From Chloroflexota bacterium (GTDB taxonomy: Bacteria; Chloroflexota; UBA11872; VXOZ01): a DNA stretch of 64,000 nucleotides. The first letter of the stretch is position 1. Each line of letters opens with the position of its first letter. The translations under genes and the position numbers were made by a program. Of the stretch, positions 1-64,000 are shown piece after piece. The DNA is taken from contig JAAXIC010000008.1 in NCBI GenBank assembly GCA_012270555.1, positions 64,426 through 128,425 of the forward strand, given 5' to 3'. The notes under the pieces are model-generated. The model saw only the letters and a program-made list of their open reading frames with translations, ran no database searches and was not told the origin of the DNA.

Positions 1-390
1 CGAAAACGCGTCATAGGACCGGCGCAGTACGCTGCGAATGCTCTCGGCCGTCAAGATCCCCCGATCCGAGGGCGCGATACGCGGCGATGCGCCCGCCACG
101 CAGGAGAAGTCTCCCGCCTCAGTTGTGACGATATGGGCCTCGTCTGCCACGATGAACTCATCGCCGTTGCGGCACTGGGTCACGAGACAGACAAGATTGC
201 CCTGCGTGCCGCTGGTAACAAAGAGCGCCGCCTCTTTGCCCGTGATCTCAGCAGCCATCGCTTCTAGACGATTGATGGACGGGTCTTCCCGATAGCAGTC
301 ATCGCCGACTTCCGCATTGGCCATGGCCTCGCGCATTTCCGCCGTCGGCATGCTCACGGTGTCGCTGCGCAGGTCGATTGTTCGAGACAT
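1..390 (-). CDS. ltaE: L-threonine aldolase, low-specificity (partial, 3' end outside window)
   Basis: The first 130 codons of a PLP-dependent aldolase of the threonine aldolase family, which cleaves L-threonine or L-allo-threonine to glycine and acetaldehyde. The reading frame runs off the left edge, so the C-terminal part with the PLP lysine is not visible. The N-terminus MSRTIDLRSDTVSMPT is the family hallmark (RSDTVT/S) and is followed by GDDCYREDPSINRLE and the GTQGNL motif of the cofactor-binding region. The ATG at 390 is preceded by a GGGAG ribosome-binding site. It lies about 235 bases downstream of the AIR-synthase-like gene on the same strand, so it may have its own promoter. Family assignment is firm; substrate preference is not visible. 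Confidence 0.88.
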   Translation of the reverse strand, partial: MSRTIDLRSDTVSMPTAEMREAMANAEVGDDCYREDPSINRLEAMAAEITGKEAALFVTSGTQGNLVCLVTQCRNGDEFIVADEAHIVTTEAGDFSCVAGASPRIAPSDRGILTAESIRSVLRRSYDAFS

Positions 391-625
391 ACTCTCACTC
401 CCTCGCTTTAGTAGATTCTCTAAGCAGTTCGGAAAAATGTCCGCACCCAATACTTCCCTTTCGCAAACGCACGCTCAGCGTAAGGCAAGGGATTTCTCAA
501 GTCCGCGTGCGGATCAATTCGTGCCTCTTTCAAGTATAGAATCCTTGACCCCACAACGCACACTTTCGGTCTTTGAACAAGGGTATGAGCACGTGCCGTT
601 TGTCTTCTTGCGAGATCCGGCTGTG

Positions 626-1648
626 CTAGCGATCGGCTTCAACGCCTTCCTCAAAGAACCGCGCCAATTCGTCGCGGGGAAACGACGGCACGTCGTGCCA
701 GTCTCCGTCCACCAGCATGCGCAGGCCCTGTTCCTGTTCCGTCAGCCTACCGATGGCGGCGGCCGCGATGTTTCCTTCCTCAAGAGCTTTCAGTGCGGGC
801 AGAACGTCCCTGGGAGCCACGACCGCAAGCAGCGACCCCGACGCAAGCAGACCGAGTGGGTCAAGGCCCAGCGCCTCACAGATCTCGGCAGTCTCCGGCA
901 AGAATGGCACGGTATCCAGGTCTATAGCCAGGCCGCACGCCGCTCCTGTAGCCAGTTCAGCCAGTGCTGTAGCCAAACCGCCTTCCGTAGGATCGTGCAT
1001 CGCGCGCGGGCGCACGGCGCGGCACAACGCCTCCGCCGCGGGCACCACGCTGATGCCCGGATCATCGAGATAGGCTTGCGCGCGCCTGATGGTCGCATCC
1101 GAAAGGCCCTGCGCCGCCAGTTGCGCGCTGGCGTCCTGCGCGAGGATGGCGGTGCCTTCAATGGCAATGCCCTGCGTAAGGAGAACGACATCGCCGGGCC
1201 GCGCATTCGCGTTCACCACGAGCCGGTCTTTGGCGACCTCGCCCAAAAGCGTGCCGGCGAGAATCGGCCGTTCCACGCCATCTGTGACCTCGGTATGCCC
1301 ACCGACCAGGGTGACACCCAGGGACTGGCACGCTTGCTGAATGTCCGCAAAGATCTGCTGCACCTCTTCTTCGGAGCAGCGAGGCGGCAGCAAGAGCGTA
1401 CCCAAGAACCAGCGCGGCCGCGCGCCCATCGTGGCCACATCGTTCGCGTTTATTTGAAGCGCGTACCAGCCAATGCGGTGGGCCGTGAACGTAATGGGAT
1501 CACTCTTGGCGATCAGGTAGCGATCGCCGATGTCCAGCACGGCGGCATCTTCGCCAAAACGCGGTCCTACGATTACGTCGGGGTCGTTTATTGGAATAGC
1601 ATCAAGCAGGTCCTTCAAGAGGCCCGCCGGCAGTTTTCCCTGCAGCAT
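626..1648 (-). CDS. AIR synthase-related protein (PurM/HypE/SelD-like ATP-binding fold)
   Basis: A 340-residue protein of the AIR-synthase superfamily, whose members (PurM, HypE, SelD, ThiL) bind ATP and phosphorylate or activate a substrate. Visible landmarks in order: FGEDAAVLDIG near residue 32, the NANDVATMGA motif, the GGHTE signature of the nucleotide cleft, and HDPTEGG in the second half. It resembles HypE in length and layout. However, it lacks the C-terminal cysteine that HypE carbamoylates (it ends EGVEADR), and no other hyp genes are nearby, so a hydrogenase-maturation role is unlikely. It starts 4 bases after the rtcB stop, so the two are almost certainly cotranscribed. That ties it to the RNA-ligase operon, but its substrate is unknown. 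Confidence 0.8.
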   Translation of the reverse strand: MLQGKLPAGLLKDLLDAIPINDPDVIVGPRFGEDAAVLDIGDRYLIAKSDPITFTAHRIGWYALQINANDVATMGARPRWFLGTLLLPPRCSEEEVQQIFADIQQACQSLGVTLVGGHTEVTDGVERPILAGTLLGEVAKDRLVVNANARPGDVVLLTQGIAIEGTAILAQDASAQLAAQGLSDATIRRAQAYLDDPGISVVPAAEALCRAVRPRAMHDPTEGGLATALAELATGAACGLAIDLDTVPFLPETAEICEALGLDPLGLLASGSLLAVVAPRDVLPALKALEEGNIAAAAIGRLTEQEQGLRMLVDGDWHDVPSFPRDELARFFEEGVEADR

Positions 1649-1652
1649 GGGT

Positions 1653-3131
1653 TCAACCCTTGATCACACCAAGTGGCCGCACCCGCGCCACCACGCGGGC
1701 GATGCCGGACTGCTCGACGACGTTCACGACCTCGCGCACGTCCTTGTAGGCGTCGCTCGCCTCCTCGGCCAGACCTGCTTTGCTCTGGGCGCGCACGACA
1801 ATGCCTTTGCTTGCTAGTGCCTGAACCAAGTCCACCCCTGCCAGTTTTTTCTTGGCCGCGCCCCGGCTCAACACACGTCCGGCGCCATGACACGTCGAGG
1901 CAAACGTCTCCCGTTGCGCACGCTCTTCACCAACCAGAATGTAGGAGTAGCGGCCCATATCGCCGGGAATCAGGACCGGCTGGCCTACTGAGCGGTACTT
2001 GGCAGGCACTTCGGGATGTCCCGCGGATAGGGCGCGGGTCGCGCCCTTGCGATGCACGCAAAGCTCTAGTTCTTTGCCGTTGACGCGATGGCGTTCCATC
2101 TTCGCGATATTGTGGGCAACGTCGTACACCACTCCGATTTCCGTCGCTGTTCCCGACCGACCGAGAACATGCTGAAACGCACGGCGCGTGCGCTCGGTAA
2201 TCGCCTGGCGATTGGCAAAGGCAAAGTTCGCGGCGGCGGCCATGGCGCCGAGATATGCCTGCCCCTCAGGTGACTTAATCGGAGCACACGCCAACTGTTT
2301 GTCGGGAAGCGTAATGCGATACTGCTCCATGGCGCGCTGCATCGTGCCGAGGTATTCCTGGCACACCTGGTGACCGAGCCCACGAGAGCCGGTGTGGATG
2401 GAGAGCATGACTTGACCAGGCTCCGTAATGCCGAACGCGCGCGCGGCTGATTCGTCCGCGATCGTCTCCACCGCCTGCACTTCCAAGAAATGGTTGCCGG
2501 AGCCGAGCGAGCCAAGCTGAGGCGCGCCTCTTTGGCGGGCCCGTTGGCTCACTTGCGTCGGATCGGCCCCAGGCAGACAGCCTCCGGCTTCGATGGCAGC
2601 GAGGTCTTCACGGCTGCCGTGTCCGCTGTCCACCGCCCACGCCGCGCCTTCAGCCAAGGCGCCCTCGATGTTGATGGATGTTCCGCGCCTCTTGCGGCCC
2701 CGACCGCGGCCTAAGCCGGTGGGCACGTCACGGAACAATTGGTTTACAATCTCAGGCAGTCTGCCCTTCACTTCTCGCTCATGCAGATTCGTCCGCAGCA
2801 AACGCACCCCGCAGTTTATGTCGAATCCAACGCCGCCCGGTGAGACAACGCCATCCTCGACCCGCATGGCCGCTACCCCGCCGATGGGGAAACCGTAGCC
2901 CCAGTGGATGTCCGGCATAGCCAAGGCGTGTCCCACAATACCGGGCAGCGTTGCCATGTTCGCTACTTGCTGGATCGCCATGTCGCCGGCCATCGAGTCA
3001 ATCATGGACTCATCGGCAAAGATCATTCCCGGTACCCGCATGCCCGGCATGTAGTCAACCGGCAGTTCCCAGCGGACGGCATCCCGTTGTCGCAGCACCG
3101 AACGCCAGTTCTGTGGTGCATTCTTGCCCAT
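1653..3131 (-). CDS. rtcB: RNA-splicing ligase RtcB
   Basis: RtcB joins RNA 2',3'-cyclic phosphate (or 3'-phosphate) ends to 5'-hydroxyl ends using GTP and Mn2+, acting in tRNA splicing or RNA repair in the cytoplasm. The 492-residue sequence has the usual length and motifs: GGVGFDINCGVR with the metal-binding Cys, GSGNHFLEV, HTGSRGLGH, VYDVAHNIAK, and STCHGAGR containing the histidine that forms the RtcB-GMP intermediate. The archease gene ends 14 bases upstream and the AIR-synthase-like gene starts 4 bases downstream, so these form one operon. Archease is the known activator of RtcB, so the pairing supports function. Bacterial RtcB is usually linked to repair of cleaved RNA. The nearby tRNA genes here show no introns. 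Confidence 0.95.
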   Translation of the reverse strand: MGKNAPQNWRSVLRQRDAVRWELPVDYMPGMRVPGMIFADESMIDSMAGDMAIQQVANMATLPGIVGHALAMPDIHWGYGFPIGGVAAMRVEDGVVSPGGVGFDINCGVRLLRTNLHEREVKGRLPEIVNQLFRDVPTGLGRGRGRKRRGTSINIEGALAEGAAWAVDSGHGSREDLAAIEAGGCLPGADPTQVSQRARQRGAPQLGSLGSGNHFLEVQAVETIADESAARAFGITEPGQVMLSIHTGSRGLGHQVCQEYLGTMQRAMEQYRITLPDKQLACAPIKSPEGQAYLGAMAAAANFAFANRQAITERTRRAFQHVLGRSGTATEIGVVYDVAHNIAKMERHRVNGKELELCVHRKGATRALSAGHPEVPAKYRSVGQPVLIPGDMGRYSYILVGEERAQRETFASTCHGAGRVLSRGAAKKKLAGVDLVQALASKGIVVRAQSKAGLAEEASDAYKDVREVVNVVEQSGIARVVARVRPLGVIKG

Positions 3132-3145
3132 CTCATCACACCTGT

Positions 3146-3592
3146 CTAGATATCGAATACGACTTGCACTGTTTTGCGGTCTGGCTGAATGTCAACTTCG
3201 AGGTGGTGGTACGTCACCGCCTTTATCTCTCCACCCTCGACCTGCTCTTCATCTTCAATGGCAATTCCCGTAACTGTGGCGGAGCAGTGTGGCGGGGCGC
3301 ACGCGGAGAAGTCGAACGTTTGACCTACCAGACCCTCTACGCTGAATTGAAAGAGCAACTCTGCGAGCCAGTTTACAAGCAGGTCGGCCCATGTTGCGCC
3401 GCTGACAGAAATAGTGTACGTAGCTTTCGTCCCACTGGCCTCGGCGGGGTCTCTGCCAAGCGTAAGCGCATACATACTGCGGGCCGCAGCGGCGGGAGTA
3501 GGCCCCCACGCTCTTAACCCTACATCCGCCGTGTGCTCTAAGAACACATATCCGGCGTCACTCGCCTCCAGCGAACTGCCTCTAGTGTTCAT
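3146..3592 (-). CDS. Archease, RtcB activator
   Basis: A small protein of about 148 residues of the archease family, which speeds guanylation and multiple turnover of RtcB. The start MNTRGSSLEASDAGYVFLEH leads into the signature EHTADVGLRAWG, with the acidic residue that contributes to the metal site, and an ELLFQFSVEG segment follows. The frame is open further upstream to 3715, but that extension overlaps the preceding gene and looks non-homologous. The ATG at 3592 gives the family length of about 140-150 residues and an 11-base overlap with the stop of the upstream metallohydrolase gene, suggesting translational coupling. Its position directly before rtcB is the classical arrangement. Confidence 0.9.
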   Translation of the reverse strand: MNTRGSSLEASDAGYVFLEHTADVGLRAWGPTPAAAARSMYALTLGRDPAEASGTKATYTISVSGATWADLLVNWLAELLFQFSVEGLVGQTFDFSACAPPHCSATVTGIAIEDEEQVEGGEIKAVTYHHLEVDIQPDRKTVQVVFDI

Positions 3593-6080
3593 TCCCGTGC
3601 GAGTGCAAGCGCCCTTGCAGGTGGGCTTTCGCATGTTCGAAAACCTGGCGTACTCCGGCGTGGCGCTCCGCGTCTGCCCGCGTCGCCAGTGTATCCAGCC
3701 ACGTGAGGCCGCCATCCAGAATGGTCATCATGTACGTGGCATCGCTGGGGTTGAAGAGCTCCTGGCTGCCGGCCACGATGTACACGGGCGACGTGTGTGC
3801 GGCCACGTTCACCACCCACGTGTGCTGGACTTCCAGCGAACTCACGCAGCGCGCCGCGATCCAGCCGCTCCCGTTCAGCTTTACCTCCTGGCTGATCCGG
3901 CACGACTTTTCACCTTTGGAGACGGTCTGGGTGGCCACCACGGCGCCACTACACACTATTTGCAACTCTTGGAACGGCAGCACCGATTCCGCCCAGGCTT
4001 CCACCGTTAGCGTACCGCCACCGGCCGGCAGCGTAAGCTCATCACCCGGCCGCTTGCCTTCAACCCGCACGTCAATGAGCGGGCCGCTCGTCGTGAACGT
4101 GCGCCCAGCGCGTACGGCATCCGCCCACGTGCCAAAGGAAAACTCATCCTGCAATTGCGCATAGGTGCGCACGCCGCCAACGGGAATACCGGCGCTCATT
4201 TTGTCCGTACCGCCCACCGCCGCCACGCGGTAGCCATTATTGAGGAAGCGGTACCACTCGTGTAGGCCAAAGAAGTCGATGGTAGGCGTGAAGTATTTGA
4301 GCTCGACCGCGTCAACTTTGCCCAGCACGATCTCCGCCACCGCCTCTGTGTATGGATTCGGGAAGTGCGGTATGACGACAAGTCCATCCCGCTCGCGGGC
4401 CCGGTCGGCCCATTCGCTCATGCTGCTGAGCACCGGGTCCCCAAGGTAGCTCTCGCTGGGCCCCGCCGTCGTCATGGGATAGATGGGCTCTCCTTGAACT
4501 CCCAGCAGGCTGATGTGCCCCAGCAAGTGTTGGCGATTCTCCGTACCCACGTATACCACGGTGTCATCGCTGCTCACGCCGGAAACCTCGCCGGTGATGT
4601 CCGCGACGTTGGTGTAGAGGTCGCCCCATTGGGAAGCGAGCAGATTGATGAGGTTAACCCCCTCTGCCTGACCCTCCAGCCACGCGGTTTGCGGCGAGAT
4701 GAAGTGCACGTGCGTATCGGCCGTAACCCAGCCATGCGTGCGCCAATTCAGCGGACGCGCCAGTTTAAGCGTGAGTTCTCGCTGACCCGGGGCTATTGTG
4801 AGGTGTTTCCGCAGGGGTTGATACTCGAAGCCTTTGAAAACCTCGACGTAGACATCACCTACCGGCAGTTCGATCTGAAATGTGCCGTCCACGTACGCGT
4901 ACTGGGTATTGCCGAGCTTGAGGTCACCGGCATAGTCCTCAAACCAGTTCGCATTGACTTCGTGACGATGTCCGTACGGCGGAAAGTAGCGGCCGTCCGG
5001 CGAACGAAAGTGCACACGCGCCGCGGTTGGCTTGCTGCTCTCCGCATCTTCCAGCCGCACGTGCACCCACGTGCGCTCCGGCGTGAGCACTTCCACCCGC
5101 ACTTTGTCGTCGCTGCTCTTGCTCTTGCCCGTGATGTAAAGGGATTCCATGGGCACCGGATGTCCGGCGACGTTCAACGTGGCGTCCGGGCTGGCGGTCA
5201 CGTCTACGATGAGAGACTGTTCGGTATCTTCGCCTTCGGCTTCGCCCAGCCCTGGCGCTTCGTCTGCGAGCCAAGTGTCGGGGTCAAAGGCGGGAACCGC
5301 GTACTTGCGCGCCAAGGTGCCAAGGTCTACCGATACTGGAGTGTCTTCGGGTGACGCGTCACGCAACTCCGCCGGCAGCACGATGCGGAAACTCTCAAGC
5401 TGGTTGTGGCGCAGTGGATAGTGCGTGCCGGTATAGAGCGTTATGCCCGCAATCACCACGTTGACATCACTTGTGGAGGCAACGTGTAACGCCTCCACGA
5501 TCCGGTCTGGGTGCGGATTAGGCAAGGCGTAGATCCAATAGTTGGACGCAGTCCTTGCCCGCTGCGTCTGGAGGCCTGTCTGCCAGTATCCCCAGGAGCC
5601 GCGCGGGTATGGCCCGTTCAGGTCAGCGGGCTGCGTGCCGCTCTGCGGGCGGGCGGCGAATGCCAACTGGCCCCAAGCTACGGTCGAGTTGATCTCGAAC
5701 CGGCGCCGGATTGGCTGAGACTGCTCTTCCCCATCGGCATAGCGGAGGGTGTACGCGGCAAGGAGCTCGCCTGGTTGCGAAACCATGCCGCTCATGCCGG
5801 CTTGCGCGGACACACCAGGCTCGGCGTCGCAGAAGTGCGCAATGACAAAATGCGTTATGCCGCTGCGCCCGATCGGGACGGCTAAGCCCGTTTCGCTCAA
5901 GCGGACCCAACTCTTCGAGGCATCCCTTTCACCAAGGGAAAATGGGATCCCCCAAAAGTCTTGCTCTCCCTCCGGCAGCTTTTCCAAGTCCTGTGCCACA
6001 GATCCGTCCCAGGATGACACGTCGTCTTGGCGCGCGGCATTCCGCACTGCCGACAGGTCGAGAGGCGTCGCATACTTCAT
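3582..6080 (-). CDS. CehA/McbA-type PHP-domain metallohydrolase
   Basis: A large protein of about 832 residues. Its C-terminal half resembles the PHP-type metallohydrolases typified by CehA/McbA (carbaryl hydrolases). Metal-binding signatures are VTADTHVHF (HxH), GHISLLG, VVIPHFPNP and AAVGGTDKM with the late acidic ligand. The N-terminal half is all-beta, with carboxypeptidase-regulatory or Ig-like segments (for example the FQIELPVGDVYVEVFKG stretch) and no signal peptide. The ATG at 6080 is chosen because an AGGAGGG ribosome-binding site lies just upstream; a GTG at 6095 is also in frame. Its stop overlaps the archease start by 11 bases, so it heads the archease-rtcB operon. Substrate cannot be read from sequence; hydrolysis of an ester, amide or phosphoester is inferred from the fold. 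Confidence 0.75.
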   Translation of the reverse strand: MKYATPLDLSAVRNAARQDDVSSWDGSVAQDLEKLPEGEQDFWGIPFSLGERDASKSWVRLSETGLAVPIGRSGITHFVIAHFCDAEPGVSAQAGMSGMVSQPGELLAAYTLRYADGEEQSQPIRRRFEINSTVAWGQLAFAARPQSGTQPADLNGPYPRGSWGYWQTGLQTQRARTASNYWIYALPNPHPDRIVEALHVASTSDVNVVIAGITLYTGTHYPLRHNQLESFRIVLPAELRDASPEDTPVSVDLGTLARKYAVPAFDPDTWLADEAPGLGEAEGEDTEQSLIVDVTASPDATLNVAGHPVPMESLYITGKSKSSDDKVRVEVLTPERTWVHVRLEDAESSKPTAARVHFRSPDGRYFPPYGHRHEVNANWFEDYAGDLKLGNTQYAYVDGTFQIELPVGDVYVEVFKGFEYQPLRKHLTIAPGQRELTLKLARPLNWRTHGWVTADTHVHFISPQTAWLEGQAEGVNLINLLASQWGDLYTNVADITGEVSGVSSDDTVVYVGTENRQHLLGHISLLGVQGEPIYPMTTAGPSESYLGDPVLSSMSEWADRARERDGLVVIPHFPNPYTEAVAEIVLGKVDAVELKYFTPTIDFFGLHEWYRFLNNGYRVAAVGGTDKMSAGIPVGGVRTYAQLQDEFSFGTWADAVRAGRTFTTSGPLIDVRVEGKRPGDELTLPAGGGTLTVEAWAESVLPFQELQIVCSGAVVATQTVSKGEKSCRISQEVKLNGSGWIAARCVSSLEVQHTWVVNVAAHTSPVYIVAGSQELFNPSDATYMMTILDGGLTWLDTLATRADAERHAGVRQVFEHAKAHLQGRLHSHGNEH

Positions 6081-6207
6081 CAGTGCCCTCCTCACTTGGC
6101 CTTGGTCGAGGTGTAAGTGCGGTCTCTATATTCGGTGACTAGGCGTGGATGCTCGATGCCACCATCCCATTGCATTCAACAGCGAGAACTGTGACAGCGC
6201 AGAACAC

Positions 6208-7164
6208 TTATCGCTGATGTGGATTCTGCGGATTCAAATCCTGCACGGCCTGCAGCGCGCGCATGGTCGGCAAGACCGCTTCGCCTGATACCAAGGGTTC
6301 CCGCTCTTGGCGGAGCGCGGTGATAAACTCTATGTTTTGCAAGTACACCGCGCTCGCTTCCTCATTCTCGCCTCCGGCAGCGATAATCTGATCGATGGGG
6401 TCAACCAGCCTCCCGTTCCGCACCGCCAGGGTCGTTTCTTCGCCAATGACGAGGATGTCCAACAGAGGACGCATCGTGTTGTAGGACAGCGCGCACGAAA
6501 CGACCTGCCCGCGGGGCGTCCGCAGCGAGACCGCGAGATCAAGCGGGATACCTAGCTCCTTGTGCGGCGGCCCCATATAGCCCGCAACCGCCTCGGCGGG
6601 TTCTCCTAGCAGCCACAGGGCCGTATCTACCGCATGGCAGCCGTGATGCCAGAGCAGATTGTCCGTCCAGGAGCGCCGCCGTCCCTGCCAATTCACATTC
6701 TCACGCCGTAAAAAGCCATAGTGAAGAAACACGCTGTGCGCATGGAGTTCGCCCTCGGCGATGCGCTGTCGCGCTGCCGTCAGAGTGGGCCAGAAGCGCA
6801 TCGTGTGGGCCACCATCAGAGTCCGATCCTGCTGCTCCGCGAGCGCCGTGAGCGACTCAGACTCTGCTAACGTAAGGGCAAGCGGGATCTCAACCAACAC
6901 GTGCTTGCCGGCCTCAAGCGCGGCTTGTGTCTGTGCGGCATGTTTCGCGCTGGGCGACGTGATTACAACGGCGTCGATGTCGTCCCGCGCCAGCGCTTCC
7001 GCTAAGTTCACCGTCGCCAAGGGGGCGCCGCACTTCTCGGCGAACGCCTGCGTTGGTTCCAGGAGCCGGCCGACGACAGCCCCAATCTCCACGCCGGGAA
7101 TGCGCGCAAACGAGCGGCGGTGGACTTCAGCGATGCTGCCATACCCAACGATGCAGAGATTCAT
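6208..7164 (-). CDS. Gfo/Idh/MocA family oxidoreductase
   Basis: An NAD(P)-dependent dehydrogenase-like protein of 318 residues. The N-terminal Rossmann fold begins MNLCIVGYGSIAEVH, with a glycine-rich loop, followed by AVVITSPSAKH, and then by an alpha/beta C-terminal domain with the WHHGCHAVDTALWLLGE helix carrying the usual catalytic-site histidine. The conserved EKP tripeptide is EIP here (HVLVEIPLAL), so the lysine normally contacting cofactor and substrate is absent; this variant occurs in a subset of the family and makes the reaction uncertain. It stands alone on the minus strand, about 130 bases from the metallohydrolase gene. Sugar, inositol or related polyol oxidation is typical for the family. 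Confidence 0.82.
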   Translation of the reverse strand: MNLCIVGYGSIAEVHRRSFARIPGVEIGAVVGRLLEPTQAFAEKCGAPLATVNLAEALARDDIDAVVITSPSAKHAAQTQAALEAGKHVLVEIPLALTLAESESLTALAEQQDRTLMVAHTMRFWPTLTAARQRIAEGELHAHSVFLHYGFLRRENVNWQGRRRSWTDNLLWHHGCHAVDTALWLLGEPAEAVAGYMGPPHKELGIPLDLAVSLRTPRGQVVSCALSYNTMRPLLDILVIGEETTLAVRNGRLVDPIDQIIAAGGENEEASAVYLQNIEFITALRQEREPLVSGEAVLPTMRALQAVQDLNPQNPHQR

Positions 7165-7313
7165 CTCTTTACAATCTCACTCCGTGTCGTGTTTTCTCTT
7201 CTGCGCTGCTATAGCGTCAATCGGGCCAAAGCATCTCGTAAACGCGCTCTTCTCTACCTCGCGGTAAATGAGAGATACTTACCGTTGCGAAGCCTTCAGC
7301 AACCGCTTATACC

Positions 7314-7766
7314 TCAGCGTGTATGGCCCACAAGGCTCGTAGTGGTAACCACTCGCTCGACCACTTTCTCGGTTACCTCGCCCTCAGGCTGCTTGGGGAT
7401 GACAAATGCGCGGCTGTTCACGTCCGTGTCCACGACCTGCAGCGCCTCATCCGGCCCCAAATTCGTGCCCATCTGCTCCAGCCAAGCGGCGGGGTCTCGC
7501 AGTATCGCGGCTTTGTAGTCGGGATCTTTCCAGTAGTGCGGCGCTGTCCCGAGAAATGACGGATAGCAACTGCATGGCGTGCAAATCACCATGTGGTGCG
7601 TGCTGCCGGTGTTGTCATAGACCGCGAGAGACAGGTGCTCCGGTACGTAGATATCGAGTTCTTCTAGGGCGCCACGGGGATCGCGCAGCAGCAAGCTCTT
7701 GAAGTCACTATCCTGCCAAGCACGCATAATCACTCTACGCGCCTCGCTGTTGTCGGTTTGTGTCAT
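7314..7766 (-). CDS. Nitrile hydratase alpha-subunit-like protein (orphan)
   Basis: A 150-residue protein matching the alpha subunit of nitrile hydratase/thiocyanate hydrolase over its core: RAWQDSDFKSLLLRDPRGAL at residues 15-34, the metal-claw region CTPCSC at residues 62-67, then a YWKDPDYKAAILRDP segment and a VIPKQPEG tail. In the enzyme the three cysteines bind a non-corrin Co(III) or Fe(III), with two oxidised to sulfinate and sulfenate. Differences: the motif reads Cys-Thr-Pro-Cys-Ser-Cys instead of the usual Cys-Thr-Leu-Cys-Ser-Cys, the N-terminal arm of the alpha subunit is missing (family about 200 residues), and no beta subunit or activator gene is adjacent. It could be a variant enzyme, a metal-binding protein, or related to the nitrile-hydratase-like leader peptides of RiPP precursors. 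Confidence 0.75.
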   Translation of the reverse strand: MTQTDNSEARRVIMRAWQDSDFKSLLLRDPRGALEELDIYVPEHLSLAVYDNTGSTHHMVICTPCSCYPSFLGTAPHYWKDPDYKAAILRDPAAWLEQMGTNLGPDEALQVVDTDVNSRAFVIPKQPEGEVTEKVVERVVTTTSLVGHTR

Positions 7767-7920
7767 GTGCCGCCTCCTTCAGTGCTCCGAATCAGCATAC
7801 CACATCCAATCGGAGGTTCTCGTAAACGCTTGCAAGTGGCTTAGTTTGACTGAGTCCAAGACTTCTTTGATCAGACTGATAGATGGGATTGTCTCGTCAG
7901 TATGCATACATTCCCACATC

Positions 7921-7949
7921 TTGCCAAGAACCTGTCAACCCGCTATAAT
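7921..7949 (+). promoter_or_regulatory. Sigma-70-type promoter for tRNA-Gly
   Basis: TTGCCA at 7921-7926 and a perfect TATAAT at 7944-7949 are separated by 17 bases. The expected start point near 7956 lies about 11 bases before the mature tRNA. The same transcript could continue into trigger factor, as no terminator is seen in between. Confidence 0.75.
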
Positions 7950-7966
7950 AATGGCGGATTGATATT

Positions 7967-8038
7967 GCGGAAGTGGCTCAGTGGTAGAGCATCACCTTGC
8001 CAAGGTGAGGGTCACGGGTTCGAATCCCGTCTTCCGCT
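7967..8038 (+). tRNA. tRNA-Gly (GCC)
   Basis: A full cloverleaf can be folded by eye: acceptor GCGGAAG/CTTCCGC, D arm GCTC/GAGC, anticodon stem TCACC/GGTGA around loop TTGCCAA with anticodon GCC, and T arm ACGGG/CCCGT around TTCGAAT. The discriminator base is T. It is followed by CCC, so the terminal CCA is not encoded and must be added by the CCA-adding enzyme. The gene reads GGC/GGT glycine codons. Confidence 0.96.
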
Positions 8039-8189
8039 CCCGGCGGCTCACATAACGCCGACGTTGGTGAAGAAGAGCGCTGCTCAGGCTGCGCCTCTTT
8101 TTTTGCCATGCCTAGGACAGTCGCGGATATTGATGGGAAAGCTACGCGCACTTGCAGTGGTGCTGCGGTAAGGGAGCGCAAAGACGGCA

Positions 8190-9629
8190 ATGGAGATTAC
8201 GGTCAGCTCGGAAACGCTTGAAAAGAGCCGCGTGAAGCTCACGGTGGATGTTCCGCTTGAGGAAGTAGAGATAGCCTATAAGCGCGCCGTGCGCCGTGTC
8301 AGTGACAAGGTCAACATCCCTGGCTTCCGCCGCGGTCGCGCGCCGCAGGCCCTCGTCGAGCGACATGCCGGCGTAGAGTCCGTCTTCCGCGAAGCCCTCG
8401 ACCGCCTCGTGCCCGCGGCCTATGCCGAAGCCCTAAAGCAGACGGAAATCCAGCCGGTTGGCAGTCCCGAACTCGAACTGCTCCAAGCCGAAAAGGACCA
8501 GGCGGTATCTTTTGCGGCCACCGTGCCGGTGAAGCCGGAGGTAGATACGGGCGATTACCGCGCCATCCAGATCACCAAAGAGAAGCGGCTGGTTACCGAC
8601 GAAGACATCGAAGTGGTGTTGCAAAGCCTTGAGCAGCAACTCGTGCAGTGGGATGAAATGGACCGGCCGGTGGAAGTCGGCGACCGGGTAAAGCTGGACC
8701 TGCGCATCAGCGTTGAAGGACGCATCATTACCAATACGCCTGGCGGCAACTTGATAATCGGCGAAAACACGATGCCGGAGGGATTCGACGAGGTCGCCAC
8801 CGGCATGGTCGCCGGTCAAGAGCGCTCCTTCATCCTGCTGCTCCCGGACGACTACGCCGTCGAGGCAGTGCGGGGCAAGTCTGCGGACTTTGAGATCAAG
8901 GTACTTGGCACCAGCCAGAAGCGGCTCCTGGGTATGACCGATGACTTGGCGAAAGCCACCGGCGACTTTGAGACTATCGATGACCTGCGGGCGGACGTGC
9001 GCAAGCGCTTGGAACAGCGGGCGGAACAGGACGCCGACCAGCAAGCAGAGAATGCCCTCGTCCATGAGTTGGTTTCGGGTTCCACGTTTGAGGTACCGGA
9101 CGTGCTCATCGAGGAACAAGCGCAGCGCTTGGAGCAACGGGAGGCGTTTGAAGCGGCGCAGCGCGGCATTCCCAAGGAATACTACCTCCAGATGATCAAT
9201 CTCTCGGAGGAAGAGTGGAAGCAGCGCCTGCAAGAGCGGGCGGAAGGCATGGTCCGCAACTTCATCGCGCTCGATGCCGTTGCCAGTCAAGAAGAGATTG
9301 CTGTTCCCGCTGAAGAGATAGCTAGGGAAATCGAGCAGAGCATGGCGAACTATCGGATGCAGATCGCGCAGCAAGAGCAACCAGCAGGCATGATCGTCAC
9401 TGAGAAACAGCCCTCAAAGGATCAGGTGCAGGCGCAATTGCAGCAGATGGAGCAGTATCTGAACAGCGATGCATCACGCACGAATATCGCCATGAACTTG
9501 CGCATGCGGAAGACGATCGACTTCCTCAAAGAGACGGTGACCATCGAGGAAGTCACGGTAGAAGCCAAAGCGGAAGAATCGCCGGCGGAAGAGGCCTCCG
9601 CGGAGGCGCCCGCCTCCCAGACCACCTAA
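8190..9629 (+). CDS. tig: Trigger factor (ribosome-associated chaperone)
   Basis: Trigger factor binds the ribosome near the exit tunnel and shields nascent chains; it also has a peptidyl-prolyl isomerase domain. The 479-residue sequence shows the three-domain plan. The N-terminal ribosome-binding domain carries the signature NIPGFRRGRAP near residue 47. The central FKBP-like domain begins around GDRVKLDL near residue 165 and is followed by MPEGFDEVATGM. A long helical C-terminal cradle is rich in Glu and Gln, and the tail is acidic and Ala-rich. It lies 150 bases downstream of tRNA-Gly and ends before a strong terminator. Clp protease genes, its frequent neighbours, are absent here. Confidence 0.95.
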   Translation: MEITVSSETLEKSRVKLTVDVPLEEVEIAYKRAVRRVSDKVNIPGFRRGRAPQALVERHAGVESVFREALDRLVPAAYAEALKQTEIQPVGSPELELLQAEKDQAVSFAATVPVKPEVDTGDYRAIQITKEKRLVTDEDIEVVLQSLEQQLVQWDEMDRPVEVGDRVKLDLRISVEGRIITNTPGGNLIIGENTMPEGFDEVATGMVAGQERSFILLLPDDYAVEAVRGKSADFEIKVLGTSQKRLLGMTDDLAKATGDFETIDDLRADVRKRLEQRAEQDADQQAENALVHELVSGSTFEVPDVLIEEQAQRLEQREAFEAAQRGIPKEYYLQMINLSEEEWKQRLQERAEGMVRNFIALDAVASQEEIAVPAEEIAREIEQSMANYRMQIAQQEQPAGMIVTEKQPSKDQVQAQLQQMEQYLNSDASRTNIAMNLRMRKTIDFLKETVTIEEVTVEAKAEESPAEEASAEAPASQTT

Positions 9630-9690
9630 TTGGGGTGTTTGCTCTCGTGAGACCCAGCCAAGTGCGAAAGTTTCCTCCCATCCCCACTAC

Positions 9691-9730
9691 GAGACCGACA
9701 TTTCTACGAGAATGTCGGTCTCTTTGCATT
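9691..9730 (+). terminator. Rho-independent terminator after tig
   Basis: A perfect 12-bp stem, GAGACCGACATT (9691-9702) with AATGTCGGTCTC (9711-9722), has an 8-base loop and is followed by TTTGCATTCCT. It sits about 60 bases after the trigger factor stop and before rsgA. Confidence 0.85.
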
Positions 9731-9780
9731 CCTCTGGCTGAGGACACAAGCGCAAGCACGAGTAAGCTTGGTAGAACGCA

Positions 9781-10788
9781 ATGACTGCTCCACCACGTAA
9801 CCGCATCCTCGATGGCACCGTTTTGCGGGTCTCACGTGGGGAGTACATGGTGGAGACAGATCACGGGACGTTTCGTTGCAAGCTCCGGGGAAAACTGCGC
9901 AAAGAGCTCATCTATTCTACCAGCAAGAGTAGAGCGCGACGCGTGCAGCGCGTGCAGCCAACCCAGACGCGCGCGCCGGTGAGCGTGGGCGATCACGTAC
10001 ACATTCGGCTGCTGGGCCCGGATACCGCAGTCATCGAGGAGATTCTGCGGGATGATGACCAGACCTGGGGCATTATCCGCCAAGCGCCTGAAAGCAAGCG
10101 CGCCCACGTGCTGGCGGCTAATGTCGATCAGATTGTCATTGTGCTGGCAGCGACGCAACCTGTACCTGACTTCACCCTCCTCGACCGCTACCTTGTCATC
10201 GCCGAGTACCATGACCTTCCCACCTTCTTGGTGCTCAATAAGATCGACCTAAGCATGCCTCCTCAAGTCGAGGAGGAGTTGTCTATCTATGCGCGCGTTG
10301 GCTACACGATCCTGCGCACGAGTGCCGAGACCGGCAGCGGAATGTCGCAATTGCGAGAGTGTCTCCAAGGCAACCGGTCGGTCTTTAGCGGTGTTTCGGG
10401 AGTTGGCAAGTCCTCACTCATCAATCGGCTGGCCGCAAGCGCTGCGCTTCCGGTAGGCGCTGTGGGCGCTAAGGGTGAGGGCCGCCACATCACCACGCGC
10501 TCCGAGACGATTGCTCTGGATGATGAGACGCATGTCATGGATACGCCGGGACTGCGCAAGCTTTCTTCATGGAGCATTGAACCAGAGGACCTTCCTCATC
10601 TCTTCCCAGAAATCCGCGCGCTCATGGGTCAGTGCCGTTTTCGCGACTGCGCGCACATCGACGAGCCCGCTTGCGCCGTGCGCTCGGCCCTGCAAGCGAG
10701 GACGATTGCGGAGCGTCGGTATAAGAGCTACGTGTTGTTCCATTATGAACTGACGGCGCAAAACCTGACCCCTTGGGAGCAGGCGTGA
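9781..10788 (+). CDS. rsgA: Small ribosomal subunit biogenesis GTPase RsgA
   Basis: RsgA is a circularly permuted GTPase that checks late 30S subunit maturation. The 335-residue protein has an N-terminal OB fold (ILDGTVLRVSRGEYMVE), then the GTPase motifs in permuted order: NKID (G4), GVSGVGKSSL (G1), the HITTR switch region and DTPG (G3). The C-terminal zinc motif CRFRDCAHIDEPACAV matches the family CxFxDCxHxxEPxC pattern. An unusual basic insertion, about residues 45-60 and rich in Arg and Gln, lies in the OB domain. It starts after the tig terminator and probably has its own promoter; gmk follows after 141 bases. Confidence 0.94.
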   Translation: MTAPPRNRILDGTVLRVSRGEYMVETDHGTFRCKLRGKLRKELIYSTSKSRARRVQRVQPTQTRAPVSVGDHVHIRLLGPDTAVIEEILRDDDQTWGIIRQAPESKRAHVLAANVDQIVIVLAATQPVPDFTLLDRYLVIAEYHDLPTFLVLNKIDLSMPPQVEEELSIYARVGYTILRTSAETGSGMSQLRECLQGNRSVFSGVSGVGKSSLINRLAASAALPVGAVGAKGEGRHITTRSETIALDDETHVMDTPGLRKLSSWSIEPEDLPHLFPEIRALMGQCRFRDCAHIDEPACAVRSALQARTIAERRYKSYVLFHYELTAQNLTPWEQA

Positions 10789-10859
10789 CGCACGCTCGCA
10801 TTCTTTGAGGACAATCGAGTTTTAAAGGGCTACGCGGGAAAACGCTTACGAAACTTCAA

Positions 10860-10889
10860 TTGACCGGCGGCGAACCGGTGGCGTAGTCT
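10860..10889 (+). promoter_or_regulatory. Possible promoter for gmk-priA-def-fmt
   Basis: TTGACC at 10860-10865 and TAGTCT at 10884-10889 are 18 bases apart in the 141-base gap before gmk. The -35 is good and the -10 is weak, so the call is tentative. Confidence 0.3.
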
Positions 10890-10929
10890 AGTCACCAAAG
10901 AGGTTTTCAGCTAGGCAGAGTTTGTTACG

Positions 10930-11571
10930 GTGGATGCGCTCAAGCAGCACGGCCCTGAAACTCCGGCCTCCTTCACAGTGAGTTCACGCTCTCTCCTCTT
11001 CGTCATTTCCGGCCCATCGGGTGCGGGCAAAGACTCGATCATCGAGGGCCTTCATGACAGGGGATTGGGGTTCTACCGCGCGATCACTGCGGTCACGCGT
11101 GCGCCGCGCCCAAATGAAGTGCACGGTACGCACCACTACTTTCTGACCCCCGCTGAATTCTCGCAGTGGGAAGCCCAAGGAAGATTTCTGGAGACCGCGA
11201 CCGTCTATGGGCATCGCTACGGCACGCCGCGGCAAGAAGTCACGACCGCACTGGATCGCGGCCAGGACGTTCTCTTGCGCGTCGACGTGCAGGGAGCCGC
11301 AACCGTGCGCCAGCGCATGCCGGAGAGCATCCACATCTTCATCGGCGTACCGGGGCTTTCCTTGGAGACCCTCCGGCAGCGCCGCGACCAAAGGGGCGAG
11401 GAAACACTCGCTGAACGAACGACGCGCGACTCTCTGCTGCGCGGCGAACTTGCGGCAATTCCCCAGTTCGATTATCTCGTGGTAAACGAAACCGGCGAGA
11501 TCGATCGAGCCGTAGACCAACTAAGCGCCATCATGACGGCGGAAAAGTGTCGGATTTCCCCGCGCGGGTGA
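10930..11571 (+). CDS. gmk: Guanylate kinase
   Basis: Guanylate kinase converts GMP to GDP with ATP in purine nucleotide synthesis. The 213-residue sequence has the P-loop GPSGAGKDSI, the GMP-binding segment TRAPRPNEVHGTHHYFLT, GHRYGTP, and RVDVQGA preceding the lid with its R-R-x-x-R-G-E-E elements. The start is a GTG at 10930; an ATG is available only further in, after the loss of conserved residues. Its 3' end overlaps priA by 25 bases, so translation of the two is likely coupled. An omega subunit gene (rpoZ), the common partner, is absent. Confidence 0.94.
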   Translation: MDALKQHGPETPASFTVSSRSLLFVISGPSGAGKDSIIEGLHDRGLGFYRAITAVTRAPRPNEVHGTHHYFLTPAEFSQWEAQGRFLETATVYGHRYGTPRQEVTTALDRGQDVLLRVDVQGAATVRQRMPESIHIFIGVPGLSLETLRQRRDQRGEETLAERTTRDSLLRGELAAIPQFDYLVVNETGEIDRAVDQLSAIMTAEKCRISPRG

Positions 11572-13970
11572 AGCACCTTCCCCTTGAAACCCCGTACGCC
11601 GAGATCGCGGTTGACGTCCTCAACGTTCCTGCCGATAAGACCTACCACTACGCCATTCCCGATCACTTGCGGGATCGAGTCACGCCCGGTGTCATGGTGC
11701 TCGTCGGCTTTGGCGAACGCATCATCGAGGGCTTAGTCGTAGCCGGAGCCGAAACTTCACCGGTTGAAGAAGTCCGTGAAATCATGGACGTCGTCGCGGA
11801 CAGCGCGCTGCTTACTCCGGCGCAGATCATCCTGGCACGCAAGATCGCCCGCTACTACCTTGCTTCCCCGATGAAGGTCATCGGCCCCATGCTCCCGCCG
11901 GGCTTGCGCGAACGCGTGAAGCACTGGTCGAGACTGGACCCGCTCGTAGAACTGCCGGAAGATGCGGCAACCACACGGAACGAGCGCCTCTTTCTTGAGA
12001 CCTTGCAAAGCGAGGGCGAGGTCTCGCATGAGCGGCTGCAGCGCCTCGCCGGGCCGACTGTCTTTCAGCGCATGCAGCGCAGATTGGAACGGCTCGGCGC
12101 GGTGCATCTCCGCGCGGCATTGCAACCCCATAAGCCGCCGCCGCTGCGAGACCAATGGGTGGAGAGTCTGTCATCCCCGAAGGAAGCCGAGCCCCTGCTG
12201 CGACGGTCGCGCGCGCAGAAGAAACTGCTGCGTGCACTGGAAACGCACAGCATGGGCGTATTAGTGCGAGATTTGCTGGAAGAGACCGGGACCACTGCCC
12301 TACCGCTTAAAACGTTGGAAGAAAAGGGCTTAGTCCGTTTCAGCAAGGCACGTCAAGTGCAGTCTGCTGCGATACAACCACGCGATCTCCCACCGTTGGA
12401 CTCACCTGAACAAGAACAGGCCTGGCAGGCAATACTGGAACTAATGTCTAGACCCGAAGCTGCCCCGCATGGCCGCTCGCTGGTCGTAATGGACAGCCTC
12501 CTAACGGGCGCGAATGCGAGTCCCTGGGCACTATACGCGCACGCCGCCGCGCAGGCGCTCGCGTCCGCCTCCCAAGTGCTGCTACTTACTCCCAACAATT
12601 ATGTAATGCAGCGGATTGCGCGGGCGCTTGAAGCAGTCTTTCCTGAGCGAGTCCTTGTGTGGCACGGCACGTTGCGCGCATCCCGCCGCCGCACCACCTG
12701 GGAGCGCGTACAGCGTGGCGAACCGGTTGTTGTGGTTGGGACGCGCTCGGCAGTGCTGCTTCCTTTTCAGACGTTGGGCTTGATTCTGGTTGATAGCGAG
12801 CACGACGATGCGTATAAGAACCAGGAGAATCCGCGTTTCCATGCGGTCACCGTCGCCGGTTGGCTTGCCGAGAGTTTCGCCGCGCCGGTACTGCTCTTCT
12901 CACATACGCCGCGTGTAACCACGTATGCCGAGGTAGAGAGCGGTCGCGCGCAGTTCACGCGCGCTACTGATGTCACTCCCACCGCCACGATCATAGACAT
13001 GCGCAGCGCGCGACACGTGGGGCCGCGCCAGATCATTAGCCGCGAACTGCGCGATGCCATTGGACACGCGCTTGGGGAACAAAGACCCGTAGTACTGCTG
13101 CAAAATCGCCGTGGCGCTGCGACCCATGCGCTCTGCCCCAAGTGCGGGCACGTTGTCGAATGCCTGAATTGCAGCGTGCCACTCGTCCAACACCGCGCCA
13201 GCGGCCTCATGCGCTGCCACCGCTGCGGCGCGGAAGCGCCCATTCCGACCCACTGTCCGCAATGCGAAAGCGAACTGCGTTTTCGCGGCATCGGGTCGCA
13301 AACCGTGGAAATCGAGATACAACGTCTCTTCCCTGACGCGCGTATCGCGCGCTGGGACCGTGACGTGATTGAAGCTCAGGAAGAGGAAAGCCCCTATACT
13401 GCGCTCCGTGAGGGCAAGCTGGATATTCTCATTGGCACGGCCGCCGTGCTTGCCGAGCCTCTACCCGTTGGTCTTTACGCCGTGGTTTCCGCGGACACCG
13501 CGCTCCACCTGCCGGACTTCCGCGCAGCCGAACGGACATATCAACTCCTCCGGCGCATCGGTTTTCTGGCCGCGGCAGTGCAGGCTGAGATGCTCATCCA
13601 GACCTACACGCCGGACAGCCTGCCTGTGCGGGCCCTGAAGCTGGGGCGATACTTGTGGTTCTACCGGAAGAACATGGCAGAGCGGTCGGGGGCCTTTCCG
13701 CCGAGTGTCGAAATGGCGGTTCTCCTTTACCAGGACCGCAAGCCGGAACGCGCCGCAGAATCGGCGGTTGCTTTGGTACAATGTCTACAGCAGATCATTG
13801 CACGCGACCAACTGACGGTTGAACTGCTGGGCCCCGCGCCGGCATTCCCCGAACGCGTGCGCGGGCTCTACCGCTGGCACGTGCTGGTGCGCGGACAGGG
13901 TATCCACGATCTATTGGTCCATGTACCGCCGGGATGGATCATCGACGTAGATCCGGTGAGCGTGCTGTAG
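11547..13970 (+). CDS. priA: PriA-family primosomal protein N', helicase motifs degenerate
   Basis: An 807-residue homologue of PriA, the replication-restart protein that recognises stalled forks and loads the replicative helicase. The N-terminal 3'BD domain (YAEIAVDVLNVPADKTYHYA) and the zinc module with four CxxC pairs (CPKC, CLNC, CHRC, CPQC) are intact, and GTRSA and HLPDFRAAERTYQLL are retained. The ATPase signatures are not: the Walker A position reads SLLTGANASPW with no GK[ST], DEEH reads DSEHDDAYK, SATPS reads SHTPR, and the KGHDFP and AGRAGR motifs are missing. A fork-binding scaffold without helicase activity is the likely outcome, as is known for actinobacterial PriA. It starts at GTG 11547 inside gmk; def follows after 30 bases. 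Confidence 0.88.
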   Translation: MSDFPARVKHLPLETPYAEIAVDVLNVPADKTYHYAIPDHLRDRVTPGVMVLVGFGERIIEGLVVAGAETSPVEEVREIMDVVADSALLTPAQIILARKIARYYLASPMKVIGPMLPPGLRERVKHWSRLDPLVELPEDAATTRNERLFLETLQSEGEVSHERLQRLAGPTVFQRMQRRLERLGAVHLRAALQPHKPPPLRDQWVESLSSPKEAEPLLRRSRAQKKLLRALETHSMGVLVRDLLEETGTTALPLKTLEEKGLVRFSKARQVQSAAIQPRDLPPLDSPEQEQAWQAILELMSRPEAAPHGRSLVVMDSLLTGANASPWALYAHAAAQALASASQVLLLTPNNYVMQRIARALEAVFPERVLVWHGTLRASRRRTTWERVQRGEPVVVVGTRSAVLLPFQTLGLILVDSEHDDAYKNQENPRFHAVTVAGWLAESFAAPVLLFSHTPRVTTYAEVESGRAQFTRATDVTPTATIIDMRSARHVGPRQIISRELRDAIGHALGEQRPVVLLQNRRGAATHALCPKCGHVVECLNCSVPLVQHRASGLMRCHRCGAEAPIPTHCPQCESELRFRGIGSQTVEIEIQRLFPDARIARWDRDVIEAQEEESPYTALREGKLDILIGTAAVLAEPLPVGLYAVVSADTALHLPDFRAAERTYQLLRRIGFLAAAVQAEMLIQTYTPDSLPVRALKLGRYLWFYRKNMAERSGAFPPSVEMAVLLYQDRKPERAAESAVALVQCLQQIIARDQLTVELLGPAPAFPERVRGLYRWHVLVRGQGIHDLLVHVPPGWIIDVDPVSVL

Positions 13971-14000
13971 AAACGAATCTTCAAGGCGAGAGGCTCAACC

Positions 14001-14504
14001 GTGGCCGCTCAGGAAATTCTGCAACTCGGCAGCGAGATCTTACGTCAGAAGGCGAAGCGCGTCCCCAAGGGCATGCGGGGGCTGCGGAAGCTCGTTGACA
14101 GGATGTTCGCCACGATGGACACTGCCTCAGGCATAGGCTTGGCGGCGCCGCAAATCGGCGTCTCGCTGCGGGTGATCGTGGTTGACGCTGATGAAGTGCG
14201 CATGGCATTGGTCAACCCGGAGATCGTCAAAACCTCAGAAGAGTGCATTCTCGATGAAGAGGGATGCCTTTCGTACTCCTCCTACTACGGCCCGGTGAAC
14301 CGGTACCAGAGTGTTGTCGTCAAGGGACGTTCGCTAGAAGGGAAAGAGATACGCATTCGCGCCACAGACCTTTTGGCGCGGGTGTTCCAGCACGAGATCG
14401 ATCACCTGGATGGCACCCTCTTCTTGGATCGCTTAGACGACCCGGAGCAACTCTACCGCGTAGAACCGGAAACTGAATCGGACTCGCCAGCAGAAGATTC
14501 TTAG
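14001..14504 (+). CDS. def: Peptide deformylase
   Basis: The enzyme removes the N-formyl group from the initiator methionine of nascent proteins. The 167-residue protein has all three active-site motifs: GIGLAAPQIG near residue 44, EGCLSY with the metal-binding cysteine, and QHEIDHLDG with the two histidine ligands and the catalytic glutamate. It begins with GTG at 14001. The next gene is fmt, 9 bases away, which adds the formyl group to the initiator tRNA; def and fmt form the classical pair. The C-terminal tail is short and acidic. Confidence 0.96.
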   Translation: MAAQEILQLGSEILRQKAKRVPKGMRGLRKLVDRMFATMDTASGIGLAAPQIGVSLRVIVVDADEVRMALVNPEIVKTSEECILDEEGCLSYSSYYGPVNRYQSVVVKGRSLEGKEIRIRATDLLARVFQHEIDHLDGTLFLDRLDDPEQLYRVEPETESDSPAEDS

Positions 14505-14513
14505 GGAGAGTCA

Positions 14514-15455
14514 ATGCGTGTCATCTTCTGCGGTACTGCCGCCTTTGCCGTGCCCAGCTTGCACGCCCTCGCCCAGCACCACGACGTCGTCCTGGTAGTT
14601 ACGCAGCAAGACCGTCCCGCCGGGCGGGGTCGGAAGCCGCAGATGCCTCCGGTGAAGCTCGCGGCTGCGGAACACAATCTCGCGGTCATACAGCCGCACT
14701 CCCTGCGCAAGAAAGCCGTGGTGGCGGAACTCGCGTCTGCCGCAGCCGACGTGATCGTGGTGACGGCCTACGGCAAGATTCTTCCCATGGCTATTCTGGA
14801 TTTGCCGCCTCACGGGTGTCTGAACGTGCATGCCTCGCTTTTGCCGCGGCATCGCGGGGCTGCTCCGGTAACGGCCGCCATTCTTGCCGGTGATGCGGTG
14901 AGTGGTGTCACAATCATGCAGATGGATGAGGGCCTTGACACCGGTCCGATTCTTCGGCAGCGATCATTGCGGCTAACGGGTAAAGAGACGACTGGCACGC
15001 TAACGACCACACTTTCTCAGCTTGGCGCAGATCTGTTGATCCCAACATTGGAGGATTGGGTTGTCGGTTGTATCGAACCACAGCCCCAAGACGACTCCCG
15101 TGCGACGTACGCGCCGCTGCTCAAGAAACAAGACGGCATTGTGCAGTGGGATCGCGATGCGGATACCATCTGTCGTCACGTACGGGCCATGCAGCCCTGG
15201 CCGGGCGCCGTCACGTTCTGGGACAGTCGGCAATTGAAAATTCTCCGAGCACAGCCCGCTACAGGTAGTATTGGAGAAACGCCCGGCAGAGTAATCCGCC
15301 ACCAGAAAGATCTGGCTGTGGTCGCTGGCACAGGGATCGTTGTTTTGGAAGAAATGCAAATGGCGGGAAAACGCGCCCTGCCCGCGATCGATTTCCTCCA
15401 TGGCTACGGCGCCATTGTCGGCGCGGTACTCCATGCGCCATGCGTGGTATCATGA
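14514..15455 (+). CDS. fmt: Methionyl-tRNA formyltransferase
   Basis: The enzyme transfers a formyl group from 10-formyl-tetrahydrofolate to Met-tRNAfMet. The N-terminal formyltransferase domain starts MRVIFCGTAAFAVPSL, contains the QDRPAGRGRK tRNA-contact loop and has the active-site motifs NVHASLLPRHRGAAP and MDEGLDTGPIL. The C-terminal OB-fold domain is present (AMQPWPGAVTFW...), giving the normal length of about 313 residues. A ribosome-binding site GGGAG precedes the ATG. It is directly downstream of def in the same operon. Confidence 0.96.
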   Translation: MRVIFCGTAAFAVPSLHALAQHHDVVLVVTQQDRPAGRGRKPQMPPVKLAAAEHNLAVIQPHSLRKKAVVAELASAAADVIVVTAYGKILPMAILDLPPHGCLNVHASLLPRHRGAAPVTAAILAGDAVSGVTIMQMDEGLDTGPILRQRSLRLTGKETTGTLTTTLSQLGADLLIPTLEDWVVGCIEPQPQDDSRATYAPLLKKQDGIVQWDRDADTICRHVRAMQPWPGAVTFWDSRQLKILRAQPATGSIGETPGRVIRHQKDLAVVAGTGIVVLEEMQMAGKRALPAIDFLHGYGAIVGAVLHAPCVVS

Positions 15456-15556
15456 CGGAGAAGTGTTGACCGGAATTGGCGAATCAGGTGGCTGTGCTCC
15501 ACCTCCAGACTTGAGCGAGGAGTACGATAGCGCCGCACTAGCGGCCCGCGAGGCGT

Positions 15557-17236
15557 ATGCGCATGGACGATCCGGTAGCGTTGGGGCTTCCGCTGTCACA
15601 GACTGAGATTCAGGTAACGGATGACATTGGCGCCCTGGTAAGTGTAATGCCGCCACGCATCCGAGGTTCGCTTGAAGCCATTGAAGACGTGTCCGACCTG
15701 CTTGAGATCGTCCTCGACCTGGGGCGCAAACCGGAAGCGCGCTTTCTCCGCCGTGAAGCCATCCTCGATGACCGAGAGTTGACCGCCGACGACATTGACC
15801 AGGTCATATCGCGGCTGGGCGCGTTTACCAGCGATAATCGCGCCGGCATTCCCCGCACGCTCCACCGGATCTCCGCCATCCGCAACCGTACGGGAGACAT
15901 CGTCGGCCTGACCTGTCGCATTGGCCGCGCCGTGATCGGAACCATAGAGATCATCCGCGACCTCGTTGAGTCAGGCAAGAGCCCGCTCTTGCTCGGTAGT
16001 CCGGGCGTGGGCAAGACGACACTCCTGCGTGACGTAGCCCGCGTGCTGGCTGATGAATCTCACAAGCGCGTCATCGTCGTCGACACCTCCAATGAGATTG
16101 CCGGCGACGGCGATATCCCCCATGCCGGCATCGGTCGGGCCCGGCGCATGCAGGTGCCGAGTTCCACGGACCAACACAAAGTCATGATCGAAGCGGTCGA
16201 GAATCACATGCCCGAGGTGATTGTCATCGATGAGATCGGCACTGAGCTCGAAGCCGCCGCCGCGCGCACCATCGCCGAACGCGGCGTGCAGCTCGTGGGC
16301 ACGGCGCACGGCAACACGTTAACGAACTTGATGCAGAACCCGACCCTATCCGATCTCATCGGCGGCATCCAGTCCGTCACGCTCAGCGATGAAGAAGCGC
16401 GGCGGCGGCGTTCGCAGAAGTCCGTCCTCGAGCGCAAAGCCCCGCCGACGTTTCAAGTGCTGGTAGAGATCAAGGGCTGGCATCACATGATGGTGCACCA
16501 TGACGTTGCCGAGACCATCGACAACCTCCTACGTGGACGGCCGATAGCCGTGGAGGAGCGTGTGCGCGGAGATGACAATGGCATTGAGACGACGAAGCAC
16601 GTGATCGCGCCCCCGAAAGGCATGCGCGCGCAAGAACTTTGGGACCCGCGGGAGGGTGAAGCCAGAGAGTGGCGTGAGCGGCCTGCAACTTCCAGCAATG
16701 GACGGTCACGCACTGCTAATTCTCGATTCCTCCCCGATCACTGGTCGGACGAGGCGCATGAAGAAAGGCCGCCCCGCGATCCGGTCTCTATCTTTCCCTT
16801 TGGCGTAAGTCGCAAGCGCCTAGAAGATGCGGCAAAGCATTTATCAGTGCCGGCGTGGGTTACCGAAGATCTGAGCACAGCCGACGTCGTTCTCACGCTC
16901 AAGAGCTACTATCGCCAACGGACGGGCCCCTTGCGCCTGGCTGAGCAGAAGCAAATCCCGATCTTCGTTTTGCGAAGCAATGCCCAATCTCAGATCAACC
17001 AGAGCCTTGCCAGCATCTTCGATCTCAATACCCGTCATACGACCGGTGAGGTTGAGGACCTCCGACTAGCCGAGGCAGCGGTACAGGAAACCCTGCACAC
17101 CTCCCAACCTGTCGACCTGCCGCCGGCCAACGCCTACATCCGCCGTCTCCAACACGAGCTTGCCCAAAAGTTCAAGCTTGGCTCCCGCAGCTATGGCAAA
17201 GAACCGAACCGCTGGGTACGCATCCATAAGCCGTAA
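15557..17236 (+). CDS. R3H domain-containing AAA ATPase (Ycf45/SpoIIIAA-like)
   Basis: A 559-residue protein combining a SpoIIIAA/Ycf45-type AAA ATPase with a C-terminal R3H domain that binds single-stranded nucleic acid. Visible elements: Walker [14 protein letters not shown] near residue 143, [13 protein letters not shown] (Walker B) and the GTAHGNTL sensor-like motif. A middle linker rich in Arg, Glu and Pro follows, and the R3H stretch with [14 protein letters not shown] and [13 protein letters not shown] forms the end. Upstream in frame there is a TAG, so the start is ATG 15557 or ATG 15563. It sits between fmt and the sugar isomerase, 12 bases before the latter. The family is widespread in Chloroflexota, Firmicutes and cyanobacteria but its function is not settled; an RNA- or DNA-remodelling role is inferred. 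Confidence 0.85.
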
Positions 17237-17248
17237 CTGCGAAACTGC

Positions 17249-18316
17249 ATGACCAACCTCGACGACGAGCGTTCCTTTGCTCTGCATGACTCCGGCAATA
17301 TGGGAGCTCAGATTGCGGGTTTCCCCGCTGCTTGCGCTGCTGCTTGGGCAGAAGCGCAAAAGGTGTCGCTCCCCTTTGCCTATCGTGGGGTACAATCGGT
17401 GGTCATCCTCGGCATGGGGGGATCCGCCATAAGCGGCGATCTGGCGCGCGCACTTGGGGCGAAGACGGCTTCCGTGCCGATGGAGGTAATCCGCGGCTAC
17501 CACATTCCAGGATACGTTGACAGCAATACGTTGGTGATCGCCGTCAGCTATTCGGGCGACACTGAGGAGACCCTGGCGGCTTACGATGCGGCCTCTGAAA
17601 GAACCGGGTCGCTCATCGTCGTTGCAAGCGGCGGGAAGCTTCAAGCGCGCGCGCTGGCTGCCGGTATCCCTCACTATGCTATTCGGACTGCAAGCCAGCC
17701 GCGCGCCGCGTTGCCGCATCTCTACATGCCCATACTCCACGCATTGACCACGCTCTATCTCACTCGTTGTTCTGCGCGCGAAATCGAGGACGCCGCCAGC
17801 TTTATTGCGGATCAGGCGCCTGCCTTCGCTATTGATATTCCTGAAAAAGAGAATCCGGCCAAGAACCTGGCGCGTGCGCTCTATGGAAAGATTGTGAGCA
17901 TCTATGCGTCCGAGTTCCTTGGAGAAGTGGCGCGCCGTTGGAAGACCCAAATCAACGAGAACAGCAAGCAGTGGGCCGAGTTCGAAACCCTTCCCGAAGC
18001 GAATCACAATGCTGTCGTTGGGTATGCTCATCCACTTGGCAACACCGACTCAATCTGTGTCATCCAGTTGCACTCGCCGCTCTACCACGAACGGACACGA
18101 ATCGGAATGGAGGCAGCGCGAGAGTTGCTGGACGCTGCGTCGATAGCAAACAGACTGGTAGCCGTGCCAGGCCCAACCCCCTTGGCACAGCAGCTCTTTG
18201 CTATTCTGCTCGGCGACTACGTCAGCTACTACCTCGCAGTGCTCAACGGCGTAGACCCCACGCCGGTTGCGAACATCAATCACATCAAATCACGGCTGGC
18301 AAATGCAACAGTGTAG
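17249..18316 (+). CDS. Bifunctional phosphoglucose/phosphomannose isomerase
   Basis: A 355-residue SIS-domain protein that interconverts glucose-6-phosphate and fructose-6-phosphate, and mannose-6-phosphate likewise, by the short bifunctional PGI/PMI type found in archaea and some bacteria. The two sugar-isomerase domains are seen as GMGGSAISGDLA and AVSYSGDTEETLAA, followed by TQINENSKQWAEF and LPEANHNAVVGY with the catalytic Glu and His, and PVANINHIKSRL at the C-terminus. It begins 12 bases after the R3H ATPase gene. The restriction-modification genes that follow look like an insertion relative to this housekeeping run. Confidence 0.9.
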   Translation: MTNLDDERSFALHDSGNMGAQIAGFPAACAAAWAEAQKVSLPFAYRGVQSVVILGMGGSAISGDLARALGAKTASVPMEVIRGYHIPGYVDSNTLVIAVSYSGDTEETLAAYDAASERTGSLIVVASGGKLQARALAAGIPHYAIRTASQPRAALPHLYMPILHALTTLYLTRCSAREIEDAASFIADQAPAFAIDIPEKENPAKNLARALYGKIVSIYASEFLGEVARRWKTQINENSKQWAEFETLPEANHNAVVGYAHPLGNTDSICVIQLHSPLYHERTRIGMEAARELLDAASIANRLVAVPGPTPLAQQLFAILLGDYVSYYLAVLNGVDPTPVANINHIKSRLANATV

Positions 18317-18431
18317 ATAGCCTCTCAGTGAGGTGCTGCTTAAGTTTGAAAGGCTTCGTAGGCAACAGACTCCGTATAACCAGGTGTAGTAAACTCAAGG
18401 TGCACAGAGATTCTGCTACCGGACGGTATTG

Positions 18432-19775
18432 ATGGCGACCAAGCTTCCGCGCTTCTATGAGAAGCGAACAAACAGCACCACTGTTTCCAAGGACGCGAAC
18501 AAACTACGTCCCGAAGACCGCGCAATTCACCATTGGTACCGCTTTGTTCTATCTTTCCCTCCCCACCTCGTTCGGGACTACGTGGATCGGTTCGACATGC
18601 ACAGTTCGGACACTGTCCTGGACCCATTCTGCGGCGCTGGCACAACTTTGGTCGAGTGTAAAAAGCTAGGCATTGCGAGCATTGGGATTGAACCAAACCC
18701 CATGGCGCATTTCGCGAGTTCCTTGAAGGTGGACTGGTCAGTCGATAGTTCTGCGCTCTCCGACTACACCGACGAAGTCGTAGCATCTGCGCGAAGCGCT
18801 TTGGAGCATGATGGTGTTGACGACTGGAGTGACCTCCCGCTGCTCCAAAAAAGTGGAGCGTCGCGATCTCCATTGCGAGGACTCAGCCCTGAGCAGTCGA
18901 AGCTTCTGCTAAAAAACTCGATCAGTCCCATACCTCTGCATAAGACACTTGTTCTCCTGGATGCAATCGATGGGCATGGCCACTACCTGCTTCGACGATA
19001 CGCGCGGCTTGCGCTTGCGAACGCGTTGGTTCATCACATTAGCAACTTGAGGTTCGGGCCAGAGGTGGGAGTCGGTCGCATTAGGGATGATGCTCCAGTC
19101 TTAGAGGCGTGGCGGGATTGTATGCAGGCGATTATCCAAGACATTCGCCTCGTACAGGATAAAACCCATGTGCCTGCTCACGTGTTCAAAGCCGATTCAC
19201 GAGATACAGACCAAGTCTTGGAACCGGCCTCTGTCGATGCCGTGATTACTTCCCCGCCGTATCCGAATGAGAAAGACTACACACGAACTACACGGCTGGA
19301 GTCGGTAATCCTTGGACTGATACGGAACAGGAGTGAGTTGCGATCTCTAAAGATGGACCTCGTCAGATCCAACACCAGGGGGGTGTACAAGACCGACACC
19401 GACGACCGCGAGGTTCATCAACACAAGGAAATCCAAGGCCTTGCGGAGTCCATTGAGAATCGCCGTGTCCAACTTGGCAAGACATCGGGCTTTGAGCGCT
19501 TGTATCCCAGGGTAACTCAACTGTATTTTGGCGGAATGAGACGACACCTCGCTTCACTCAGGCCTGTATTGAAGCCAAAGGCGAAACTCGCCTACGTCGT
19601 AGGCGACCAAGCATCGTACCTAAGAGTGATGATTCGCACAGGGCACATCTTAGCCGATTTGGCCCGGTCATTGGGCTATGAAGTCACTGACATTGAATTG
19701 TTTCGCACGAGGCCTTCTACTGCCACAGGTACTCAGCTTCGTGAAGAGGTCGTGCTGCTAGAGTGGCCAGGATAG
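18432..19775 (+). CDS. Type II DNA methyltransferase (N4-cytosine or N6-adenine class)
   Basis: A 447-residue amino-methyltransferase that transfers a methyl group from S-adenosylmethionine to a base in a specific DNA sequence. The AdoMet-binding motif I is DPFCGAGTT near residue 65 and the catalytic motif IV is TSPPYPNEKDY in the second half, with a long central segment that may hold target recognition. The SPPY form is common in N4-cytosine enzymes but also seen in N6-adenine enzymes, so the modified base is not decided. The ATG at 18432 follows an in-frame TTG at 18429. The next frame, a probable endonuclease, continues directly after the TAG stop. Codon and base composition looks less GC-rich than the flanking housekeeping genes, suggesting acquisition by transfer. 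Confidence 0.88.
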   Translation: MATKLPRFYEKRTNSTTVSKDANKLRPEDRAIHHWYRFVLSFPPHLVRDYVDRFDMHSSDTVLDPFCGAGTTLVECKKLGIASIGIEPNPMAHFASSLKVDWSVDSSALSDYTDEVVASARSALEHDGVDDWSDLPLLQKSGASRSPLRGLSPEQSKLLLKNSISPIPLHKTLVLLDAIDGHGHYLLRRYARLALANALVHHISNLRFGPEVGVGRIRDDAPVLEAWRDCMQAIIQDIRLVQDKTHVPAHVFKADSRDTDQVLEPASVDAVITSPPYPNEKDYTRTTRLESVILGLIRNRSELRSLKMDLVRSNTRGVYKTDTDDREVHQHKEIQGLAESIENRRVQLGKTSGFERLYPRVTQLYFGGMRRHLASLRPVLKPKAKLAYVVGDQASYLRVMIRTGHILADLARSLGYEVTDIELFRTRPSTATGTQLREEVVLLEWPG

Positions 19776-20588
19776 CTGAAAACAGAGGCACGGCAGATTT
19801 CTCCTCAAAATCGGTATACGGCAATCATCGAGGCGATTTTCAGCGCGAAGCACAGGCTCGGACAACGAGAACTGGACTTCGAGCGTGAGGACATCATCAC
19901 ATTTGCAGGTAAATTAGGTATCGCTCTGCCCAAGAATCTTGGCGACTTGATCTACACGTTTCGCTATAGGACAGAACTCCCCGCTAGTATTCGAGCCACT
20001 GCGCCTGAAGGCGAAACCTGGATCATTCGATCCGCTGGTCGGAGTAAGTATCGTTTCGTTTTGGTCACTGATGTGCCGCTCATTCCCAACGCGAACCTCA
20101 CAGTAACCAAGGTGCCGGATGCAACACCAGGAATCATCGCCAAGTATGCGTTCAATGACGAACAATCCGTTTTGGCTCGTGTCCGTTACAATCGGCTGAT
20201 CGACATATTCTTGGGCATTGCCTGTTACTCTCTCCAAAGCCATCTGCGCACAACTGTCACTGGTATGGGTCAGGTAGAGACAGATGAGCTATTCGTAGGC
20301 GTGGATAAGAGCGGTTCGCAGTACGTCATACCTGTTCAGGCCAAGGGAGGGAACGACAGGCTCAATAGAGTTCAGATTGAGCAGGACATTGCCGTGTGCA
20401 GCGAGAAAATGCCGTCATTGATCTGTCGGCCGGTTGGAGCGCAGTTCATGAAAGATGACCTTATTGCACTCTTTGAGTTTGAGCAACAAGGTGATGACAT
20501 TAGAGTAGCTTCGGAGAAACACTACCTTCTGGTCTCTCCAGATGCAGTGACCGACGATGATTTAGCCAGATACCGACGGAGGCTATAG
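19776..20588 (+). CDS. Probable restriction endonuclease partner, no conventional start at its N-terminus
   Basis: The frame is open for 270 codons from immediately after the methyltransferase TAG (19773-19775), in the same frame. The first conventional start is a TTG at 19947, which would give 213 residues. Yet the 57 codons before it read like real protein (for example RYTAIIEAIFSAK and FEREDIITFAGKLGIALPKN), with no ATG, GTG or TTG. A CTG at 19776 is the first codon after the stop. The later sequence holds a candidate PD-(D/E)xK nuclease site: acidic residues in QVETDELFVGVD followed by PVQAKGG (QxK), then EQDIAVC and ICRPVGAQFM. This and the adjacency to the methylase suggest the cleaving partner. 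Options are CTG initiation, TAG read-through, a mutated start or an assembly error. Confidence 0.7.
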   Translation: MKTEARQISPQNRYTAIIEAIFSAKHRLGQRELDFEREDIITFAGKLGIALPKNLGDLIYTFRYRTELPASIRATAPEGETWIIRSAGRSKYRFVLVTDVPLIPNANLTVTKVPDATPGIIAKYAFNDEQSVLARVRYNRLIDIFLGIACYSLQSHLRTTVTGMGQVETDELFVGVDKSGSQYVIPVQAKGGNDRLNRVQIEQDIAVCSEKMPSLICRPVGAQFMKDDLIALFEFEQQGDDIRVASEKHYLLVSPDAVTDDDLARYRRRL

Positions 20589-20704
20589 CAGAGCATCAGA
20601 GAGCCAAGGCTGAAGTCAAGTTCCAGATTTCTAACCTCATCTGGGACGACAACGCCTGCGACCATCTTGCTGGCTAGCCACCCAGCTATTCCTCTCCGTA
20701 TGCT

Positions 20705-20733
20705 TTGACAGCCTGATAGTCCATTGATAGACT
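20705..20733 (+). promoter_or_regulatory. Sigma-70-type promoter upstream of the TIM-barrel gene
   Basis: A perfect TTGACA at 20705-20710 and TAGACT at 20728-20733 are separated by 17 bases, about 70 bases before the gene at 20807. It marks the return to host genes after the restriction-modification pair. Confidence 0.65.
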
Positions 20734-20806
20734 TGCAACGAGCCAAATCAGCAGATTAGCCGGACGGAGGCATCAAGCCAGCATGGAAAGACACTGGAGC
20801 CACTAC

Positions 20807-21718
20807 ATGCACCTTGGGTTCGTGCACTTCATGCTCTTTCCGGAGGTGATGGGTGGCGATGGGCCAATTCTCGAATCATTACGTCACCTCACGGCTGACG
20901 ACTTCTTTCAAGTTGCCGAGATTACGCACATCGCTGATCCTGATGTCGCTAAGCAAGCGAAAGCCTTGAGCGAGACGACCAAGCTCCACCTGGGTTTCGG
21001 CGTGCAGCCCATTCTCTTGCGCAATCAATTTAATCTAGCCAGCATCGATGAGTCGCATCGCCAAGCCGTAGTGACACGGGTCAAGCAAGCCGTAGACGAA
21101 GCCTATGCCATGGGCACTCGCGTGCTCGGGCTTTTCGACGGTCCCTCGTCGTATCCTGGTGAAGAATACAAAGAGCAAGCGCTCAACGCGTTTGCCGAAT
21201 CATTGAAAGAAATCTGCGCGTACGCGGAGCAGCAACGGACGGACTATACGCTCTGGATTTCGCTTGAGCAGTTCGACCGCGACGTGGACAAGAAGAGCCT
21301 CGTCGGCCCCATCGAGGATACGCTGCCCCTGTGCCAAGCAGTGCGCGCGCAATGCGGAAACTTTGGCTTACTCGTGGACCAAGGGCATCTTCCATTGCTT
21401 GGAGAGACACCAGAGGGCACGCTCTCAGCGGCCCGCGAGTATCTGGGACACATCCACCTAGGCAGTTGCATCAAGAAGCCGGGGCACGCGCTCTACGGCG
21501 ACCAGCACCCGCGCTTCGGCCACGAGGACGGCGAAAACGATACGGCGGAACTTACTGAATTCCTCCGCACCCTGTTTGAAATAGGCTACTTTGATAAAGA
21601 CGTTCCCACAGAGAAACCACTGTGCACTTTTGAGCTAAAGCCTGCGCCGGGCGAGGATTCGCTCTCATTGATGGCGAATGCCAAGCGGACGTTCCAGGCG
21701 GCCTGGGCAGCGCTCTAG
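20807..21718 (+). CDS. Sugar phosphate isomerase/epimerase-like TIM-barrel protein
   Basis: A protein of about 303 residues of the xylose-isomerase-like/AP-endonuclease-2 TIM-barrel superfamily. It starts MHLGFVHFMLFPE, with metal-binding candidates in ISLEQFD, LVDQGHLPLL, GHIHLGSC and the late CTFELKP acidic residue, the pattern of a divalent-metal site at the barrel mouth. The ATG at 20807 is preferred because GGAG lies 7 bases upstream; ATG 20783 is in frame with a more distant GGAGG. A D-glycerate dehydrogenase gene follows after 34 bases, so the two probably act in one sugar-acid or hydroxyacid pathway. The substrate is unknown. Confidence 0.78.
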   Translation: MHLGFVHFMLFPEVMGGDGPILESLRHLTADDFFQVAEITHIADPDVAKQAKALSETTKLHLGFGVQPILLRNQFNLASIDESHRQAVVTRVKQAVDEAYAMGTRVLGLFDGPSSYPGEEYKEQALNAFAESLKEICAYAEQQRTDYTLWISLEQFDRDVDKKSLVGPIEDTLPLCQAVRAQCGNFGLLVDQGHLPLLGETPEGTLSAAREYLGHIHLGSCIKKPGHALYGDQHPRFGHEDGENDTAELTEFLRTLFEIGYFDKDVPTEKPLCTFELKPAPGEDSLSLMANAKRTFQAAWAAL

Positions 21719-21752
21719 AGAGAATTGAGCAACGAGAAAGAGTAAGGAAACA

Positions 21753-22733
21753 ATGCAGCCGAAAGTCTATGTCACGCGTCGGATACCGGAGTCAGGAGTC
21801 AGGCTCTTACAAGAGTCGTGCGAGGTGGAAATCTGGGATAGCGATGAGGTTGTTCCGCGCGATGTCTTCCTGGAGGCAGTTGCCGATAAAGACGGCGTGC
21901 TCTGCCTACTGACGGATAAAGTCGATGCCGAAACCCTGGACGTGGCCAAGAATGCGAAAATATTCGCCAACATGGCCGTGGGTTTCGACAACATCGATGT
22001 CGATGAGTGCACACAGCGGGGTGTTATGGCGAGCAATACCCCGGGGGTTCTCACCGATACGACTGCCGATTTTGCCTTCACGCTGCTCATGGCAGCCGCG
22101 CGCCGCATCCGTGAGGGGCATGAGTTCGTGCACGCCGGCAAGTGGACAACCTGGGGGCCGCTCCTGCTCATGGGGCAGGACATCCATCACGCCACCCTCG
22201 GCCTGATTGGATTGGGGCGCATTGGGACGGAAATGGCGCGGCGCGGGCAAGGCTTCTCGATGCGCGTCATTTACAACGACGTGGTGCGCCGGGAAGACCT
22301 GGAAGAGGAACTCGGCCTTGAGTACGCCGACTTCGATACCGTCCTGAAGGAATCTGACTTCGTGAGCCTGCACGTGCCGTACATGCCGGCGACGCATCAT
22401 CTCATCAGCACAGATCAGCTTGCATTGATGAAAGAATCAGCCGTCCTCATCAATACAGCACGCGGCGCTATTGTAGACCCGCAGGCTCTGTATACGGCGC
22501 TCAAGTCAGGTGAGATTTGGGCGGCAGGCCTCGATGTTACTGAACCCGAGCCGATTCCGATGGATGATCCGCTGCTCACCTTGGACAACTGCCTGATCGC
22601 CCCACACATCGCCAGCGCGAGCTTCAATACCCGCAGCGACATGTCGGAACTGGCTGCCAACAATATCCTGGCCGCAATTGCCGGCGAGCGCCCTCCCACC
22701 ATCCTCAATCCCGAGGTACTGGAGAACTCCTAG
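21753..22733 (+). CDS. gyaR: D-glycerate dehydrogenase / glyoxylate-hydroxypyruvate reductase
   Basis: A 326-residue D-isomer-specific 2-hydroxyacid dehydrogenase that reduces glyoxylate or hydroxypyruvate with NAD(P)H, or runs in reverse. The cofactor fold has GLIGLGRIGTEMARRG, and the catalytic residues are in NTARGAIVD (Arg), GLDVTEPEP (Glu) and APHIASAS (His). The substrate-domain signatures FANMAVGFDNIDV and NTPGVLTDTTADF match the GyaR/GRHPR branch closely. It is downstream of the TIM-barrel gene, with an AAGGA ribosome-binding site before the ATG. A palindromic repeat follows its stop and may help end the transcript. Confidence 0.9.
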   Translation: MQPKVYVTRRIPESGVRLLQESCEVEIWDSDEVVPRDVFLEAVADKDGVLCLLTDKVDAETLDVAKNAKIFANMAVGFDNIDVDECTQRGVMASNTPGVLTDTTADFAFTLLMAAARRIREGHEFVHAGKWTTWGPLLLMGQDIHHATLGLIGLGRIGTEMARRGQGFSMRVIYNDVVRREDLEEELGLEYADFDTVLKESDFVSLHVPYMPATHHLISTDQLALMKESAVLINTARGAIVDPQALYTALKSGEIWAAGLDVTEPEPIPMDDPLLTLDNCLIAPHIASASFNTRSDMSELAANNILAAIAGERPPTILNPEVLENS

Positions 22734-22750
22734 GGCTATCTAAGAGTCTC

Positions 22751-22822
22751 CGTCACTCCAGCTTTCGCCGGAGTCTATGTGCCCAAGATGAGATGGATTC
22801 CGCGCCCCCGTACGGGGGCGAA
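22751..22822. repeat. Palindromic intergenic repeat unit
   Basis: Two palindromes lie in the gap between convergent genes: an imperfect ACTCC...GGAGT hairpin at 22755-22774 and a perfect 18-base palindrome CGCCCCCGTACGGGGGCG at 22803-22820. The outer part, beginning GTCACTCCAGC at 22752, resembles the reverse complement of a segment at 52175-52185, suggesting a dispersed REP-like family. It could also act as a transcription stop for gyaR. Confidence 0.5.
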
Positions 22823-22878
22823 CTTTCGCGGGAAAGACGGAGGTTGGCCTTCCATACGCAAGTGGCTTGGCGGCCTCG

Positions 22879-24066
22879 CTAAGACCGGCGGCCTTCCTCG
22901 GCTGACTGCGTCTTCCAAGGTAGCAGGCGAAGCCGAGCCCGCGCGGGAACGTGGAAAACCGGCGGCATGGCGTAGGTCTTCACCTGGCTATGCACGGCAA
23001 TACTCTGCAGCAGGCCAATGCCGATGAAAGTGGCTAGCAAGGCGCTGCCGCCGTAGGAAAGGAAGGGCAAAGGCATGCCGGTTACGGGCAGCAGGCCAAT
23101 GATCATGCCCACATTTACGAATGTTTGCAGGAAAATAAACGTCGTGACCCCAACGGCGATGTTTTGACCGAAGTGGTCGCGTGCACTGGTAGCAATCAAC
23201 GTCGCGCGCATGAGCAAGACTGCAAACAGAACAAGCACAAGCATGCTGCCGACGAAGCCAAGTTCTTCCGCCAATACGGCGAACACGAAGTCCTTGTGCT
23301 GTACACGCAGATACTCCAACTGTGTTTGCGATCCCTGGAAGAGACCGCGACCCCAGAGCTCTCCCGCACCAACGCTAATCTGTGCCTGGAGGGCATTGTA
23401 GCCAGCGCCCAGTGGGTCCGCCGTTGGATCAAGAAATGTGGTGATGCGCTCCCACATGTATTCCTTGATCCGAATGAGCTGCAAGAAAACGGCGCACAGC
23501 AAGCCCACCGTCACGCCAATGATGTACTTGAACGGCACCCCCGCCATGAAGACCATCGCCCCCCAAATCCCGAGGAACATCAAGGTAGTGCCAAGATCGG
23601 GCTCTCGAAAGACCAGGAACGCCGGCACGGCCGTGATGACGATGGAGCCAAAAAAGTAACGAATGTCCTCGACACGATGCGGCCCCGCGCTGAAGTAATG
23701 CGCGAGCACCACGATCAGGGCGATCTTTGCAAATTCTGAGGGCTGCAAGGAAAACGGGCCAATGAGGAACCACCGCTGCGAACCACCGATGGAGACACCA
23801 GCAATCAGCACTGCGAGGAGCATCACCACAGAGGCGCCGTAACCAATCCAGGCCAGGCTGCCGAGCCAGCGGTAGTTCACCTTGGGAGCGAGGGCGAGGA
23901 TCACAACCCCCATGCCTAAGAATGCCGTCTGCTTCATAACGTCCACGGACACTTCGGACTCGATGAGGGTCGCGCTGCGAATGAGCACTATGCCTACGGC
24001 GCCAAGGACGATGGCAACGGCTGTCAGCCAGTAGTCATAAAGTCTCCATTTCCGTACGACAATCAT
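22879..24066 (-). CDS. rodA: Rod-shape-determining SEDS glycosyltransferase RodA
   Basis: A 395-residue polytopic membrane protein of the SEDS family, which polymerises peptidoglycan glycan strands during elongation together with the class B penicillin-binding protein encoded just upstream. About ten hydrophobic segments are visible, with the family signatures GSQRWFLIGPFSLQPSEFAK, FREPDLGTT, AVLAEELGFVG and PFLSYGGSALLA. The C-terminal 30 residues are a basic cytoplasmic tail. It starts 1 base after the mrdA stop and is the last gene of the mreBCD-mrdA-rodA operon. Confidence 0.94.
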   Translation of the reverse strand: MIVVRKWRLYDYWLTAVAIVLGAVGIVLIRSATLIESEVSVDVMKQTAFLGMGVVILALAPKVNYRWLGSLAWIGYGASVVMLLAVLIAGVSIGGSQRWFLIGPFSLQPSEFAKIALIVVLAHYFSAGPHRVEDIRYFFGSIVITAVPAFLVFREPDLGTTLMFLGIWGAMVFMAGVPFKYIIGVTVGLLCAVFLQLIRIKEYMWERITTFLDPTADPLGAGYNALQAQISVGAGELWGRGLFQGSQTQLEYLRVQHKDFVFAVLAEELGFVGSMLVLVLFAVLLMRATLIATSARDHFGQNIAVGVTTFIFLQTFVNVGMIIGLLPVTGMPLPFLSYGGSALLATFIGIGLLQSIAVHSQVKTYAMPPVFHVPARARLRLLPWKTQSAEEGRRS

Positions 24067-24067
24067 G

Positions 24068-25921
24068 CTATTGCCTGGCGCTACCAGCGGACTCGAAGTA
24101 GAAACGGGTCAGCTTATCTGCAATCGGAGCCGCGAACTCGGAACCCTCACCTGCGCCGTAGAGCACCACGGCAAAAGCGATCTCCGGATCGTCGAATGGC
24201 GCAAATCCGGTGAAGAGAGCGTGGGTCGGTAGGTGTCCACCCTCATCACGGGGGCCGGGGTACTCTGCCGTGCCGGTCTTGCCGGCAATTCCAAACGGGT
24301 TGGACGCTATCCGGATCGCAGTGCCACGCACCACCACATCACGCATTGCGTTTCGGATTGAAGCAAGCACTTGTCCAGAGTAAGGCAAGCGTCGAGCCAC
24401 CCGAGGTTCAATCGTCTTCACCTGCTTGCCGTCGGCGCCCCGTATCTCAGCAGCGACTCTAGGGTACATTAGTTTACCGCCATTTGCAATAGCCGCCGAA
24501 AGATTCGCAAGTTGCAGCGGGGTGCTCAAGACATCGCCTTGCCCAATGGCCGTATTGTATGAGTCGCCTTGGAACCAGGGCTCATTCTTGACGCGCAGCT
24601 TGCGCTCCGGTGTCGGCATGAGACCGTCCTGTTCGCCGGGAAGATCGATGCCTGTCGCTTGTCCAAAGCCGCAGGAAGTCGCAGCTTGCGCGAGTGCTTC
24701 AGGCCCAATTCCTTCAAATTCCGTATAGGGGCTACCGCCGACCAATGTGTAGAAGAAGACGTCACAAGAGCGGACGAGGCCTTCGTACGCGTTGAGAGAG
24801 CCATGCCCACTGCGCTTCCAACACCCAAACGACCATCCGCCGGGAAGTATAAGCTGGCCGTGGCACGTGAATTCCATGTCTAGGTCAAAATTGTGGTTCT
24901 CTAACCAATGCGCAAGACTAACGAGCTTGAAAATGGAGGCTGGCGGATAGAGTCCCGCGATAGTTTGATTGACCAGGGGGCGCGACGGATCATTGGCCAA
25001 CCGCCCATAGTCTTCTTGGGAGATAGACCGGGCAAAGAGATTGTTGTCGTATCCCGGCAAGCTCACCAACGCCCGCGCTGCCCCGGTGTTTACATCCAGG
25101 GCAACTACCGCACCGGACGGCGCTCCCGAATCTACAAGTCCTTCATGGAGCATCGCAGTCACGGCCTCTTGCAGTTCCAGGTCTAACCCCAACACGAGAT
25201 TCTTCCCAGGTTGGGAAGGCGTTTCACGCAGCACGCGCACGGTGCGGCCATACGCATTCACTTCGACGTTTCTTTGACCTTTATCACCATGGAGTTCCGT
25301 CTCGTAGATTGACTCAATCCCCGCAATTCCTACCTGGTCATCCCGTTCGTACCCGCGGTTCAGATAGAATTCCGTGCGCTCATGGGGAATGGGGCCGACA
25401 TAGCCAAGAACATGGCCAACACTATCGCCACCCGCATACTCGCGGATCGGCCGGCTCTCGGCGGAAATTCCCGGAAGATACGGATTCTCCTCCTCGATGA
25501 TGAGAGCAACGTGACGCGGCACATCTCGTTTCAGGATGGTAGGTAGATACGGACTCCGCAGTCCTTCATTCATGCGCTCCATGATGGTGAGCGATGGCAT
25601 TTCGAGCAGCGCGGCCAGGCGTCTTGCGACACTTTCAACCTCGTCGCGAGGCAAGTCAATCATGCGCGCCACGACGCTAAAGCTCGGCGCGTTTATGGCG
25701 ACCCTTTGATTGTTCCAATCATAGATCACCCCGCGCAAAGGCTTGACTGAGAGCACGCGTAGGCTGTTGTTCTCGGCTTGGTCGCGATACTCCGGACCGC
25801 GCACGATCTGGATGTACCATAAACGTGCGACGAGCGCGAGGAACGAGCCGAGGAGGACGATGCGGAGGAGATAGAAGCGGATAGCCTCACGCCGTGTCAG
25901 TGTGCGTTTCTCTTCTGGCAC
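24068..25921 (-). CDS. mrdA: Penicillin-binding protein 2 (elongation transpeptidase)
   Basis: A class B PBP of 617 residues that cross-links peptidoglycan in the elongasome. It has one N-terminal membrane helix (YLLRIVLLGSFLALVARLWY), the dimerisation or pedestal domain with RGVIYDWNNQRVAIN, and the transpeptidase domain. The active-site triad is visible: PPASIFK with the nucleophilic serine (most PBP2s read PPGSTFK), the SCD motif in VRSCDVFFYTL, and KTGTAEYPG. The start overlaps the mreD stop by one base, and rodA follows after 1 base. This tight packing fits the obligate RodA-PBP2 partnership. Confidence 0.94.
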   Translation of the reverse strand: MPEEKRTLTRREAIRFYLLRIVLLGSFLALVARLWYIQIVRGPEYRDQAENNSLRVLSVKPLRGVIYDWNNQRVAINAPSFSVVARMIDLPRDEVESVARRLAALLEMPSLTIMERMNEGLRSPYLPTILKRDVPRHVALIIEEENPYLPGISAESRPIREYAGGDSVGHVLGYVGPIPHERTEFYLNRGYERDDQVGIAGIESIYETELHGDKGQRNVEVNAYGRTVRVLRETPSQPGKNLVLGLDLELQEAVTAMLHEGLVDSGAPSGAVVALDVNTGAARALVSLPGYDNNLFARSISQEDYGRLANDPSRPLVNQTIAGLYPPASIFKLVSLAHWLENHNFDLDMEFTCHGQLILPGGWSFGCWKRSGHGSLNAYEGLVRSCDVFFYTLVGGSPYTEFEGIGPEALAQAATSCGFGQATGIDLPGEQDGLMPTPERKLRVKNEPWFQGDSYNTAIGQGDVLSTPLQLANLSAAIANGGKLMYPRVAAEIRGADGKQVKTIEPRVARRLPYSGQVLASIRNAMRDVVVRGTAIRIASNPFGIAGKTGTAEYPGPRDEGGHLPTHALFTGFAPFDDPEIAFAVVLYGAGEGSEFAAPIADKLTRFYFESAGSARQ

Positions 25922-26436
25922 TATCTCCTCCTGGCGCTTAGGCTGCCTGTGGCTATTTCGAGGAAGCGAAATCCAACGAATACCACCAAAGGAGCAAAGA
26001 GCGCGTTGACGAGCGCCGTAGGCAACGCCATCTGTAGAAGCATGTCGCGATAGGAGAATCTATAGTCAAATGTTATCAGCAATGCCCCCAGAAGAATGAA
26101 ATACACTACCGCTATCCAAATCGTCGTAACTGCCGCCAAGACGGCCCGGTTTGGCTGCACGACACTTACCGCAAAACCGCCCACAAAGCCCGCCACGGTA
26201 AGCGCGAGAGCGCTCAGTCCCCAATGTGCGCCGGAGAATGCGTCGAGCAGCAGCCCGCCGACAAATCCCCATCCGGCGCCGCCCGCGGGCCCATACCACA
26301 GCGCCAAGAGGGTCACGACCTGCAGCATGGGCAACCACACTATGCCAAAGAGCGGAAAATGCCACACCACGCTCGTTTGCACCAGCGCGGCCGCCAGCAT
26401 CAGGATTACGATGGCAGGGCGTGAAACGTCGTTCAT
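25921..26436 (-). CDS. mreD: Rod-shape-determining protein MreD
   Basis: A small integral membrane protein of 171 residues with five or six hydrophobic segments, matching MreD in length, hydropathy and position between mreC and mrdA. It links MreC and the membrane part of the elongasome. The sequence PLFGIVWLPMLQVVTLLALW and the GGLLLDAFSGAHWGLSAL loop are typical of MreD, a family with weak primary conservation. Its ATG overlaps the mreC stop by 4 bases, so coupled translation is likely. Confidence 0.85.
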   Translation of the reverse strand: MNDVSRPAIVILMLAAALVQTSVVWHFPLFGIVWLPMLQVVTLLALWYGPAGGAGWGFVGGLLLDAFSGAHWGLSALALTVAGFVGGFAVSVVQPNRAVLAAVTTIWIAVVYFILLGALLITFDYRFSYRDMLLQMALPTALVNALFAPLVVFVGFRFLEIATGSLSARRR

Positions 26437-27296
26437 GAGGTTGGCGCGGTAAACTCCCTTTCTTCCAGCGGCAGCGGCACGAAATTGGCAACCACCATCA
26501 CATGTTCCAATTGCGAAAAGTCCACGAGCGGTTCGATAACCGCGGTCTGGAATACCTCGTGGTCTTCTTGTTGCACCACGGCGACTTTGCCCAGTACGAA
26601 GTCCTTGGGAAACCCGCCGCCCATGCCACTGGTAACGATGAGATCGTCTTCATTCAGTTCTTCGGTCTGCAAGACATAGCGCAAGTGCAACCCGTCGGGT
26701 GTGCCGTACACAATGCCGAACGTCCGGCGCGGACCGCCCTGAACGACAGCATTCACCGCCATCGAGGGGCTTGTGATGAGTTGCACCTTCGACCAGTGCG
26801 ACGCGACACTGGTGACCTTGCCCACAACGCCGAGAGGGGTCACGACGACCATTCCTTCCTCAAGCCCGGCACTGCTGCCGCGATCGATGATGATGGCGTC
26901 CAACAGATTTGTCGGATCCCTCCCAATGACTTGGGCCGGGAGCAAATTCCACTCTGAGGTTGTTTGAGCGTACCCCAGTTGTTCGCGGAGCGTGCGGTTC
27001 TCAATTCTCGCACCGCGCAGACTTACGACTTCTTGGTGCAATCTCTCTACATCGCGTCGGAGCGCAGCATTCTCCTCCCGGAGGTTTCGCGTCTCCTGGA
27101 AGGAACCCAACACGTAGGAGGTCGCTCCGGTAGTGGAGTCTAGGGCGCGTTGGATTGGCACCGCAACGAAAGCCACAGCATCTTCCACGGGACGCAGCCA
27201 GCCTTGGCGCGAAAGGAAGACAAGCAACACCGCTGCAACGACGAGGAGCGCAAGCCGTAGAACCAACGCTTGCGGCTGGACGTTGAAGTCACGCAT
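26433..27296 (-). CDS. mreC: Rod-shape-determining protein MreC
   Basis: A 287-residue bitopic periplasmic protein that scaffolds the elongation machinery. It has an N-terminal membrane helix (LRLALLVVAAVLLVFLS), then a coiled coil of about residues 70-105 (LREENAALRRDVERLHQEV), then the beta-barrel domain with VIGRDPTNLLDAIIIDRGSS, GMVVVTPLGVVGKV and SGMGGGFPKDFVLGKV, all MreC signatures. It lies 23 bases downstream of mreB. Length and domain order are normal. Confidence 0.93.
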   Translation of the reverse strand: MRDFNVQPQALVLRLALLVVAAVLLVFLSRQGWLRPVEDAVAFVAVPIQRALDSTTGATSYVLGSFQETRNLREENAALRRDVERLHQEVVSLRGARIENRTLREQLGYAQTTSEWNLLPAQVIGRDPTNLLDAIIIDRGSSAGLEEGMVVVTPLGVVGKVTSVASHWSKVQLITSPSMAVNAVVQGGPRRTFGIVYGTPDGLHLRYVLQTEELNEDDLIVTSGMGGGFPKDFVLGKVAVVQQEDHEVFQTAVIEPLVDFSQLEHVMVVANFVPLPLEEREFTAPTS

Positions 27297-27319
27297 TTTG
27301 TCTCAGACAACACCTAAAT

Positions 27320-28417
27320 CTAGGTGGTTACATGCGCGTACTCACGTGAGTCGGAGACGAAGAGCTTTTGGTAGGATTCAATGTCGTTAAGGCACTCTCC
27401 GGTTCCCAAAGCAACACAGGTAAGGGCGTTTTCCGCTATGACCACCGGAACGAGCGTTTCCTCAGAAATGCGACTGTCTATACCACCCAACAGCGCGCCG
27501 CCGCCGGTAAGCACGATGCCACGATCCACAATATCGCCCAACAGTTCTGGCGGTGTCTCTTCTACCGAGGTCTTCACCGCCTCGATGATGTCGCTTACCG
27601 GCCCCGCAATAGCTTCACGCAGTTCCGCTTGGGTAATTGCGACAGTCTTGGGCAGACCCGAGAGCATGTCCCTGCCCCGCATCTCGAAGGTTTTGTCCTG
27701 CTCATCTGGCATCGGGTACGCTGACCCGATTGCTATCTTGGTCTCTTCGGCGGTGCGCTCTCCAACTAAGAGATCGTACGCTTGACGCGCGTAGTCGATG
27801 ATTGTCTGGTCCACTTCGTCGCCGGCAACGCGAACCGAGCGGCTTACCACGATGCCGCCAAGGGATACGACCGCCACCTCCGTGGTTCCACCGCCAATAT
27901 CCACGATCATGTTGCCAGCGGGCTCATCGACGGGAAGCCCGGCGCCGATGGCCGCAGCCATGGGTTCCTCGATCAGATAGGCTTCGCGGGCGCCGGCATT
28001 GATCGCAGCATCTTGCACGGCACGCTTTTCTACCTCAGTTACACCACTGGGAATGCCGACGATGACACGGGGCCGCGGCACCAATTGAAAGCTGGTGTGC
28101 ACGTGATCGATGAAGTAACGGAGCATCGTTTCGACGGTCTCGAAGTCCGCAATAACCCCATCCTTGAGGGGCCGCACTGCTACGATGCTGGCCGGCGTAC
28201 GGCCGACCATACGCTTTGCTTCCGCACCGACGGCAAGCACTTTCTGCGTACGCAAATCCATTGCGACCACTGAGGGCTCGGATACGATGACACCCTTATC
28301 CCTGGCATACACCAGCATATTCGCTGTGCCCAGATCGATACCCAGGTCCTGGGAGAACAGACCGAGGAAGGAGCTAAAGGGATCGAGAATGCTCGATCGC
28401 CATGAAGAAAGCGGCAT
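27320..28417 (-). CDS. mreB: Rod-shape-determining protein MreB (actin-like)
   Basis: MreB forms membrane-associated filaments that orient cell-wall elongation. The actin-fold nucleotide motifs are present: DLGIDLGTANMLVY (phosphate 1), DIGGGTTEVAVVSLGG (phosphate 2), and VLTGGGALLGGID (adenosine). IASVAV-type cores are replaced by IVAVRPLKDGVIADF, the usual MreB form. The start is placed at ATG 28417 (MPLSSWRSSILDPF); the frame stays open to a TTG at 28486, but that extension is not conserved in type. The amphipathic N-terminus could help membrane binding. It heads the operon mreB-mreC-mreD-mrdA-rodA. Confidence 0.93.
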   Translation of the reverse strand: MPLSSWRSSILDPFSSFLGLFSQDLGIDLGTANMLVYARDKGVIVSEPSVVAMDLRTQKVLAVGAEAKRMVGRTPASIVAVRPLKDGVIADFETVETMLRYFIDHVHTSFQLVPRPRVIVGIPSGVTEVEKRAVQDAAINAGAREAYLIEEPMAAAIGAGLPVDEPAGNMIVDIGGGTTEVAVVSLGGIVVSRSVRVAGDEVDQTIIDYARQAYDLLVGERTAEETKIAIGSAYPMPDEQDKTFEMRGRDMLSGLPKTVAITQAELREAIAGPVSDIIEAVKTSVEETPPELLGDIVDRGIVLTGGGALLGGIDSRISEETLVPVVIAENALTCVALGTGECLNDIESYQKLFVSDSREYAHVTT

Positions 28418-28436
28418 CGCTAACCCTACACCCAAA

Positions 28437-28457
28437 GAGGCTCTTGGGGGGAGCCTC
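28437..28457 (-). promoter_or_regulatory. Hairpin in the mreB leader
   Basis: GAGGCTC at 28437-28443 and GAGCCTC at 28451-28457 form a 7-bp stem with a 7-base loop 20 bases before the chosen mreB start. On the minus strand it is followed by TTTGGG. It could be an attenuator-like or stabilising hairpin; the evidence is only the fold. Confidence 0.3.
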
Positions 28458-28526
28458 AGAATCAAAAGGGGGATCGCACTACCCAACTGAAGGCTCTCAG
28501 CCTAACCTTCGCCCTCAGTCTCAACT

Positions 28527-28535
28527 ATTCTATCA
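28527..28535 (-). promoter_or_regulatory. Extended -10 promoter candidate for the mre operon
   Basis: On the minus strand TGATAGAAT matches an extended -10 (TGn followed by TAGAAT). No convincing -35 is seen at the right spacing. It lies about 110 bases before the mreB start. Confidence 0.35.
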
Positions 28536-28736
28536 CACTGGCAACTTGCCAGCATACGAGAAGGTCAAGACCTATCCAAATTTTCGTGAGGCAATTCTCT
28601 GGGTTCTGTTTCAACCGGTCGCACGGCAGTGAATGGCGCTTTTTCGGCCGCTCACTGCCCTGTGGTACACTGATCCTCACGTGAATGCAAACACGTAGGA
28701 ACACGTCTTCTACCAAGTCTAAAGGGGAGCCAGCTA

Positions 28737-29117
28737 ATGCGTGTCGATCGTCTGTATAGTCCCAAAGGGCCCCGACCCGCAGGAACCTATTCGCAAGCCG
28801 TGCGCGCGGGCAACTTGCTGTTCATCGCGGGCCAGGGACCGCTTGACCCTCAGACCGGCGAGATACGAGGCGAGACGCTTGCAGAGCAGTGCCAACTTAC
28901 TTTGCAAAACATCAAGAACATCGTAGAGGGTCATGGCGGCGATATGCGCAATGTGGTGAAGGTAAACGTCTATCTCGCCGATATGGACGGCTTCTCGGAG
29001 ATGGACAGCGTCTATAGGACGTTCTTTGGCGAGTACCCCCCGGCCCGCACGACGGTGGGCGTACAGATGAACGAGATCCTGATCGAGGTGGAAGCCACGG
29101 CGATCCTCGACGACTAG
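28737..29117 (+). CDS. RidA family protein (reactive enamine/imine deaminase)
   Basis: A 126-residue trimer-forming protein of the RidA/YjgF/UK114 family, which hydrolyses reactive 2-aminoacrylate-type enamines released by PLP enzymes such as threonine dehydratase. The N-terminal YSPKGPRPAGTYSQAV and FIAGQGPLDPQTG segments and the C-terminal PPARTTVGVQ with the substrate-binding arginine followed by EVEATAILDD are typical. It has a GGGGAG ribosome-binding site before the ATG. The carbon-nitrogen hydrolase gene converges on it with only 14 bases between stops. Whether it is RidA itself or an Rid2-7 paralogue is not decided. Confidence 0.9.
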   Translation: MRVDRLYSPKGPRPAGTYSQAVRAGNLLFIAGQGPLDPQTGEIRGETLAEQCQLTLQNIKNIVEGHGGDMRNVVKVNVYLADMDGFSEMDSVYRTFFGEYPPARTTVGVQMNEILIEVEATAILDD

Positions 29118-29131
29118 CGGTGTCCGCGAGG

Positions 29132-29971
29132 CTATCCTGCTTTGGATGCATCCAGTTTCGCCATTGTCTCGCGGTACCGCCGTTCCATCTCGGGGCCTTG
29201 GCGCTTGAGATACTCCTGCTCCAGTGATCGCGCCGCGGCAGCCGAAGGCGGCGTCGGAATGTCTACCGTCGCTAACGTGATCTTGTCGAATCCACGTTGG
29301 TAGGCGACCGTCTCTCCTTTGGAAACGACGAGATTTTGCCCCACGTTGGCTTGGACAATGGGGACGCCATTCTCGCGCGCTCTGGTCAGCACCGCCTGAT
29401 TCTGCGCCTTACTCGTATTGCCAAAGGTGGGGATATAGAGGATTTGCGCGCCGTCGAGAACGATCGCACGAGGTATGAGAGGATTCCAACGGTCGTTGCA
29501 AATGAGCATGCCGGCACGACCAAAAGGCGTATCAAATGCGCGTAGCTGCTTGCCAATGCGGTTGAAATGCCAGGATGGATGCGTGCCCTCCGCAAACTGG
29601 CTCTTCTGATAGGTCCCGCACATCTCTCCCACATGATCGATGAAGACCACCGTATTATAGATCTCATCATCGACGCGCTCGGCAAAGCCAAAGCAGAGAC
29701 AGACGCGCAGTTCCCGGGCCAGTTGTCTAAAGTGCGCGACATATGGACCGTCCAGCGGTTCGGCAATCTCCAGCATCTCGTCAGGCGACCGCCTGCCCTC
29801 GATGACGTCGTACACGACGTAGCCCTCAAGCGCGCCCTCGATGGTCACGATAACGTCAGGATTTGCTGTGGCTGCTTCCCGCATCAGCCGCTCCATCTTG
29901 GCGGCGTTAGCGGGTTTGTCCCACTTCTTGGGCCGCAGCGAAATTGCGGCCGCCTGGATCGACGTGAACAT
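29132..29971 (-). CDS. Carbon-nitrogen hydrolase (nitrilase superfamily)
   Basis: A 279-residue enzyme of the nitrilase superfamily, which hydrolyses non-peptide C-N bonds of nitriles, amides or N-carbamoyl compounds. The catalytic Glu-Lys-Cys triad is visible as E45 (VTIEGALEGY), K123 (GTYQKSQFAEG) and C158 (MLICNDRWNP). The GNTSKAQNQAVLTRARENG helix is also typical. The cysteine context CNDRW fits amidases or N-carbamoyl hydrolases better than true nitrilases, but the substrate is not determinable. It is downstream of gltX on the same strand with a 65-base gap. Confidence 0.88.
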   Translation of the reverse strand: MFTSIQAAAISLRPKKWDKPANAAKMERLMREAATANPDVIVTIEGALEGYVVYDVIEGRRSPDEMLEIAEPLDGPYVAHFRQLARELRVCLCFGFAERVDDEIYNTVVFIDHVGEMCGTYQKSQFAEGTHPSWHFNRIGKQLRAFDTPFGRAGMLICNDRWNPLIPRAIVLDGAQILYIPTFGNTSKAQNQAVLTRARENGVPIVQANVGQNLVVSKGETVAYQRGFDKITLATVDIPTPPSAAAARSLEQEYLKRQGPEMERRYRETMAKLDASKAG

Positions 29972-30036
29972 TCTGCACCTACCGCGTAGCTCTCACACGA
30001 GCTGGAGAAAGCGCTATTCCGAACCCATTCAACCCC

Positions 30037-31518
30037 TCACAGACCCTCTGCAATGGCCGCGGCAAGAGTGCCAATTGCCGCGTCAAGCCTGGTTAGCGTG
30101 CGCTCACGGCCAAGCACGACCATCGTCTCAAATAACGGTGGCGTGGCGGTCTTGCCCGTAATTGCCACGCGGATTGGCATGAAGAGTTGACCCGCCTTCC
30201 AGCCCAATTCCGCAGCCAAGCCGCGTAGGCACGTTTCAATTGGTTCATGGTCCCAGGTATCAAGCAGCGCAAGCTGTTCGTGCACGCGCTGCAATGCGCT
30301 GAGAGAATCCGCTGGTGCTTGCTTCTTTGCGACGAGCAGCTTTGGCTCAGGCGTAACGTCATCTGCGAAAAAGAAGTCGAGAATCGATGGGGCTTCGGCG
30401 AGGTTTTTCAGACGTTCTTGTTCGAGGGCGATAGCGTCTTGCAGGTACGTGCGATCGACGTTATCCGCCGCGATGACGCCCGCTTCCGCCAGGAACGGTA
30501 CACTGCGTTCGGTCAGGTCCTGCACGGTTAGACTGCGAATGTAGACGCCATTGAGCCACACGAGCTTCTGCAGTTCAAATACCGCGTTGGCCCGGTTCAC
30601 GCGTTCCAAACTGAAGGCAGCAACAAGCTCTTCAAGACTGAACACTTCCTGCGTATCACCGGGATTCCAGCCGAGCAATGCGAGAAAATTGACGACTGCT
30701 TCCGGCAGGTATCCCTGTTGCGCATAGTCACCAACGAGCACCGCGCCGGAGCGTTTACCGAGTTTTGTGCGGTCCGGATTTGTCAGCAGCGGCAGGTGCG
30801 CGTAGGCCGGCAGGTCGAAGCCGAGCGCATGGGCAATGGGGATCTGCCGGTGTGTATTGTAGAGGTGGTCGGCGCCACGAATAACGTGGGAAATCCGCAT
30901 ATGACTATCGTCAATCACCGACGCAAAATTGTACGTGGGCATGCCGTCGGCGCGCACGATCACCAAGTCATCGAGTTCCGCCGCATCCACCCGCATATTG
31001 CCTCGCACGAGATCCAAGAAGTCCACCGTACCCTCGCGAGGAGAGAGGAATCTGAGTACGTAAGGAGCGCCAGACCGTTCACGGGACGCTCGCTCCGCAG
31101 CCGTAAGCTGAAGACACGTCTGCGGGTAGCGAAACGGACGGCGTTCCTTTTGCGCCCGTTTGCGCAGCACATCAAGCTCTGCCGGTGTGCACCAGCACCG
31201 GTACGCGTGGCCATTAGCTAACAACTCTTCGGCATGCGCCTGATAGAGCGAGAGGCGCTCGCTTTGGCGGTACGGCCCGCAATCGCCGCCCGCAGCATAG
31301 CCCTCGTCCCAATCGAGGCCCATCCAACGAAAACTGTAGAGCACGCCCTCAATATCCTCGTCAGAGGAGCGTTTCGCGTCGGTGTCATCGATGCGGAGAA
31401 TGTACGTACCGCCGGTTTGGCGCGCAAAGAGATAGTTGTACAATGCCGTACGGGCATTGCCAACATGCAGATTCCCGGTGGGACTGGGCGCAATGCGCAC
31501 GCGAACAGGACTATCCAT
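30037..31518 (-). CDS. gltX: Glutamyl-tRNA synthetase
   Basis: A class I aminoacyl-tRNA synthetase of 493 residues that charges tRNA-Glu (and possibly tRNA-Gln if non-discriminating). The HIGH motif appears as APSPTGNLHVGNARTALYN near residue 10 and the KMSKS loop as TKLGKRSGA. The substrate pocket is seen in LRIDDTDAKRS and YNFASVIDDSHMRISHVIRG. The C-terminal anticodon-binding cage is present (NFLALLGWNPGDTQEVFS onward). The second position of the loop, Gly in place of the usual Ser of KLSKR, is a modest variation. Upstream is tRNA-Ser on the same strand, about 220 bases away. No gatCAB genes are in the window to test the discriminating state. Confidence 0.96.
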   Translation of the reverse strand: MDSPVRVRIAPSPTGNLHVGNARTALYNYLFARQTGGTYILRIDDTDAKRSSDEDIEGVLYSFRWMGLDWDEGYAAGGDCGPYRQSERLSLYQAHAEELLANGHAYRCWCTPAELDVLRKRAQKERRPFRYPQTCLQLTAAERASRERSGAPYVLRFLSPREGTVDFLDLVRGNMRVDAAELDDLVIVRADGMPTYNFASVIDDSHMRISHVIRGADHLYNTHRQIPIAHALGFDLPAYAHLPLLTNPDRTKLGKRSGAVLVGDYAQQGYLPEAVVNFLALLGWNPGDTQEVFSLEELVAAFSLERVNRANAVFELQKLVWLNGVYIRSLTVQDLTERSVPFLAEAGVIAADNVDRTYLQDAIALEQERLKNLAEAPSILDFFFADDVTPEPKLLVAKKQAPADSLSALQRVHEQLALLDTWDHEPIETCLRGLAAELGWKAGQLFMPIRVAITGKTATPPLFETMVVLGRERTLTRLDAAIGTLAAAIAEGL

Positions 31519-31735
31519 GTACTACGTTTGTCTCCTCACTGCCTTTTCGATAAGCACGCGGTGCGCATGTGCCAGACACAGTGCACCGTGAAGGCATGCC
31601 GCCAGCAAGATGCGGAATTCATGCAAAATTGACGGCTCTTGGCACGAGACAGGGCAGGAAAGGCACGACTTTCAGCCAAGACACTATCCGCCCGGCGGAG
31701 CGCATCCATTGCTGGATACGTACAACCAAGATCCG

Positions 31736-31826
31736 TGGCGGAGAGGGTGGGATTCGAACCCACGAGGCGCTTGTGGCGCCTACTCGCTCTCCAGGCGAGC
31801 GCCTTCGTCCACTTGGCTACCTCTCC
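31736..31826 (-). tRNA. tRNA-Ser (GGA)
   Basis: Read on the minus strand, a class II tRNA folds: acceptor GGAGAGG/CCTCTCC, anticodon stem CTCGC/GCGAG around CTGGAGA with anticodon GGA, a long variable arm GGCGC/GCGCC, and T arm GTGGG/CCCAC around TTCGAAT. The discriminator is G, as expected for serine, and the CCA end is encoded (31738-31736). It reads TCC/TCT codons. Confidence 0.96.
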
Positions 31827-32127
31827 ACTCTGCCGCCGCGCATTAGAGAAGCTCACGAACGCTTCCCTCTTGCGAGAGACCGTAGCGAGCCACGCTTAGG
31901 ATCGCCGCAGCCATAGACCAACACGCGCGGACCAGCTTCGTTCCTTGAGTCTAGCAGCGCCCTGATGCTAGCGTCAAAGCCTGATGGGGGCTCGCGAGAG
32001 GCCGGACTACAGACAATGGCGCGCCCACACTTGCGCGTTTTGGTCGGTTGACAGACGGCTCCAAGCAAATCTACCATGACAGGTACAGCAACACCGCAAG
32101 CAACCCTTCACGTACGAAACCAATTGC

Positions 32128-33864
32128 ATGGCTGAGATTGCGGATTCCTCTTCTACGCTCGTAGTGGACGTCGGGACGTTTAGTACGCGCGTCTCACTGT
32201 TGGAGCGCGTTGAAGGCGAGTATCGCTTGGCTGGCGCGGCACGTGTGCCAAGCACAATTGATCCTCCTGTGTCCGACGTCATGCTCGGTGTTTCTCGCGC
32301 GCTCACGGAGCTCGAGCGTACCACCGGTTGGCATGCCAGGCATGACGTGGTGAACAGGCTCGCGGTAACCAGTGTGGGCCTTACTGCGGTGACGAGTGTC
32401 CTGAGCTTAGGCAACAGCCGCACGTTGAATGCGTTACTTGAGTCGTTGCAGTCGTTGCCGATCACGCCCATCGACATCTTCGACCTCAACAACCGGCCAC
32501 CGGATGCGTATCAGTTTGTCTTCCAGCGACTCATCGAGTCGCCTTTGGATGTTCTGATCATCCTTGGCAGCGAAACGGACCAGGACTGGGAGATCGAGAT
32601 TGCCCGTATGGGCGAAATCATCCGCAGCGTCCTCACTAGTCATCGTAGTGCCTGGAACCTAAACGTGGTCTTCATTGGCGCAGCAGCGCATGCGCAGACT
32701 CTGCGCACGTTCCTTGGGGAGCGGGCGTCAATCCACCACATGAATCTGGAACCGGACCAACCGATTGGCGATGCGCTTTCGTCGCTTGAATCTCTCGTAC
32801 AGTCAATTGCAACTGAACGACGTCAGCACCTCTTACCGAATCACTCCGGGCTAAGCGAGTGGGCTGGAGCCAGCCCAATTGACTATCAAGAAGCCCTGGG
32901 GCACGTCACGCAGCAGTTAGCGCAGCGCTACAGCATACACGTGCTCTCCTTGGATCTTGGGGCGAGCCACGTGGCTGCGATCGCCAGCCTGCCCAATGGG
33001 GACTTGCGCAAGGCCGCTCTCGATGGCTTTGGCACACTGCGCAGCCCGCAGAACATCCTGATGGAGGCCGGACGTGAAGCCGTGGAACGTTGGCTGCCGT
33101 ATGACTTGGACGAAACGCGGCTGGATGACTATCTGCTCCACGGCCTTGCACATCCCGGCGCGCTACCGACGACCATCGAGAACCTCGTGCTGGAACATGC
33201 TTTTGCACGCGAAGCCCTGCGCGGAGTCGTCGAGCTCATTGACGATCAAACTGTAGACGGACAGGCGCTGGCCCCCTGTGCCGCTGCCGATGTCATCATT
33301 GGTTGTGGGGCCACGCTAGGCGCAGCGCCGCGACTGATACAGGCCGTGATGATGATGCTCGATGCGGTTCTGCCCACGGGCTTTACACAACTCGCCTTGG
33401 ATCGCGCCAGCGCGCTCCCGGTATTGCTTCTTGACAAAGCCATCGAAGAAGGCAATCCGTTCATCGAGCAGGATGTCTTGCTTAGCTTGGGAGTGAGTAT
33501 TGCTCCCACCGGTCGCATGGCCGAGAATCGGCCTGCCTTGCGACTGCGCACGGGAATGCCTGCGCGTTCTCCGGAAGAGACCATCGTGAATTTCGGGGCG
33601 ATGGAAGTCATACCTTGGGAAGGTGGCGCCGGTTCTACACTGGAGGTTTGGCCTGCGACGAGACTAAACCTTGGTGTGGGGCGTGGCCGCGGCGCCGAGC
33701 CGCGCGCAAATCTGTTCGGCGGTTCGCTGGGACTTATCGTTGACGCGCGTGGACGTCCCATCGACCTGGATTTGAACAAGGACAAGCGGCAAGCCAAAAT
33801 CCTCGAGTGGATGCAGACAACGGGGGCGTATCCCACGTTGTCTTTCTCCGGGAGATCGAGCTAG
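32128..33864 (+). CDS. Glutamate mutase L (MutL)-like ASKHA-fold protein
   Basis: A 578-residue protein resembling MutL of the glutamate mutase locus, of the actin-like ASKHA ATPase fold. Two phosphate-binding loops are visible: VVDVGTFSTRVSLLERV near residue 12 and SLDLGASHVAAIASLPNG near residue 276, followed by a GCGATLGAAP adenosine-type motif. Clostridial MutL lies between mutase subunits and may serve as an activating or reactivating ATPase, but function is unproven. Here no B12-dependent mutase subunits are adjacent. The gene is followed after 2 bases by a conserved-looking protein of unknown function, and this pair is a pattern I associate with Chloroflexota genomes. A housekeeping or cell-envelope role unrelated to glutamate mutase is possible. 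Confidence 0.72.
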   Translation: MAEIADSSSTLVVDVGTFSTRVSLLERVEGEYRLAGAARVPSTIDPPVSDVMLGVSRALTELERTTGWHARHDVVNRLAVTSVGLTAVTSVLSLGNSRTLNALLESLQSLPITPIDIFDLNNRPPDAYQFVFQRLIESPLDVLIILGSETDQDWEIEIARMGEIIRSVLTSHRSAWNLNVVFIGAAAHAQTLRTFLGERASIHHMNLEPDQPIGDALSSLESLVQSIATERRQHLLPNHSGLSEWAGASPIDYQEALGHVTQQLAQRYSIHVLSLDLGASHVAAIASLPNGDLRKAALDGFGTLRSPQNILMEAGREAVERWLPYDLDETRLDDYLLHGLAHPGALPTTIENLVLEHAFAREALRGVVELIDDQTVDGQALAPCAAADVIIGCGATLGAAPRLIQAVMMMLDAVLPTGFTQLALDRASALPVLLLDKAIEEGNPFIEQDVLLSLGVSIAPTGRMAENRPALRLRTGMPARSPEETIVNFGAMEVIPWEGGAGSTLEVWPATRLNLGVGRGRGAEPRANLFGGSLGLIVDARGRPIDLDLNKDKRQAKILEWMQTTGAYPTLSFSGRSS

Positions 33865-33866
33865 AT

Positions 33867-34955
33867 ATGGCTACTATGCTCGCCCTGCGGGGCACGGCAA
33901 ATCCCCCAACGCCGACACCGCAAATCGGCCGCTATCTCTTGCGTTTGCGCCGGGTATTGCCCGCTGACGGCGCGCTTGCGGTGCAGCCCGGTGACAAGGT
34001 AGAACCGCACACGATCGTCGGCACCTGCGCACTGACGCCTCAGAAGACCGTAATCGACCTGGCCAGCACCCTTGGTGTCTCACCGGAACGCGTGGCGGAT
34101 GCGCTCGTCGTCGCTCCAGGTGACGGGTGCGCGGAAGGTGCGCTCATTGCCGCCCATCGCCGTCTCTTTGGGCTGCGTACCCGCACGGCGGTTGCTCCGT
34201 TCACGGGCCAAATCGGCGAAATCTCCTCACGGAGCGGTCTGGTGTGGTTCGAGGGCGCGAGCCATGAAGTTATGCTGCCCGCGGGACTCTACGGCACCGT
34301 GATAGACGTCATTCCACCCCGCGAAGCAGTGATAGAGGCGGAGGCTGTGGTGGTGCGCGGCGCATTCGCTGTCGGAGGCGAGGCGTCCGGTAACTTGAGC
34401 ACGGTGCTATCCCAGAATGACGAGAGTGAAGAGCGCCTCATTCTGGTTACGAAAGAGCCCGCAACCGTGGATACCATGCGGCGCGCGTCCCAACTGCAAG
34501 CAGCCGCCGTGGTGGCGCCTTCTGCCGAGCGCAAGGACATGGCGGTGCTCGGCATGGATCCCCTGGCGCGTTCGACTTCGCATACGTGGAAGGGCCCGCC
34601 GCTTCTGCTCACAGAAGGCTTCGGCACGCAGCCCATGACCGACACCCTGTGGGAACTCCTTACCGCGCAGCCGGTGCCGTGGGCCACGGTCGTGGCCCGG
34701 CCCGATCTCCATGTCTTCTTATTGATTTTGCCCATTCGCTCGCTGGCGCCCAAGGACGCTTGGGCGCGCTTCGGGCCCGGCTCGCGTCTCAAGCGCGCCG
34801 GCCTGTCCGTGGAACCGGGCGAGGTGCGCTTGGAGGCCTTCCTGCCCTTCCCCCTGGCGGTGTCCTCCGGCCTGCGGCTCCCCGCCGTGGAGACCATCGA
34901 CGCCGAGGAAAACCGCAGCCGCGTGCCCATCCCCGAGTTGGAGTGGTTGATGTAG
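33867..34955 (+). CDS. Conserved protein of unknown function paired with the MutL-like gene
   Basis: A protein of about 362 residues starting MATMLALRGTANPPT at 33867, 2 bases after the MutL-like stop; the frame is open upstream into that gene but the ATG is the natural start. I do not recognise a named family. The N-terminal third contains RVLPADGALAVQPGDKVEPH and a downstream GQIGEISSRSGLVWFEG stretch that look like small beta-sandwich (barrel-sandwich hybrid-like) repeats, as in biotinyl/lipoyl-type or RnfC-like domains. There are no transmembrane segments or cysteine clusters. The tight spacing implies the two proteins work together. Confidence 0.75.
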   Translation: MATMLALRGTANPPTPTPQIGRYLLRLRRVLPADGALAVQPGDKVEPHTIVGTCALTPQKTVIDLASTLGVSPERVADALVVAPGDGCAEGALIAAHRRLFGLRTRTAVAPFTGQIGEISSRSGLVWFEGASHEVMLPAGLYGTVIDVIPPREAVIEAEAVVVRGAFAVGGEASGNLSTVLSQNDESEERLILVTKEPATVDTMRRASQLQAAAVVAPSAERKDMAVLGMDPLARSTSHTWKGPPLLLTEGFGTQPMTDTLWELLTAQPVPWATVVARPDLHVFLLILPIRSLAPKDAWARFGPGSRLKRAGLSVEPGEVRLEAFLPFPLAVSSGLRLPAVETIDAEENRSRVPIPELEWLM

Positions 34956-35276
34956 CGTCGGCTGCGACCGATTGGCTACAGCAGAATGGCCGACCTGCTC
35001 TAGTCGTGCCGTTTCTGTTAGCACCTATTCGCCGTGGCAAGGCACATGATACGGCTATTGAGAACGGGTAAAGCACTCCGTAGATGAGTACGTTTACGAA
35101 TAGATTCACACGAATGAGATCGAGAGCTTCTGGACGCTTCTCAAGCGTGATGACGGTGAGAAACAGAAACACGAAAAACGACATTAACCGGTCTGCGAAC
35201 GGCATAGGATGCCTCACGAAGTAGGTTGACGATTGTCGACTTACGGGTTTAGAGTGCAAGCGAAAGGAGTCGTGGT
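34956..35276. other. Gene-poor interval with a possible promoter
   Basis: About 320 bases without a supported gene. On the plus strand TTGACG at 35226-35231 and TAGAGT at 35250-35255, 18 bases apart, could drive the small gene at 35277. On the minus strand a frame from ATG 35205 encodes a hydrophobic stretch, but it then runs antisense through the preceding gene, so I do not call it. Confidence 0.4.
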
Positions 35277-35471
35277 ATGGCAAGCACTGAGGAGTGCCTA
35301 TCCCGCATCGAAGGCGGCTACGAGCACCTGGCAACGAAAGCCGATATTGAGCGGGTGCTGGTGCAACTTGCGGAGATACGTGGCGAGTTTCGCGGCATCA
35401 AGTGGACGTTGATAGCCTCCATAGCACTGGCAGGAATCACTGTAGCCGCAGTGGCTTTTCTCTCTCGATAG
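35277..35471 (+). CDS. Small membrane-anchored coiled-coil protein
   Basis: A 64-residue protein with a short N-terminal charged helix containing HLATKADIERVLVQLAEIRG, a heptad-like coiled coil, then a single C-terminal membrane segment (WTLIASIALAGITVAAVAFL) ending SR. This plan resembles the small 'ATKADIE/ATKADLA' tail-anchored peptides seen in many bacteria, whose role is unknown. An AAAGGAG ribosome-binding site lies 7 bases before the ATG. Just after its stop, another frame (35472-35623) encodes a Lys-rich, charged stretch that might be an extension lost by a frameshift. Confidence 0.6.
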   Translation: MASTEECLSRIEGGYEHLATKADIERVLVQLAEIRGEFRGIKWTLIASIALAGITVAAVAFLSR

Positions 35472-35693
35472 AGGGGATTACGGATACGGCTGATTCCAAA
35501 CCCAAGGACGGAGACAAGACTAAAGACAAACTCAAGGCAAAGCGGCGCAAGGAACAGGCGAAGCGAACGCTGGAGTCGATCCCCGACACGCCGGAGAGCG
35601 TGTCTCGCGGTCTCTGCCGCTAGACCAACAAAGAAGGGGTCCGTCCCACATAGGATCAAGCATTGATCTGACGTGACCGAGTTGAAAAGAAGA

Positions 35694-35731
35694 CAAGAGG
35701 GCGACGGCAGTTGCCGTCGCCCTCTTGTTTA
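35694..35731. terminator. Strong bidirectional terminator-like hairpin
   Basis: A perfect 14-bp stem, CAAGAGGGCGACGG (35694-35707) with CCGTCGCCCTCTTG (35714-35727), has a short loop and is followed by TTTACC on the plus strand and by a pyrimidine-rich run on the minus strand. It isolates the small coiled-coil gene from the lamin-tail gene. The interval 35472-36041 otherwise contains only this hairpin and the promoter below. Confidence 0.85.
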
Positions 35732-35804
35732 CCTTCGTACATAATTCCCACTCTCTTCTATGTGGATGAGTGCATCCGCTTGACTATATCCATAGTACCG
35801 ATAG

Positions 35805-35843
35805 TTTACAAATATTCACACATTGCTATTATGTGTAACACAT
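35805..35843 (+). promoter_or_regulatory. Promoter with operator-like palindrome for the lamin-tail gene
   Basis: TTTACA at 35805-35810 and TATTAT at 35827-35832 are 16 bases apart in a locally AT-rich stretch. A perfect interrupted palindrome, ATGTGT-A-ACACAT at 35831-35843, overlaps the end of the -10 and the expected start point. A repressor bound there would block transcription. The gene begins about 200 bases downstream. Confidence 0.5.
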
Positions 35844-36041
35844 ATGTACTACTAACCTTTGCGCGGTGCGTACGGGACATGGGTACGCAGATTTGCCAGC
35901 GACAGCGGGACAATTGGAGTTTCCCTTCACTTGCGGTGCAGTGGCGACGGCTGTGGCGTGGCCTGTGTGCAAGAAGATGGAGCAATTTGCACCGCTTGAT
36001 TTCACGAACGTTCGGGTGCCAGAGGAGAGTATCAAACTACG

Positions 36042-38702
36042 GTGGCGTCTCGATGTGGACCGTGTCTTTGGATGCGAGTCTGCCTGGCAATAGTGCTGCT
36101 TGGCTCAAGTTCGCACCGCACGGCACTCGCCGACGGCACTGTGGTTATCAACGAGATCTATCCGGGGTCTACAGGCTGGATAGAACTATACAATACGAGC
36201 GCCACTGATGACGTCAGCGTGGACTTTTGGATACTCGATACGGGCAGTGATCCAAGCGACACATCCTATCTGATCTTTGTCGAAACTCCCATTCCAGCGG
36301 GCGGGTTCTTGGTCTTCGAGAGTAGCACAACGCTCCTCCAATTTGCGCAGAGCGGGACGGTCCGTCTCCTTGATCTTGAAGGCACGGTAGTAGACCAAAC
36401 CGTCTATACGATCACTGAAGACGGCGCGGCGATGGCGCGGGTGCCGGATGGTTCGTCGAACTGGGCGATGGTGTCCACGCCGACCCAAGGCGCAGCGAAT
36501 CCGACCCCAACACCCACACCATCACCCACTCCTTCCCCGACGCCCACGCCTATTCCCACACCTTCACCTACGCCTGCTCCCACCCCTATACCTGCCCCTT
36601 CGCCTACACCCACTCCCACCCTCACAACTTCACCAATTCAATCTCCCACGCCCACATCTACCGCGACGCCATCACCAATGCCTTCTCCCGCCCCCGAACC
36701 AACCCCAACTCCCACACCTTCGCCAACGCCCACGCTTCCCGAGTGTCCGAACAACGAGAGCCGCAACATCGTGTTCAACGAGATAGTTCCCAGCCAGAGT
36801 ATTGAAGAGACAGGCTACATTGAGCTTTACAATATTGGCCCTGTGCCGGTGACACTCACCTGTTGGTCCCTCGATACGGGAAGCAACGCGAGCGATGCTC
36901 CTTACTTGCTTCCGGTAGACCAGGTTGATTCTGGGGACTTCCTGGTCATCGAAAAGGTCGCCCCTATCTTCCCTATCGCGAGGAGCGGCAAACTCCGCCT
37001 GCTCGACGGCTACGGCGAGGTTGTCATCGAGGTCGACTACGCTATCGCTGAAGACGCCGTCGGCAGGGCGCGGATCCCAGATGGCACAGGGGATTGGGTG
37101 GACGTATCTACACGCACTATGGGCGCATCCAATGAGACACCGACCCCTACGCCGCGGCCGGCCCCAAGACCGCCACCGGCACCCGCTCCCCCAACTCCCA
37201 CACCGGCGCCGACAGGGCCTGTGCCACGGTTTCTTCGCATTACAGAGATCTACTACGACGGGCAGATTCCGCGGACTGAGGGCGACGAGTTCATCGAGAT
37301 TCAGAATCAAGGAGCCACAACGGCCTACCTCGGGCGCGTACGCATCTTGATCCAGAGCGCAACGGCCCGCAGTCCGGTAGCCTACGGCTTTCCCTCCAGC
37401 ACTAAGCTCGCTCCAGGAGAAATCATCGTTACTGCGAAGAACGCTCGGCAATTCACCGCCCATTTTGGCATGCAGCCGGACTTTGAAGCCCGCGCGTCAG
37501 GAGCCGGGTACAGAAATACGTCAGACGTGCCGAACTTAGTCCATGACCGCAGAATCTCGCGCCGCACGTGGGCTTTAGCGAACTCCGGCGCCACGGTGGC
37601 CCTGATGAGCGACAAGGGTGACGTCATCGACGCCGTTGCCTACGGTTATGATCCCGACGGCTACTTGGGTCTGCGCGGAATCTACCCAACCGCTTCAGGC
37701 GGTCAATCGCTGCGGCGCGTCTTTGCCGAGAAGATCTCCTCGACTTCACCGGCGGCCTTGCGAGAAGACGCGCCGTCACCGGGCACTGTCCCACCACCTC
37801 CCACGCCAACACCGATGCCTACTCCTACGCCTTTGCCGACACCTTCACCCACGCCCTCGCCGATACCGACACCTTCACCAACGCCCACACCGACACCAAC
37901 CCCTTTGCCGACGCCGCTTCCTACCGCCACCCCTATGCCGTCTCCAGATCCTACTCCCATGCCAGCGCCTACCGCCACCCCAACACCGCGCCCAACGGCA
38001 GCGCTTCCTACGCCTCCACCACCCACTCCGACGGCAACAGCGCTGCAATGCCTTACAGACATACGACCCCAGGAGCCGCCGCGACTCGTGCGCGTAACCG
38101 GCAGCGTGACGGAAGTCCGTGAGATGCCAAAGGAGACGCGTGTCTTCCTTGCCGACAACTGCGGCGGCGCAATTCTCCACTTGGCGCTAGCTGTATCGGA
38201 TCCGCCGACCGGAAGCCGCATTCGCTTCACCGCGCTCGGCTCACGCCGGGATACGCAGATCGATCTCTATCTCGCGCCCGCTACCAGCATCGAACACCTG
38301 CCAAAGACAACACTGCCGCCCGCGCTTCCCTTCACACAGGCAATGATGCAGCGCGCGCCTACCGGGACATGGGTACGGACGGGAGGCAGCATCAAATACT
38401 CTCGTGATGAAACCGGGCATACGTTCTACGAAACTTCCGCCAGCTACATCCGGCTGGACCCGCAGGCGCGGGCAGTTCCAACCGGGCCTGCTGCCTTCTA
38501 CGGCATCATCGAATGGCGTGAAGCAATGCCGCTCCTTCGCGTCCATTACGTCGCTCCGGCCAAAGAATCCAAAGCCACGCTCAGAGACGCCATCCAAGAG
38601 TGGAAAGTAGCCCGTCATGCTCTGCACCATGCGCGGGACATCTTCCACTACCTTGCCGTTCGCTCTCTTACACGCGGCCACGGGACGTATTTGCTGTGGT
38701 AG
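36042..38702 (+). CDS. Secreted lamin-tail-domain protein with Pro/Thr linkers
   Basis: A large extracellular or surface protein of about 886 residues. An N-terminal signal peptide ([20 protein letters not shown]) fits an ATG at 36072; GTG 36042 is the first start in the frame. Three lamin-tail domains follow, each opening with a [16 protein letters not shown] or RITEIYYDG-type strand and an 'IELYN' or 'IEIQN' motif. The first two carry a 'DTGS...SDxxYL' motif. The domains are separated by (PTPTP)n linkers at about 36500-36740, 37135-37215 and 37785-38040. The C-terminal 210 residues look like an OB-fold pair ([20 protein letters not shown]). Lamin-tail domains in secreted bacterial proteins are often near nucleases, but no nuclease site is seen. 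Function is unknown. Confidence 0.8.
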
Positions 38703-38744
38703 ACGTGCAGAGAAGAACCGAGAGTGGCTAAGAGAACAATGTGG

Positions 38745-39497
38745 TTATGTAGAGTAAGCCAGCAGGCGCTGCGCGTTGCGGTGGGCAATCGCTTCTTTGT
38801 CCGCCGCAGAGATTTCCGCCTTCTCCAGCTTCGCGATGCCGCAGGCGGGGTACTGCAGCGGGACGCCGGTACCGAGGAGTATGCGGCTAACGTCAGCGTG
38901 CGCAACCCAGCGCGCGATCCCGCCAAGGCCCTGTAGGCACGAGGTCTCCAGCCAGACGTTGGGGTAGGTATTGAGCAAGCGAATGCCGTGCCACGCTTCT
39001 TGCCCGTAGTTTAGGCCGTGAATGACAAATTGGACGCCAGAAAACTGCGCAATGAGGCCCTCGAAAGGCTCTACGGCAGCAACGGGAAACGACCAGTCCA
39101 TGATGGCCCGCATCACGAGCGTAACGATCAAGCCATGATCCTGAGCCGCGGCGCAGAGCGGCTCAAGCTGCAACGGCAACGTATTGTGGTGGTGGCTGGG
39201 GTAGCAGCGAATGCCTTTGGCGCCGGCAGCCGCGTACTCGGCTAAGAGTTCACTTGTGCCGGACTGTGTGTTGTCAATTGTGACAAAGGGCACAAGCCTG
39301 CCGCCGGATTCCGCTGCCGCGGCCAGGATGTCGGAGTTCCCAAGCCGCCAGTCACTTTCCAGCGCCCGCGTCGAGCCTACAACCGCGCGCTCTATGCCGT
39401 GCGCATCCATCAGCGCCATAACGTCAGCGCCGGTACGCTCCTTGAGGGGCCAATACCCCCAGGCCCCGACAAAACCGGAAAAGTCCCACACCGTCAT
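38745..39497 (-). CDS. Amidohydrolase-like protein lacking key metal ligands
   Basis: A 250-residue TIM-barrel protein of the amidohydrolase-2 type (family of aminocarboxymuconate-semialdehyde decarboxylase). The overall pattern is kept: GIERAVVGSTRALE, AAGAKGIRCYPSHHH, FVIHGLNYGQEAWHG, and RILLGTGVPLQ near the end. The metal site is degraded. The N-terminal HxH is replaced by DFSGFVG, and the late GTD motif reads GTG. The neighbouring paralogue (39522) keeps both, so this copy may be a non-catalytic partner or bind substrate differently. The two genes are 24 bases apart and transcribed together. Confidence 0.7.
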   Translation of the reverse strand: MTVWDFSGFVGAWGYWPLKERTGADVMALMDAHGIERAVVGSTRALESDWRLGNSDILAAAAESGGRLVPFVTIDNTQSGTSELLAEYAAAGAKGIRCYPSHHHNTLPLQLEPLCAAAQDHGLIVTLVMRAIMDWSFPVAAVEPFEGLIAQFSGVQFVIHGLNYGQEAWHGIRLLNTYPNVWLETSCLQGLGGIARWVAHADVSRILLGTGVPLQYPACGIAKLEKAEISAADKEAIAHRNAQRLLAYST

Positions 39498-39521
39498 TTC
39501 GTTCGACTTCCCTTCCCGCTG

Positions 39522-40259
39522 CTACGTTTCGAGCGCCAACATGCGCGCCATATTGCCGCCAAATATCAGGTCCTTGTCAGCCTGAGTAATCGCGGCCCCG
39601 CTGACCCGCGCCATTTGCACGCTCACCTCGAGCAAGGGCATGTCTGTACCAAAAATCACACGCTCAGCGCCAATGCGGCTGAGCGTGTATTCCAAAGAAC
39701 CGTTATTCACCGCGCTGCTTGCGGTTTCAAGCAAGAGTGAAGGATGTCGTTCCGCAGCCTGCACCGCGCGCATCCAGTCACCGCGAGCCAAAGCGGTATT
39801 GCCCGAGTGCGCCATCATAAGAAAAGCCTCCGGCACGCGCGAGGCCATCACCTCGCACTCTTCAGCGGTTGAGTGCGCCAGAATGGGCATGCGATGCGAG
39901 GCTGCGCGTTCAAGCACGGGAAAGACCGAGGGGCGCACCAAAGGAATCATCGGGTACGAGTAGATCTTGATACCGCGCATGCCGTACTCGTGCACGCAGC
40001 GGTCGATCTCTTCGAGCGCGCCATTATCGAAGTTCATCGTCGGGATGCTCACGTATCCCAGAATGCGGTCCGGGTGCTGGCGTATCGACCTGCCCAAGGT
40101 ATCGTTCCCCTCGCGCATGTCGTGGATCAGCGCGGTAAAGTCGGTCACGAAGAGCTTATCGATGCCGTTGTCATCCGCTAGCCGCAGCAGATCGTCGATA
40201 CTTGCAGAGAAGTTGTACGCGGTCGAGACACCTACGTGAACGTGCGCATCGATAATCAT
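39522..40259 (-). CDS. Amidohydrolase family protein (TIM barrel, metal-dependent)
   Basis: A protein of about 245 residues of the amidohydrolase-2 family, which includes decarboxylases and hydrolases of small acids. The metal-binding motif is MIIDAHVHVG (HxH) at the N-terminus, then MRGIKIYSYP, ILAHSTAEE, MAHSGNTALA and RVIFGTDMPLLE with the catalytic aspartate. The ATG at 40259 is chosen because AAGGAG lies 9 bases upstream; ATG 40268 in the same frame lies too close to that site. It precedes the degenerate paralogue on the minus strand and diverges from a sugar-isomerase-like gene. The substrate is not known. Confidence 0.82.
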   Translation of the reverse strand: MIIDAHVHVGVSTAYNFSASIDDLLRLADDNGIDKLFVTDFTALIHDMREGNDTLGRSIRQHPDRILGYVSIPTMNFDNGALEEIDRCVHEYGMRGIKIYSYPMIPLVRPSVFPVLERAASHRMPILAHSTAEECEVMASRVPEAFLMMAHSGNTALARGDWMRAVQAAERHPSLLLETASSAVNNGSLEYTLSRIGAERVIFGTDMPLLEVSVQMARVSGAAITQADKDLIFGGNMARMLALET

Positions 40260-40442
40260 CGCTGTCATCTCCTTGTGTCCACAGGCTAGCAGAGCCGGGA
40301 ACTACACGCAATTACGGCTGGACAGTTGGTTCAGGTATACTGAAGTACGGTTCTCGCAACCGATTTGTGGAAAACGTACCCCAGACCACCACCGCAAACC
40401 AACCCAAGTTGGCCCAAGAAATAAGAAAAGGTGAGCAGAAAC

Positions 40443-41261
40443 ATGAAAAAAGCAGTCTGCGGCAATTGTTTTGGTAGGGATGTTCCCCTCTTGGACGCCA
40501 TGAGCATGGCCAAGGCGGCGGGATTTGATGGCATCGAACCCAGTCTTGCTTTTGACGGTCCCGTTGCTATAGACGCGTCTGAGGATGACCTCAAGCGGCT
40601 GCGCGACCATGCGGAACAAACAGTCGAAATCCACGGTCTCATGGGCGGCCAGCCCATCCGAAGCGCACCCCTGACAACGGTTGACAAGGATGAGATCAGC
40701 AAAGGCGTTGAGAACATTGGGAAAGCCTTGCGTGTCGTAAAGGCTCTCGGCGGCACGAGTCTGCTGGTCGTGCCGGGCACCGTGAGCGTGGACGTGCGCT
40801 ATGACATCGCCTACGAAGGCACGCTCGAGGGCCTAAAGCAAGTTGCGCCCATCGCCGAAGACCTGCAGATCCATGTGGCGGTTGAGAACGTGTGGAACAA
40901 ATTCCTGCTATCGCCGGTGGAGATGCGGAACCTGCTCGACGAAGTGAATAGCCCGTATGTCGGTTGCTACTTCGACGTTGGGAACTTCCTGGGCTGGGCC
41001 ATCCCGCAGCATTGGATCGAAATCCTCGCGCAGCGCATCAAGAAGGTGCACGTGAAGGACTTCAAAGTTCAGGTGGGCAACATGAATGGGTTCGTAACGC
41101 TCCTCCAAGGCGACGTGGACTGGAAGGCAGTGCGCGCGTCTCTGCGATCGGTTGGCTACGACAGCTACCTGTCCGCAGAAATTCCGCTCCACGGCGAATT
41201 CCCCGAAAAGAGTCTGCTGGACATTAGCACCAGCTTGGACACGATCATTGCCAGCGCATAG
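40443..41261 (+). CDS. Sugar phosphate isomerase/epimerase family protein
   Basis: A 272-residue TIM-barrel protein of the xylose-isomerase-like family (hexulose-6-phosphate epimerase, tagatose epimerase type). The metal site is visible as HVAVENVWNKF (Glu), VGCYFDVGNF (Asp), KKVHVKDFK (His) and YLSAEIPLHG (Glu), the usual set. AAGGTG lies 9 bases before ATG 40443, which is preferred to the upstream GTG 40431. It is divergent from the amidohydrolase gene and followed by a large hairpin. Ribulose- or fructose-type epimerisation is plausible but not established. Confidence 0.82.
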   Translation: MKKAVCGNCFGRDVPLLDAMSMAKAAGFDGIEPSLAFDGPVAIDASEDDLKRLRDHAEQTVEIHGLMGGQPIRSAPLTTVDKDEISKGVENIGKALRVVKALGGTSLLVVPGTVSVDVRYDIAYEGTLEGLKQVAPIAEDLQIHVAVENVWNKFLLSPVEMRNLLDEVNSPYVGCYFDVGNFLGWAIPQHWIEILAQRIKKVHVKDFKVQVGNMNGFVTLLQGDVDWKAVRASLRSVGYDSYLSAEIPLHGEFPEKSLLDISTSLDTIIASA

Positions 41262-41372
41262 GAGCGCGCAGGGTAATCAATCGGCGTTCGACTTGGCGAT
41301 AAGACTCCAATGGAGTAGAATACTTTAGCGGTTAAGCACCGGATTCCGTTTCACAAGTGCTCTTTACATCGG

Positions 41373-41433
41373 AATGCCGCCATCAGGGTACGTTTTAGGG
41401 GCGCGGACGTATCCTGGTAGGCGGCATTAGTTT
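41373..41433. terminator. Large imperfect hairpin between convergent genes
   Basis: AATGCCGCC at 41373-41381 pairs with GGCGGCATT at 41420-41428. The stem continues inward (CAGGGTACG with CGTATCCTG) with one bulge and a G-T pair, giving arms of about 20 bases, followed by AGTTTTGGG. It lies between the plus-strand isomerase gene and the minus-strand small membrane gene and probably stops both. Confidence 0.55.
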
Positions 41434-41462
41434 TGGGCCTGCCAAGCTACCTAGGGCACACA

Positions 41463-41825
41463 CTACTGTGCCCGTATGACGTTCCCGTCGGGGTCTAACT
41501 CCACCAACCGAAACGCCCTGCCCGCACGATATGACTGGCATTGATTCTCTGGCACATCGTCAACCGGCTGGCGCGGGTTGTGCACAATATCGGCCACCCA
41601 GCCATCCATCAAATTCTCAGATAAACACGGCCCTTTAGAAAAATCCACACCCTCCTCTTTCTTCTGTGCGTAGATCTCTTGGGCGAGTTCAATTGCGCGC
41701 TCGCGCTCCGCTACAAGGTCCTCGCCGGAGCTTGCCAGTCGTACGAGTACGAAGATAAAGAGGAACACGAGTGCAAATGCGACAATGAGGGGTAGCAGGC
41801 GATAGCGAATTATGTCGCCTACCAT
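41463..41825 (-). CDS. Small membrane-anchored conserved hypothetical protein
   Basis: A 120-residue protein with one N-terminal membrane segment (LLPLIVAFALVFLFIFVLVR) followed by a charged helix and a soluble tail. The tail reads GPCLSENLMDGWVADIVHNP and VDDVPENQCQSYRAG, with two conserved-looking cysteines, then RLVELDPDGNVIR. I recall this tail pattern from archaeal and bacterial hypothetical proteins but no function. Its ATG overlaps the sulfatase stop (TGATG), so the two are cotranscribed. The paired cysteines could form a disulfide or bind a metal. Confidence 0.72.
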   Translation of the reverse strand: MVGDIIRYRLLPLIVAFALVFLFIFVLVRLASSGEDLVAERERAIELAQEIYAQKKEEGVDFSKGPCLSENLMDGWVADIVHNPRQPVDDVPENQCQSYRAGRAFRLVELDPDGNVIRAQ

Positions 41826-43375
41826 CACTGCTCCTCGTCAATAAACCGATAGTTCTTCAATTGGTCACGTTGGCGGGCATCCACGGGGTAGTTCTGTGTC
41901 CACTTTGCGAATTGCCAGCCGCGGCCGACTTGCTCTTTGTTCTCCATCTCATCGAGGCGCAACCAAGCGTGGGTCGGTTGCGGATGGAGCGCCCAATCGT
42001 CACCGTCCAATGGCTCTTCGTAATTCGCGGAGCGAAAGTGCGCAAAGAGCGCTTCTTTGAGCTCGCGCTTCACCTCGAATAGACCCGGCTCATGGGCATG
42101 ATTCACTAACTCGTTGCCAGCGTCGCGGTAATTGAGCAGGATTTCCAGGCGATCCGGCGCGCAGTAGATGTACTTCCACTCCTCATTCATAGCGCAGTAC
42201 ATGCCGTGGTTCTTCTCTTTGATCTGGCCGAAGAGATACGGTCTGCCCGCGGAGCTTCCGTCTTGGGCAACGCTAAGGAGCGGCATGCCATCGAACTCCG
42301 GCTGATCGAGTTGCATCCCTGCGGCGGACAGAAGAGTCGGCGTAACGTCCTGCAGGCCCACCAGGTGCTCGCGCACAACGCCCTCCGGCAGCGTCCCCGG
42401 CCACGAGAGAATATATGGAATATGGCACGCAGGCTCGTGGTAGTTCCGTTTGCCAAACGCAAAGTGATCGCCCAGGAACTCACCGTGGTCGGCGACGAAC
42501 ATAATCAACGTATTTTCACGCTGCTTCGTGGTCTCCAACGCTGTCAGGATTTCGCCGACCCAGCTATCCACAAACGAAACACATGCGAAGTAATACGCCT
42601 TCATCGTGCGCAGCAAGTTGTCGTCGGGGAAGAGGTCCATCCACTTGCTGCGGTTCTGGCTGCGTTGGAACCACGTATGCCACGCTATTTCATTCTCGCT
42701 GCGGATCGGTAAAGGCATGTCCGTGCTGCGATAGAGACGGTGCCAAGGCGACGGCGGATCGAACGGCGGATGGGGCTTGATGAACGACGTCCAACAGAAG
42801 AACGGCGCGTTTTCATTGGCACGCTCTTCGATGAAGTCTATGGTGCGTTGTGCCGTCCACGCTGTTGTGTGCAGGCGCTCCGGCAGTTGCGAGATCTGGG
42901 GGACGTAATACAGTTCGTGCCTGATGCCGTGGGGTTCTTCCACGTGGCCGTACCCGGCCGACAGCACATCTTGCAGAAACTCATCATTCTCCACGCGGCG
43001 TGGGACTTCCTCGCTCAGCCACATGCGGTCAAATCCGTGATGCTCGCGTACTGGCGAGAAGTGCATCTTGCCGATCGCCTGGGTGAAGTAGCCTGCCGCG
43101 CGCAGATGAGACATGACGGTTGGGTACCCCGCCGGTAGCGCATACCCATTGTCGAAGATGCCCGTCCGGTGCGGCAGTTGCCCGGTCATGCAGATCGCGC
43201 GCGCCGAAACGCAGACCGGTGATTCCGTATACCCATAGGCAAAACGCACGCCCTCCGCGCACAAGCGGTCAAGATTGGGAGTCTGAATAAAGTCGTTGCC
43301 GGCAGCGCGGAGCGCATCGAAACGCAATTGGTCGCACATGATGAGCAACAGATTTGGTCGAGAACGAGACATCAT
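41825..43375 (-). CDS. Sulfatase-like alkaline phosphatase superfamily hydrolase
   Basis: A 516-residue enzyme of the sulfatase family (aryl- or choline-sulfatase type), which hydrolyses sulfate esters. Metal ligands are in NLLLIMCDQLRFDA and in FVADHGEFLGDHFAFGKRN. The formylglycine motif, normally CxPxR or CxAxR, reads CVSAR at residues 55-59 (SPVCVSARAICMTGQLPHRTG region). The nucleophile cysteine and the arginine are kept, but the third position is serine. There is no signal peptide, suggesting a cytoplasmic enzyme. No formylglycine-generating or anaerobic maturase gene is adjacent. The next gene overlaps by one base. Phosphonate monoester hydrolase activity is an alternative in this superfamily. 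Confidence 0.85.
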   Translation of the reverse strand: MMSRSRPNLLLIMCDQLRFDALRAAGNDFIQTPNLDRLCAEGVRFAYGYTESPVCVSARAICMTGQLPHRTGIFDNGYALPAGYPTVMSHLRAAGYFTQAIGKMHFSPVREHHGFDRMWLSEEVPRRVENDEFLQDVLSAGYGHVEEPHGIRHELYYVPQISQLPERLHTTAWTAQRTIDFIEERANENAPFFCWTSFIKPHPPFDPPSPWHRLYRSTDMPLPIRSENEIAWHTWFQRSQNRSKWMDLFPDDNLLRTMKAYYFACVSFVDSWVGEILTALETTKQRENTLIMFVADHGEFLGDHFAFGKRNYHEPACHIPYILSWPGTLPEGVVREHLVGLQDVTPTLLSAAGMQLDQPEFDGMPLLSVAQDGSSAGRPYLFGQIKEKNHGMYCAMNEEWKYIYCAPDRLEILLNYRDAGNELVNHAHEPGLFEVKRELKEALFAHFRSANYEEPLDGDDWALHPQPTHAWLRLDEMENKEQVGRGWQFAKWTQNYPVDARQRDQLKNYRFIDEEQ

Positions 43376-43679
43376 CCCTCTTCTCTGCTAGAGCAAAAGC
43401 TCGAATCAATTTCCGTGGCTGCCGCATGATCTTCCAACGAGTGTGTCCACACATCTGGTCTCCCGCCCTACCACCTCGCTTCGCGCACGAATACGCCTTA
43501 GCCGGAACCGACTCCTTCTAGCACGGGGATTTGTCAGTCTGCGCCGGCCTATGCTACCCTTCAATTCATTGTTTTTGGCAGGAAGCTGCGCTTGCCGCAG
43601 TCATATTCCTGAGAAGTCTCGGACGTACTGCAACGGGTTCAAGCGTTTACCGTGGACCCCGAAAGTGCTTCTCGTTTAA

Positions 43680-43708
43680 TTTGCATCCTGTCTGGGCATC
43701 AGTATAAT
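43680..43708 (+). promoter_or_regulatory. Promoter of the alternative complex III operon
   Basis: A perfect TATAAT at 43703-43708 follows TTTGCA at 43680-43685 with 17 bases between. Transcription would start near 43715 and give a leader of about 265 bases before actA. The rest of the divergent gap 43376-43679 shows no gene. Confidence 0.62.
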
Positions 43709-43844
43709 AGACCGAAGTGCACATCGACACGAATTGGCACTCTTTAGTTGGCATCGAGCCGCTGTTTCAGGCGCAGCTTGTTCTCTCGAGAAAGCACCGC
43801 TTCGTGGCAGACCGGACATTTAAGAGACGGCAAAACATTGGTTA

Positions 43845-43863
43845 CCCTGGCGCCGCGCCAGGG
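43845..43863 (+). promoter_or_regulatory. GC-rich palindrome in the act operon leader
   Basis: CCCTGGCGC at 43845-43853 and GCGCCAGGG at 43855-43863 are exact complements around a single base. They form a strong hairpin or a dyad DNA site, followed by AGTTTAATG. It could be a regulator-binding site or a leader attenuator; no classical U-tract is present. Confidence 0.45.
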
Positions 43864-43979
43864 AGTTTAATGTCCAAATCTACCCCTATAGCAAGTGTAT
43901 CTGTGACTACCATCCTTGGCTCCGATGGGTCTTTGCATACGCCTCCAAGTAACGCTTGTCGTGACCGGGGAGAGTGTGC

Positions 43980-44519
43980 ATGACTCCGCGTACGCTGCGC
44001 ATTACCATTGGTGCGCTTGTTGTCGTCCTTGGCCTGCTCATTATTGGAGCCGTCACCTGGGTGACTCAAGCCGCCGACGGCCCAAAGCAGCCGATTGAGT
44101 TTATGCACACCGTGCACGTGGAGCAGAACGACATCGACTGTGTGTTCTGCCACCGCAACGTAGAGACCGGCGCGGAGGCTACGATTCCGGCAATTGAACA
44201 GTGCATGATGTGTCACCAGATCGTCAATAATGAAAACCCGAAGGTGACGAATCCCTTGCACCAAGCCGAAATCGCAAAGCTGGTGGCACATTGGGAGAAC
44301 AAAGAGCCAATCGATTGGGTGCGCGTGCACGTGATGCCGGATCACGTGCGTTTTGTGCACGCTGCCCATATCAAAGCAGGATTTGATTGCGCGACCTGTC
44401 ACGGTGACGTGGGCTCGATGGAGCGGGTGAAACAGGTGCGTTCGCTCAATATGGGCGACTGCGTAGCCTGTCACCGGGAAAACAACGCGCCCACTGACTG
44501 CACGATCTGTCATCGCTAG
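43980..44519 (+). CDS. actA: Alternative complex III subunit ActA, pentaheme cytochrome c
   Basis: A 179-residue membrane-anchored multiheme cytochrome. One N-terminal hydrophobic segment (ITIGALVVVLGLLIIGAVTW) is followed by five CxxCH heme c sites: CVFCH, CMMCH, CATCH, CVACH and CTICH. ActA receives electrons within alternative complex III, which oxidises quinol and reduces a periplasmic acceptor in place of the bc1 complex. The ATG at 43980 is preferred to the GTG at 43974 because GGGGAG lies about 8 bases upstream. It opens the act operon, with ActB1 following after 9 bases. Confidence 0.92.
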   Translation: MTPRTLRITIGALVVVLGLLIIGAVTWVTQAADGPKQPIEFMHTVHVEQNDIDCVFCHRNVETGAEATIPAIEQCMMCHQIVNNENPKVTNPLHQAEIAKLVAHWENKEPIDWVRVHVMPDHVRFVHAAHIKAGFDCATCHGDVGSMERVKQVRSLNMGDCVACHRENNAPTDCTICHR

Positions 44520-44528
44520 AGGAGAACT

Positions 44529-46793
44529 ATGCGACGACGCGATGTCCTGAAATTGGCTGGCACATCGGGCCTGGGAATGGGCGCTGCCGTTGCCTTTGCC
44601 GGCTGCGGCACGCCGGAGCGCGAGTTCCACCTTCAGAGTCCGGTGGAAATACCGGAAGATACAGTGACGGGGCTGGATACCTGGTATGCGACCATTTGCC
44701 AGGACTCCGGTGACGGCTGCGGCGTGATCGTGCGGGTCAAGAGCGGTCGCGCGCGTAAGATAGAAGGAAATCCCGACTATCCCCTGAATCGCGGCAAATC
44801 ATCCGCGCGCGCGCAAGCCGCCCTGCAAACTCTCTACAATCCCGATCGCATTCCCAATCCGATGGTTCCAAGACGCAACCGCGGCTCCGGCCGCTACCGG
44901 TTCATGCGCTGGGATGACGTGTTGCCGGAGTTTCAGGATAAGCTTGGCGCTGCCCGTGAGAGCAGTGGCATCGTCATGATTACGGAGCCCGTGAACGGGC
45001 ACCTTGGCATGATCCTTGAGCGGTTTACGCAGAGCATCGGCGCGCGCTGGTTGACCTTCGAGCCGCTTGAACAGGCTGCCGTGCGACAAGCAAGCGCACG
45101 GGTATTTGGCACAACGCGTGTCCCACAATTCGATATAGCGAACACCGACTACGTGCTTTCCATTGGCAGCAACTTCTTGGAAAGCAGTGATTCTCTGGTT
45201 CATTATGGACAAGCCTATGGGAATTTCCGGCAAGGTGAGGGCCGCTCGCGCGGTACGTTTGCGCACTTCGATACGCACTTGACGATGACGGCCGCCAACG
45301 CCGACGAATGGCATCCCGTTACCCCCGGCACGGAGGGCACCCTGGCGCTGAGCATCGCGCACGCAGTCTTGGATGGCAGGCCGGTACCCGCCGCCTTGCA
45401 GCCCTTGACCGGCGGTGAGGGAACGCTAGAGGCCTATGCGGCTGAAAACGTTGCTGACGTTACCGGTGTGCCGGCTGAGGTTATTCAAAGGGTTGCCCAT
45501 GACTTTGCCGCGGCGCCGACCGCAGTCGCCATAGGCGGCGGCAGTGCGGCCGGCCATACGAACGGGCTCTTCAATATGTCCGCGATCTTCGCTCTCAATT
45601 TGTTGATGAACAACGTGGGCCGGACAGGCGGTGTGCTGCTCAATGCACCTTCGCCGTTGCCCGACATACCTGCTGAAGCGCCGGTGACGTCTTTCGAGGA
45701 GTGGCAGACGTTTCTTGGCGAGATAGAGAGCGGCCAAGTACCGCAAGTTCTCCTTATACATGGGGCTAATCCCGTGTTTGGCCTACCCGGAGTCTTGAAT
45801 GCGGGCAGCACATTGGATGCGATTCCCTATATTGTCAGTTTTTCAAACGTGTTGGACGAGACCACGGCGCTGGCGGACTTGATCCTTCCCGATCATCACT
45901 ACCTGGAGAGTTGGGGCACAAGCGTGCCTCCGTTGGGCGCTGAGTACTCCACGCTTGGCGTGCAGCAGCCTGTCGTCCGCCCGTACCACCAGGAATTCGA
46001 GGGCGCCGCCGGTACGCGCGCGTTCGCCGACGTGCTGCTGAGTTTGGCGCAGTCCCTTGGTGAATCACTTGCCGAAGCGCTGCCCTGGACCACGATGAGA
46101 GACGCGATTCGCGCCAGCGTTGACGAACTGCAGGCCCGCGGTGACGGCTCGGTGACGAGCGATGATCCGGAGGTCTTCTGGTTGTCGGTCCTGCAGCGCG
46201 GTGGTTGGTGGGTGCCGGCGGAAAGCGTGACAGCGGATGCGCCGGATTTGACGGGATTGACCGCGGCTGAGGCAGACTTTAGCAGTGATGCCGGCGAATT
46301 TCCTTACCATCTCATCGTGACGCCTTCCGTGTTGCTTGGGGATGGGAGCGGGAGTCTGGCGGCGTCACCGTGGCTGCAATCCACCGCTGACCCCATGACA
46401 ACGGGTGTCTGGACAACGTGGGTTGCCTTGAGCCCGCAGACGATGGCAGCCTTGGGCATACAGGAAAACGACATCGTGCGCATTACGTCCGTCGCGGGAT
46501 CGCTCTTGGCTCCGGCCTACCCCTACCCCGGCATAGGCGAGGGTGTGGTTAGCGTGCCGCTGGGCCAAGGACACCAGGAACTTGGTCGGTATGCCGAGAA
46601 TCGCGGCGAGAACGCCTTGCGTATCCTGGCGCCAGTTGTCCAGGAGGAAACCGGTGCGCTGGCGTGGTCAGCGACGCGGGTACGGATTGCGCCGACCGGA
46701 CGGCGGACGCGCCTGCCGCGCATCGAGGGTATTACCGCGCCGGTGCAGATGCCCGATGAGAAGACATTCCAAATCACAAACGAGACCCAGTAG
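44529..46793 (+). CDS. actB: Alternative complex III subunit ActB, molybdopterin-oxidoreductase-like part
   Basis: A 754-residue periplasmic protein homologous to the catalytic subunit of molybdopterin oxidoreductases. In alternative complex III this part of ActB is thought to lack the molybdenum cofactor. The N-terminus MRRRDVLKLAGTSG is a twin-arginine signal and ends in FAGC with a lipobox-like cysteine at residue 26. Core features: a reduced cysteine motif (ICQDSGDGCG), RARKIEGNPDYPLNRG, a GGGSAAGHTNG turn, and the C-terminal barrel with VRITSVAGSLLAPAYP. In Chloroflexus and Rhodothermus the iron-sulfur part is fused to this protein; here it is a separate gene 18 bases downstream. Confidence 0.88.
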   Translation: MRRRDVLKLAGTSGLGMGAAVAFAGCGTPEREFHLQSPVEIPEDTVTGLDTWYATICQDSGDGCGVIVRVKSGRARKIEGNPDYPLNRGKSSARAQAALQTLYNPDRIPNPMVPRRNRGSGRYRFMRWDDVLPEFQDKLGAARESSGIVMITEPVNGHLGMILERFTQSIGARWLTFEPLEQAAVRQASARVFGTTRVPQFDIANTDYVLSIGSNFLESSDSLVHYGQAYGNFRQGEGRSRGTFAHFDTHLTMTAANADEWHPVTPGTEGTLALSIAHAVLDGRPVPAALQPLTGGEGTLEAYAAENVADVTGVPAEVIQRVAHDFAAAPTAVAIGGGSAAGHTNGLFNMSAIFALNLLMNNVGRTGGVLLNAPSPLPDIPAEAPVTSFEEWQTFLGEIESGQVPQVLLIHGANPVFGLPGVLNAGSTLDAIPYIVSFSNVLDETTALADLILPDHHYLESWGTSVPPLGAEYSTLGVQQPVVRPYHQEFEGAAGTRAFADVLLSLAQSLGESLAEALPWTTMRDAIRASVDELQARGDGSVTSDDPEVFWLSVLQRGGWWVPAESVTADAPDLTGLTAAEADFSSDAGEFPYHLIVTPSVLLGDGSGSLAASPWLQSTADPMTTGVWTTWVALSPQTMAALGIQENDIVRITSVAGSLLAPAYPYPGIGEGVVSVPLGQGHQELGRYAENRGENALRILAPVVQEETGALAWSATRVRIAPTGRRTRLPRIEGITAPVQMPDEKTFQITNETQ

Positions 46794-46811
46794 TAGCGGG
46801 GAGAGACAGCG

Positions 46812-47618
46812 GTGAAACAGGCCGCGGAAGGAACAGAACAAGATACCAGCAAGCCGGTAGCAAGTATTGGCCGGCGTTGGGGTATGGTGGTAGACCTTGA
46901 CCGCTGTACCGGCTGCCAAGCCTGTGTCGTTGCGTGTCACGCAGAGAACAACATTGCGCTCAACCTTGAGGATGTCGTGCTCCAGCAGCGGGCTATCAAC
47001 TGGATTCGCATCGAGCGCTATTGGGAAGGCGAATATCCCAACGTCAAGGCGCGTTTCCTGCCCATGTTCTGCCAGCACTGCAATAACGCCCCCTGCGAGC
47101 CCGTGTGCCCGGTGTACGCGACCTACCACAACCAAGAGGGCCTGAATGTGCAGGTCTACAACCGCTGCATTGGGACGCGCTACTGCGCCAACAACTGCCC
47201 GTACCACGCGCGCTTCTTCAATTTCTGGGAACGCGATCTCGACGACACGCACCGGGAGTATCTCAACCCCGAAGTCACTGTGCGCACCAAAGGCATCATG
47301 GAGAAGTGCACGTTCTGCGTGCAGCGCATTCGCAGAAGCGAGTGGGAGCGTCGACAGGCAGACGAAGAGTTGCAGGAAGGCGACGTGCAACCGGCGTGCG
47401 TGCAGGCGTGCCCGACCGATACACTCGTATTTGGCAATCTGGAAGACGAGAATTCGCGGGTTGCCCAGTTGGCAGAGAACAAGCGGCACTACCGCGTCAT
47501 GGAAAACCTTGGCACTGATACCAATGTGATCTACTTGAAGAAGGTTGATCCACATGCAAGCGAGACAGCACCAGCACACGCTGGAACCGCTGCCGACTCC
47601 GGCGGAAATAGCGCGTGA
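46812..47618 (+). CDS. Alternative complex III iron-sulfur subunit (ActB2, 4Fe-4S ferredoxin type)
   Basis: A 268-residue electron-transfer protein with four cysteine clusters in the DmsB/NrfC pattern: CTGCQACVVAC, CQHCNNAPCEPVC, CIGTRYCANNC and CTFC...CVQAC. These normally hold three or four Fe-S centres. It corresponds to the C-terminal iron-sulfur half of fused ActB proteins. The GTG start at 46812 follows a GGGGAGA site. The C-terminal 20 residues are Ala-, Thr- and Ser-rich. The next gene begins inside its 3' end (65-base overlap), so the operon is densely packed. Confidence 0.9.
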   Translation: MKQAAEGTEQDTSKPVASIGRRWGMVVDLDRCTGCQACVVACHAENNIALNLEDVVLQQRAINWIRIERYWEGEYPNVKARFLPMFCQHCNNAPCEPVCPVYATYHNQEGLNVQVYNRCIGTRYCANNCPYHARFFNFWERDLDDTHREYLNPEVTVRTKGIMEKCTFCVQRIRRSEWERRQADEELQEGDVQPACVQACPTDTLVFGNLEDENSRVAQLAENKRHYRVMENLGTDTNVIYLKKVDPHASETAPAHAGTAADSGGNSA

Positions 47619-48927
47619 CATATTCAGCCGAGCTTTAGGGAGCAGTGGCGCCTACAAGGCCACGCTGCTCATACTGTTCGTGCTGTTCGTCGGCGGCGTT
47701 GCCGGCTTTGCCATGCGGCTCGGTTCCGGCTTAGAAGACCGGGGGCCGTGGGGCTACTATGCCGCCGTGTTCGGCTTCCTCTTCACTGTGGGGCAGGCGG
47801 CACCGATGGTGTCGTTTGTGCCGCGGCTGGCACGCGCGCGTTGGCATGGACCGCTGACTCGCGCCTCCCAAGTTGTAGCGGTAGCCGGGCTGCTTAACGT
47901 GCTGCTCTTCCTCCCGCTGCTATGGCTGGTGCCTTCCAACGCGGAACGCGTGACGGTGTGGTTCAACTGGCCGTGGGGCGCGCCGCACTTCTTTGACACG
48001 ATCTTCGTTCTCATGCTCGTGGTCAATGGGTTCGCGTTTCTCTGGGTACAGGCGATACCGGACCTGGCTGCTCTGCGCGTGCAAAGCGGCGGTACACATC
48101 GCTTAGCACGGCTGCTTTCAGGGTCGTTCATTGGCACCCCCAAGCAGTGGAAAGTGCAGAGAATCGGCCTAGCGGTATTGGGCGGCTGCTATGTGATGAA
48201 CTTCATCTTCGTGCAGTCGTTGATCAGCCTCGATTATGTTATGACCCTCGTGCCGGGATGGAAGAGCTCGATGTTCCCGGCGTTCTACAGCATCAACGGC
48301 CTGCTGGCCGCGACAGCAACGACCATCGTTGTCTTAGCACTGATCCGCCGGTTCTATGGTCTCCAGCGGTACATTACCGTCGACCAGTTCTGGAATATAG
48401 CCAAGATAATGCTCGCGCTCAACCTGGCGTGGGCCTACCACTGGTGGGCGGATTTTCTCACCACCTGGTATGGACGAGTCCCCCGGGAAACAGTCGTTAC
48501 GTTAGGTATGCGGAGTTTTGGTGAAAACACCTGGCTATTCGTTATTGCGTTCATCTGCTGCTTTGTGTTGCCGCTGCTGATCCTCATGTGGAATCCGTGG
48601 CGCAAGAGCGTAGCCGGCCCCACGGTGGTTGCAGTGCTGTCGCTCATAGGCATCTTCATCCAACGCATTATCGACTACGTTCCCACCTATCTCGTTACGC
48701 AAGACCCACTGGATCACGAGCTACATGAGGCTATAGCAATCCCGTGGCCAGGCTTGCCGGACGTGCTCATCATTGTCGGCGGACTGGCGGGAGCCATTTT
48801 TCTCATCACGTGGGCCGTGAAGGCGCTGGGCCCACTTTCAAACTGGGAAATGCAAGAGTGCATGCTTCTGCGCCGCAATGAGAAATTCCTAAACGCTGAG
48901 GTACCGTATGTCATCAAACCACAGTAA
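47554..48927 (+). CDS. NrfD/PsrC-family membrane subunit of alternative complex III (first copy, ActF-like)
   Basis: A 457-residue membrane protein with about ten transmembrane segments, of the NrfD/PsrC family that binds quinol. Segments include LLILFVLFVGGVAGFAMRLG, WGYYAAVFGFLFTVGQAAP and FFDTIFVLMLVVNGFAFLW. ATG 47554 is preferred to TTG 47545 because AAGAAGG lies about 9 bases before it. The act operon usually carries two NrfD-like subunits, ActC and ActF. This one lacks the GISHAGTMISAI signature of the next gene and so may be the ActF counterpart. The assignment is uncertain because the gene order differs from Rhodothermus, where ActF is after ActE. Confidence 0.82.
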   Translation: MQARQHQHTLEPLPTPAEIARDIFSRALGSSGAYKATLLILFVLFVGGVAGFAMRLGSGLEDRGPWGYYAAVFGFLFTVGQAAPMVSFVPRLARARWHGPLTRASQVVAVAGLLNVLLFLPLLWLVPSNAERVTVWFNWPWGAPHFFDTIFVLMLVVNGFAFLWVQAIPDLAALRVQSGGTHRLARLLSGSFIGTPKQWKVQRIGLAVLGGCYVMNFIFVQSLISLDYVMTLVPGWKSSMFPAFYSINGLLAATATTIVVLALIRRFYGLQRYITVDQFWNIAKIMLALNLAWAYHWWADFLTTWYGRVPRETVVTLGMRSFGENTWLFVIAFICCFVLPLLILMWNPWRKSVAGPTVVAVLSLIGIFIQRIIDYVPTYLVTQDPLDHELHEAIAIPWPGLPDVLIIVGGLAGAIFLITWAVKALGPLSNWEMQECMLLRRNEKFLNAEVPYVIKPQ

Positions 48928-48986
48928 GACAATACGCTCGCTGCCACTGCAGTTTGGTACGGGGCGGATGAAGGAGTTGAGACCCA

Positions 48987-50354
48987 ATGCATGAGCGCCC
49001 CCGGCTCACGCCTATCCAGATAAATCGTGACTTGCTTCGGTCGGTGCTAGAAACGCCGTTGGTGTTCTACGTGCTGCTACTGCTCTTGATGGGCTTGGTG
49101 GGTCTCGGTGTGATAGCAGCCACGTTGATGGTATCGTACGGCCTTGGCGTGACCGGGCTCAATCACCCGGTCTTTTGGGGCTTCTTCATCATCAACTTCG
49201 TGTTCTGGGTGGGTATCAGCCACGCGGGCACCATGATCTCGGCCATCCTGCGGCTTTCGGCGGCCGAGTGGCGCCGACCGGTGGTGCGCGCCGCTGAGGT
49301 CATGACGGTGTTCTCTCTCTTGACCGCCGCGCTCTTTGTCGTGCTCCATACCGGGCGACCCTGGCGCACACTCTACTGGGCCTTCCCCTACGACTTTGTG
49401 CGTGGCATCTGGCCCGACGTACGGTCTCCGCTGGTGTGGGATCCCAGCGCGATTTTCACCTACTTGACGGGTAGTATTCTCTTTGTATACGCTGCCCTCA
49501 TCCCCGACCTTGCGCTTGCCCGCGACCAGACGACTGGTTGGCGGCGGGCTGTCTACGGCGTCCTCTGCCTGGGCTGGCGCGGCAACGCCCGGCAATGGAA
49601 GCTGCTCAACGCGACCGGCCTGCTGCTTTCCGCGCTCATTCTGCCGGTGTTTGTCTCCGTCCACAGTATCGTGTCCTGGGACTTCGGCATGTCGCTGGTG
49701 CCCGGTTGGCACGTGCACATCTTTGCGCCGTACTTCGTTGTCGGCGCCGTCCTTTCCGGTGTAGCCGCCGTGATTGCCTTGATGGCCGTGATGCGCTCTC
49801 TCTTCCGGCTTCACGACTATATCCGCCCCGAACACTTCGACATGATCGGCCGCCTGCTCATTGTGGTCGCGTTGGCTTGGGCGTACTTCTACTTCATAGA
49901 CGTTATCTTCGCGCTCTTGAGCAATGAAGAAGCGGAGTACCAGGTAATGAAGCTGCGGCTTTCGCCGCCGTATCTCTACCTGTTCCTCTTGATGATTACG
50001 TGTAACGTCTTCCTGCCGGTTCCGATTTGGATGTTCAGAAAATTCCGTAGAAATATCGGCATCATGGTATGGACGGCCATTGTGGTCAACATTGGCATGT
50101 GGCTGGAGCGTTTCTTGATCATTATTCCCACCTTGCAGCGGCGGCATCCCGATGCGTTCGCCTGGGGTGACTACTCCGCCAGCCTCGTTGAGATAACGCT
50201 CGTGATCTTCTCGTTCGCCAACGTCGCATTGCTACTATTACTGTTCTCGAAGATATTCCCTGTCATCCCGATCTGGGAAGAGAAAGAGGGGCATATCTGG
50301 AAGCGCGAATTCCGCATCGGCAAACTCCGTTTGCCCGCAATAGTGAGAGAATAG
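48987..50354 (+). CDS. actC: Alternative complex III subunit ActC (NrfD/PsrC family)
   Basis: A 455-residue quinol-binding membrane protein with about ten transmembrane segments. The region FWVGISHAGTMISAILRL and AAEWRRPVVRAAEVMTVFSL is the canonical ActC signature, with the conserved His-Ala-Gly of the quinone site. Later SIVSWDFGMSLVPGWHVHIF and PEHFDMIGRLLIVVALAWAY fit ActC too. It starts 59 bases after the first NrfD gene and ends 10 bases before actD. In the complex ActC takes electrons from menaquinol or ubiquinol and may couple this to proton movement. Confidence 0.9.
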   Translation: MHERPRLTPIQINRDLLRSVLETPLVFYVLLLLLMGLVGLGVIAATLMVSYGLGVTGLNHPVFWGFFIINFVFWVGISHAGTMISAILRLSAAEWRRPVVRAAEVMTVFSLLTAALFVVLHTGRPWRTLYWAFPYDFVRGIWPDVRSPLVWDPSAIFTYLTGSILFVYAALIPDLALARDQTTGWRRAVYGVLCLGWRGNARQWKLLNATGLLLSALILPVFVSVHSIVSWDFGMSLVPGWHVHIFAPYFVVGAVLSGVAAVIALMAVMRSLFRLHDYIRPEHFDMIGRLLIVVALAWAYFYFIDVIFALLSNEEAEYQVMKLRLSPPYLYLFLLMITCNVFLPVPIWMFRKFRRNIGIMVWTAIVVNIGMWLERFLIIIPTLQRRHPDAFAWGDYSASLVEITLVIFSFANVALLLLLFSKIFPVIPIWEEKEGHIWKREFRIGKLRLPAIVRE

Positions 50355-50364
50355 GGAGGCAACT

Positions 50365-50877
50365 ATGCCCAGTGTGCTGGGACTATTTCAATCGGCAGAC
50401 ACCGCGGCAGCGGCCGCGGACCGCCTGCAGGCTTCGGGGTTCGGTCCGACGGACTATGAGGTGCTGACCGGCGCGCCCTACCCGGAAGGGGCCTTTGGTG
50501 AGGACTCTGGCGATCATCGCCTCTTCATCTTCCCACTTGGTGGCGCCATGATCGGTTTCGCCGTGGGACTGATGGTGACGGCCGGCACGCAACTGTCGTA
50601 TCCGCTTGTCACCGCTGGCAAGCCCATCCTCGGCATACCGCCAATGTTCATCATCATGTATGAAGGCACCATGCTCGGCGCGCTCATCTTTACCATCATG
50701 GGCGTGATCTTCGAGTCTCGGCTGCCAAACCTCACCAATGATCTCTACGACTCGCGCATAACGGAAGGCTATGTCGGGTTGGTGGTTCGCTGCGAAGACG
50801 ATGCGCAGGCAGACACGGCGCAGACGACACTGACCGAAGCCGGCGCTGAAGAAGTGAAGCAGCAAGGACGGAGCTAA
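50365..50877 (+). CDS. actD: Alternative complex III subunit ActD
   Basis: A 170-residue protein of the DUF3341/ActD family with two central membrane helices (LGGAMIGFAVGLMVTAGTQL and MLGALIFTIMGVIF) and soluble termini. The N-terminus VLGLFQSADTAAAAADRLQA has the ferredoxin-like fold pattern typical of ActD, and the second motif is YDSRITEGYVGLVVRC. A GGAGG site precedes the ATG. It lies between actC and actE, the standard order. Confidence 0.9.
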   Translation: MPSVLGLFQSADTAAAAADRLQASGFGPTDYEVLTGAPYPEGAFGEDSGDHRLFIFPLGGAMIGFAVGLMVTAGTQLSYPLVTAGKPILGIPPMFIIMYEGTMLGALIFTIMGVIFESRLPNLTNDLYDSRITEGYVGLVVRCEDDAQADTAQTTLTEAGAEEVKQQGRS

Positions 50878-50882
50878 CCGGA

Positions 50883-51458
50883 ATGCGAGACCGGCTGCAT
50901 CCACATAGCCTGTTCCGCTCTTGGCGGGACCGATCGCGCCCGCGCTGGGTGGTGCTCAGTCTTGTCTTGGGCACGTTGTGCGCCGGTCTTTTGACATCGT
51001 GTTATGGGTACCTTTGGGATGTCTTCCCGGAGATGCACTACCAGCAGTCCTACCGGCTCCAGGAACCTCCTCGGCGCATGCCTCCCGCCGATTCAGTACC
51101 GGTGACCGGAAAAGCGCGTGAGTATAGTTTCGCGGAAGCCGTGGAAGTAACCAATCCTCTCGCTAACACGCCTGAACGCATAGAATCCGGCAGGCAGCTC
51201 TTCATGACCAACTGCAAGCATTGTCACGGCGCGGACGGCCGGGGAGAAGGCCCGGTGGGGCTCTACTTCGACCCGCTGCCGCAAGCAATGCAGGGTGACC
51301 GGATCACTAATGAGCGTACTGACGGCGAGATCTATTGGATTCTTACGAACAGCCTCGGCAATATGCCGTCATTTGGTAAATTGCTAACCTCTGAAGAACG
51401 CTGGGAGCTTATCCTCTTCATACGGGATTTGCAGGCACAGGAACAGGAAAACGGCTAG
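50883..51458 (+). CDS. actE: Alternative complex III subunit ActE, monoheme cytochrome c lipoprotein
   Basis: A 191-residue lipoprotein with a lipobox LLTSC at residues 36-40 after a membrane segment. The mature part has a cytochrome c domain with one heme site, NCKHCHGADGRGEGP, and the likely distal ligand Met in SLGNMPSFGK. It probably passes electrons from the complex to the terminal oxidase or a soluble carrier. It follows actD after 5 bases and precedes a small membrane protein. Confidence 0.9.
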   Translation: MRDRLHPHSLFRSWRDRSRPRWVVLSLVLGTLCAGLLTSCYGYLWDVFPEMHYQQSYRLQEPPRRMPPADSVPVTGKAREYSFAEAVEVTNPLANTPERIESGRQLFMTNCKHCHGADGRGEGPVGLYFDPLPQAMQGDRITNERTDGEIYWILTNSLGNMPSFGKLLTSEERWELILFIRDLQAQEQENG

Positions 51459-51477
51459 GGACTGGAGATAGTAACCC

Positions 51478-51765
51478 ATGGACCATGCACTTGCGCTCCC
51501 AATCTGGGATGAATTGGATACCGGCCTCATCTTCTTCTGGTTTGCGCTTCTGATGATGGTCGCTACTGCCGTTTCCTTCCTGCTCGCTCACGCTATCCTT
51601 CCTTCCTTGGTAGGAACACGCGACCTTCCCCAAGGCTTCGCGAAGCTGCGCCCGGTTTTCTATGCCGGCGCGATCCTTGCGTTTCTCCTGGCTCTGTTCC
51701 TCTACTACATTACTTGGGAGACGGTTTCGGTCTATCTTGAGATCTATCCCCGCAAGTGGATTTAG
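51478..51765 (+). CDS. Small two-helix membrane protein at the end of the act operon
   Basis: A 95-residue protein with two membrane segments, LIFFWFALLMMVATAVSFLL and FYAGAILAFLLALFLYYI, and no cofactor motif. It is 19 bases after actE and before the operon terminator, so it is probably an accessory subunit. It may correspond to ActG of Chloroflexus in position and size, but sequence evidence is weak. Confidence 0.65.
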   Translation: MDHALALPIWDELDTGLIFFWFALLMMVATAVSFLLAHAILPSLVGTRDLPQGFAKLRPVFYAGAILAFLLALFLYYITWETVSVYLEIYPRKWI

Positions 51766-51842
51766 CACGCTATTCCCCATAGACTGCAATCGTCCCCGGT
51801 AGGACGCATTGCAGCGTGGCGCAACAGAAGAGACAATTAAAG

Positions 51843-51877
51843 AGGTGAGGGCTACCATGCGGTGCCCTCACCTTTTA
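51843..51877 (+). terminator. Terminator of the act operon
   Basis: A perfect 10-bp stem AGGTGAGGGC (51843-51852) with GCCCTCACCT (51864-51873) has an 11-base loop and is followed by TTTT. It lies 80 bases after the last gene of the operon. Confidence 0.88.
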
Positions 51878-51965
51878 CATTGCATGGCTCATTGCTTGTC
51901 AGATTCCTGCAAGCTCCCTCCACACACCCTAGCGGAGACCTTTGCGTAACCCTCGTTCCAACGAG

Positions 51966-52185
51966 GCAGTCCCCTCTCCCTCGACGGGAGAGGGTTAGGG
52001 TGAGGGTGAAGACGCCTCGAACACCAGCCGGTCCTTGACCGTTTTGGTGCTTGTATGTATTGACTGTACATGTTATGCGATTAGAACAGCGAGAAGTCCC
52101 CTCACCCCGGCCCTCTCCCCGAGGAGAGGGTGAAACTCCTTACTCTCGGGACCTCGTTATGCAAATTTCTCCTAGCGGGAGTGAC
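51966..52185. repeat. Pair of inverted REP-like repeats
   Basis: Two copies of the same unit occur in opposite orientation in the 525-base gap between the act operon and the rhodanese gene. Copy 1 has CCCTCTCCC (51972-51980) and GGGAGAGGG (51986-51994), then GGGTGAGGG. Copy 2 has CTCACCCC, then CCCTCTCC (52112-52119) and GGAGAGGG (52124-52131). A further segment at 52175-52185 (GCGGGAGTGAC) resembles part of the repeat at 22752. Nothing else in the gap looks coding. Confidence 0.6.
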
Positions 52186-52209
52186 AAACCATTCACGTCA
52201 TCACGCTGC

Positions 52210-52239
52210 TTGACTTATCGATCCGACTATTGTTACTAT
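52210..52239 (+). promoter_or_regulatory. Promoter of the rhodanese gene
   Basis: TTGACT at 52210-52215 and TACTAT at 52234-52239 are 18 bases apart, about 50 bases before the start codon. The AGGAGA ribosome-binding site of the gene lies 7 bases before ATG 52292. Confidence 0.5.
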
Positions 52240-52291
52240 GTAGAGCGATTTGGTCAACTTTACGTATTATGCTTGCTGAGGAGAGCAGACT

Positions 52292-53131
52292 ATGGCTGAA
52301 TATGCGGACTCTGATGTCCTCGTTTCGACGGACTGGGTTGCCCGGCACGGCGGCGACGCAAACGTCCGGCTCGTAGAGGTGGACGTAGATACGACCGCCT
52401 ACGAGACGGGGCACATTGCCGGCGCTGTAGATTGGGGCTGGCAGTCCGATCTCAACGATCCGGTGCGCCGGGACCTGATTGGTAAAGAGGACTTGGAGCA
52501 ACTCCTAGGGCAGAGCGGGATTGCTCCTGATACCACGGTGGTTCTTTACGGTGATAACAACAACTGGTTCGCGGCGTTTGCCCTTTGGATCCTAAAGATC
52601 TACGGACACAAGGACGCGCGCCTGATGAATGGCGGCCGCGTAAAGTGGGAGGCCGAGGGTCGTCCGCTGACTGAAGACATTCCCCACGTGGCGCAGACGT
52701 CGTACACGGCCCAAGATCCGGATAGAGCCCTTCGCGTTTTCCAAGGCGACGTGCAGGAGCGGCTGGGTAACCCAAACGTCGGTCTGGTCGACGTGCGCTC
52801 GCCGCAGGAGTTCACCGGTGAGATTCTGGCACCGCCAGGCTTGCCGGAGACTGCCCAACGAGGAGGACACATTCCCGGCGCCGCTAACATCCCGTGGGCG
52901 ACGGCTGTCGCCGATGACGGCACCTTCAAGTCTCCGGAAGAGTTGAGTGCAATCTATGGCGGCAAGGGCATTGTGCCGGACAAAGAGATCGTGACGTACT
53001 GCCGGATCGGCGAGCGTTCTTCCCACACGTGGTTCGTACTCAAGTATCTCCTGGGCTACCCGGACGTGCGCAACTACGACGGTTCATGGACGGAATGGGG
53101 CAGCATGATCGGCGTTCCCATTGAGAAGTAA
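52292..53131 (+). CDS. Tandem-rhodanese sulfurtransferase
   Basis: A 279-residue protein with two rhodanese domains, of the thiosulfate or 3-mercaptopyruvate sulfurtransferase type. It transfers sulfane sulfur to cyanide or thiol acceptors. The N-terminal domain is inactive (no cysteine at LYGDNNNWFAAF). The C-terminal domain carries the persulfide-forming cysteine C237 in TYCRIGERSSHT. The CRxGxR[ST] loop resembles thiosulfate sulfurtransferases. There is no signal peptide. It follows the act operon as a separate unit. Confidence 0.92.
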   Translation: MAEYADSDVLVSTDWVARHGGDANVRLVEVDVDTTAYETGHIAGAVDWGWQSDLNDPVRRDLIGKEDLEQLLGQSGIAPDTTVVLYGDNNNWFAAFALWILKIYGHKDARLMNGGRVKWEAEGRPLTEDIPHVAQTSYTAQDPDRALRVFQGDVQERLGNPNVGLVDVRSPQEFTGEILAPPGLPETAQRGGHIPGAANIPWATAVADDGTFKSPEELSAIYGGKGIVPDKEIVTYCRIGERSSHTWFVLKYLLGYPDVRNYDGSWTEWGSMIGVPIEK

Positions 53132-53230
53132 GTGTTCTGACGTTTGAGACGAGAGAGCGAATTAGACGGCCTGGTGCCGTCGGTTTGAATAGCGCGTGGT
53201 TTGTTTTCAGTGAGGGAGAGGAAAGAGACA

Positions 53231-54430
53231 ATGTTTGGATCAACAAGACGCTTTGCCGACTTGGTGACGGCAAGATGGCGAAATTCTGTTGTGGCAGTGC
53301 TTGCCGTCCTGCTTGTAGGACTGCTGGCATCCGCCTGCGGCACGTACGTCATAGAATCGGAGGATCCCGTATCGACTGCCAATTATGAAGTCTGGACAAT
53401 GGACCAGACCAACAACATCCTCTATGTGATCAGTCCGCAACTTGAGGTGGTGGATACCGTCGATCTTTCAGAGGCCGGGCTGGAGCGAACCCACTGGATA
53501 GACTTCACCAGTGACCATAAGTACGCTTGGATAGCCAGCACGGTCTCCGGCAACACCGCCGTGATTCGGGCGGAAGACCGCAAGGTGATTGCCACCTTTG
53601 ACACAGGCCCCGCCAGCCATGCCGCGGACATCTATCCGGACGATAGCGGTGTGCTCGTCTCCGTGATCAAGGCCGGGGAATTGGTGGAGATCGTGTCTGA
53701 CCATGCCGCGGAGACATTCTCCATTGGCCGCAGGCTCATCATAGCGGAAGACCCGCTCGTGAAGTCGCGGGCAGACGAGTTCCCCTCCGCCAATCCGATT
53801 TCATCAGCGTTCACCCGAGACGGGCGCTATGCATACGTGACCTTGGGTCCTGCCCTTGCTAACGGCGGGCTGGTCATACTGGACTTGGAGACCTTCACCT
53901 TGGTCAAGGCGTTCTCGCCGGAGGAAGTCAGGGTAAACCTGATGGGCGTCCTCTCGCCCGACGGCACCAAGATGTTCGTCACCGGGGGCTCGCGGGACGA
54001 GAAGAGCCTCTACTACGTGTTTGATACCGCAACACATGAAATTATCGCCAAGGACGCCACCCGCGGCGCCGAGGCGCATGGCATGGCACTGACGCCCGAC
54101 GGTTCCGAGATTTGGATTACCAATCGCTGGACCGGCAACGTCGGCATCATCAGTACCGAGCATAACGACTTCATCGAGCGAATACCCTTTGTCGGGGAAG
54201 CGCCGGACCTTCTGGTCTTTTCACCCGACGGTGTCTTCGCGTTCATCCTTTTGCGGGGTGGCGGTGAGACGGATGCCGGCGCTATGGGCGGCTCCGGCGA
54301 ACTGCCCGCCGTCGTGGTTGTGTCGGTAGAGACCAGGGAAGTCGTGGACATCCTGATTCAGGGTGAACTCACGGATGAAGGTGAACTGCCGCCGCTGGAC
54401 TACCACGGCATCGCTATCAGACAACTCTAG
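53231..54430 (+). CDS. Beta-propeller lipoprotein (YncE-like)
   Basis: A 399-residue secreted lipoprotein. The N-terminal membrane segment VVAVLAVLLVGLLASAC ends in a lipobox cysteine at residue 36. The mature protein is a repeat-rich beta-propeller of the YncE/YVTN type, with blades marked by TNNILYVISPQ, DHKYAWIAST, DGRYAYVTLG, DGTKMFVTGG and DGSEIWITNRWTGNVGI. Such proteins are often surface-bound, but the ligand is unknown. ATG 53231 is preferred; the frame extends to TTG 53201 without a signal-like reason. A terminator follows its stop. Confidence 0.85.
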   Translation: MFGSTRRFADLVTARWRNSVVAVLAVLLVGLLASACGTYVIESEDPVSTANYEVWTMDQTNNILYVISPQLEVVDTVDLSEAGLERTHWIDFTSDHKYAWIASTVSGNTAVIRAEDRKVIATFDTGPASHAADIYPDDSGVLVSVIKAGELVEIVSDHAAETFSIGRRLIIAEDPLVKSRADEFPSANPISSAFTRDGRYAYVTLGPALANGGLVILDLETFTLVKAFSPEEVRVNLMGVLSPDGTKMFVTGGSRDEKSLYYVFDTATHEIIAKDATRGAEAHGMALTPDGSEIWITNRWTGNVGIISTEHNDFIERIPFVGEAPDLLVFSPDGVFAFILLRGGGETDAGAMGGSGELPAVVVVSVETREVVDILIQGELTDEGELPPLDYHGIAIRQL

Positions 54431-54465
54431 TCCCAATTGGTTTCGGACAATTCGAATCAAAGCGC

Positions 54466-54500
54466 AAAAAGGCCGGTCTCACAAGTGAGGCCGGCCTTTG
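54466..54500 (+). terminator. Terminator after the propeller lipoprotein
   Basis: AAGGCCGG, a mismatch and CTCAC pair with GTGAG and CCGGCCTT around a 2-base loop, giving a stem of about 13 bp, followed by TTTGCTATTG. It lies about 40 bases after the stop and can act in both directions. Confidence 0.82.
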
Positions 54501-54720
54501 CTATTGTGGCGGTTTACTGTTTGTAAGAGGATCAATCGCACTTTCCAAGAAAAGTCACATCTCTTCCGTTCATCTGCGAGATCCGGCCAGTAGCCAGATG
54601 GCTGGCGCAGACGTATTCCAGCCCACCTCTCGCCGCTTGGGGCGAGAGAAGATCGCACCTATTCAAATCATCAACGCCAATTCGGAGCCCGCTCGACTTG
54701 CCATGCCTCGTCGCCTGTCG

Positions 54721-56643
54721 TCAATAGAGCTTTGTCAATTCCACTCCCGTGTAGTACATCTTGAGGATTTGGTCGTAGGTCATCCCACGATTGGCCAGCG
54801 TGATGACGCTCCACATCGGCATGCCCCAGCCGTGCCCGTCTAGCGTCCGTCCTATGCTCACCGGATCCGGCACGCTCACCGCCCACGGAAAGTTACTCCA
54901 CGACCGCGTTCTCCCGTCGGCTGTCGCATAGTAGGCAGCGCGGATCACCTTGCCGTCATAGGTCAGGAACTGTCCCCGTGTCGCGTCGGCGGCCGCCTCT
55001 AAGTTCCCGCCCAGCGTCTCTCGATAATACCCCAAGTACCACTGGTGAGAACCGACGTAAGGTATCACATGCTCATGGAAGGCGCCGACATCGAATGGCT
55101 CTTTGCCACAGAGGCACCACAGTCCCGGCCATTGCGGATCCATGTGCGAGAGCGCGTAGGTGCGGTAGGCCACGGTCGCCGCCTTCAATCCTTCAAAGGG
55201 GAACGACTCCGGCTCCTCGCCAATCCCCTTCACGTAGTACTCCATGGGCAGTTCATTGATCGCCCACAGCCGTTCTGAGTGCGCCGAGTAGCGCACTTCC
55301 ACCACTTGGCGGTATTGCTGGAAATTGGGTATGTCGAGTACGTGCAATATAGTGTTGCCGTCCGCTACAAAACGCGCAAAAGTGGAGACTTCCGCCACGT
55401 TGCTGTTATTGAGCGTCAACCGGTAGCGTGATCGATCCGGGAGATGTGTCACCGTGACAACCTGGTCGGCCGTGAAGCTGCGAACTGTCCTCCCGTTCTC
55501 ATCTTCAACGTGGAACCTGCCGCTGCCCGAAATCCGCATGCTCTGCTCGGTGGTAGAAAAAACACCGACCCGGATAAGCATGCCGTCGGCAGCGCTGACG
55601 GAGACAGGGGTGGGCCGCGGCGCTGGCATTGGCGTCGGCGTGGGCAAGGGGCTGCGTACGCTGAGCGCTTGCCGGGTGACAGCCGAGGGATCCCGCGCGG
55701 CCGCCCAACCGCGGCCCGCCTGCCATAAGTCCCATTGCAACGTGTAGTTCCCTCCCTGCGCCGGCGTCCTAAGCGACATCCCCACAAATGCCACGCTACC
55801 TGCGGGAAGAACCTCAGGAAGCGTCAGACGTGAGCCTTCCAACACGGTGCTTCCCGCCTGATTGAGCCAACGATACCCTACCGAGACGGCGGTCGGCCCC
55901 GACCGCAACCAGCGCATGATGCCGGTATTCTGGACCTTCACCTGAAGACTGAGGGTTTGATTGGTCATTATGGAGTTGGGCAATCCCGTAACCCAGAACT
56001 GCCCACGGGGACCTACCTGCTGCGCCAACTCCTCACCGAGTAAGCCAAGGGTTATCTGATGCGTCTCCGGCAACTGCGGATAGTACTCAAAGCGTGATCG
56101 CTGAAAGTACTGTACGGTCTTACCGTTCTCTTGAATTACCTCAGAAATCGGATAGCCGAAGATGTCTAGTCCCCCGCGCGAATTGAAGAAGCGTAAGAAG
56201 GAGCCGCTCACGACGTGGCCCGTCTCCGAAAAGTACCGTTGGTTCTCCGTCGTCTCGACAGGCGTCGCCTTGGGAAACGTGCGACCAGTGGTAAGAATGT
56301 CGCCAAGCAGCCCCAGTTGTACTTCATAATGAGTCCCGGCGTGCTCGGGATGGTACTCGAAGCGCGCGCGTTGAAAGTACTGCACGGTGCGGCCTCTCTC
56401 TTGAAGTTCCGGCGTAATCGGATACCCAAATATCTCCACGCCGCCGCGCCCCTCGAAGAAACGCTTGAATCCAAAAGAGACCGACATGCCGGTCTCGGGA
56501 AAGTAGGTGGTATGGTCGGTGGCGCGCAGCGTTTGCGGCCACAGAGCAGCAAGTAACGCCAGGACTATTATGAGGCCGACGCGGTACACGGGTTGCCGCA
56601 TCGCACTCAGGTAAGTGCACGTCATGGCAAGGTAGTTCTCCAC
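54721..56643 (-). CDS. SpoIID/LytB-domain protein with tandem FGYPI repeats
   Basis: A 640-residue exported protein. A signal-like segment (VGLIIVLALLAALWP) is followed by two repeats of about 80 residues, each with YFPETG or YFSETG, RGGxxIFGYPI and TVQYFQRxRFEYxP. An Ig-like (NBR1-type) domain is centred near residue 270, then a PTPMPAPRPTP linker. The C-terminal SpoIID domain has MEYYVKGIGEE, FPFEGLKAATVAYRTYAL and AADATRGQFLTYDGK. SpoIID in sporulating bacteria is a lytic transglycosylase that cuts denuded glycan. Here a role in cell-wall remodelling is inferred. Its start is not fixed: GTG 56643 or ATG 56601. Confidence 0.85.
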   Translation of the reverse strand: MENYLAMTCTYLSAMRQPVYRVGLIIVLALLAALWPQTLRATDHTTYFPETGMSVSFGFKRFFEGRGGVEIFGYPITPELQERGRTVQYFQRARFEYHPEHAGTHYEVQLGLLGDILTTGRTFPKATPVETTENQRYFSETGHVVSGSFLRFFNSRGGLDIFGYPISEVIQENGKTVQYFQRSRFEYYPQLPETHQITLGLLGEELAQQVGPRGQFWVTGLPNSIMTNQTLSLQVKVQNTGIMRWLRSGPTAVSVGYRWLNQAGSTVLEGSRLTLPEVLPAGSVAFVGMSLRTPAQGGNYTLQWDLWQAGRGWAAARDPSAVTRQALSVRSPLPTPTPMPAPRPTPVSVSAADGMLIRVGVFSTTEQSMRISGSGRFHVEDENGRTVRSFTADQVVTVTHLPDRSRYRLTLNNSNVAEVSTFARFVADGNTILHVLDIPNFQQYRQVVEVRYSAHSERLWAINELPMEYYVKGIGEEPESFPFEGLKAATVAYRTYALSHMDPQWPGLWCLCGKEPFDVGAFHEHVIPYVGSHQWYLGYYRETLGGNLEAAADATRGQFLTYDGKVIRAAYYATADGRTRSWSNFPWAVSVPDPVSIGRTLDGHGWGMPMWSVITLANRGMTYDQILKMYYTGVELTKLY

Positions 56644-57000
56644 AAGGTTGTTCTGCGCTCGTGATGTATCCGGCTTGCGCGGCGGTGGCTATGCCACTTT
56701 GAGTTCGAAGCGATTAAGGATTAAGCAACGTTGCAAAGGTTGGAGAAAGAAGGCGACGCTTCCGCATTCCATTCACATGGGAAAAGGACAGCCTAGACGA
56801 ATCCGAATAGGTTTACGAAACAGCGTAAGCAAGCTGGAGATGCCCGGGCCGATAGAGGCAGAAAGCTAACCAGATCAAAGCATTACGAGGAAGAGAAGGA
56901 GGTCGCTGTCTCGATTATGATAAGACGGCGAGTGCTCCTTCTCTTAAGGGTACCACAATGAGCTATTTCACAGCTCTCAGCCGGTGTGATCGGAAAGCAG
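56644..57000. other. Gene-free interval with an inverted repeat
   Basis: Between the thrS stop and the SpoIID gene lie about 357 bases without a convincing gene. An 11-base perfect inverted repeat, AAGAGAAGGAG (56891-56901) and CTCCTTCTCTT (56935-56945) with a 33-base spacer, may be a terminator-like or leader structure. Confidence 0.4.
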
Positions 57001-58788
57001 TCACAATGTCTCGGAGCGAGAGTCCGCGCTATCTCGCACCATGGCGCAGAACTCCGCGATCGGCAGCGCGCCGCGGTTCCCGCCTGTGCGCAAGCGGACG
57101 TTTACCGCGCCGTCACTGATTTCGCGGTCTCCCACTACGGCCATATACGGTACTTTCTGGAGCTGGGCGTCGCGTATCTTGGCATTCATGCGCTCGGAAC
57201 GCGTATCTACCTCGACACGGAGATCGGATTGGGTAAGCGCAGCCCCAACCTGCTGCGCATACTCGTTGTGGCGGTCGGCAATGGGAATCACTGCGACTTG
57301 CACCGGCGCCAACCACACGGGGAACGCGCCGCCGTAGTGCTCGAGCAAGATGCCGAAGAAGCGTTCGATAGAACCGTAGAGGGCGCGGTGGATCATGTAC
57401 GGCCTGTGCGCTGCCCCATCTTCTCCTATGTATTCCAGCCCAAAGGTCTGCGGCAACCAAAAGTCGAACTGGATTGTCGAAAGCTGCCACGGGCGGCCCA
57501 GCACGTCGACAATCTTTATGTCAACTTTTGGCCCGTAGAACGCGGCTTCACCCTCCATGCGCTGGTACGACAAGCCAATGCTATCGAGGGCGCTGACCAG
57601 GCCGGACTCCGCCATTTCCCAGTCTGCCGCTTCGCCCGCGTACTTGCTGGATTCCCCCCTTTCCCACGTACTTAGCTCCAGTTTGAGGTCTTTGAAGCCG
57701 TACGTTTCCAGAATCTCCAGGCAGAATCGCAATACGCGCTCGAGTTCGCTGTCCATCTGTTCCGGTCGGCAGAACAAGTGGGCATCGTCCTGCGTAAAGC
57801 CCCGCGCGCGCAGCAAGCCGTGCAGCACGCCTGACCGCTCATAGCGATAGACCGTCCCGGCTTCCGTATAGCGCAGCGGCAGGTCGCGGTAACTGCGCGT
57901 GCGGCTCTTGTAGACCTGAATGTGGAAGGGGCAGTTCATCGGCTTCAAGTAGTACTGCTGCTCGTCGATCTCCACCGGCGCGTACATGTTCTCTGCGAAC
58001 CAATTCAGGTGCCCGCTGGTTCGCCAGAGATCCGCCCTGCCGATGTGGGGCGTGTAGATGAATTCATAGCCACCGGCCCGGTGGCTGTCGCGCCAGAAGT
58101 CCTCCATGACGCTGCGCACGTGTCCGCCTTTCGCGTGCCAGACCACCAGACCCGGGCCAATCTCTTCAGAAAAGCTAAAAAGGTCGAGTTCGCGGCCGAG
58201 CCGCCGATGATCGCGCCGCTCCGCCTCCTCCAAGAAGTTCAAGTATGTCCTGAGGTCCTTCTTGGACTCCCAGGCCGTGCCGTACACGCGTTGCAGTTGC
58301 TGGCGGTTCTCGTCACCCCGCCAGTAGGCGCCAGCCGTGCGCAGCAGCTTGAACGCCTTTACCGCCCCTGTCGTTTCCACGTGGGGGCCTTCACACAGGT
58401 CAATGAAGTCGCCGTTCTGGTAGATGCTCACGTGCTCGGCATTGGCGTCCCGCTCCAAGTCTTCGATGAGCTCGACCTTGTAGTCTTGACCTTGCTCCCG
58501 GAAGAAGGCTTTTGCCTCCTCAACCGGCAGCGTGGAGTGCTCAAACACCTGCTTCTGGCGGATTATTCGCTCCATGCGCTCGCTCAACGCATCGATATCT
58601 TCCGGAGTCAGCGTTCGCGGAAGATCGAAATCGTAGTAGAAACCATCCTCTATAGCGGGTCCGATGGTCAGCTTGGCTTCCGGCATGTATTCCAGCATGG
58701 CCGTCGCGAGCACGTGCGCAGCCGAGTGTCGCATTGTGTGCAAGCGCTCCGCACTTTGTCGATCGTCGTTTCCTTGTGATTGCGGCAT
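57001..58788 (-). CDS. thrS: Threonyl-tRNA synthetase lacking the TGS domain
   Basis: A class II aminoacyl-tRNA synthetase of 595 residues that charges tRNA-Thr. It begins directly with the editing domain (HSAAHVLATAM, then LCEGPHVETTG). The usual N-terminal TGS domain (about 60 residues) is missing. Catalytic motifs: YTPHIGRADLWRTSGH, KPMNCPFH with the zinc cysteine, TVYRYERSGVLHGLLRARGF and APVQVAVIPIADRH leading into the anticodon-binding domain. The start at 58788 is set by AGGAG 8 bases before ATG; the frame extends to 58866 but that part overlaps the leader terminator. The leader carries a threonine attenuator (see 58844-59098). Confidence 0.95.
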   Translation of the reverse strand: MPQSQGNDDRQSAERLHTMRHSAAHVLATAMLEYMPEAKLTIGPAIEDGFYYDFDLPRTLTPEDIDALSERMERIIRQKQVFEHSTLPVEEAKAFFREQGQDYKVELIEDLERDANAEHVSIYQNGDFIDLCEGPHVETTGAVKAFKLLRTAGAYWRGDENRQQLQRVYGTAWESKKDLRTYLNFLEEAERRDHRRLGRELDLFSFSEEIGPGLVVWHAKGGHVRSVMEDFWRDSHRAGGYEFIYTPHIGRADLWRTSGHLNWFAENMYAPVEIDEQQYYLKPMNCPFHIQVYKSRTRSYRDLPLRYTEAGTVYRYERSGVLHGLLRARGFTQDDAHLFCRPEQMDSELERVLRFCLEILETYGFKDLKLELSTWERGESSKYAGEAADWEMAESGLVSALDSIGLSYQRMEGEAAFYGPKVDIKIVDVLGRPWQLSTIQFDFWLPQTFGLEYIGEDGAAHRPYMIHRALYGSIERFFGILLEHYGGAFPVWLAPVQVAVIPIADRHNEYAQQVGAALTQSDLRVEVDTRSERMNAKIRDAQLQKVPYMAVVGDREISDGAVNVRLRTGGNRGALPIAEFCAMVRDSADSRSETL

Positions 58789-58843
58789 TTTTTGTTCTCC
58801 TAGATAAGCTCCGATTGAATGCAAGTCAGAATTCGGACAATAG

Positions 58844-58877
58844 AAAAAGCCTCTCGTGTCAGGCACATACGAGAGGC
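58844..58877 (-). terminator. Leader terminator of the thrS attenuator
   Basis: On the minus strand GCCTCTCGT (58877-58869) and ACGAGAGGC (58857-58849) form a 9-bp stem with an 11-base loop, followed by TTTTT (58848-58844). It lies about 55 bases before the thrS start. A premature stop here would shut thrS off, so its folding must be regulated. Confidence 0.85.
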
Positions 58878-58941
58878 CTCAGATCGCTACTTGCAAATAT
58901 AAGAATAGGTCTTACTGTCCTCTCGTCACATGCGCAGAGAG
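58844..58941 (-). promoter_or_regulatory. Attenuator of thrS: competing pause, antiterminator and terminator hairpins
   Basis: Four pairing segments lie in order on the minus strand: 1 = CTCTC (58941-58937), 2 = ACGAGAGG (58926-58919), 3 = CCTCTCGT (58876-58869), 4 = ACGAGAGGC (58857-58849) plus T5. Segments 1:2 pair through CTCTC/GAGAG, 2:3 pair over 8 bases (antiterminator) and 3:4 form the terminator. Segment 1 directly follows the Thr codons of the leader peptide, and segment 2 overlaps its last codons. A ribosome stalled at threonine would cover 1, free 2 for 3, and allow read-through. When tRNA-Thr is charged the ribosome covers 2, and 3:4 terminates. This follows trp-type attenuation logic. 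Pairings were found by eye. Confidence 0.75.
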
Positions 58942-59007
58942 TCCAGTCGTGGTGATACGGGCAATGCATCGCGATACGAGTGGAAATCCACTTGAACGAT
59001 ACACCAC
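58912..59007 (-). CDS. Putative thrS leader peptide with three consecutive threonine codons
   Basis: A 31-codon frame on the minus strand from GTG 59007 to TAA 58914-58912. AAGGAG (59020-59015) lies 7 bases before the start. It reads MVYRSSGFPLVSRC and then IARITTTGLSAHVTRGQ. The three consecutive threonines use ACC, ACG and ACT (58953-58945), and a fourth Thr (ACG) opens segment 2 of the attenuator. The peptide would have no function beyond sensing charged tRNA-Thr. It lies between a TTGACA promoter and the U-tract terminator, in the leader of the threonyl-tRNA synthetase gene. An overlapping ATG frame (59014) is too close to the ribosome-binding site. Confidence 0.7.
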   Translation of the reverse strand: MVYRSSGFPLVSRCIARITTTGLSAHVTRGQ

Positions 59008-59069
59008 ACAACATCTCCTTGGCGCGCTATGAGAAGCGCGTGACGTCGGAACAATAACCAACAGATTTG

Positions 59070-59098
59070 ATGCTACCGGAGCCAGCCTCTGCTGTCAA
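59070..59098 (-). promoter_or_regulatory. thrS: Promoter of thrS leader transcript
   Basis: On the minus strand a perfect TTGACA (59098-59093) and TAGCAT (59075-59070) are 17 bases apart. Transcription would start near 59063, giving a leader of about 275 bases before thrS. Confidence 0.72.
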
Positions 59099-59169
59099 CG
59101 ATACTCAGGCCCGCGAAAGCGACGTAGCACCAAGTGGCGGATTCCTCCAACGCCACCGCTCGCAGGCTC

Positions 59170-59198
59170 TTGCTGTGGACAAGGGCAAGGGCTAGAAT
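59170..59198 (+). promoter_or_regulatory. Promoter of the LarA-family gene
   Basis: TTGCTG at 59170-59175 and TAGAAT at 59193-59198 are 17 bases apart, 50 bases before the plus-strand gene. It is back to back with the thrS promoter. Confidence 0.45.
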
Positions 59199-59247
59199 CG
59201 ACAGGCAGGGAGTAACCTGAAGGACGCATGCTGAAAGGTGGCTTACG

Positions 59248-60531
59248 ATGCAGGTTGATCTCGCTTACGGCCGCACGGGACTAAGGGTAATGCTGCCGGA
59301 CGAGAACGTAGACATCGTAGAACCGGTCGATCTGCCGGGGGTCGCGGATCCTCTTGTTGCTCTGCGCGAATCATTGTGCCAACCCATAGGCGCGCGACCG
59401 CTTTCTGAGCTTGCCGGAGCGGAGGATACCGTCGCCATCGTCTTCTGCGACATCACCCGGCCCGCGCCGAATCACCTCATGGTACCGGCTATTCTCGCCG
59501 AACTGGCGCACATTCCCCGCGAGAACTTCGTGCTCATCAATGCCACCGGCATGCATCGTCCCAATACCGAAGATGAACTCCGCGGCATGTTAGGTGAGGA
59601 AGTCGTAGCCAACTACCGCATCGTCAACCATGATTCAACGGATAAATCTCAGCTACGTTACCTTGGAGAGACCTCCTCTGGCGGACCCGTATGGATCAAC
59701 ACCCACTACCTCGATGCCACAGTCAAGATCCTCACCGGCTTCATCGAGCCGCACTTCTTCGCGGGCTTCAGCGGCGGCGCAAAGCTCATTCTGCCCGGCA
59801 TCGCCGGCGCGGACTCCGTGATGCATAACCACAATGCAGCCATGATCGGCCACCCCAAAGCGACGTGGGGACACCTGGAGGGTAATCCCATCCACTGCGA
59901 GCAACGCGAAGCGGCTGCGCTCTGTCCGCCCGATCTCAGCCTGAACGTTACCATCAACAAGCGCAAAGAGATCACGGGCGTCTTTGCCGGCGAGATGCTA
60001 CAAGCCCATGCAGCCGGCTGCTCGTTCGCCCGCCGTTCCGTCATGCGGCCGGTCGCCGAACCGTATGACATCGTCATCACAACCAACAGCGGGTATCCCC
60101 TCGATCTAAACCTCTACCAAGCCGTGAAGGGCATGTCGGCGGCGTATCAAGTGGTGAGGCAGGGAGGCGCCATCGTCATTGCCGCCGAGTGCTCAGAGGG
60201 AATCGGACACGGTCACTTCGAGGACCTCTTGCAGGAGCGGGAAACGCCGGCCGCGTTGCTCGACCTGATAAACAGCCCGGGATTCTCCCGTTTCGACCAG
60301 TGGGAGGCCCAGATCTTGGCGCAGATCCTCTTGAAAGCGGAAGTGCACCTGTACGCGGAGAATCTCTCGGACCAGTCCATTCAAGACGCGCACCTGACGC
60401 CCTGCCGTTCGATTGAGGAAACCGTGACCGCCCTGCGAGAGAAATTCGGGCCGGGCGCTCGTATCTGTGTCCTTCCCATGGGGCCCTTGACCATTCCCTA
60501 TATCGCCGAGCCGGCGTTGGCAACGGTCTAG
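59248..60531 (+). CDS. LarA-family nickel-pincer-type racemase/epimerase
   Basis: A 427-residue protein of the lactate racemase (LarA) family, whose characterised members use a nickel-pincer nucleotide cofactor to racemise 2-hydroxyacids. Conserved segments: FCDITRPAPNH, NATGMHRPNT with a catalytic-type His, EPHFFAGFSGGAK with a His and the lysine that tethers the cofactor, and NSGYPLDLNLYQAVKG. The larB, larC and larE genes for cofactor assembly are not in the window, so they must lie elsewhere if it is active. Family members act on lactate, malate, phenyllactate or sugar acids, so the substrate is open. AAGGTGG precedes the ATG. Confidence 0.86.
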   Translation: MQVDLAYGRTGLRVMLPDENVDIVEPVDLPGVADPLVALRESLCQPIGARPLSELAGAEDTVAIVFCDITRPAPNHLMVPAILAELAHIPRENFVLINATGMHRPNTEDELRGMLGEEVVANYRIVNHDSTDKSQLRYLGETSSGGPVWINTHYLDATVKILTGFIEPHFFAGFSGGAKLILPGIAGADSVMHNHNAAMIGHPKATWGHLEGNPIHCEQREAAALCPPDLSLNVTINKRKEITGVFAGEMLQAHAAGCSFARRSVMRPVAEPYDIVITTNSGYPLDLNLYQAVKGMSAAYQVVRQGGAIVIAAECSEGIGHGHFEDLLQERETPAALLDLINSPGFSRFDQWEAQILAQILLKAEVHLYAENLSDQSIQDAHLTPCRSIEETVTALREKFGPGARICVLPMGPLTIPYIAEPALATV

Positions 60532-60542
60532 GAGGCCTCGGA

Positions 60543-61688
60543 TTACGACCTGCGGCCCCCGCCGTAGCCTTCCGACGGAATGGTCGTTGACGGCGGCGCC
60601 AGACGCGCTCCCGGATCCACGTCGAGTGCCATGTCCGATACCAGCCCTCGTTGCAGGCGATAGTATCCGCACGCGCCAATCATGGCGGCATTATCGGTGC
60701 AAAAGGCAAAGTCTGGGATCCGCACCGGCACCGGCGCATGGGCCGTGATCTCCTCGCGCAAGAGGCTGTTGGCAGCTACGCCGCCAACCACCAGTATCAT
60801 CTGGACCTTGAATTCTCTGGCCGCATCCACGGTCTTGGCGACCAAGACGTCCGACACGGACTGCTGAAAACTGGACGCAACCTGAGCGACATAGAGCGGC
60901 ACGTCTGTAGCCACAATACCGCCGGGACTTGTCGCAAGCGGTTCTGAAAGGTCCTGATCCTTCATGCGACTCTGCATGTACCGCAAGACGGCGGTCTTCA
61001 CGCCGCTAAAGCTGAATTCATACGTGCCTTGCATCCAGGCCCGGGGCAAGTCCACCATGTTCCGCCGTCCCCGTAGCCCGTAGCGTGACAACTGCTCCGC
61101 AGCCAACTGGACTGCGGGGCCACCCGGGAAGGGCAGTCCGAGAATGCGCCCCACTTTATCGAATGCTTCACCGGCGGCGTCATCGCGTGTCGCGCCGATG
61201 AGGCCATAGTCGCCATGCCCGCGCATGAGCACAAGTTCCGTGTGCCCGCCCGAAACCACCAAGGCCAGCAACGGAAACTTCAACTCTTCTTCGGCGGCGC
61301 GGCGCGCGCGCCGCGAGCGCGAGAGCCAAGCAGCATAAACGTGACCCTCAAGGTGGTTCACGCCGATCAAGGGAACGCCGAGGGAGAAAGCAAGGGCTTT
61401 CGCAAAATTCACTCCCACCAACAGCGCGCCTGCCAAGCCCGGTCCATACGTAACGGCGATCCCGTCCAAATCTTCCCACGCCACATCCGCCGTGACCATA
61501 GCCTCCGTGACGACTGGCACTATGGCCTTGAGATGCTGCCGCGAGGCCAGTTCCGGCACCACACCTCCGTACTTCTGATGAATCTCGACCTGCGACGCAA
61601 CTATGTTGGAGTGCGCGTAGCGGCCGTCTTCCACAACGGCTGCGGCAGTTTCATCGCACGAGGTCTCAATCGCGAGCAGAGTCGTCAA
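60543..61688 (-). CDS. tsaD: tRNA N6-adenosine threonylcarbamoyltransferase TsaD
   Basis: TsaD transfers the threonylcarbamoyl group onto A37 of ANN-decoding tRNAs, with TsaB and TsaE. The 381-residue ASKHA-fold protein starts MTTLLAIETSCDETAAAVV and contains SRQHLKAIVP, the metal-binding NHLEGH (the HxxxH pair), VVSGGHTEL, DDAAGEAFDKVGR, and VGGVAANSLLRE with the nucleotide-binding glycines. The C-terminus is Gly/Arg-rich. It is the last gene of tsaE-tsaB-rimI-tsaD and overlaps rimI by 23 bases. The Sua5/TsaC enzyme that makes the precursor is not in the window. Confidence 0.95.
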   Translation of the reverse strand: MTTLLAIETSCDETAAAVVEDGRYAHSNIVASQVEIHQKYGGVVPELASRQHLKAIVPVVTEAMVTADVAWEDLDGIAVTYGPGLAGALLVGVNFAKALAFSLGVPLIGVNHLEGHVYAAWLSRSRRARRAAEEELKFPLLALVVSGGHTELVLMRGHGDYGLIGATRDDAAGEAFDKVGRILGLPFPGGPAVQLAAEQLSRYGLRGRRNMVDLPRAWMQGTYEFSFSGVKTAVLRYMQSRMKDQDLSEPLATSPGGIVATDVPLYVAQVASSFQQSVSDVLVAKTVDAAREFKVQMILVVGGVAANSLLREEITAHAPVPVRIPDFAFCTDNAAMIGACGYYRLQRGLVSDMALDVDPGARLAPPSTTIPSEGYGGGRRS

Positions 61689-62406
61689 GAAACCCTCCTG
61701 TCTCAGGATACGTCGTTGTCCAGCTATGCCTGTGGCGGAGGCTGGCTATACGCTTCTGGAACATCCTCTGGAACCCGGCGACGTTCACGTCTTCGCTCCA
61801 CATTACCAACGCATCTTCGTGATTGTCACTGTAGTAACGCGGACGAATCCCCGTGGAGCGAAACGAGTATTTCTTATAGAGAGAACGCGCCAGGGAGTTG
61901 GAGACGCGAACCTCGAGTGTCACCCAGCGCGCTGCGAGGCCGATGGCCACGTCGATGAGCGCCGTGAGCATGAGCTCTCCAATATACTGGCCCCGCACGT
62001 CCGGCCGTGACGCGATGGTGGTAATGTGGGCCTCATCTACCATGAGCCAGAGCCCCCCATACGCTACCAAAGTCGGCTTTCCATACCGCCATTGCTGCTC
62101 CGGTCCCTTGTTGACTGACGGCAAGAGAGAGAGAGGAAACGGCCTTGGGCGCATTTGATTCGCTGCGGTCACGCGCGCATCTGTCGCGGCATCTGATATT
62201 GCATCCACGTCGCGAATAACCAGGTAGCGGGCAAGTTTGTTCTCAACGATCTCCCGGCGGTAGGCATTGCGCGGCCACGGCAGGGTGAAGGAGGCTTCCT
62301 CGATGCTGCGCACCTCAGCCACGTCCTCCAACTCCATTGGCTCTATCCGCAGCCTCATGGAGTAGGGTTCGGGACGTCCGTCATAGATGGCTTTTGGTTG
62401 TTCCAT
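61666..62406 (-). CDS. rimI: RimI-like ribosomal-protein/N-alpha acetyltransferase
   Basis: A 246-residue GNAT acetyltransferase. The core shows RIEPMELEDVAEVRSIEEAS, PWPRNAYRREI, the acetyl-CoA loop RPDVRGQYIGELMLTALI and VRVSNSLARSLYKKYSFRSTG, a RimI signature. It is longer than typical RimI (about 150 residues) because of a loop of about 40 residues (about residues 80-115) and an N-terminal extension. The linkage with tsaB and tsaD is common in bacteria. RimI acetylates the N-terminus of ribosomal protein S18 in E. coli, but broader targets are possible. Confidence 0.87.
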   Translation of the reverse strand: MEQPKAIYDGRPEPYSMRLRIEPMELEDVAEVRSIEEASFTLPWPRNAYRREIVENKLARYLVIRDVDAISDAATDARVTAANQMRPRPFPLSLLPSVNKGPEQQWRYGKPTLVAYGGLWLMVDEAHITTIASRPDVRGQYIGELMLTALIDVAIGLAARWVTLEVRVSNSLARSLYKKYSFRSTGIRPRYYSDNHEDALVMWSEDVNVAGFQRMFQKRIASLRHRHSWTTTYPETGGFLDDSARD

Positions 62407-62547
62407 TACGCTGCCCGCATGTCTGTCATTTCTCGTTCGCTGATGTCTGCGAGAAACATTGCTGCATTGCTGTGTCTCAAGGCTCTACGCTACCTCCTGG
62501 CTTGCGTGCGCAGATTAAGCAGAGGTGGCTGTGCGCCATCTGCTTTA

Positions 62548-63348
62548 TTAGGGAGACAACCCATCGATCATCGGGTGAATCCGGTGCAGCGGCACCTTGG
62601 CCGCGGGCCGTCGCAAGTAGTCCGGTTCCGCCGCGAGCGGATCAACCGTATATCCCTTGGCGAGATTCTCCGCGCCAAGCACCGCTACTGTGCCTGCCCG
62701 CCGGACACTGGAGAGCCCGGAGGGAAAGACTACAAGCTTCTTTTCAATACTCTCCTCGATTTGCGCTCTATGTTCCGCCGAAATCTCTCCGCAAATGACC
62801 GTCCGCTTCACGATTCTGTCGCAAATGTCCGTAATCCCCAAGATCGCGTAGTTCTCCAAGCGGCGCCAATTCTTGGCGACTGAACGATACCAGCCGACGT
62901 AGTACTCACCGCGTCCGGCCTCGAGCAAGGCACATACGTGAACTCTAGACGATTGCAGGTGGGGGTAAGCGATTGCGTCCAGGGTGGGCACGGTTACGAG
63001 CGGCACACCTAACGTTAGGCAAAATCCTTTGGCCATTGCCATGCCCACGCGCAGGCCGGAAAACGAACCGGGCCCGGAGACAACCGCTACCGCACTAATC
63101 GGAATCCGGCTCTGGGCAACGGTATGCAATCCATCCACGGTTGAGGCTGGCGCCTCACTTGCAGTTGGCGCGGGGGGCTCAGGCGCTTGACCGCTGCCGG
63201 CGATCATTGCCCAAAGCTGGTTGATGCTTGCCATGAGTTGCTCGGTAGCATGATACCCCGCAACCCAGTTAATCTCTCCCAGGATACGCTCGTTTGCGTA
63301 AAATGCCACACCAAGTTGCCGCGTAGACGTATCAATTGCCAAAAGCAT
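62548..63348 (-). CDS. tsaB: tRNA threonylcarbamoyladenosine biosynthesis protein TsaB
   Basis: TsaB is the non-catalytic ASKHA partner that forms a heterodimer with TsaD. The 266-residue protein has MLLAIDTSTRQLGVAFY at the N-terminus and VVSGPGSFSGLRVGMAMAKG, the dimerisation signature, followed by TLDAIAYPHL and EAGRGEYYVGWY. Metal-binding HxxxH is absent, as expected for TsaB. A Pro/Ala-rich insert of about 25 residues (near residue 60) is unusual. It is 24 bases downstream of tsaE and 141 bases upstream of rimI. Confidence 0.94.
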   Translation of the reverse strand: MLLAIDTSTRQLGVAFYANERILGEINWVAGYHATEQLMASINQLWAMIAGSGQAPEPPAPTASEAPASTVDGLHTVAQSRIPISAVAVVSGPGSFSGLRVGMAMAKGFCLTLGVPLVTVPTLDAIAYPHLQSSRVHVCALLEAGRGEYYVGWYRSVAKNWRRLENYAILGITDICDRIVKRTVICGEISAEHRAQIEESIEKKLVVFPSGLSSVRRAGTVAVLGAENLAKGYTVDPLAAEPDYLRRPAAKVPLHRIHPMIDGLSP

Positions 63349-63372
63349 TTTAAGAAGCTTACACCTAGCGTG

Positions 63373-63873
63373 CTAGAAACCAAACGCTAGCCTGCGATAT
63401 TCGTGAAGGATCTTTTGAAAACGGTCGCCCTCTGATGCAAAATGCAATGTCCGTTTCGTGTCCGTCATAATCTCGATGTTTATGTAGAGCCACGTCTCCG
63501 GCAGAAAGTCTCGCACCTTGCGGGCCCATTCGATGACACAGACTCCATCGCCTTCGAGGTATTCCTCAAGCCCAAGACCCCAGAGAGAGTCGCTGGAGTC
63601 TATGCGGTACAAATCTATATGAAAGAAAGGCAATCTGCCGGACTGATACTCCTTTATAAGCGTATAGGAGGGGCTCGTAACTTGCTCTTTTATCTCTAAG
63701 CCAAGCGCCACGCCTTGCGCAAATACGGTCTTGCCTGAGCCCATGGTGCCTTCCAGCAGGACAACACTGCCGGGCTCCACCAACGTTCCTAATCTCAACC
63801 CAAGGCGTTGAGTCTGCGCCTCACTGTGACTGATGCAATCGAGCTTCTTTTCCACATCTTTACTGGTCGACAC
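63373..63873 (-). CDS. tsaE: tRNA threonylcarbamoyladenosine ATPase TsaE
   Basis: TsaE is a P-loop ATPase that resets the TsaB-TsaD complex after each reaction. The 166-residue protein has the Walker A LLEGTMGSGKTVFAQG near residue 40, SPSYTLIKEY, and HIDLYRIDSSDSLWGLGLEE, all TsaE hallmarks. Its start is a GTG at 63873. The preceding gene's stop lies 12 bases upstream, so it is probably cotranscribed. It opens the tsaE-tsaB-rimI-tsaD run. Confidence 0.94.
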   Translation of the reverse strand: MSTSKDVEKKLDCISHSEAQTQRLGLRLGTLVEPGSVVLLEGTMGSGKTVFAQGVALGLEIKEQVTSPSYTLIKEYQSGRLPFFHIDLYRIDSSDSLWGLGLEEYLEGDGVCVIEWARKVRDFLPETWLYINIEIMTDTKRTLHFASEGDRFQKILHEYRRLAFGF

Positions 63874-63885
63874 CAGTGTATCCTC

Positions 63886-64000
63886 TCAAGCGCCAGCAAG
63901 CGGAATGCCGGCAGCGCCAAAGTGATCGAACCCCTCGTGGGAAAGCGGCACCACGTTTCCTCGTTCATCGCGCACGGTTACGGCTCCGCGCTGACCGGCT
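63886..64000 (-). CDS. C-terminal end of an unidentified protein (partial)
   Basis: The last 37 codons of a gene entering from the right edge, ending TGA at 63888-63886. The visible part reads GQRGAVTVRDERGNVVPLSH and then EGFDHFGAAGIPLAGA. It is too short for a family call. It is 12 bases upstream of tsaE on the same strand and likely in its operon. Confidence 0.55.
   Translation of the reverse strand, partial: AGQRGAVTVRDERGNVVPLSHEGFDHFGAAGIPLAGA

What the first reader, a model, noticed from the sequence alone, without database searches (positions are those of the whole stretch)
18432..20588. Methylase and nuclease in one frame separated by a single TAG, with no normal start for the nuclease
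The methyltransferase ends at TAG 19773-19775 and the next 270 codons are open in the same frame. The first 57 of them have protein-like composition but no ATG, GTG or TTG. The nuclease-like part carries a candidate PD-(D/E)xK site. This could be a CTG-started gene, an M-R fusion with TAG read-through, a recently split fusion, or an error. Coupling nuclease synthesis to rare read-through would be an elegant way to keep methylase in excess, as restriction systems require.
Basis: partly seen in the sequence, partly recalled or inferred. Interest (0 to 1): 0.72.

Follow-up and report, generated by a model that had tools for sequence, protein, structure and literature searches.

The report
Restriction enzyme with AUU start codon
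A DNA-cutting enzyme that looks as if it lacked a start signal probably starts at the rare, weak codon AUU, as do relatives in several bacterial phyla, which may keep the cutter scarcer than the methylase that protects the cell's own DNA.

Summary
In detail: the methylase ends at TAG 19773-19775, the same frame stays open for 270 codons, and there is no ATG/GTG/TTG before TTG 19947. The explanation is neither TAG read-through nor a CTG start. Homologues show where the nuclease begins: about six codons before the Tyr of a conserved NRY motif. In the window that codon is ATT (19797-19799), 8 nt after an AGAGG Shine-Dalgarno. In 14 loci of one clade, with members in five named phyla plus Entotheonella, it is ATT or ATC; 13 of the 14 have no canonical start nearby, while 99 of 99 other non-fused relatives do. 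The methylase stop lies in all three frames relative to the nuclease, and 8 of 14 have an in-frame stop just upstream, so read-through or frameshift cannot be the shared mechanism. At this codon A and T are invariant and the third base varies. The N-terminal 50 residues are conserved, under purifying selection and part of a confident fold. The window organism's own infC (IF3) also lacks a canonical start. Best reading: an AUU/AUC-initiated, probably IF3-restrained restriction enzyme. Effects on expression are inferred, not measured.

The parts
18432..19775 (+). DNA methyltransferase gene of the pair (N6/N4 type, TSPPY motif), ending in TAG 19773-19775
   Evidence: Pfam N6_N4_Mtase E 3.4e-13; PADLOC MTase_II PDLC03224 E 1.2e-40; C-terminus EEVVLLEWPG conserved up to the stop in relatives
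19784..19788 (+). Shine-Dalgarno AGAGG, 8 nt before ATT 19797
   Evidence: duplex energy -5.8 kcal/mol with the 16S tail; purine-rich stretch at the same place in all 14 AUU/AUC loci
19797..19799 (+). ATT, proposed start codon of the nuclease
   Evidence: position of the relatives' start codon; ATT or ATC in 14 loci
19797..20588 (+). restriction endonuclease gene (263 codons and stop)
   Evidence: PADLOC REase_II PDLC03404 E 6.5e-114; purifying selection against L002; model pLDDT 92.8
19797..20078 (+). N-terminal part, residues 1-94, winged-helix-like in the predicted model
   Evidence: Rok DNA-binding domain Z 6.2 and other winged-helix rows, middling scores
20118..20534 (+). nuclease core, residues 108-246; D163 at 20283-20285, Q181-A-K183 at 20337-20345
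   Evidence: invariant residues; Holliday resolvases, EndoMS, DrdV and BsmI among the rows at Z 5.2-6.9
18317..20700 (.). approximate extent of the inserted segment that carries the pair
   Evidence: absent between the flanking genes in 3 congeners (G033, G109, G213); similarity to the empty site resumes at about 20701

Best explanation
The two genes are an ordinary Type II methylase and restriction endonuclease, translated separately from one tight gene pair. Shown by comparison: the nuclease start is the ATT at 19797-19799, at the position where relatives have ATG/GTG/TTG, and a clade of relatives keeps ATT or ATC there. Inferred: the initiator tRNA reads AUU with a third-base mismatch, helped by a Shine-Dalgarno 8 nt upstream and possibly by ribosomes that have just finished the methylase 21 nt before. 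IF3 disfavours such starts, so the nuclease is made at a low rate and methylase stays in excess, a design like infC itself and Streptomyces sigR. Split confidence: ATT/ATC is the start, about 0.93; it serves to keep the nuclease low, about 0.6; IF3 level really modulates it in the cell, about 0.45.
For: (1) Of 92 non-fused relatives with a canonical start near NRY, 67 have it at codon -6 or -7 before the Tyr. (2) 12 of the 119 loci are not fused and have no ATG/GTG/TTG in codons -20 to -3: all 12 have ATT (8) or ATC (4) at -6. L002 (91% identical, ATT) and L014 (ATT, found by reading the locus) make 14. (3) The other non-fused loci, 99 of 99, do have a canonical start in that range. (4) The MTase stop is in frame 0 in 7, 1 in 5 and 2 in 2 of the 14; 8 of 14 have an in-frame stop within codons -14 to -8 and no canonical start after it, e.g. 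L007 TAA CGT ATC. (5) In 13 representatives codon -6 is A and T at 100% with a free third base (ATT 6, ATG 4, ATC 3), while the codons upstream show 5-19% amino-acid identity. (6) The 12 AUU/AUC rows that could be placed and 5 ATG rows form a 100/100 clade; ATT and ATC interchange at least 3 times inside it, e.g. the close sisters L010 ATC and L012 ATT. (7) Mean Shine-Dalgarno energy -8.3 (14 loci) against -5.3 (87 canonical) and -4.1 (5 ATG clade members). (8) The window genome's own infC has stop TGA, then GCT ATA GTC, then the conserved part, with AAGGAGGG upstream. (9) dN 0.038, dS 0.33 against L002; confident model including the N-terminal 50 residues.
Against: No expression, proteomic or ribosome data. 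The window's own Shine-Dalgarno (-5.8) is only about as strong as the canonical mean. The Shine-Dalgarno comparison is inflated by relatedness (p 2.7e-4 with 14 rows, 0.008 with 9 representatives, neither corrected for the tree). Five clade members use ATG, so AUU/AUC is not obligatory. L002 also has an in-frame ATG (-17) and TTG (-13) overlapping the methylase end. All clade members with a record title are metagenome-assembled; L008 and L011 lie on contigs of 7-10 kb, so their phylum labels are soft. Promoters were not studied, so transcription could set the ratio too.
Confidence: 0.8

Rival explanations
1. The nuclease starts at ATT/ATC, but the weak start has no regulatory role: it drifted from AUG and is tolerated because the Shine-Dalgarno is good and little nuclease is needed.
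For: Five clade members use ATG at the same codon; changes between AUG and non-AUG number at least 3; no expression data exist.
Against: AUU and AUC persist and interchange (at least 3 changes) over long distances although one substitution would restore AUG; 0 of 99 relatives outside the set lack a canonical start; Shine-Dalgarno pairing is stronger in the set.
Confidence: 0.3
2. TAG 19773 is read through at low rate to give a methylase-nuclease fusion.
For: Same frame in the window; true one-frame fusions exist in 7 of 119 relatives.
Against: Frames differ (0, 1, 2) among the 14 AUU/AUC loci; the stop is TAG, TAA or TGA; L011 has a second in-frame stop; codons between the stop and ATT are not conserved as protein.
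Confidence: 0.03
3. The nuclease starts at CTG 19776, directly after the methylase stop.
For: CTG is a known weak start (recalled); AGGA lies just upstream of it; L002 has TTG at the equivalent codon.
Against: The codon is not conserved in the other AUU/AUC loci, and the seven codons after it diverge even from the 91% identical L002: 4 of 7 residues differ.
Confidence: 0.05
4. The nuclease starts at TTG 19947, and the upstream frame is open by chance or is a relic.
For: It is the first canonical start in the frame.
Against: Eight residues invariant in 69 sequences lie upstream of it, with confident folded structure and dN 0.125, dS 1.12 over 49 codons; relatives start upstream.
Confidence: 0.02
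5. Assembly error, or a recently broken gene that had ATG.
For: Draft assembly; no reads were seen; L014 in the same set has a one-base frameshift.
Against: 14 loci share ATT/ATC at the same codon; purifying selection.
Confidence: 0.02

Closest known systems
Streptomyces sigR-rsrA: GTC start repressed by IF3 (PMC5472188; abstract, discussion and passages read)
   Same: A potentially harmful effector is encoded next to its antagonist and has a non-canonical start behind a strong ribosome-binding site, so that the antagonist stays in excess.
   Different: There the effector gene comes first, the start is GTC and the effect is proven; here the antagonist (methylase) comes first, the start is ATT/ATC and expression is untested.
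infC, the IF3 gene: ATT in E. coli, ATC in Streptomyces (PMC5472188 passages)
   Same: AUN start with a Shine-Dalgarno; the window genome's infC is of this type too.
   Different: infC regulates itself; the nuclease would only be a target.
EcoVIII restriction enzyme limited by rare arginine codons (PMC6456624, passages)
   Same: A restriction enzyme kept low in translation by features near the gene start.
   Different: Rare elongation codons there, the start codon itself here.
PADLOC PDLC03404 REase_II family
   Same: The window nuclease is a member by sequence (E 6.5e-114).
   Different: The 99 non-fused relatives outside the AUU/AUC set all have a canonical start in the same region.

Membership tests
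Type II restriction-modification system | methyltransferase gene adjacent to a restriction endonuclease gene | tested here: met
   PADLOC MTase_II and REase_II hits; a methylase hit in 78 of the 81 loci (missing in L027, L080, L081, where the nuclease lies at the contig end)
Type II restriction-modification system | both enzymes act on the same target sequence | not testable with these tools
   recognition sequence unknown
PD-(D/E)xK nucleases | conserved acidic residues and (D/E/Q)xK on the common core fold | tested here: inconclusive
   invariant TDE...QxK; resolvase, EndoMS and restriction-nuclease rows at Z 4.7-6.9, below 8
AUU/AUC-initiated genes (infC kind) | no ATG/GTG/TTG available; AUN codon at the conserved start position behind a Shine-Dalgarno | tested here: met
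AUU/AUC-initiated genes (infC kind) | translation repressed by IF3 | not testable with these tools
   needs a reporter with altered IF3
Methylase-nuclease fusion made by stop read-through | nuclease in frame with the methylase in all members, with one stop between | tested here: not met
   frames 0, 1 and 2, several stop types, a second in-frame stop in L011

The most novel reading that the evidence does not exclude
A horizontally spread restriction-modification lineage has put its nuclease under the ribosome's start-codon fidelity check: AUU/AUC plus a Shine-Dalgarno makes restriction depend on the host's free IF3, so the nuclease stays low in a new host and rises when IF3 is short. It would be a portable way, without any regulator gene, to have methylation precede restriction.
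Probability: 0.4. Interest if true: 0.82.

Novelty: new variant of a known kind. Interest (0 to 1): 0.68.

Why it matters
Few bacterial genes are known to start at AUU or AUC; infC is the classic one. A conserved AUU/AUC start in a mobile defence gene, kept across several phyla and interchanging AUU with AUC, offers a simple answer to how a restriction system without a control protein could keep the cutter below the protector. It also shows that gene callers will miss or shorten such nucleases: the first canonical start here lies 50 codons late and cuts into the predicted DNA-binding part. Both points can be tested with a one-base change in a laboratory E. coli reporter.

Tried and rejected
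Rejected: TAG read-through, CTG start, TTG 19947 start, sequencing error and pseudogene (reasons under rivals). A programmed frameshift was also considered: in L004, L005, L009, L016 and L143 the nuclease frame is open upstream in another frame than the methylase, but other AUU/AUC relatives have stops there, so no common slip is possible.

Led nowhere: PDB sequence searches gave nothing convincing (best phmmer E 0.0021, a TrkA-domain protein; profile, none). Foldseek gave no match at E <= 0.001, and VIA-align Z values are middling. No relatives in phages or, at that sensitivity, in viral contigs. RNA folding of 19740-19840 shows nothing unusual (z 0.59). A genome-wide pattern of GGAGG-spacer-ATT was uninformative (51 hits against 34 for the reversed control). 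Pfam and NCBIfam have no family for the nuclease. The first infC script missed most genes and was replaced.

Literature: searches joining AUU/ATT/unusual/non-AUG start with restriction-endonuclease terms found no paper. One search (non-canonical start codon + restriction-modification) listed 4 papers and one search listed 2; seen as listings only, except PMC5472188; none has a title about a restriction gene's start. A 2025 review of restriction biology (PMC12707154, passages) names antisense RNA, hairpins, coupling and rare codons as translational controls and has no occurrence of 'start codon' or 'initiation codon'. Subscription papers and REBASE could not be searched, so novelty is provisional.

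Limits of the counts: one search kept 80 of 107 relatives. The tree used 71 of the 119 loci; L143 (truncated) and most rows under 58.5% identity were left out, and L014 (frameshifted) was not among the 119. One search used 69 of the 79 references listed; the ten dropped include L069, which has a stop at the first codon, and close copies. In the energy comparison 'canonical' starts were chosen by script as the ATG nearest codon -6.5, else the nearest GTG/TTG.

Full report
Observation. The coordinates and the reading frame are as stated. The methylase runs 18432-19775 and ends in TAG; the same frame is open for 270 more codons; the first ATG/GTG/TTG is TTG 19947. The nuclease matches the PADLOC REase_II profile PDLC03404 over residues 11-267 of the 270 (E 6.5e-114) and no Pfam or NCBIfam family.

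Where homologues start. 80 related loci were fetched and more came from whole-genome searches; 119 distinct loci cover the nuclease N-terminus. Most hold an N-R-Y motif (query residues 12-14). Counting codons back from the Tyr, 67 of 92 relatives with a nearby canonical start have it at -6 or -7. The window has ATT at -6, that is 19797-19799.

The AUU/AUC set. 12 of the 119 loci are not fused and have no ATG/GTG/TTG in codons -20 to -3; all 12 carry ATT (8) or ATC (4) at -6. Two more belong to the set: L002, the congeneric copy at 91% identity, with ATT at -6 but also an ATG and a TTG overlapping the methylase end; and L014 (Entotheonella), with ATT at -6 and a one-base frameshift further on. 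One of the 12, L143, is a second, truncated copy in the genome of L005. The other 99 of 99 non-fused loci have a canonical start in the same range. Classification of the 119: 92 canonical, 12 none, 7 with only a far canonical start (L002 among them), 7 fused, 1 too short to classify.

Why it is initiation and not read-through. Across the 14 loci the methylase stop stands in frame 0 (7), 1 (5) or 2 (2) relative to the nuclease, and is TAG, TAA or TGA. Eight of 14 have an in-frame stop between codons -14 and -8 with no canonical start after it. L007 reads TAA CGT ATC and L011 reads TAA ATT ATC just before the conserved part. In 13 representatives (9 AUU/AUC, 4 ATG) codon -6 is A 100%, T 100% and free at the third base, whereas the eight codons upstream have 5-19% amino-acid identity; the one invariant base there is a G in the Shine-Dalgarno. 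An invariant AU with a tolerant third base fits what IF3 tests in vitro: strict first and second pairs, a graded third pair (PMC10158994, abstract and passages).

Shine-Dalgarno. Mean duplex energy with the 16S tail is -8.3 kcal/mol at codon -6 for the 14 loci, -5.3 for 87 canonical relatives at their own starts, and -4.1 for 5 ATG members of the same clade. The direction fits compensation for a weak start, as suggested for sigR (PMC5472188, discussion). The window itself is only -5.8, and relatedness inflates the test.

Tree. In a tree of 71 nucleases the 12 AUU/AUC rows that could be placed and 5 ATG rows (L003, L006, L013, L019, L024) form a clade with 100/100 support. At least 3 changes between AUG and non-AUG, and 3 between AUU and AUC, are needed inside it. 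Record titles place AUU/AUC members in Chloroflexota, Binatota, Pseudomonadota, Gemmatimonadota and Nitrospinota, plus Entotheonella; L004, L005 and L009 lie on records of 3.9-4.3 Mb. All titled members are metagenome-assembled.

The gene is alive. Against L002 the nuclease has dN 0.038 and dS 0.33; the 49 codons between ATT and TTG 19947 have dN 0.125 and dS 1.12. The model has mean pLDDT 92.8 with a well-folded N-terminus. Residues 108-246 resemble resolvases, EndoMS and restriction nucleases, and residues 1-94 winged-helix domains, both at middling Z. Eight residues that are invariant in 69 sequences lie before TTG 19947.

Host control. The IF3 gene of the window's genome also lacks a canonical start: TGA, then GCT ATA GTC, then the conserved part, with AAGGAGGG upstream. 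So this organism probably initiates at an AUN codon elsewhere too. Across the 14 genomes displayed the infC picture is mixed: most have some canonical codon further upstream, and I did not settle their starts.

Context. In three congeners (G033, G109, G213) the flanking genes are adjacent and the pair is absent; in G149 the pair is at the same site. It is therefore an insertion of about 2.4 kb, as expected of a mobile R-M system.

Mechanism. Shown by comparison: start position, codon identity, conservation and insertion. Inferred: low initiation rate, IF3 restraint, possible reinitiation after the methylase stop (3-21 nt upstream in the 14 loci) and methylase excess. The closest worked-out logic is sigR-rsrA, where changing GTC to a canonical start overproduces the effector relative to its antagonist (PMC5472188, abstract).

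Novelty. In the searches made I found no report of an AUU/AUC-initiated restriction nuclease, and passages of a recent review do not mention start codons. The enzyme family is known; the way it is initiated is the new variant.

Noticed in passing
17249-18316; L165-L167: The gene directly upstream of the inserted pair is only 63-69% identical to the three congeners that lack the pair, while its neighbours are 85-94% identical; the congener with the pair shares it at 90%. The allele may have been exchanged together with the insertion.
   Followed up: partly
L020, L028, L034, L036, L042, L093, L095: In 7 of 119 loci methylase and nuclease form one uninterrupted reading frame, a true fusion; the five that were in the tree sit in three separate places.
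   Followed up: partly
L113 1514-2323; L114 2738-3547: Small mobilizable plasmids of Klebsiella and Salmonella carry the same nuclease family, annotated hypothetical, next to a DNA cytosine methyltransferase instead of this methylase type.
   Followed up: no
L143: The genome of L005 holds a second, truncated copy of the nuclease with the same ATT start region.
   Followed up: no
L124 (infC of the window's genome), reverse strand: infC appears to start at ATA; an out-of-frame ATG overlaps the in-frame TGA right after the Shine-Dalgarno.
   Followed up: partly

Follow-up and report, generated by a model that had tools for sequence, protein, structure and literature searches.

A candidate threonine-codon leader-peptide attenuator upstream of thrS in a Chloroflexota bacterium

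What controls the synthesis of threonyl-tRNA synthetase (ThrRS) in a Chloroflexota bacterium whose thrS gene is preceded by a short frame with clustered threonine codons and by an intrinsic terminator? Leader-peptide attenuators are known for amino-acid operons and for E. coli pheST, and in E. coli ThrRS itself binds near the thrS start, at an operator with anticodon-like hairpins that cover the ribosome-binding site of thrS, and acts on translation. The locus considered here lies on the minus strand of a 64-kb stretch of DNA (64,000 nucleotides, called the window throughout), for which an earlier note had proposed attenuation by a threonine-containing leader peptide. The comparison of related leaders and the RNA folding described below point to the same answer: thrS is probably governed by a ribosome-mediated transcription attenuator with a Thr-codon leader, which accounts best for the observations.

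Parts of the thrS leader

In the Chloroflexota class of the window genome (G000), 41 genomes were examined; its genus is represented by six genomes, five of which have thrS in the assembly. Six leaders were available, namely those of the window, of four congeners and of one syntenic contig in bin G034. They are closely related to each other, and the ThrRS of the six leader-bearing loci is 84-100% identical to that of the window. The G034 locus (L171, G034:C12:120000-139000) comes from a contig binned with another family; it shows synteny with the window, and a second thrS on it is preceded by this leader. The contig is probably a binning mix-up or belongs to an unsampled relative. The features of the window's leader, in the direction of transcription, are the following.

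59093..59098 (-): -35 hexamer TTGACA, unchanged in 6/6 leaders
59070..59075 (-): -10 hexamer TAGCAT (TACCAT in L008), spacing 17 from the -35 hexamer
59015..59019 (-): leader Shine-Dalgarno sequence (SD) AGGAG, 10 nt ahead of the start codon, unchanged in 6/6 leaders
58912..59004 (-): leader frame with GTG start, 30 codons MYRSSGFPLVSRCIARITTTGLSAHVTRGQ and TAA stop (58914-58912)
58997..59004 (-): 5′ arm GUGUAUCG of a hairpin, holding the leader start codon; changes mostly G-U to A-U, pairing kept
58964..58971 (-): 3′ arm CGAUGCAU of the same hairpin, just ahead of the Thr codons
58945..58953 (-): putative regulatory codons ACC ACG ACT (Thr-Thr-Thr), the first ACC unchanged in 6/6 leaders
58937..58941 (-): segment 1, CTCTC, which can pair with segment 2; kept in 4/6 leaders
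58919..58926 (-): segment 2, ACGAGAGG, left arm of the antiterminator, conserved
58869..58876 (-): segment 3, CCTCTCGT, common to antiterminator and terminator, conserved
58850..58857 (-): segment 4, ACGAGAGG, right arm of the terminator, conserved
58844..58848 (-): U-run of the intrinsic terminator, TTTTT
57001..58788 (-): thrS, threonyl-tRNA synthetase, 595 aa, with its ATG at 58788 and its own AGGAG at 58801-58797

The promoter, ribosome-binding site, Thr frame, pairing segments and T run described in the earlier note were all found on the minus strand where it had placed them, and in order, and its naming of the downstream gene as thrS is borne out by full-length matches in relatives. In the alignment of the six leaders the promoter, SD, start codon, first Thr codon, segments 2-4 and U-run are all kept. 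A promoter scan over a 701-base stretch returned two sites, TTGACA-17-TAGCAT among them, with 0.4 expected by chance, and about 55 nt separate the intrinsic terminator from the start of thrS. The frame itself needs a correction, from the 31 codons first read to 30 codons plus TAA: the conserved start is the second GTG (59004-59002), the sole start codon common to the six leaders that lies before the Thr codons and in frame with them (ATG in L008). In thrS of G250 and G262 an in-frame TGA was considered and dismissed: its position close to the C-terminus makes it most likely an ordinary stop codon.

The core of the window's leader peptide is shared by L004, whose peptide ends in GLSA, and reads ITTA in L005, ITTT in L006, ITAPT in L007 and ITPT in L008. 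The conserved run of Thr codons that had been predicted therefore holds only in part: all six leaders retain the first Thr codon, but TTT is intact in three of them and the cluster is weak in the other three (TTA, TAPT, TPT), where two Thr are kept within 2-4 codons. Taken alone, such a run is unremarkable: the 64-kb window has 217 ORFs of 12-60 codons with an SD ahead of them, and TTT occurs in 5. The weight lies on the combination of parts and on their conservation. Neither third-codon-position bias nor a clear amino-acid constraint was found across the six leader frames, in which other frames are open too, and the conserved stretches of the frame follow an RNA hairpin and not the residues. 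Leader translation is thus unsupported by the pattern of substitution, and the argument for the frame comes from the SD, the start codon, the Thr codons and the placement of the stop. The G005 leader (L004, 1087-1411) has an early TAG just ahead of segment 2; a ribosome terminating there would still cover segment 2.

Competing stems and the folding switch

Segments 2, 3 and 4 make up the triple ACGAGAGG / CCTCTCGT / ACGAGAGG-CTTTTT, that is, a word, its reverse complement, and the word again with five Ts. Of 2000 dinucleotide shuffles of the leader, none held such a triple at a word length of 6-8 and two did at length 5; the two strands of the 64-kb window together contain a single occurrence. 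RNA folding of 59063-58844, the check suggested in the earlier note, yielded -76.6 kcal/mol (z -2.4) with both the terminator and the 1:2 hairpin formed.

Among the six leaders, the 2:3 antiterminator is paired in 100% of its cells, a figure that drops to 40-75% once the pairing is slid by 1-3 columns, and antiterminator and terminator cells are likewise 100% paired, against 29-75% overall in the slid controls. In L005 the end pair has changed from A/U/A to G/C/G in segments 2, 3 and 4 at once, which preserves both alternative stems. The shuffle controls for covariation were not significant (80 and 97 of 500) because the leader rows are few and close, so that the support is one of consistency and not of statistics. 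Segment 1 is less constant: CTCTC:GAGAG pairing is available in four of the six leaders, being lost in L007 and poor in L008, and alternatives such as UCACC:GGUGA are possible. Of the covarying stems that the earlier note had expected to be conserved, 2:3 and 3:4 are present in six leaders with one triple substitution, but 1:2 is not kept throughout. The bases directly past segment 2 (window 58909-58918, ANAGNAANAC) are also conserved in the six leaders.

These observations bear on the reading that the terminator is a chance one or the leader unregulated. Short Thr-rich frames are indeed not rare, as counted above, but the conservation of competing stems and promoter in six genomes, the triple substitution and the failure of the shuffles to reproduce the triple leave this reading next to no probability.

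The proposed switch was examined by masking, in which the RNA covered by a ribosome (leading edge 15 nt beyond the start of the A-site codon) was removed from each of the six leaders and the remainder was folded. With the ribosome on the Thr codons and nascent RNA through segment 3, 7-8 pairs of the 2:3 stem form in 6/6 leaders; once the ribosome has reached the stop codon, 2:3 is impossible and 3:4 forms with 8 pairs, again in 6/6. The first Thr codon lies 24-29 nt from segment 2 in all six, and, counted from where segment 2 begins, the stop codon lies between -6 and +21 nt. If the remaining leader is instead folded at equilibrium, three of the six (L001, L004 and L008) favour the terminator even when the ribosome sits on the first Thr codon. 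The switch therefore needs cotranscriptional kinetics, with 2:3 formed before segment 4 is made; trp attenuation likewise relies on 2:3 forming ahead of segment 4.

More specifically, RNA polymerase would start near 59063, giving a leader of about 220 nt, and a ribosome would initiate at AGGAG-N10-GTG and read 30 codons. Two outcomes are then envisaged: (i) with ample charged Thr-tRNA, the ribosome would reach the stop codon and mask segment 2, 3:4 would pair, and transcription would stop at 58844, before thrS; (ii) with scarce charged Thr-tRNA, it would stall on ACC ACG ACT, segment 2 would stay free, 2:3 would pair before segment 4 is made, and thrS would be transcribed.

Threonine codons and the start-codon hairpin

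A sensor of leader translation without threonine specificity, in which any slowing of the ribosome would lead to read-through, might account for the eroded Thr run in L005, L007 and L008 and for the incompletely conserved 1:2 stem. Such a sensor is nonetheless very unlikely, given that in every leader the invariant first Thr codon is followed, no more than three codons on, by at least one other Thr, and that among five synthetase genes such a leader occurs only at thrS. Indeed, no terminator leader was found before serS, proS, hisS or glyS of the same genus, so that the leader is specific to thrS among the genes tested.

A second alternative takes the terminator and antiterminator as real but switched by an RNA binder, e.g. 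ThrRS or tRNA-Thr at the start-codon hairpin, with Thr-codon stalling playing no role. Its main basis is the hairpin GUGUAUCG/CGAUGCAU, overlooked by the earlier note, which could be a binding site and is better conserved than the coding pattern: its helix cells are 98.5% paired in the six leaders, the substitutions being mostly G-U or U-G to A-U or U-A, and a Cys to Tyr change in L008 (UGC to UAC) alters the residue yet preserves the pair. It is also consistent with the established autoregulation by ThrRS in E. coli. However, the inner loops of the hairpin differ among the leaders, the SD and start codon are kept (including the change of GTG to ATG), the spacing from Thr codon to segment 2 is kept, and the leader is without a T-box motif or Rfam match; control by an RNA binder is considered unlikely, and attenuation by a ribosome translating the Thr codons is preferred.

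Within that preferred reading, the hairpin may, as a guess, tune the ease of leader translation or limit initiation, and the leader SD is able to pair with AUCACC. A more elaborate scheme can be offered with low confidence: the SD and start codon would lie in a hairpin (GUGUAUCG/CGAUGCAU, with GGAGAU/AUCACC below) that has the first Thr codon in its lower strand, stalling would free the leader ribosome-binding site too, and the whole would be an attenuator with an initiation gate that took the place of a T-box within a single bacterial class.

T-boxes, related leaders and known systems

The earlier note had left room for a T-box or another riboswitch model covering the region, and none does: a cmscan of window positions 58000-60000 with all 4227 Rfam families (E up to 1) gave no match, T-box (RF00230) and Thr_leader (RF00506) included. 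The UGGN antiterminator motif of T-boxes is absent from the leader. A T-box reading and a His-frame reading of the leader were weighed and dropped. In the window genome a single T-box was found, ahead of trpE (L169, G000:C15:119800-123500). T-boxes stand directly upstream of thrS in families f2 and f5 (G022, G012, G010, G016), and the T-box core motif was seen ahead of thrS in 60 of the 203 upstream regions examined, mostly Chloroflexota; it is absent before thrS in families f1 (that of the window), f3 and f4. T-boxes of Chloroflexi have been described for ileS and trp genes (PMC2494555).

Searches with a covariance model of the leader recovered it only in the window's genus and on the syntenic G034 contig. 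Matches in f49 (L256, minus strand 1501-1656; L257, minus strand 1501-1631) were rejected as homologues, being weak, placed ahead of a dihydroorotase-like gene and sharing mainly the terminator with its U-run. These f49 regions have a terminator leader of their own with a conserved CCGGAAAACCCGGGAATTGTC-like stretch, perhaps a pyrimidine attenuator.

Short Thr-codon frames (RVTT, TATI/TATT, TITT, TVTT) precede thrS in families f3 (genera g3, g5) and f4 (g9, g13) as well, adjoining a C-rich/G-rich hairpin; in g3 and g9 a T-rich terminator is present too. In L122, L246 and L015 (f4) and in L121-L127, L018-L029 and L119 (f3), such frames (TTITT, TVTT, RVTT, TATI) lie 100-220 nt upstream of thrS. 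They are possibly relatives or parallel cases of the attenuator. The cores of f1 and g3 differ mostly at third positions (CGT ATC ACC ACG versus CGC GTC ACT ACC). The f3 and f4 frames have no good SD and poor start sites, g3 has only one or two Thr, and the folding switch is inconsistent in these leaders. Moreover, the thrS tree places f1 outside the group uniting f3 and f4 with the T-box families f2 and f5 (89/86 support) and requires two changes between leader and T-box. Such leaders may have been gained on two occasions, thrS may have moved, or part of the likeness may be due to chance; given the poor SD, the inconsistent switch and the two changes, the f3 and f4 leaders were set aside as proof. 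When the 203 thrS upstream regions were passed through a strict leader-plus-terminator filter, the Thr case lacking a T-box motif came out of f1 and a single f3 region only. Other residues such as Arg were picked out as well, which makes the filter weak evidence by itself.

Several known systems can be compared with the leader. A thrS T-box, as in B. subtilis, f2, f5 and much of Chloroflexota, also senses Thr-tRNA charging and antiterminates thrS, but the window leader has neither the motif nor the covariance match. The E. coli operator also controls thrS; here, an intrinsic transcription terminator is found instead. The attenuators of amino-acid operons and of pheST (the latter cited in PMC1262725) share the short cognate-codon frame, the mutually exclusive antiterminator and terminator, the intrinsic terminator and, for pheST, a synthetase target; they differ from the present leader in that here the target is thrS, the phylum is Chloroflexota, the start codon lies within a conserved hairpin and the 1:2 stem is loose. 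Leader attenuators have been predicted for trpS and leuS in Streptomyces (PMC1262725).

A further report concerns Streptomyces lividans, in which a thrL leader (MKRVRPFLETTPGFVPAR, two Thr) stands directly before thrS, termination being unclear (PMC8079986). It is, as here, a Thr-containing leader ahead of thrS, but its transcript is leaderless with one hairpin and no U-run, unlike the full 2:3/3:4 switch with U-run of the present leader, and there is no evident sequence resemblance. The earlier note's statement that it knew of no peptide-based thrS attenuator thus stands for Chloroflexota, where no thrS leader peptide was found in a literature search that had most subscription journals outside its reach, but is qualified by the S. 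lividans report. In bacilli, the T-box of hisS has been exchanged for a leader peptide (PMC2965389), a similar exchange of sensor at a synthetase gene, with a different gene and phylum.

Leader-peptide attenuation is a classic mechanism, and what draws attention to this case is chiefly the phylum, the target gene, the T-box exchange and the start-codon hairpin. The case is a reminder that such leaders escape Rfam-based scans. It would add Chloroflexota to the groups in which a synthetase gene is under classical leader-peptide attenuation, and would offer an example of a class with thrS under a T-box in some families and apparently under Thr-codon leaders in others, which makes a sensor exchange at one gene open to comparison.
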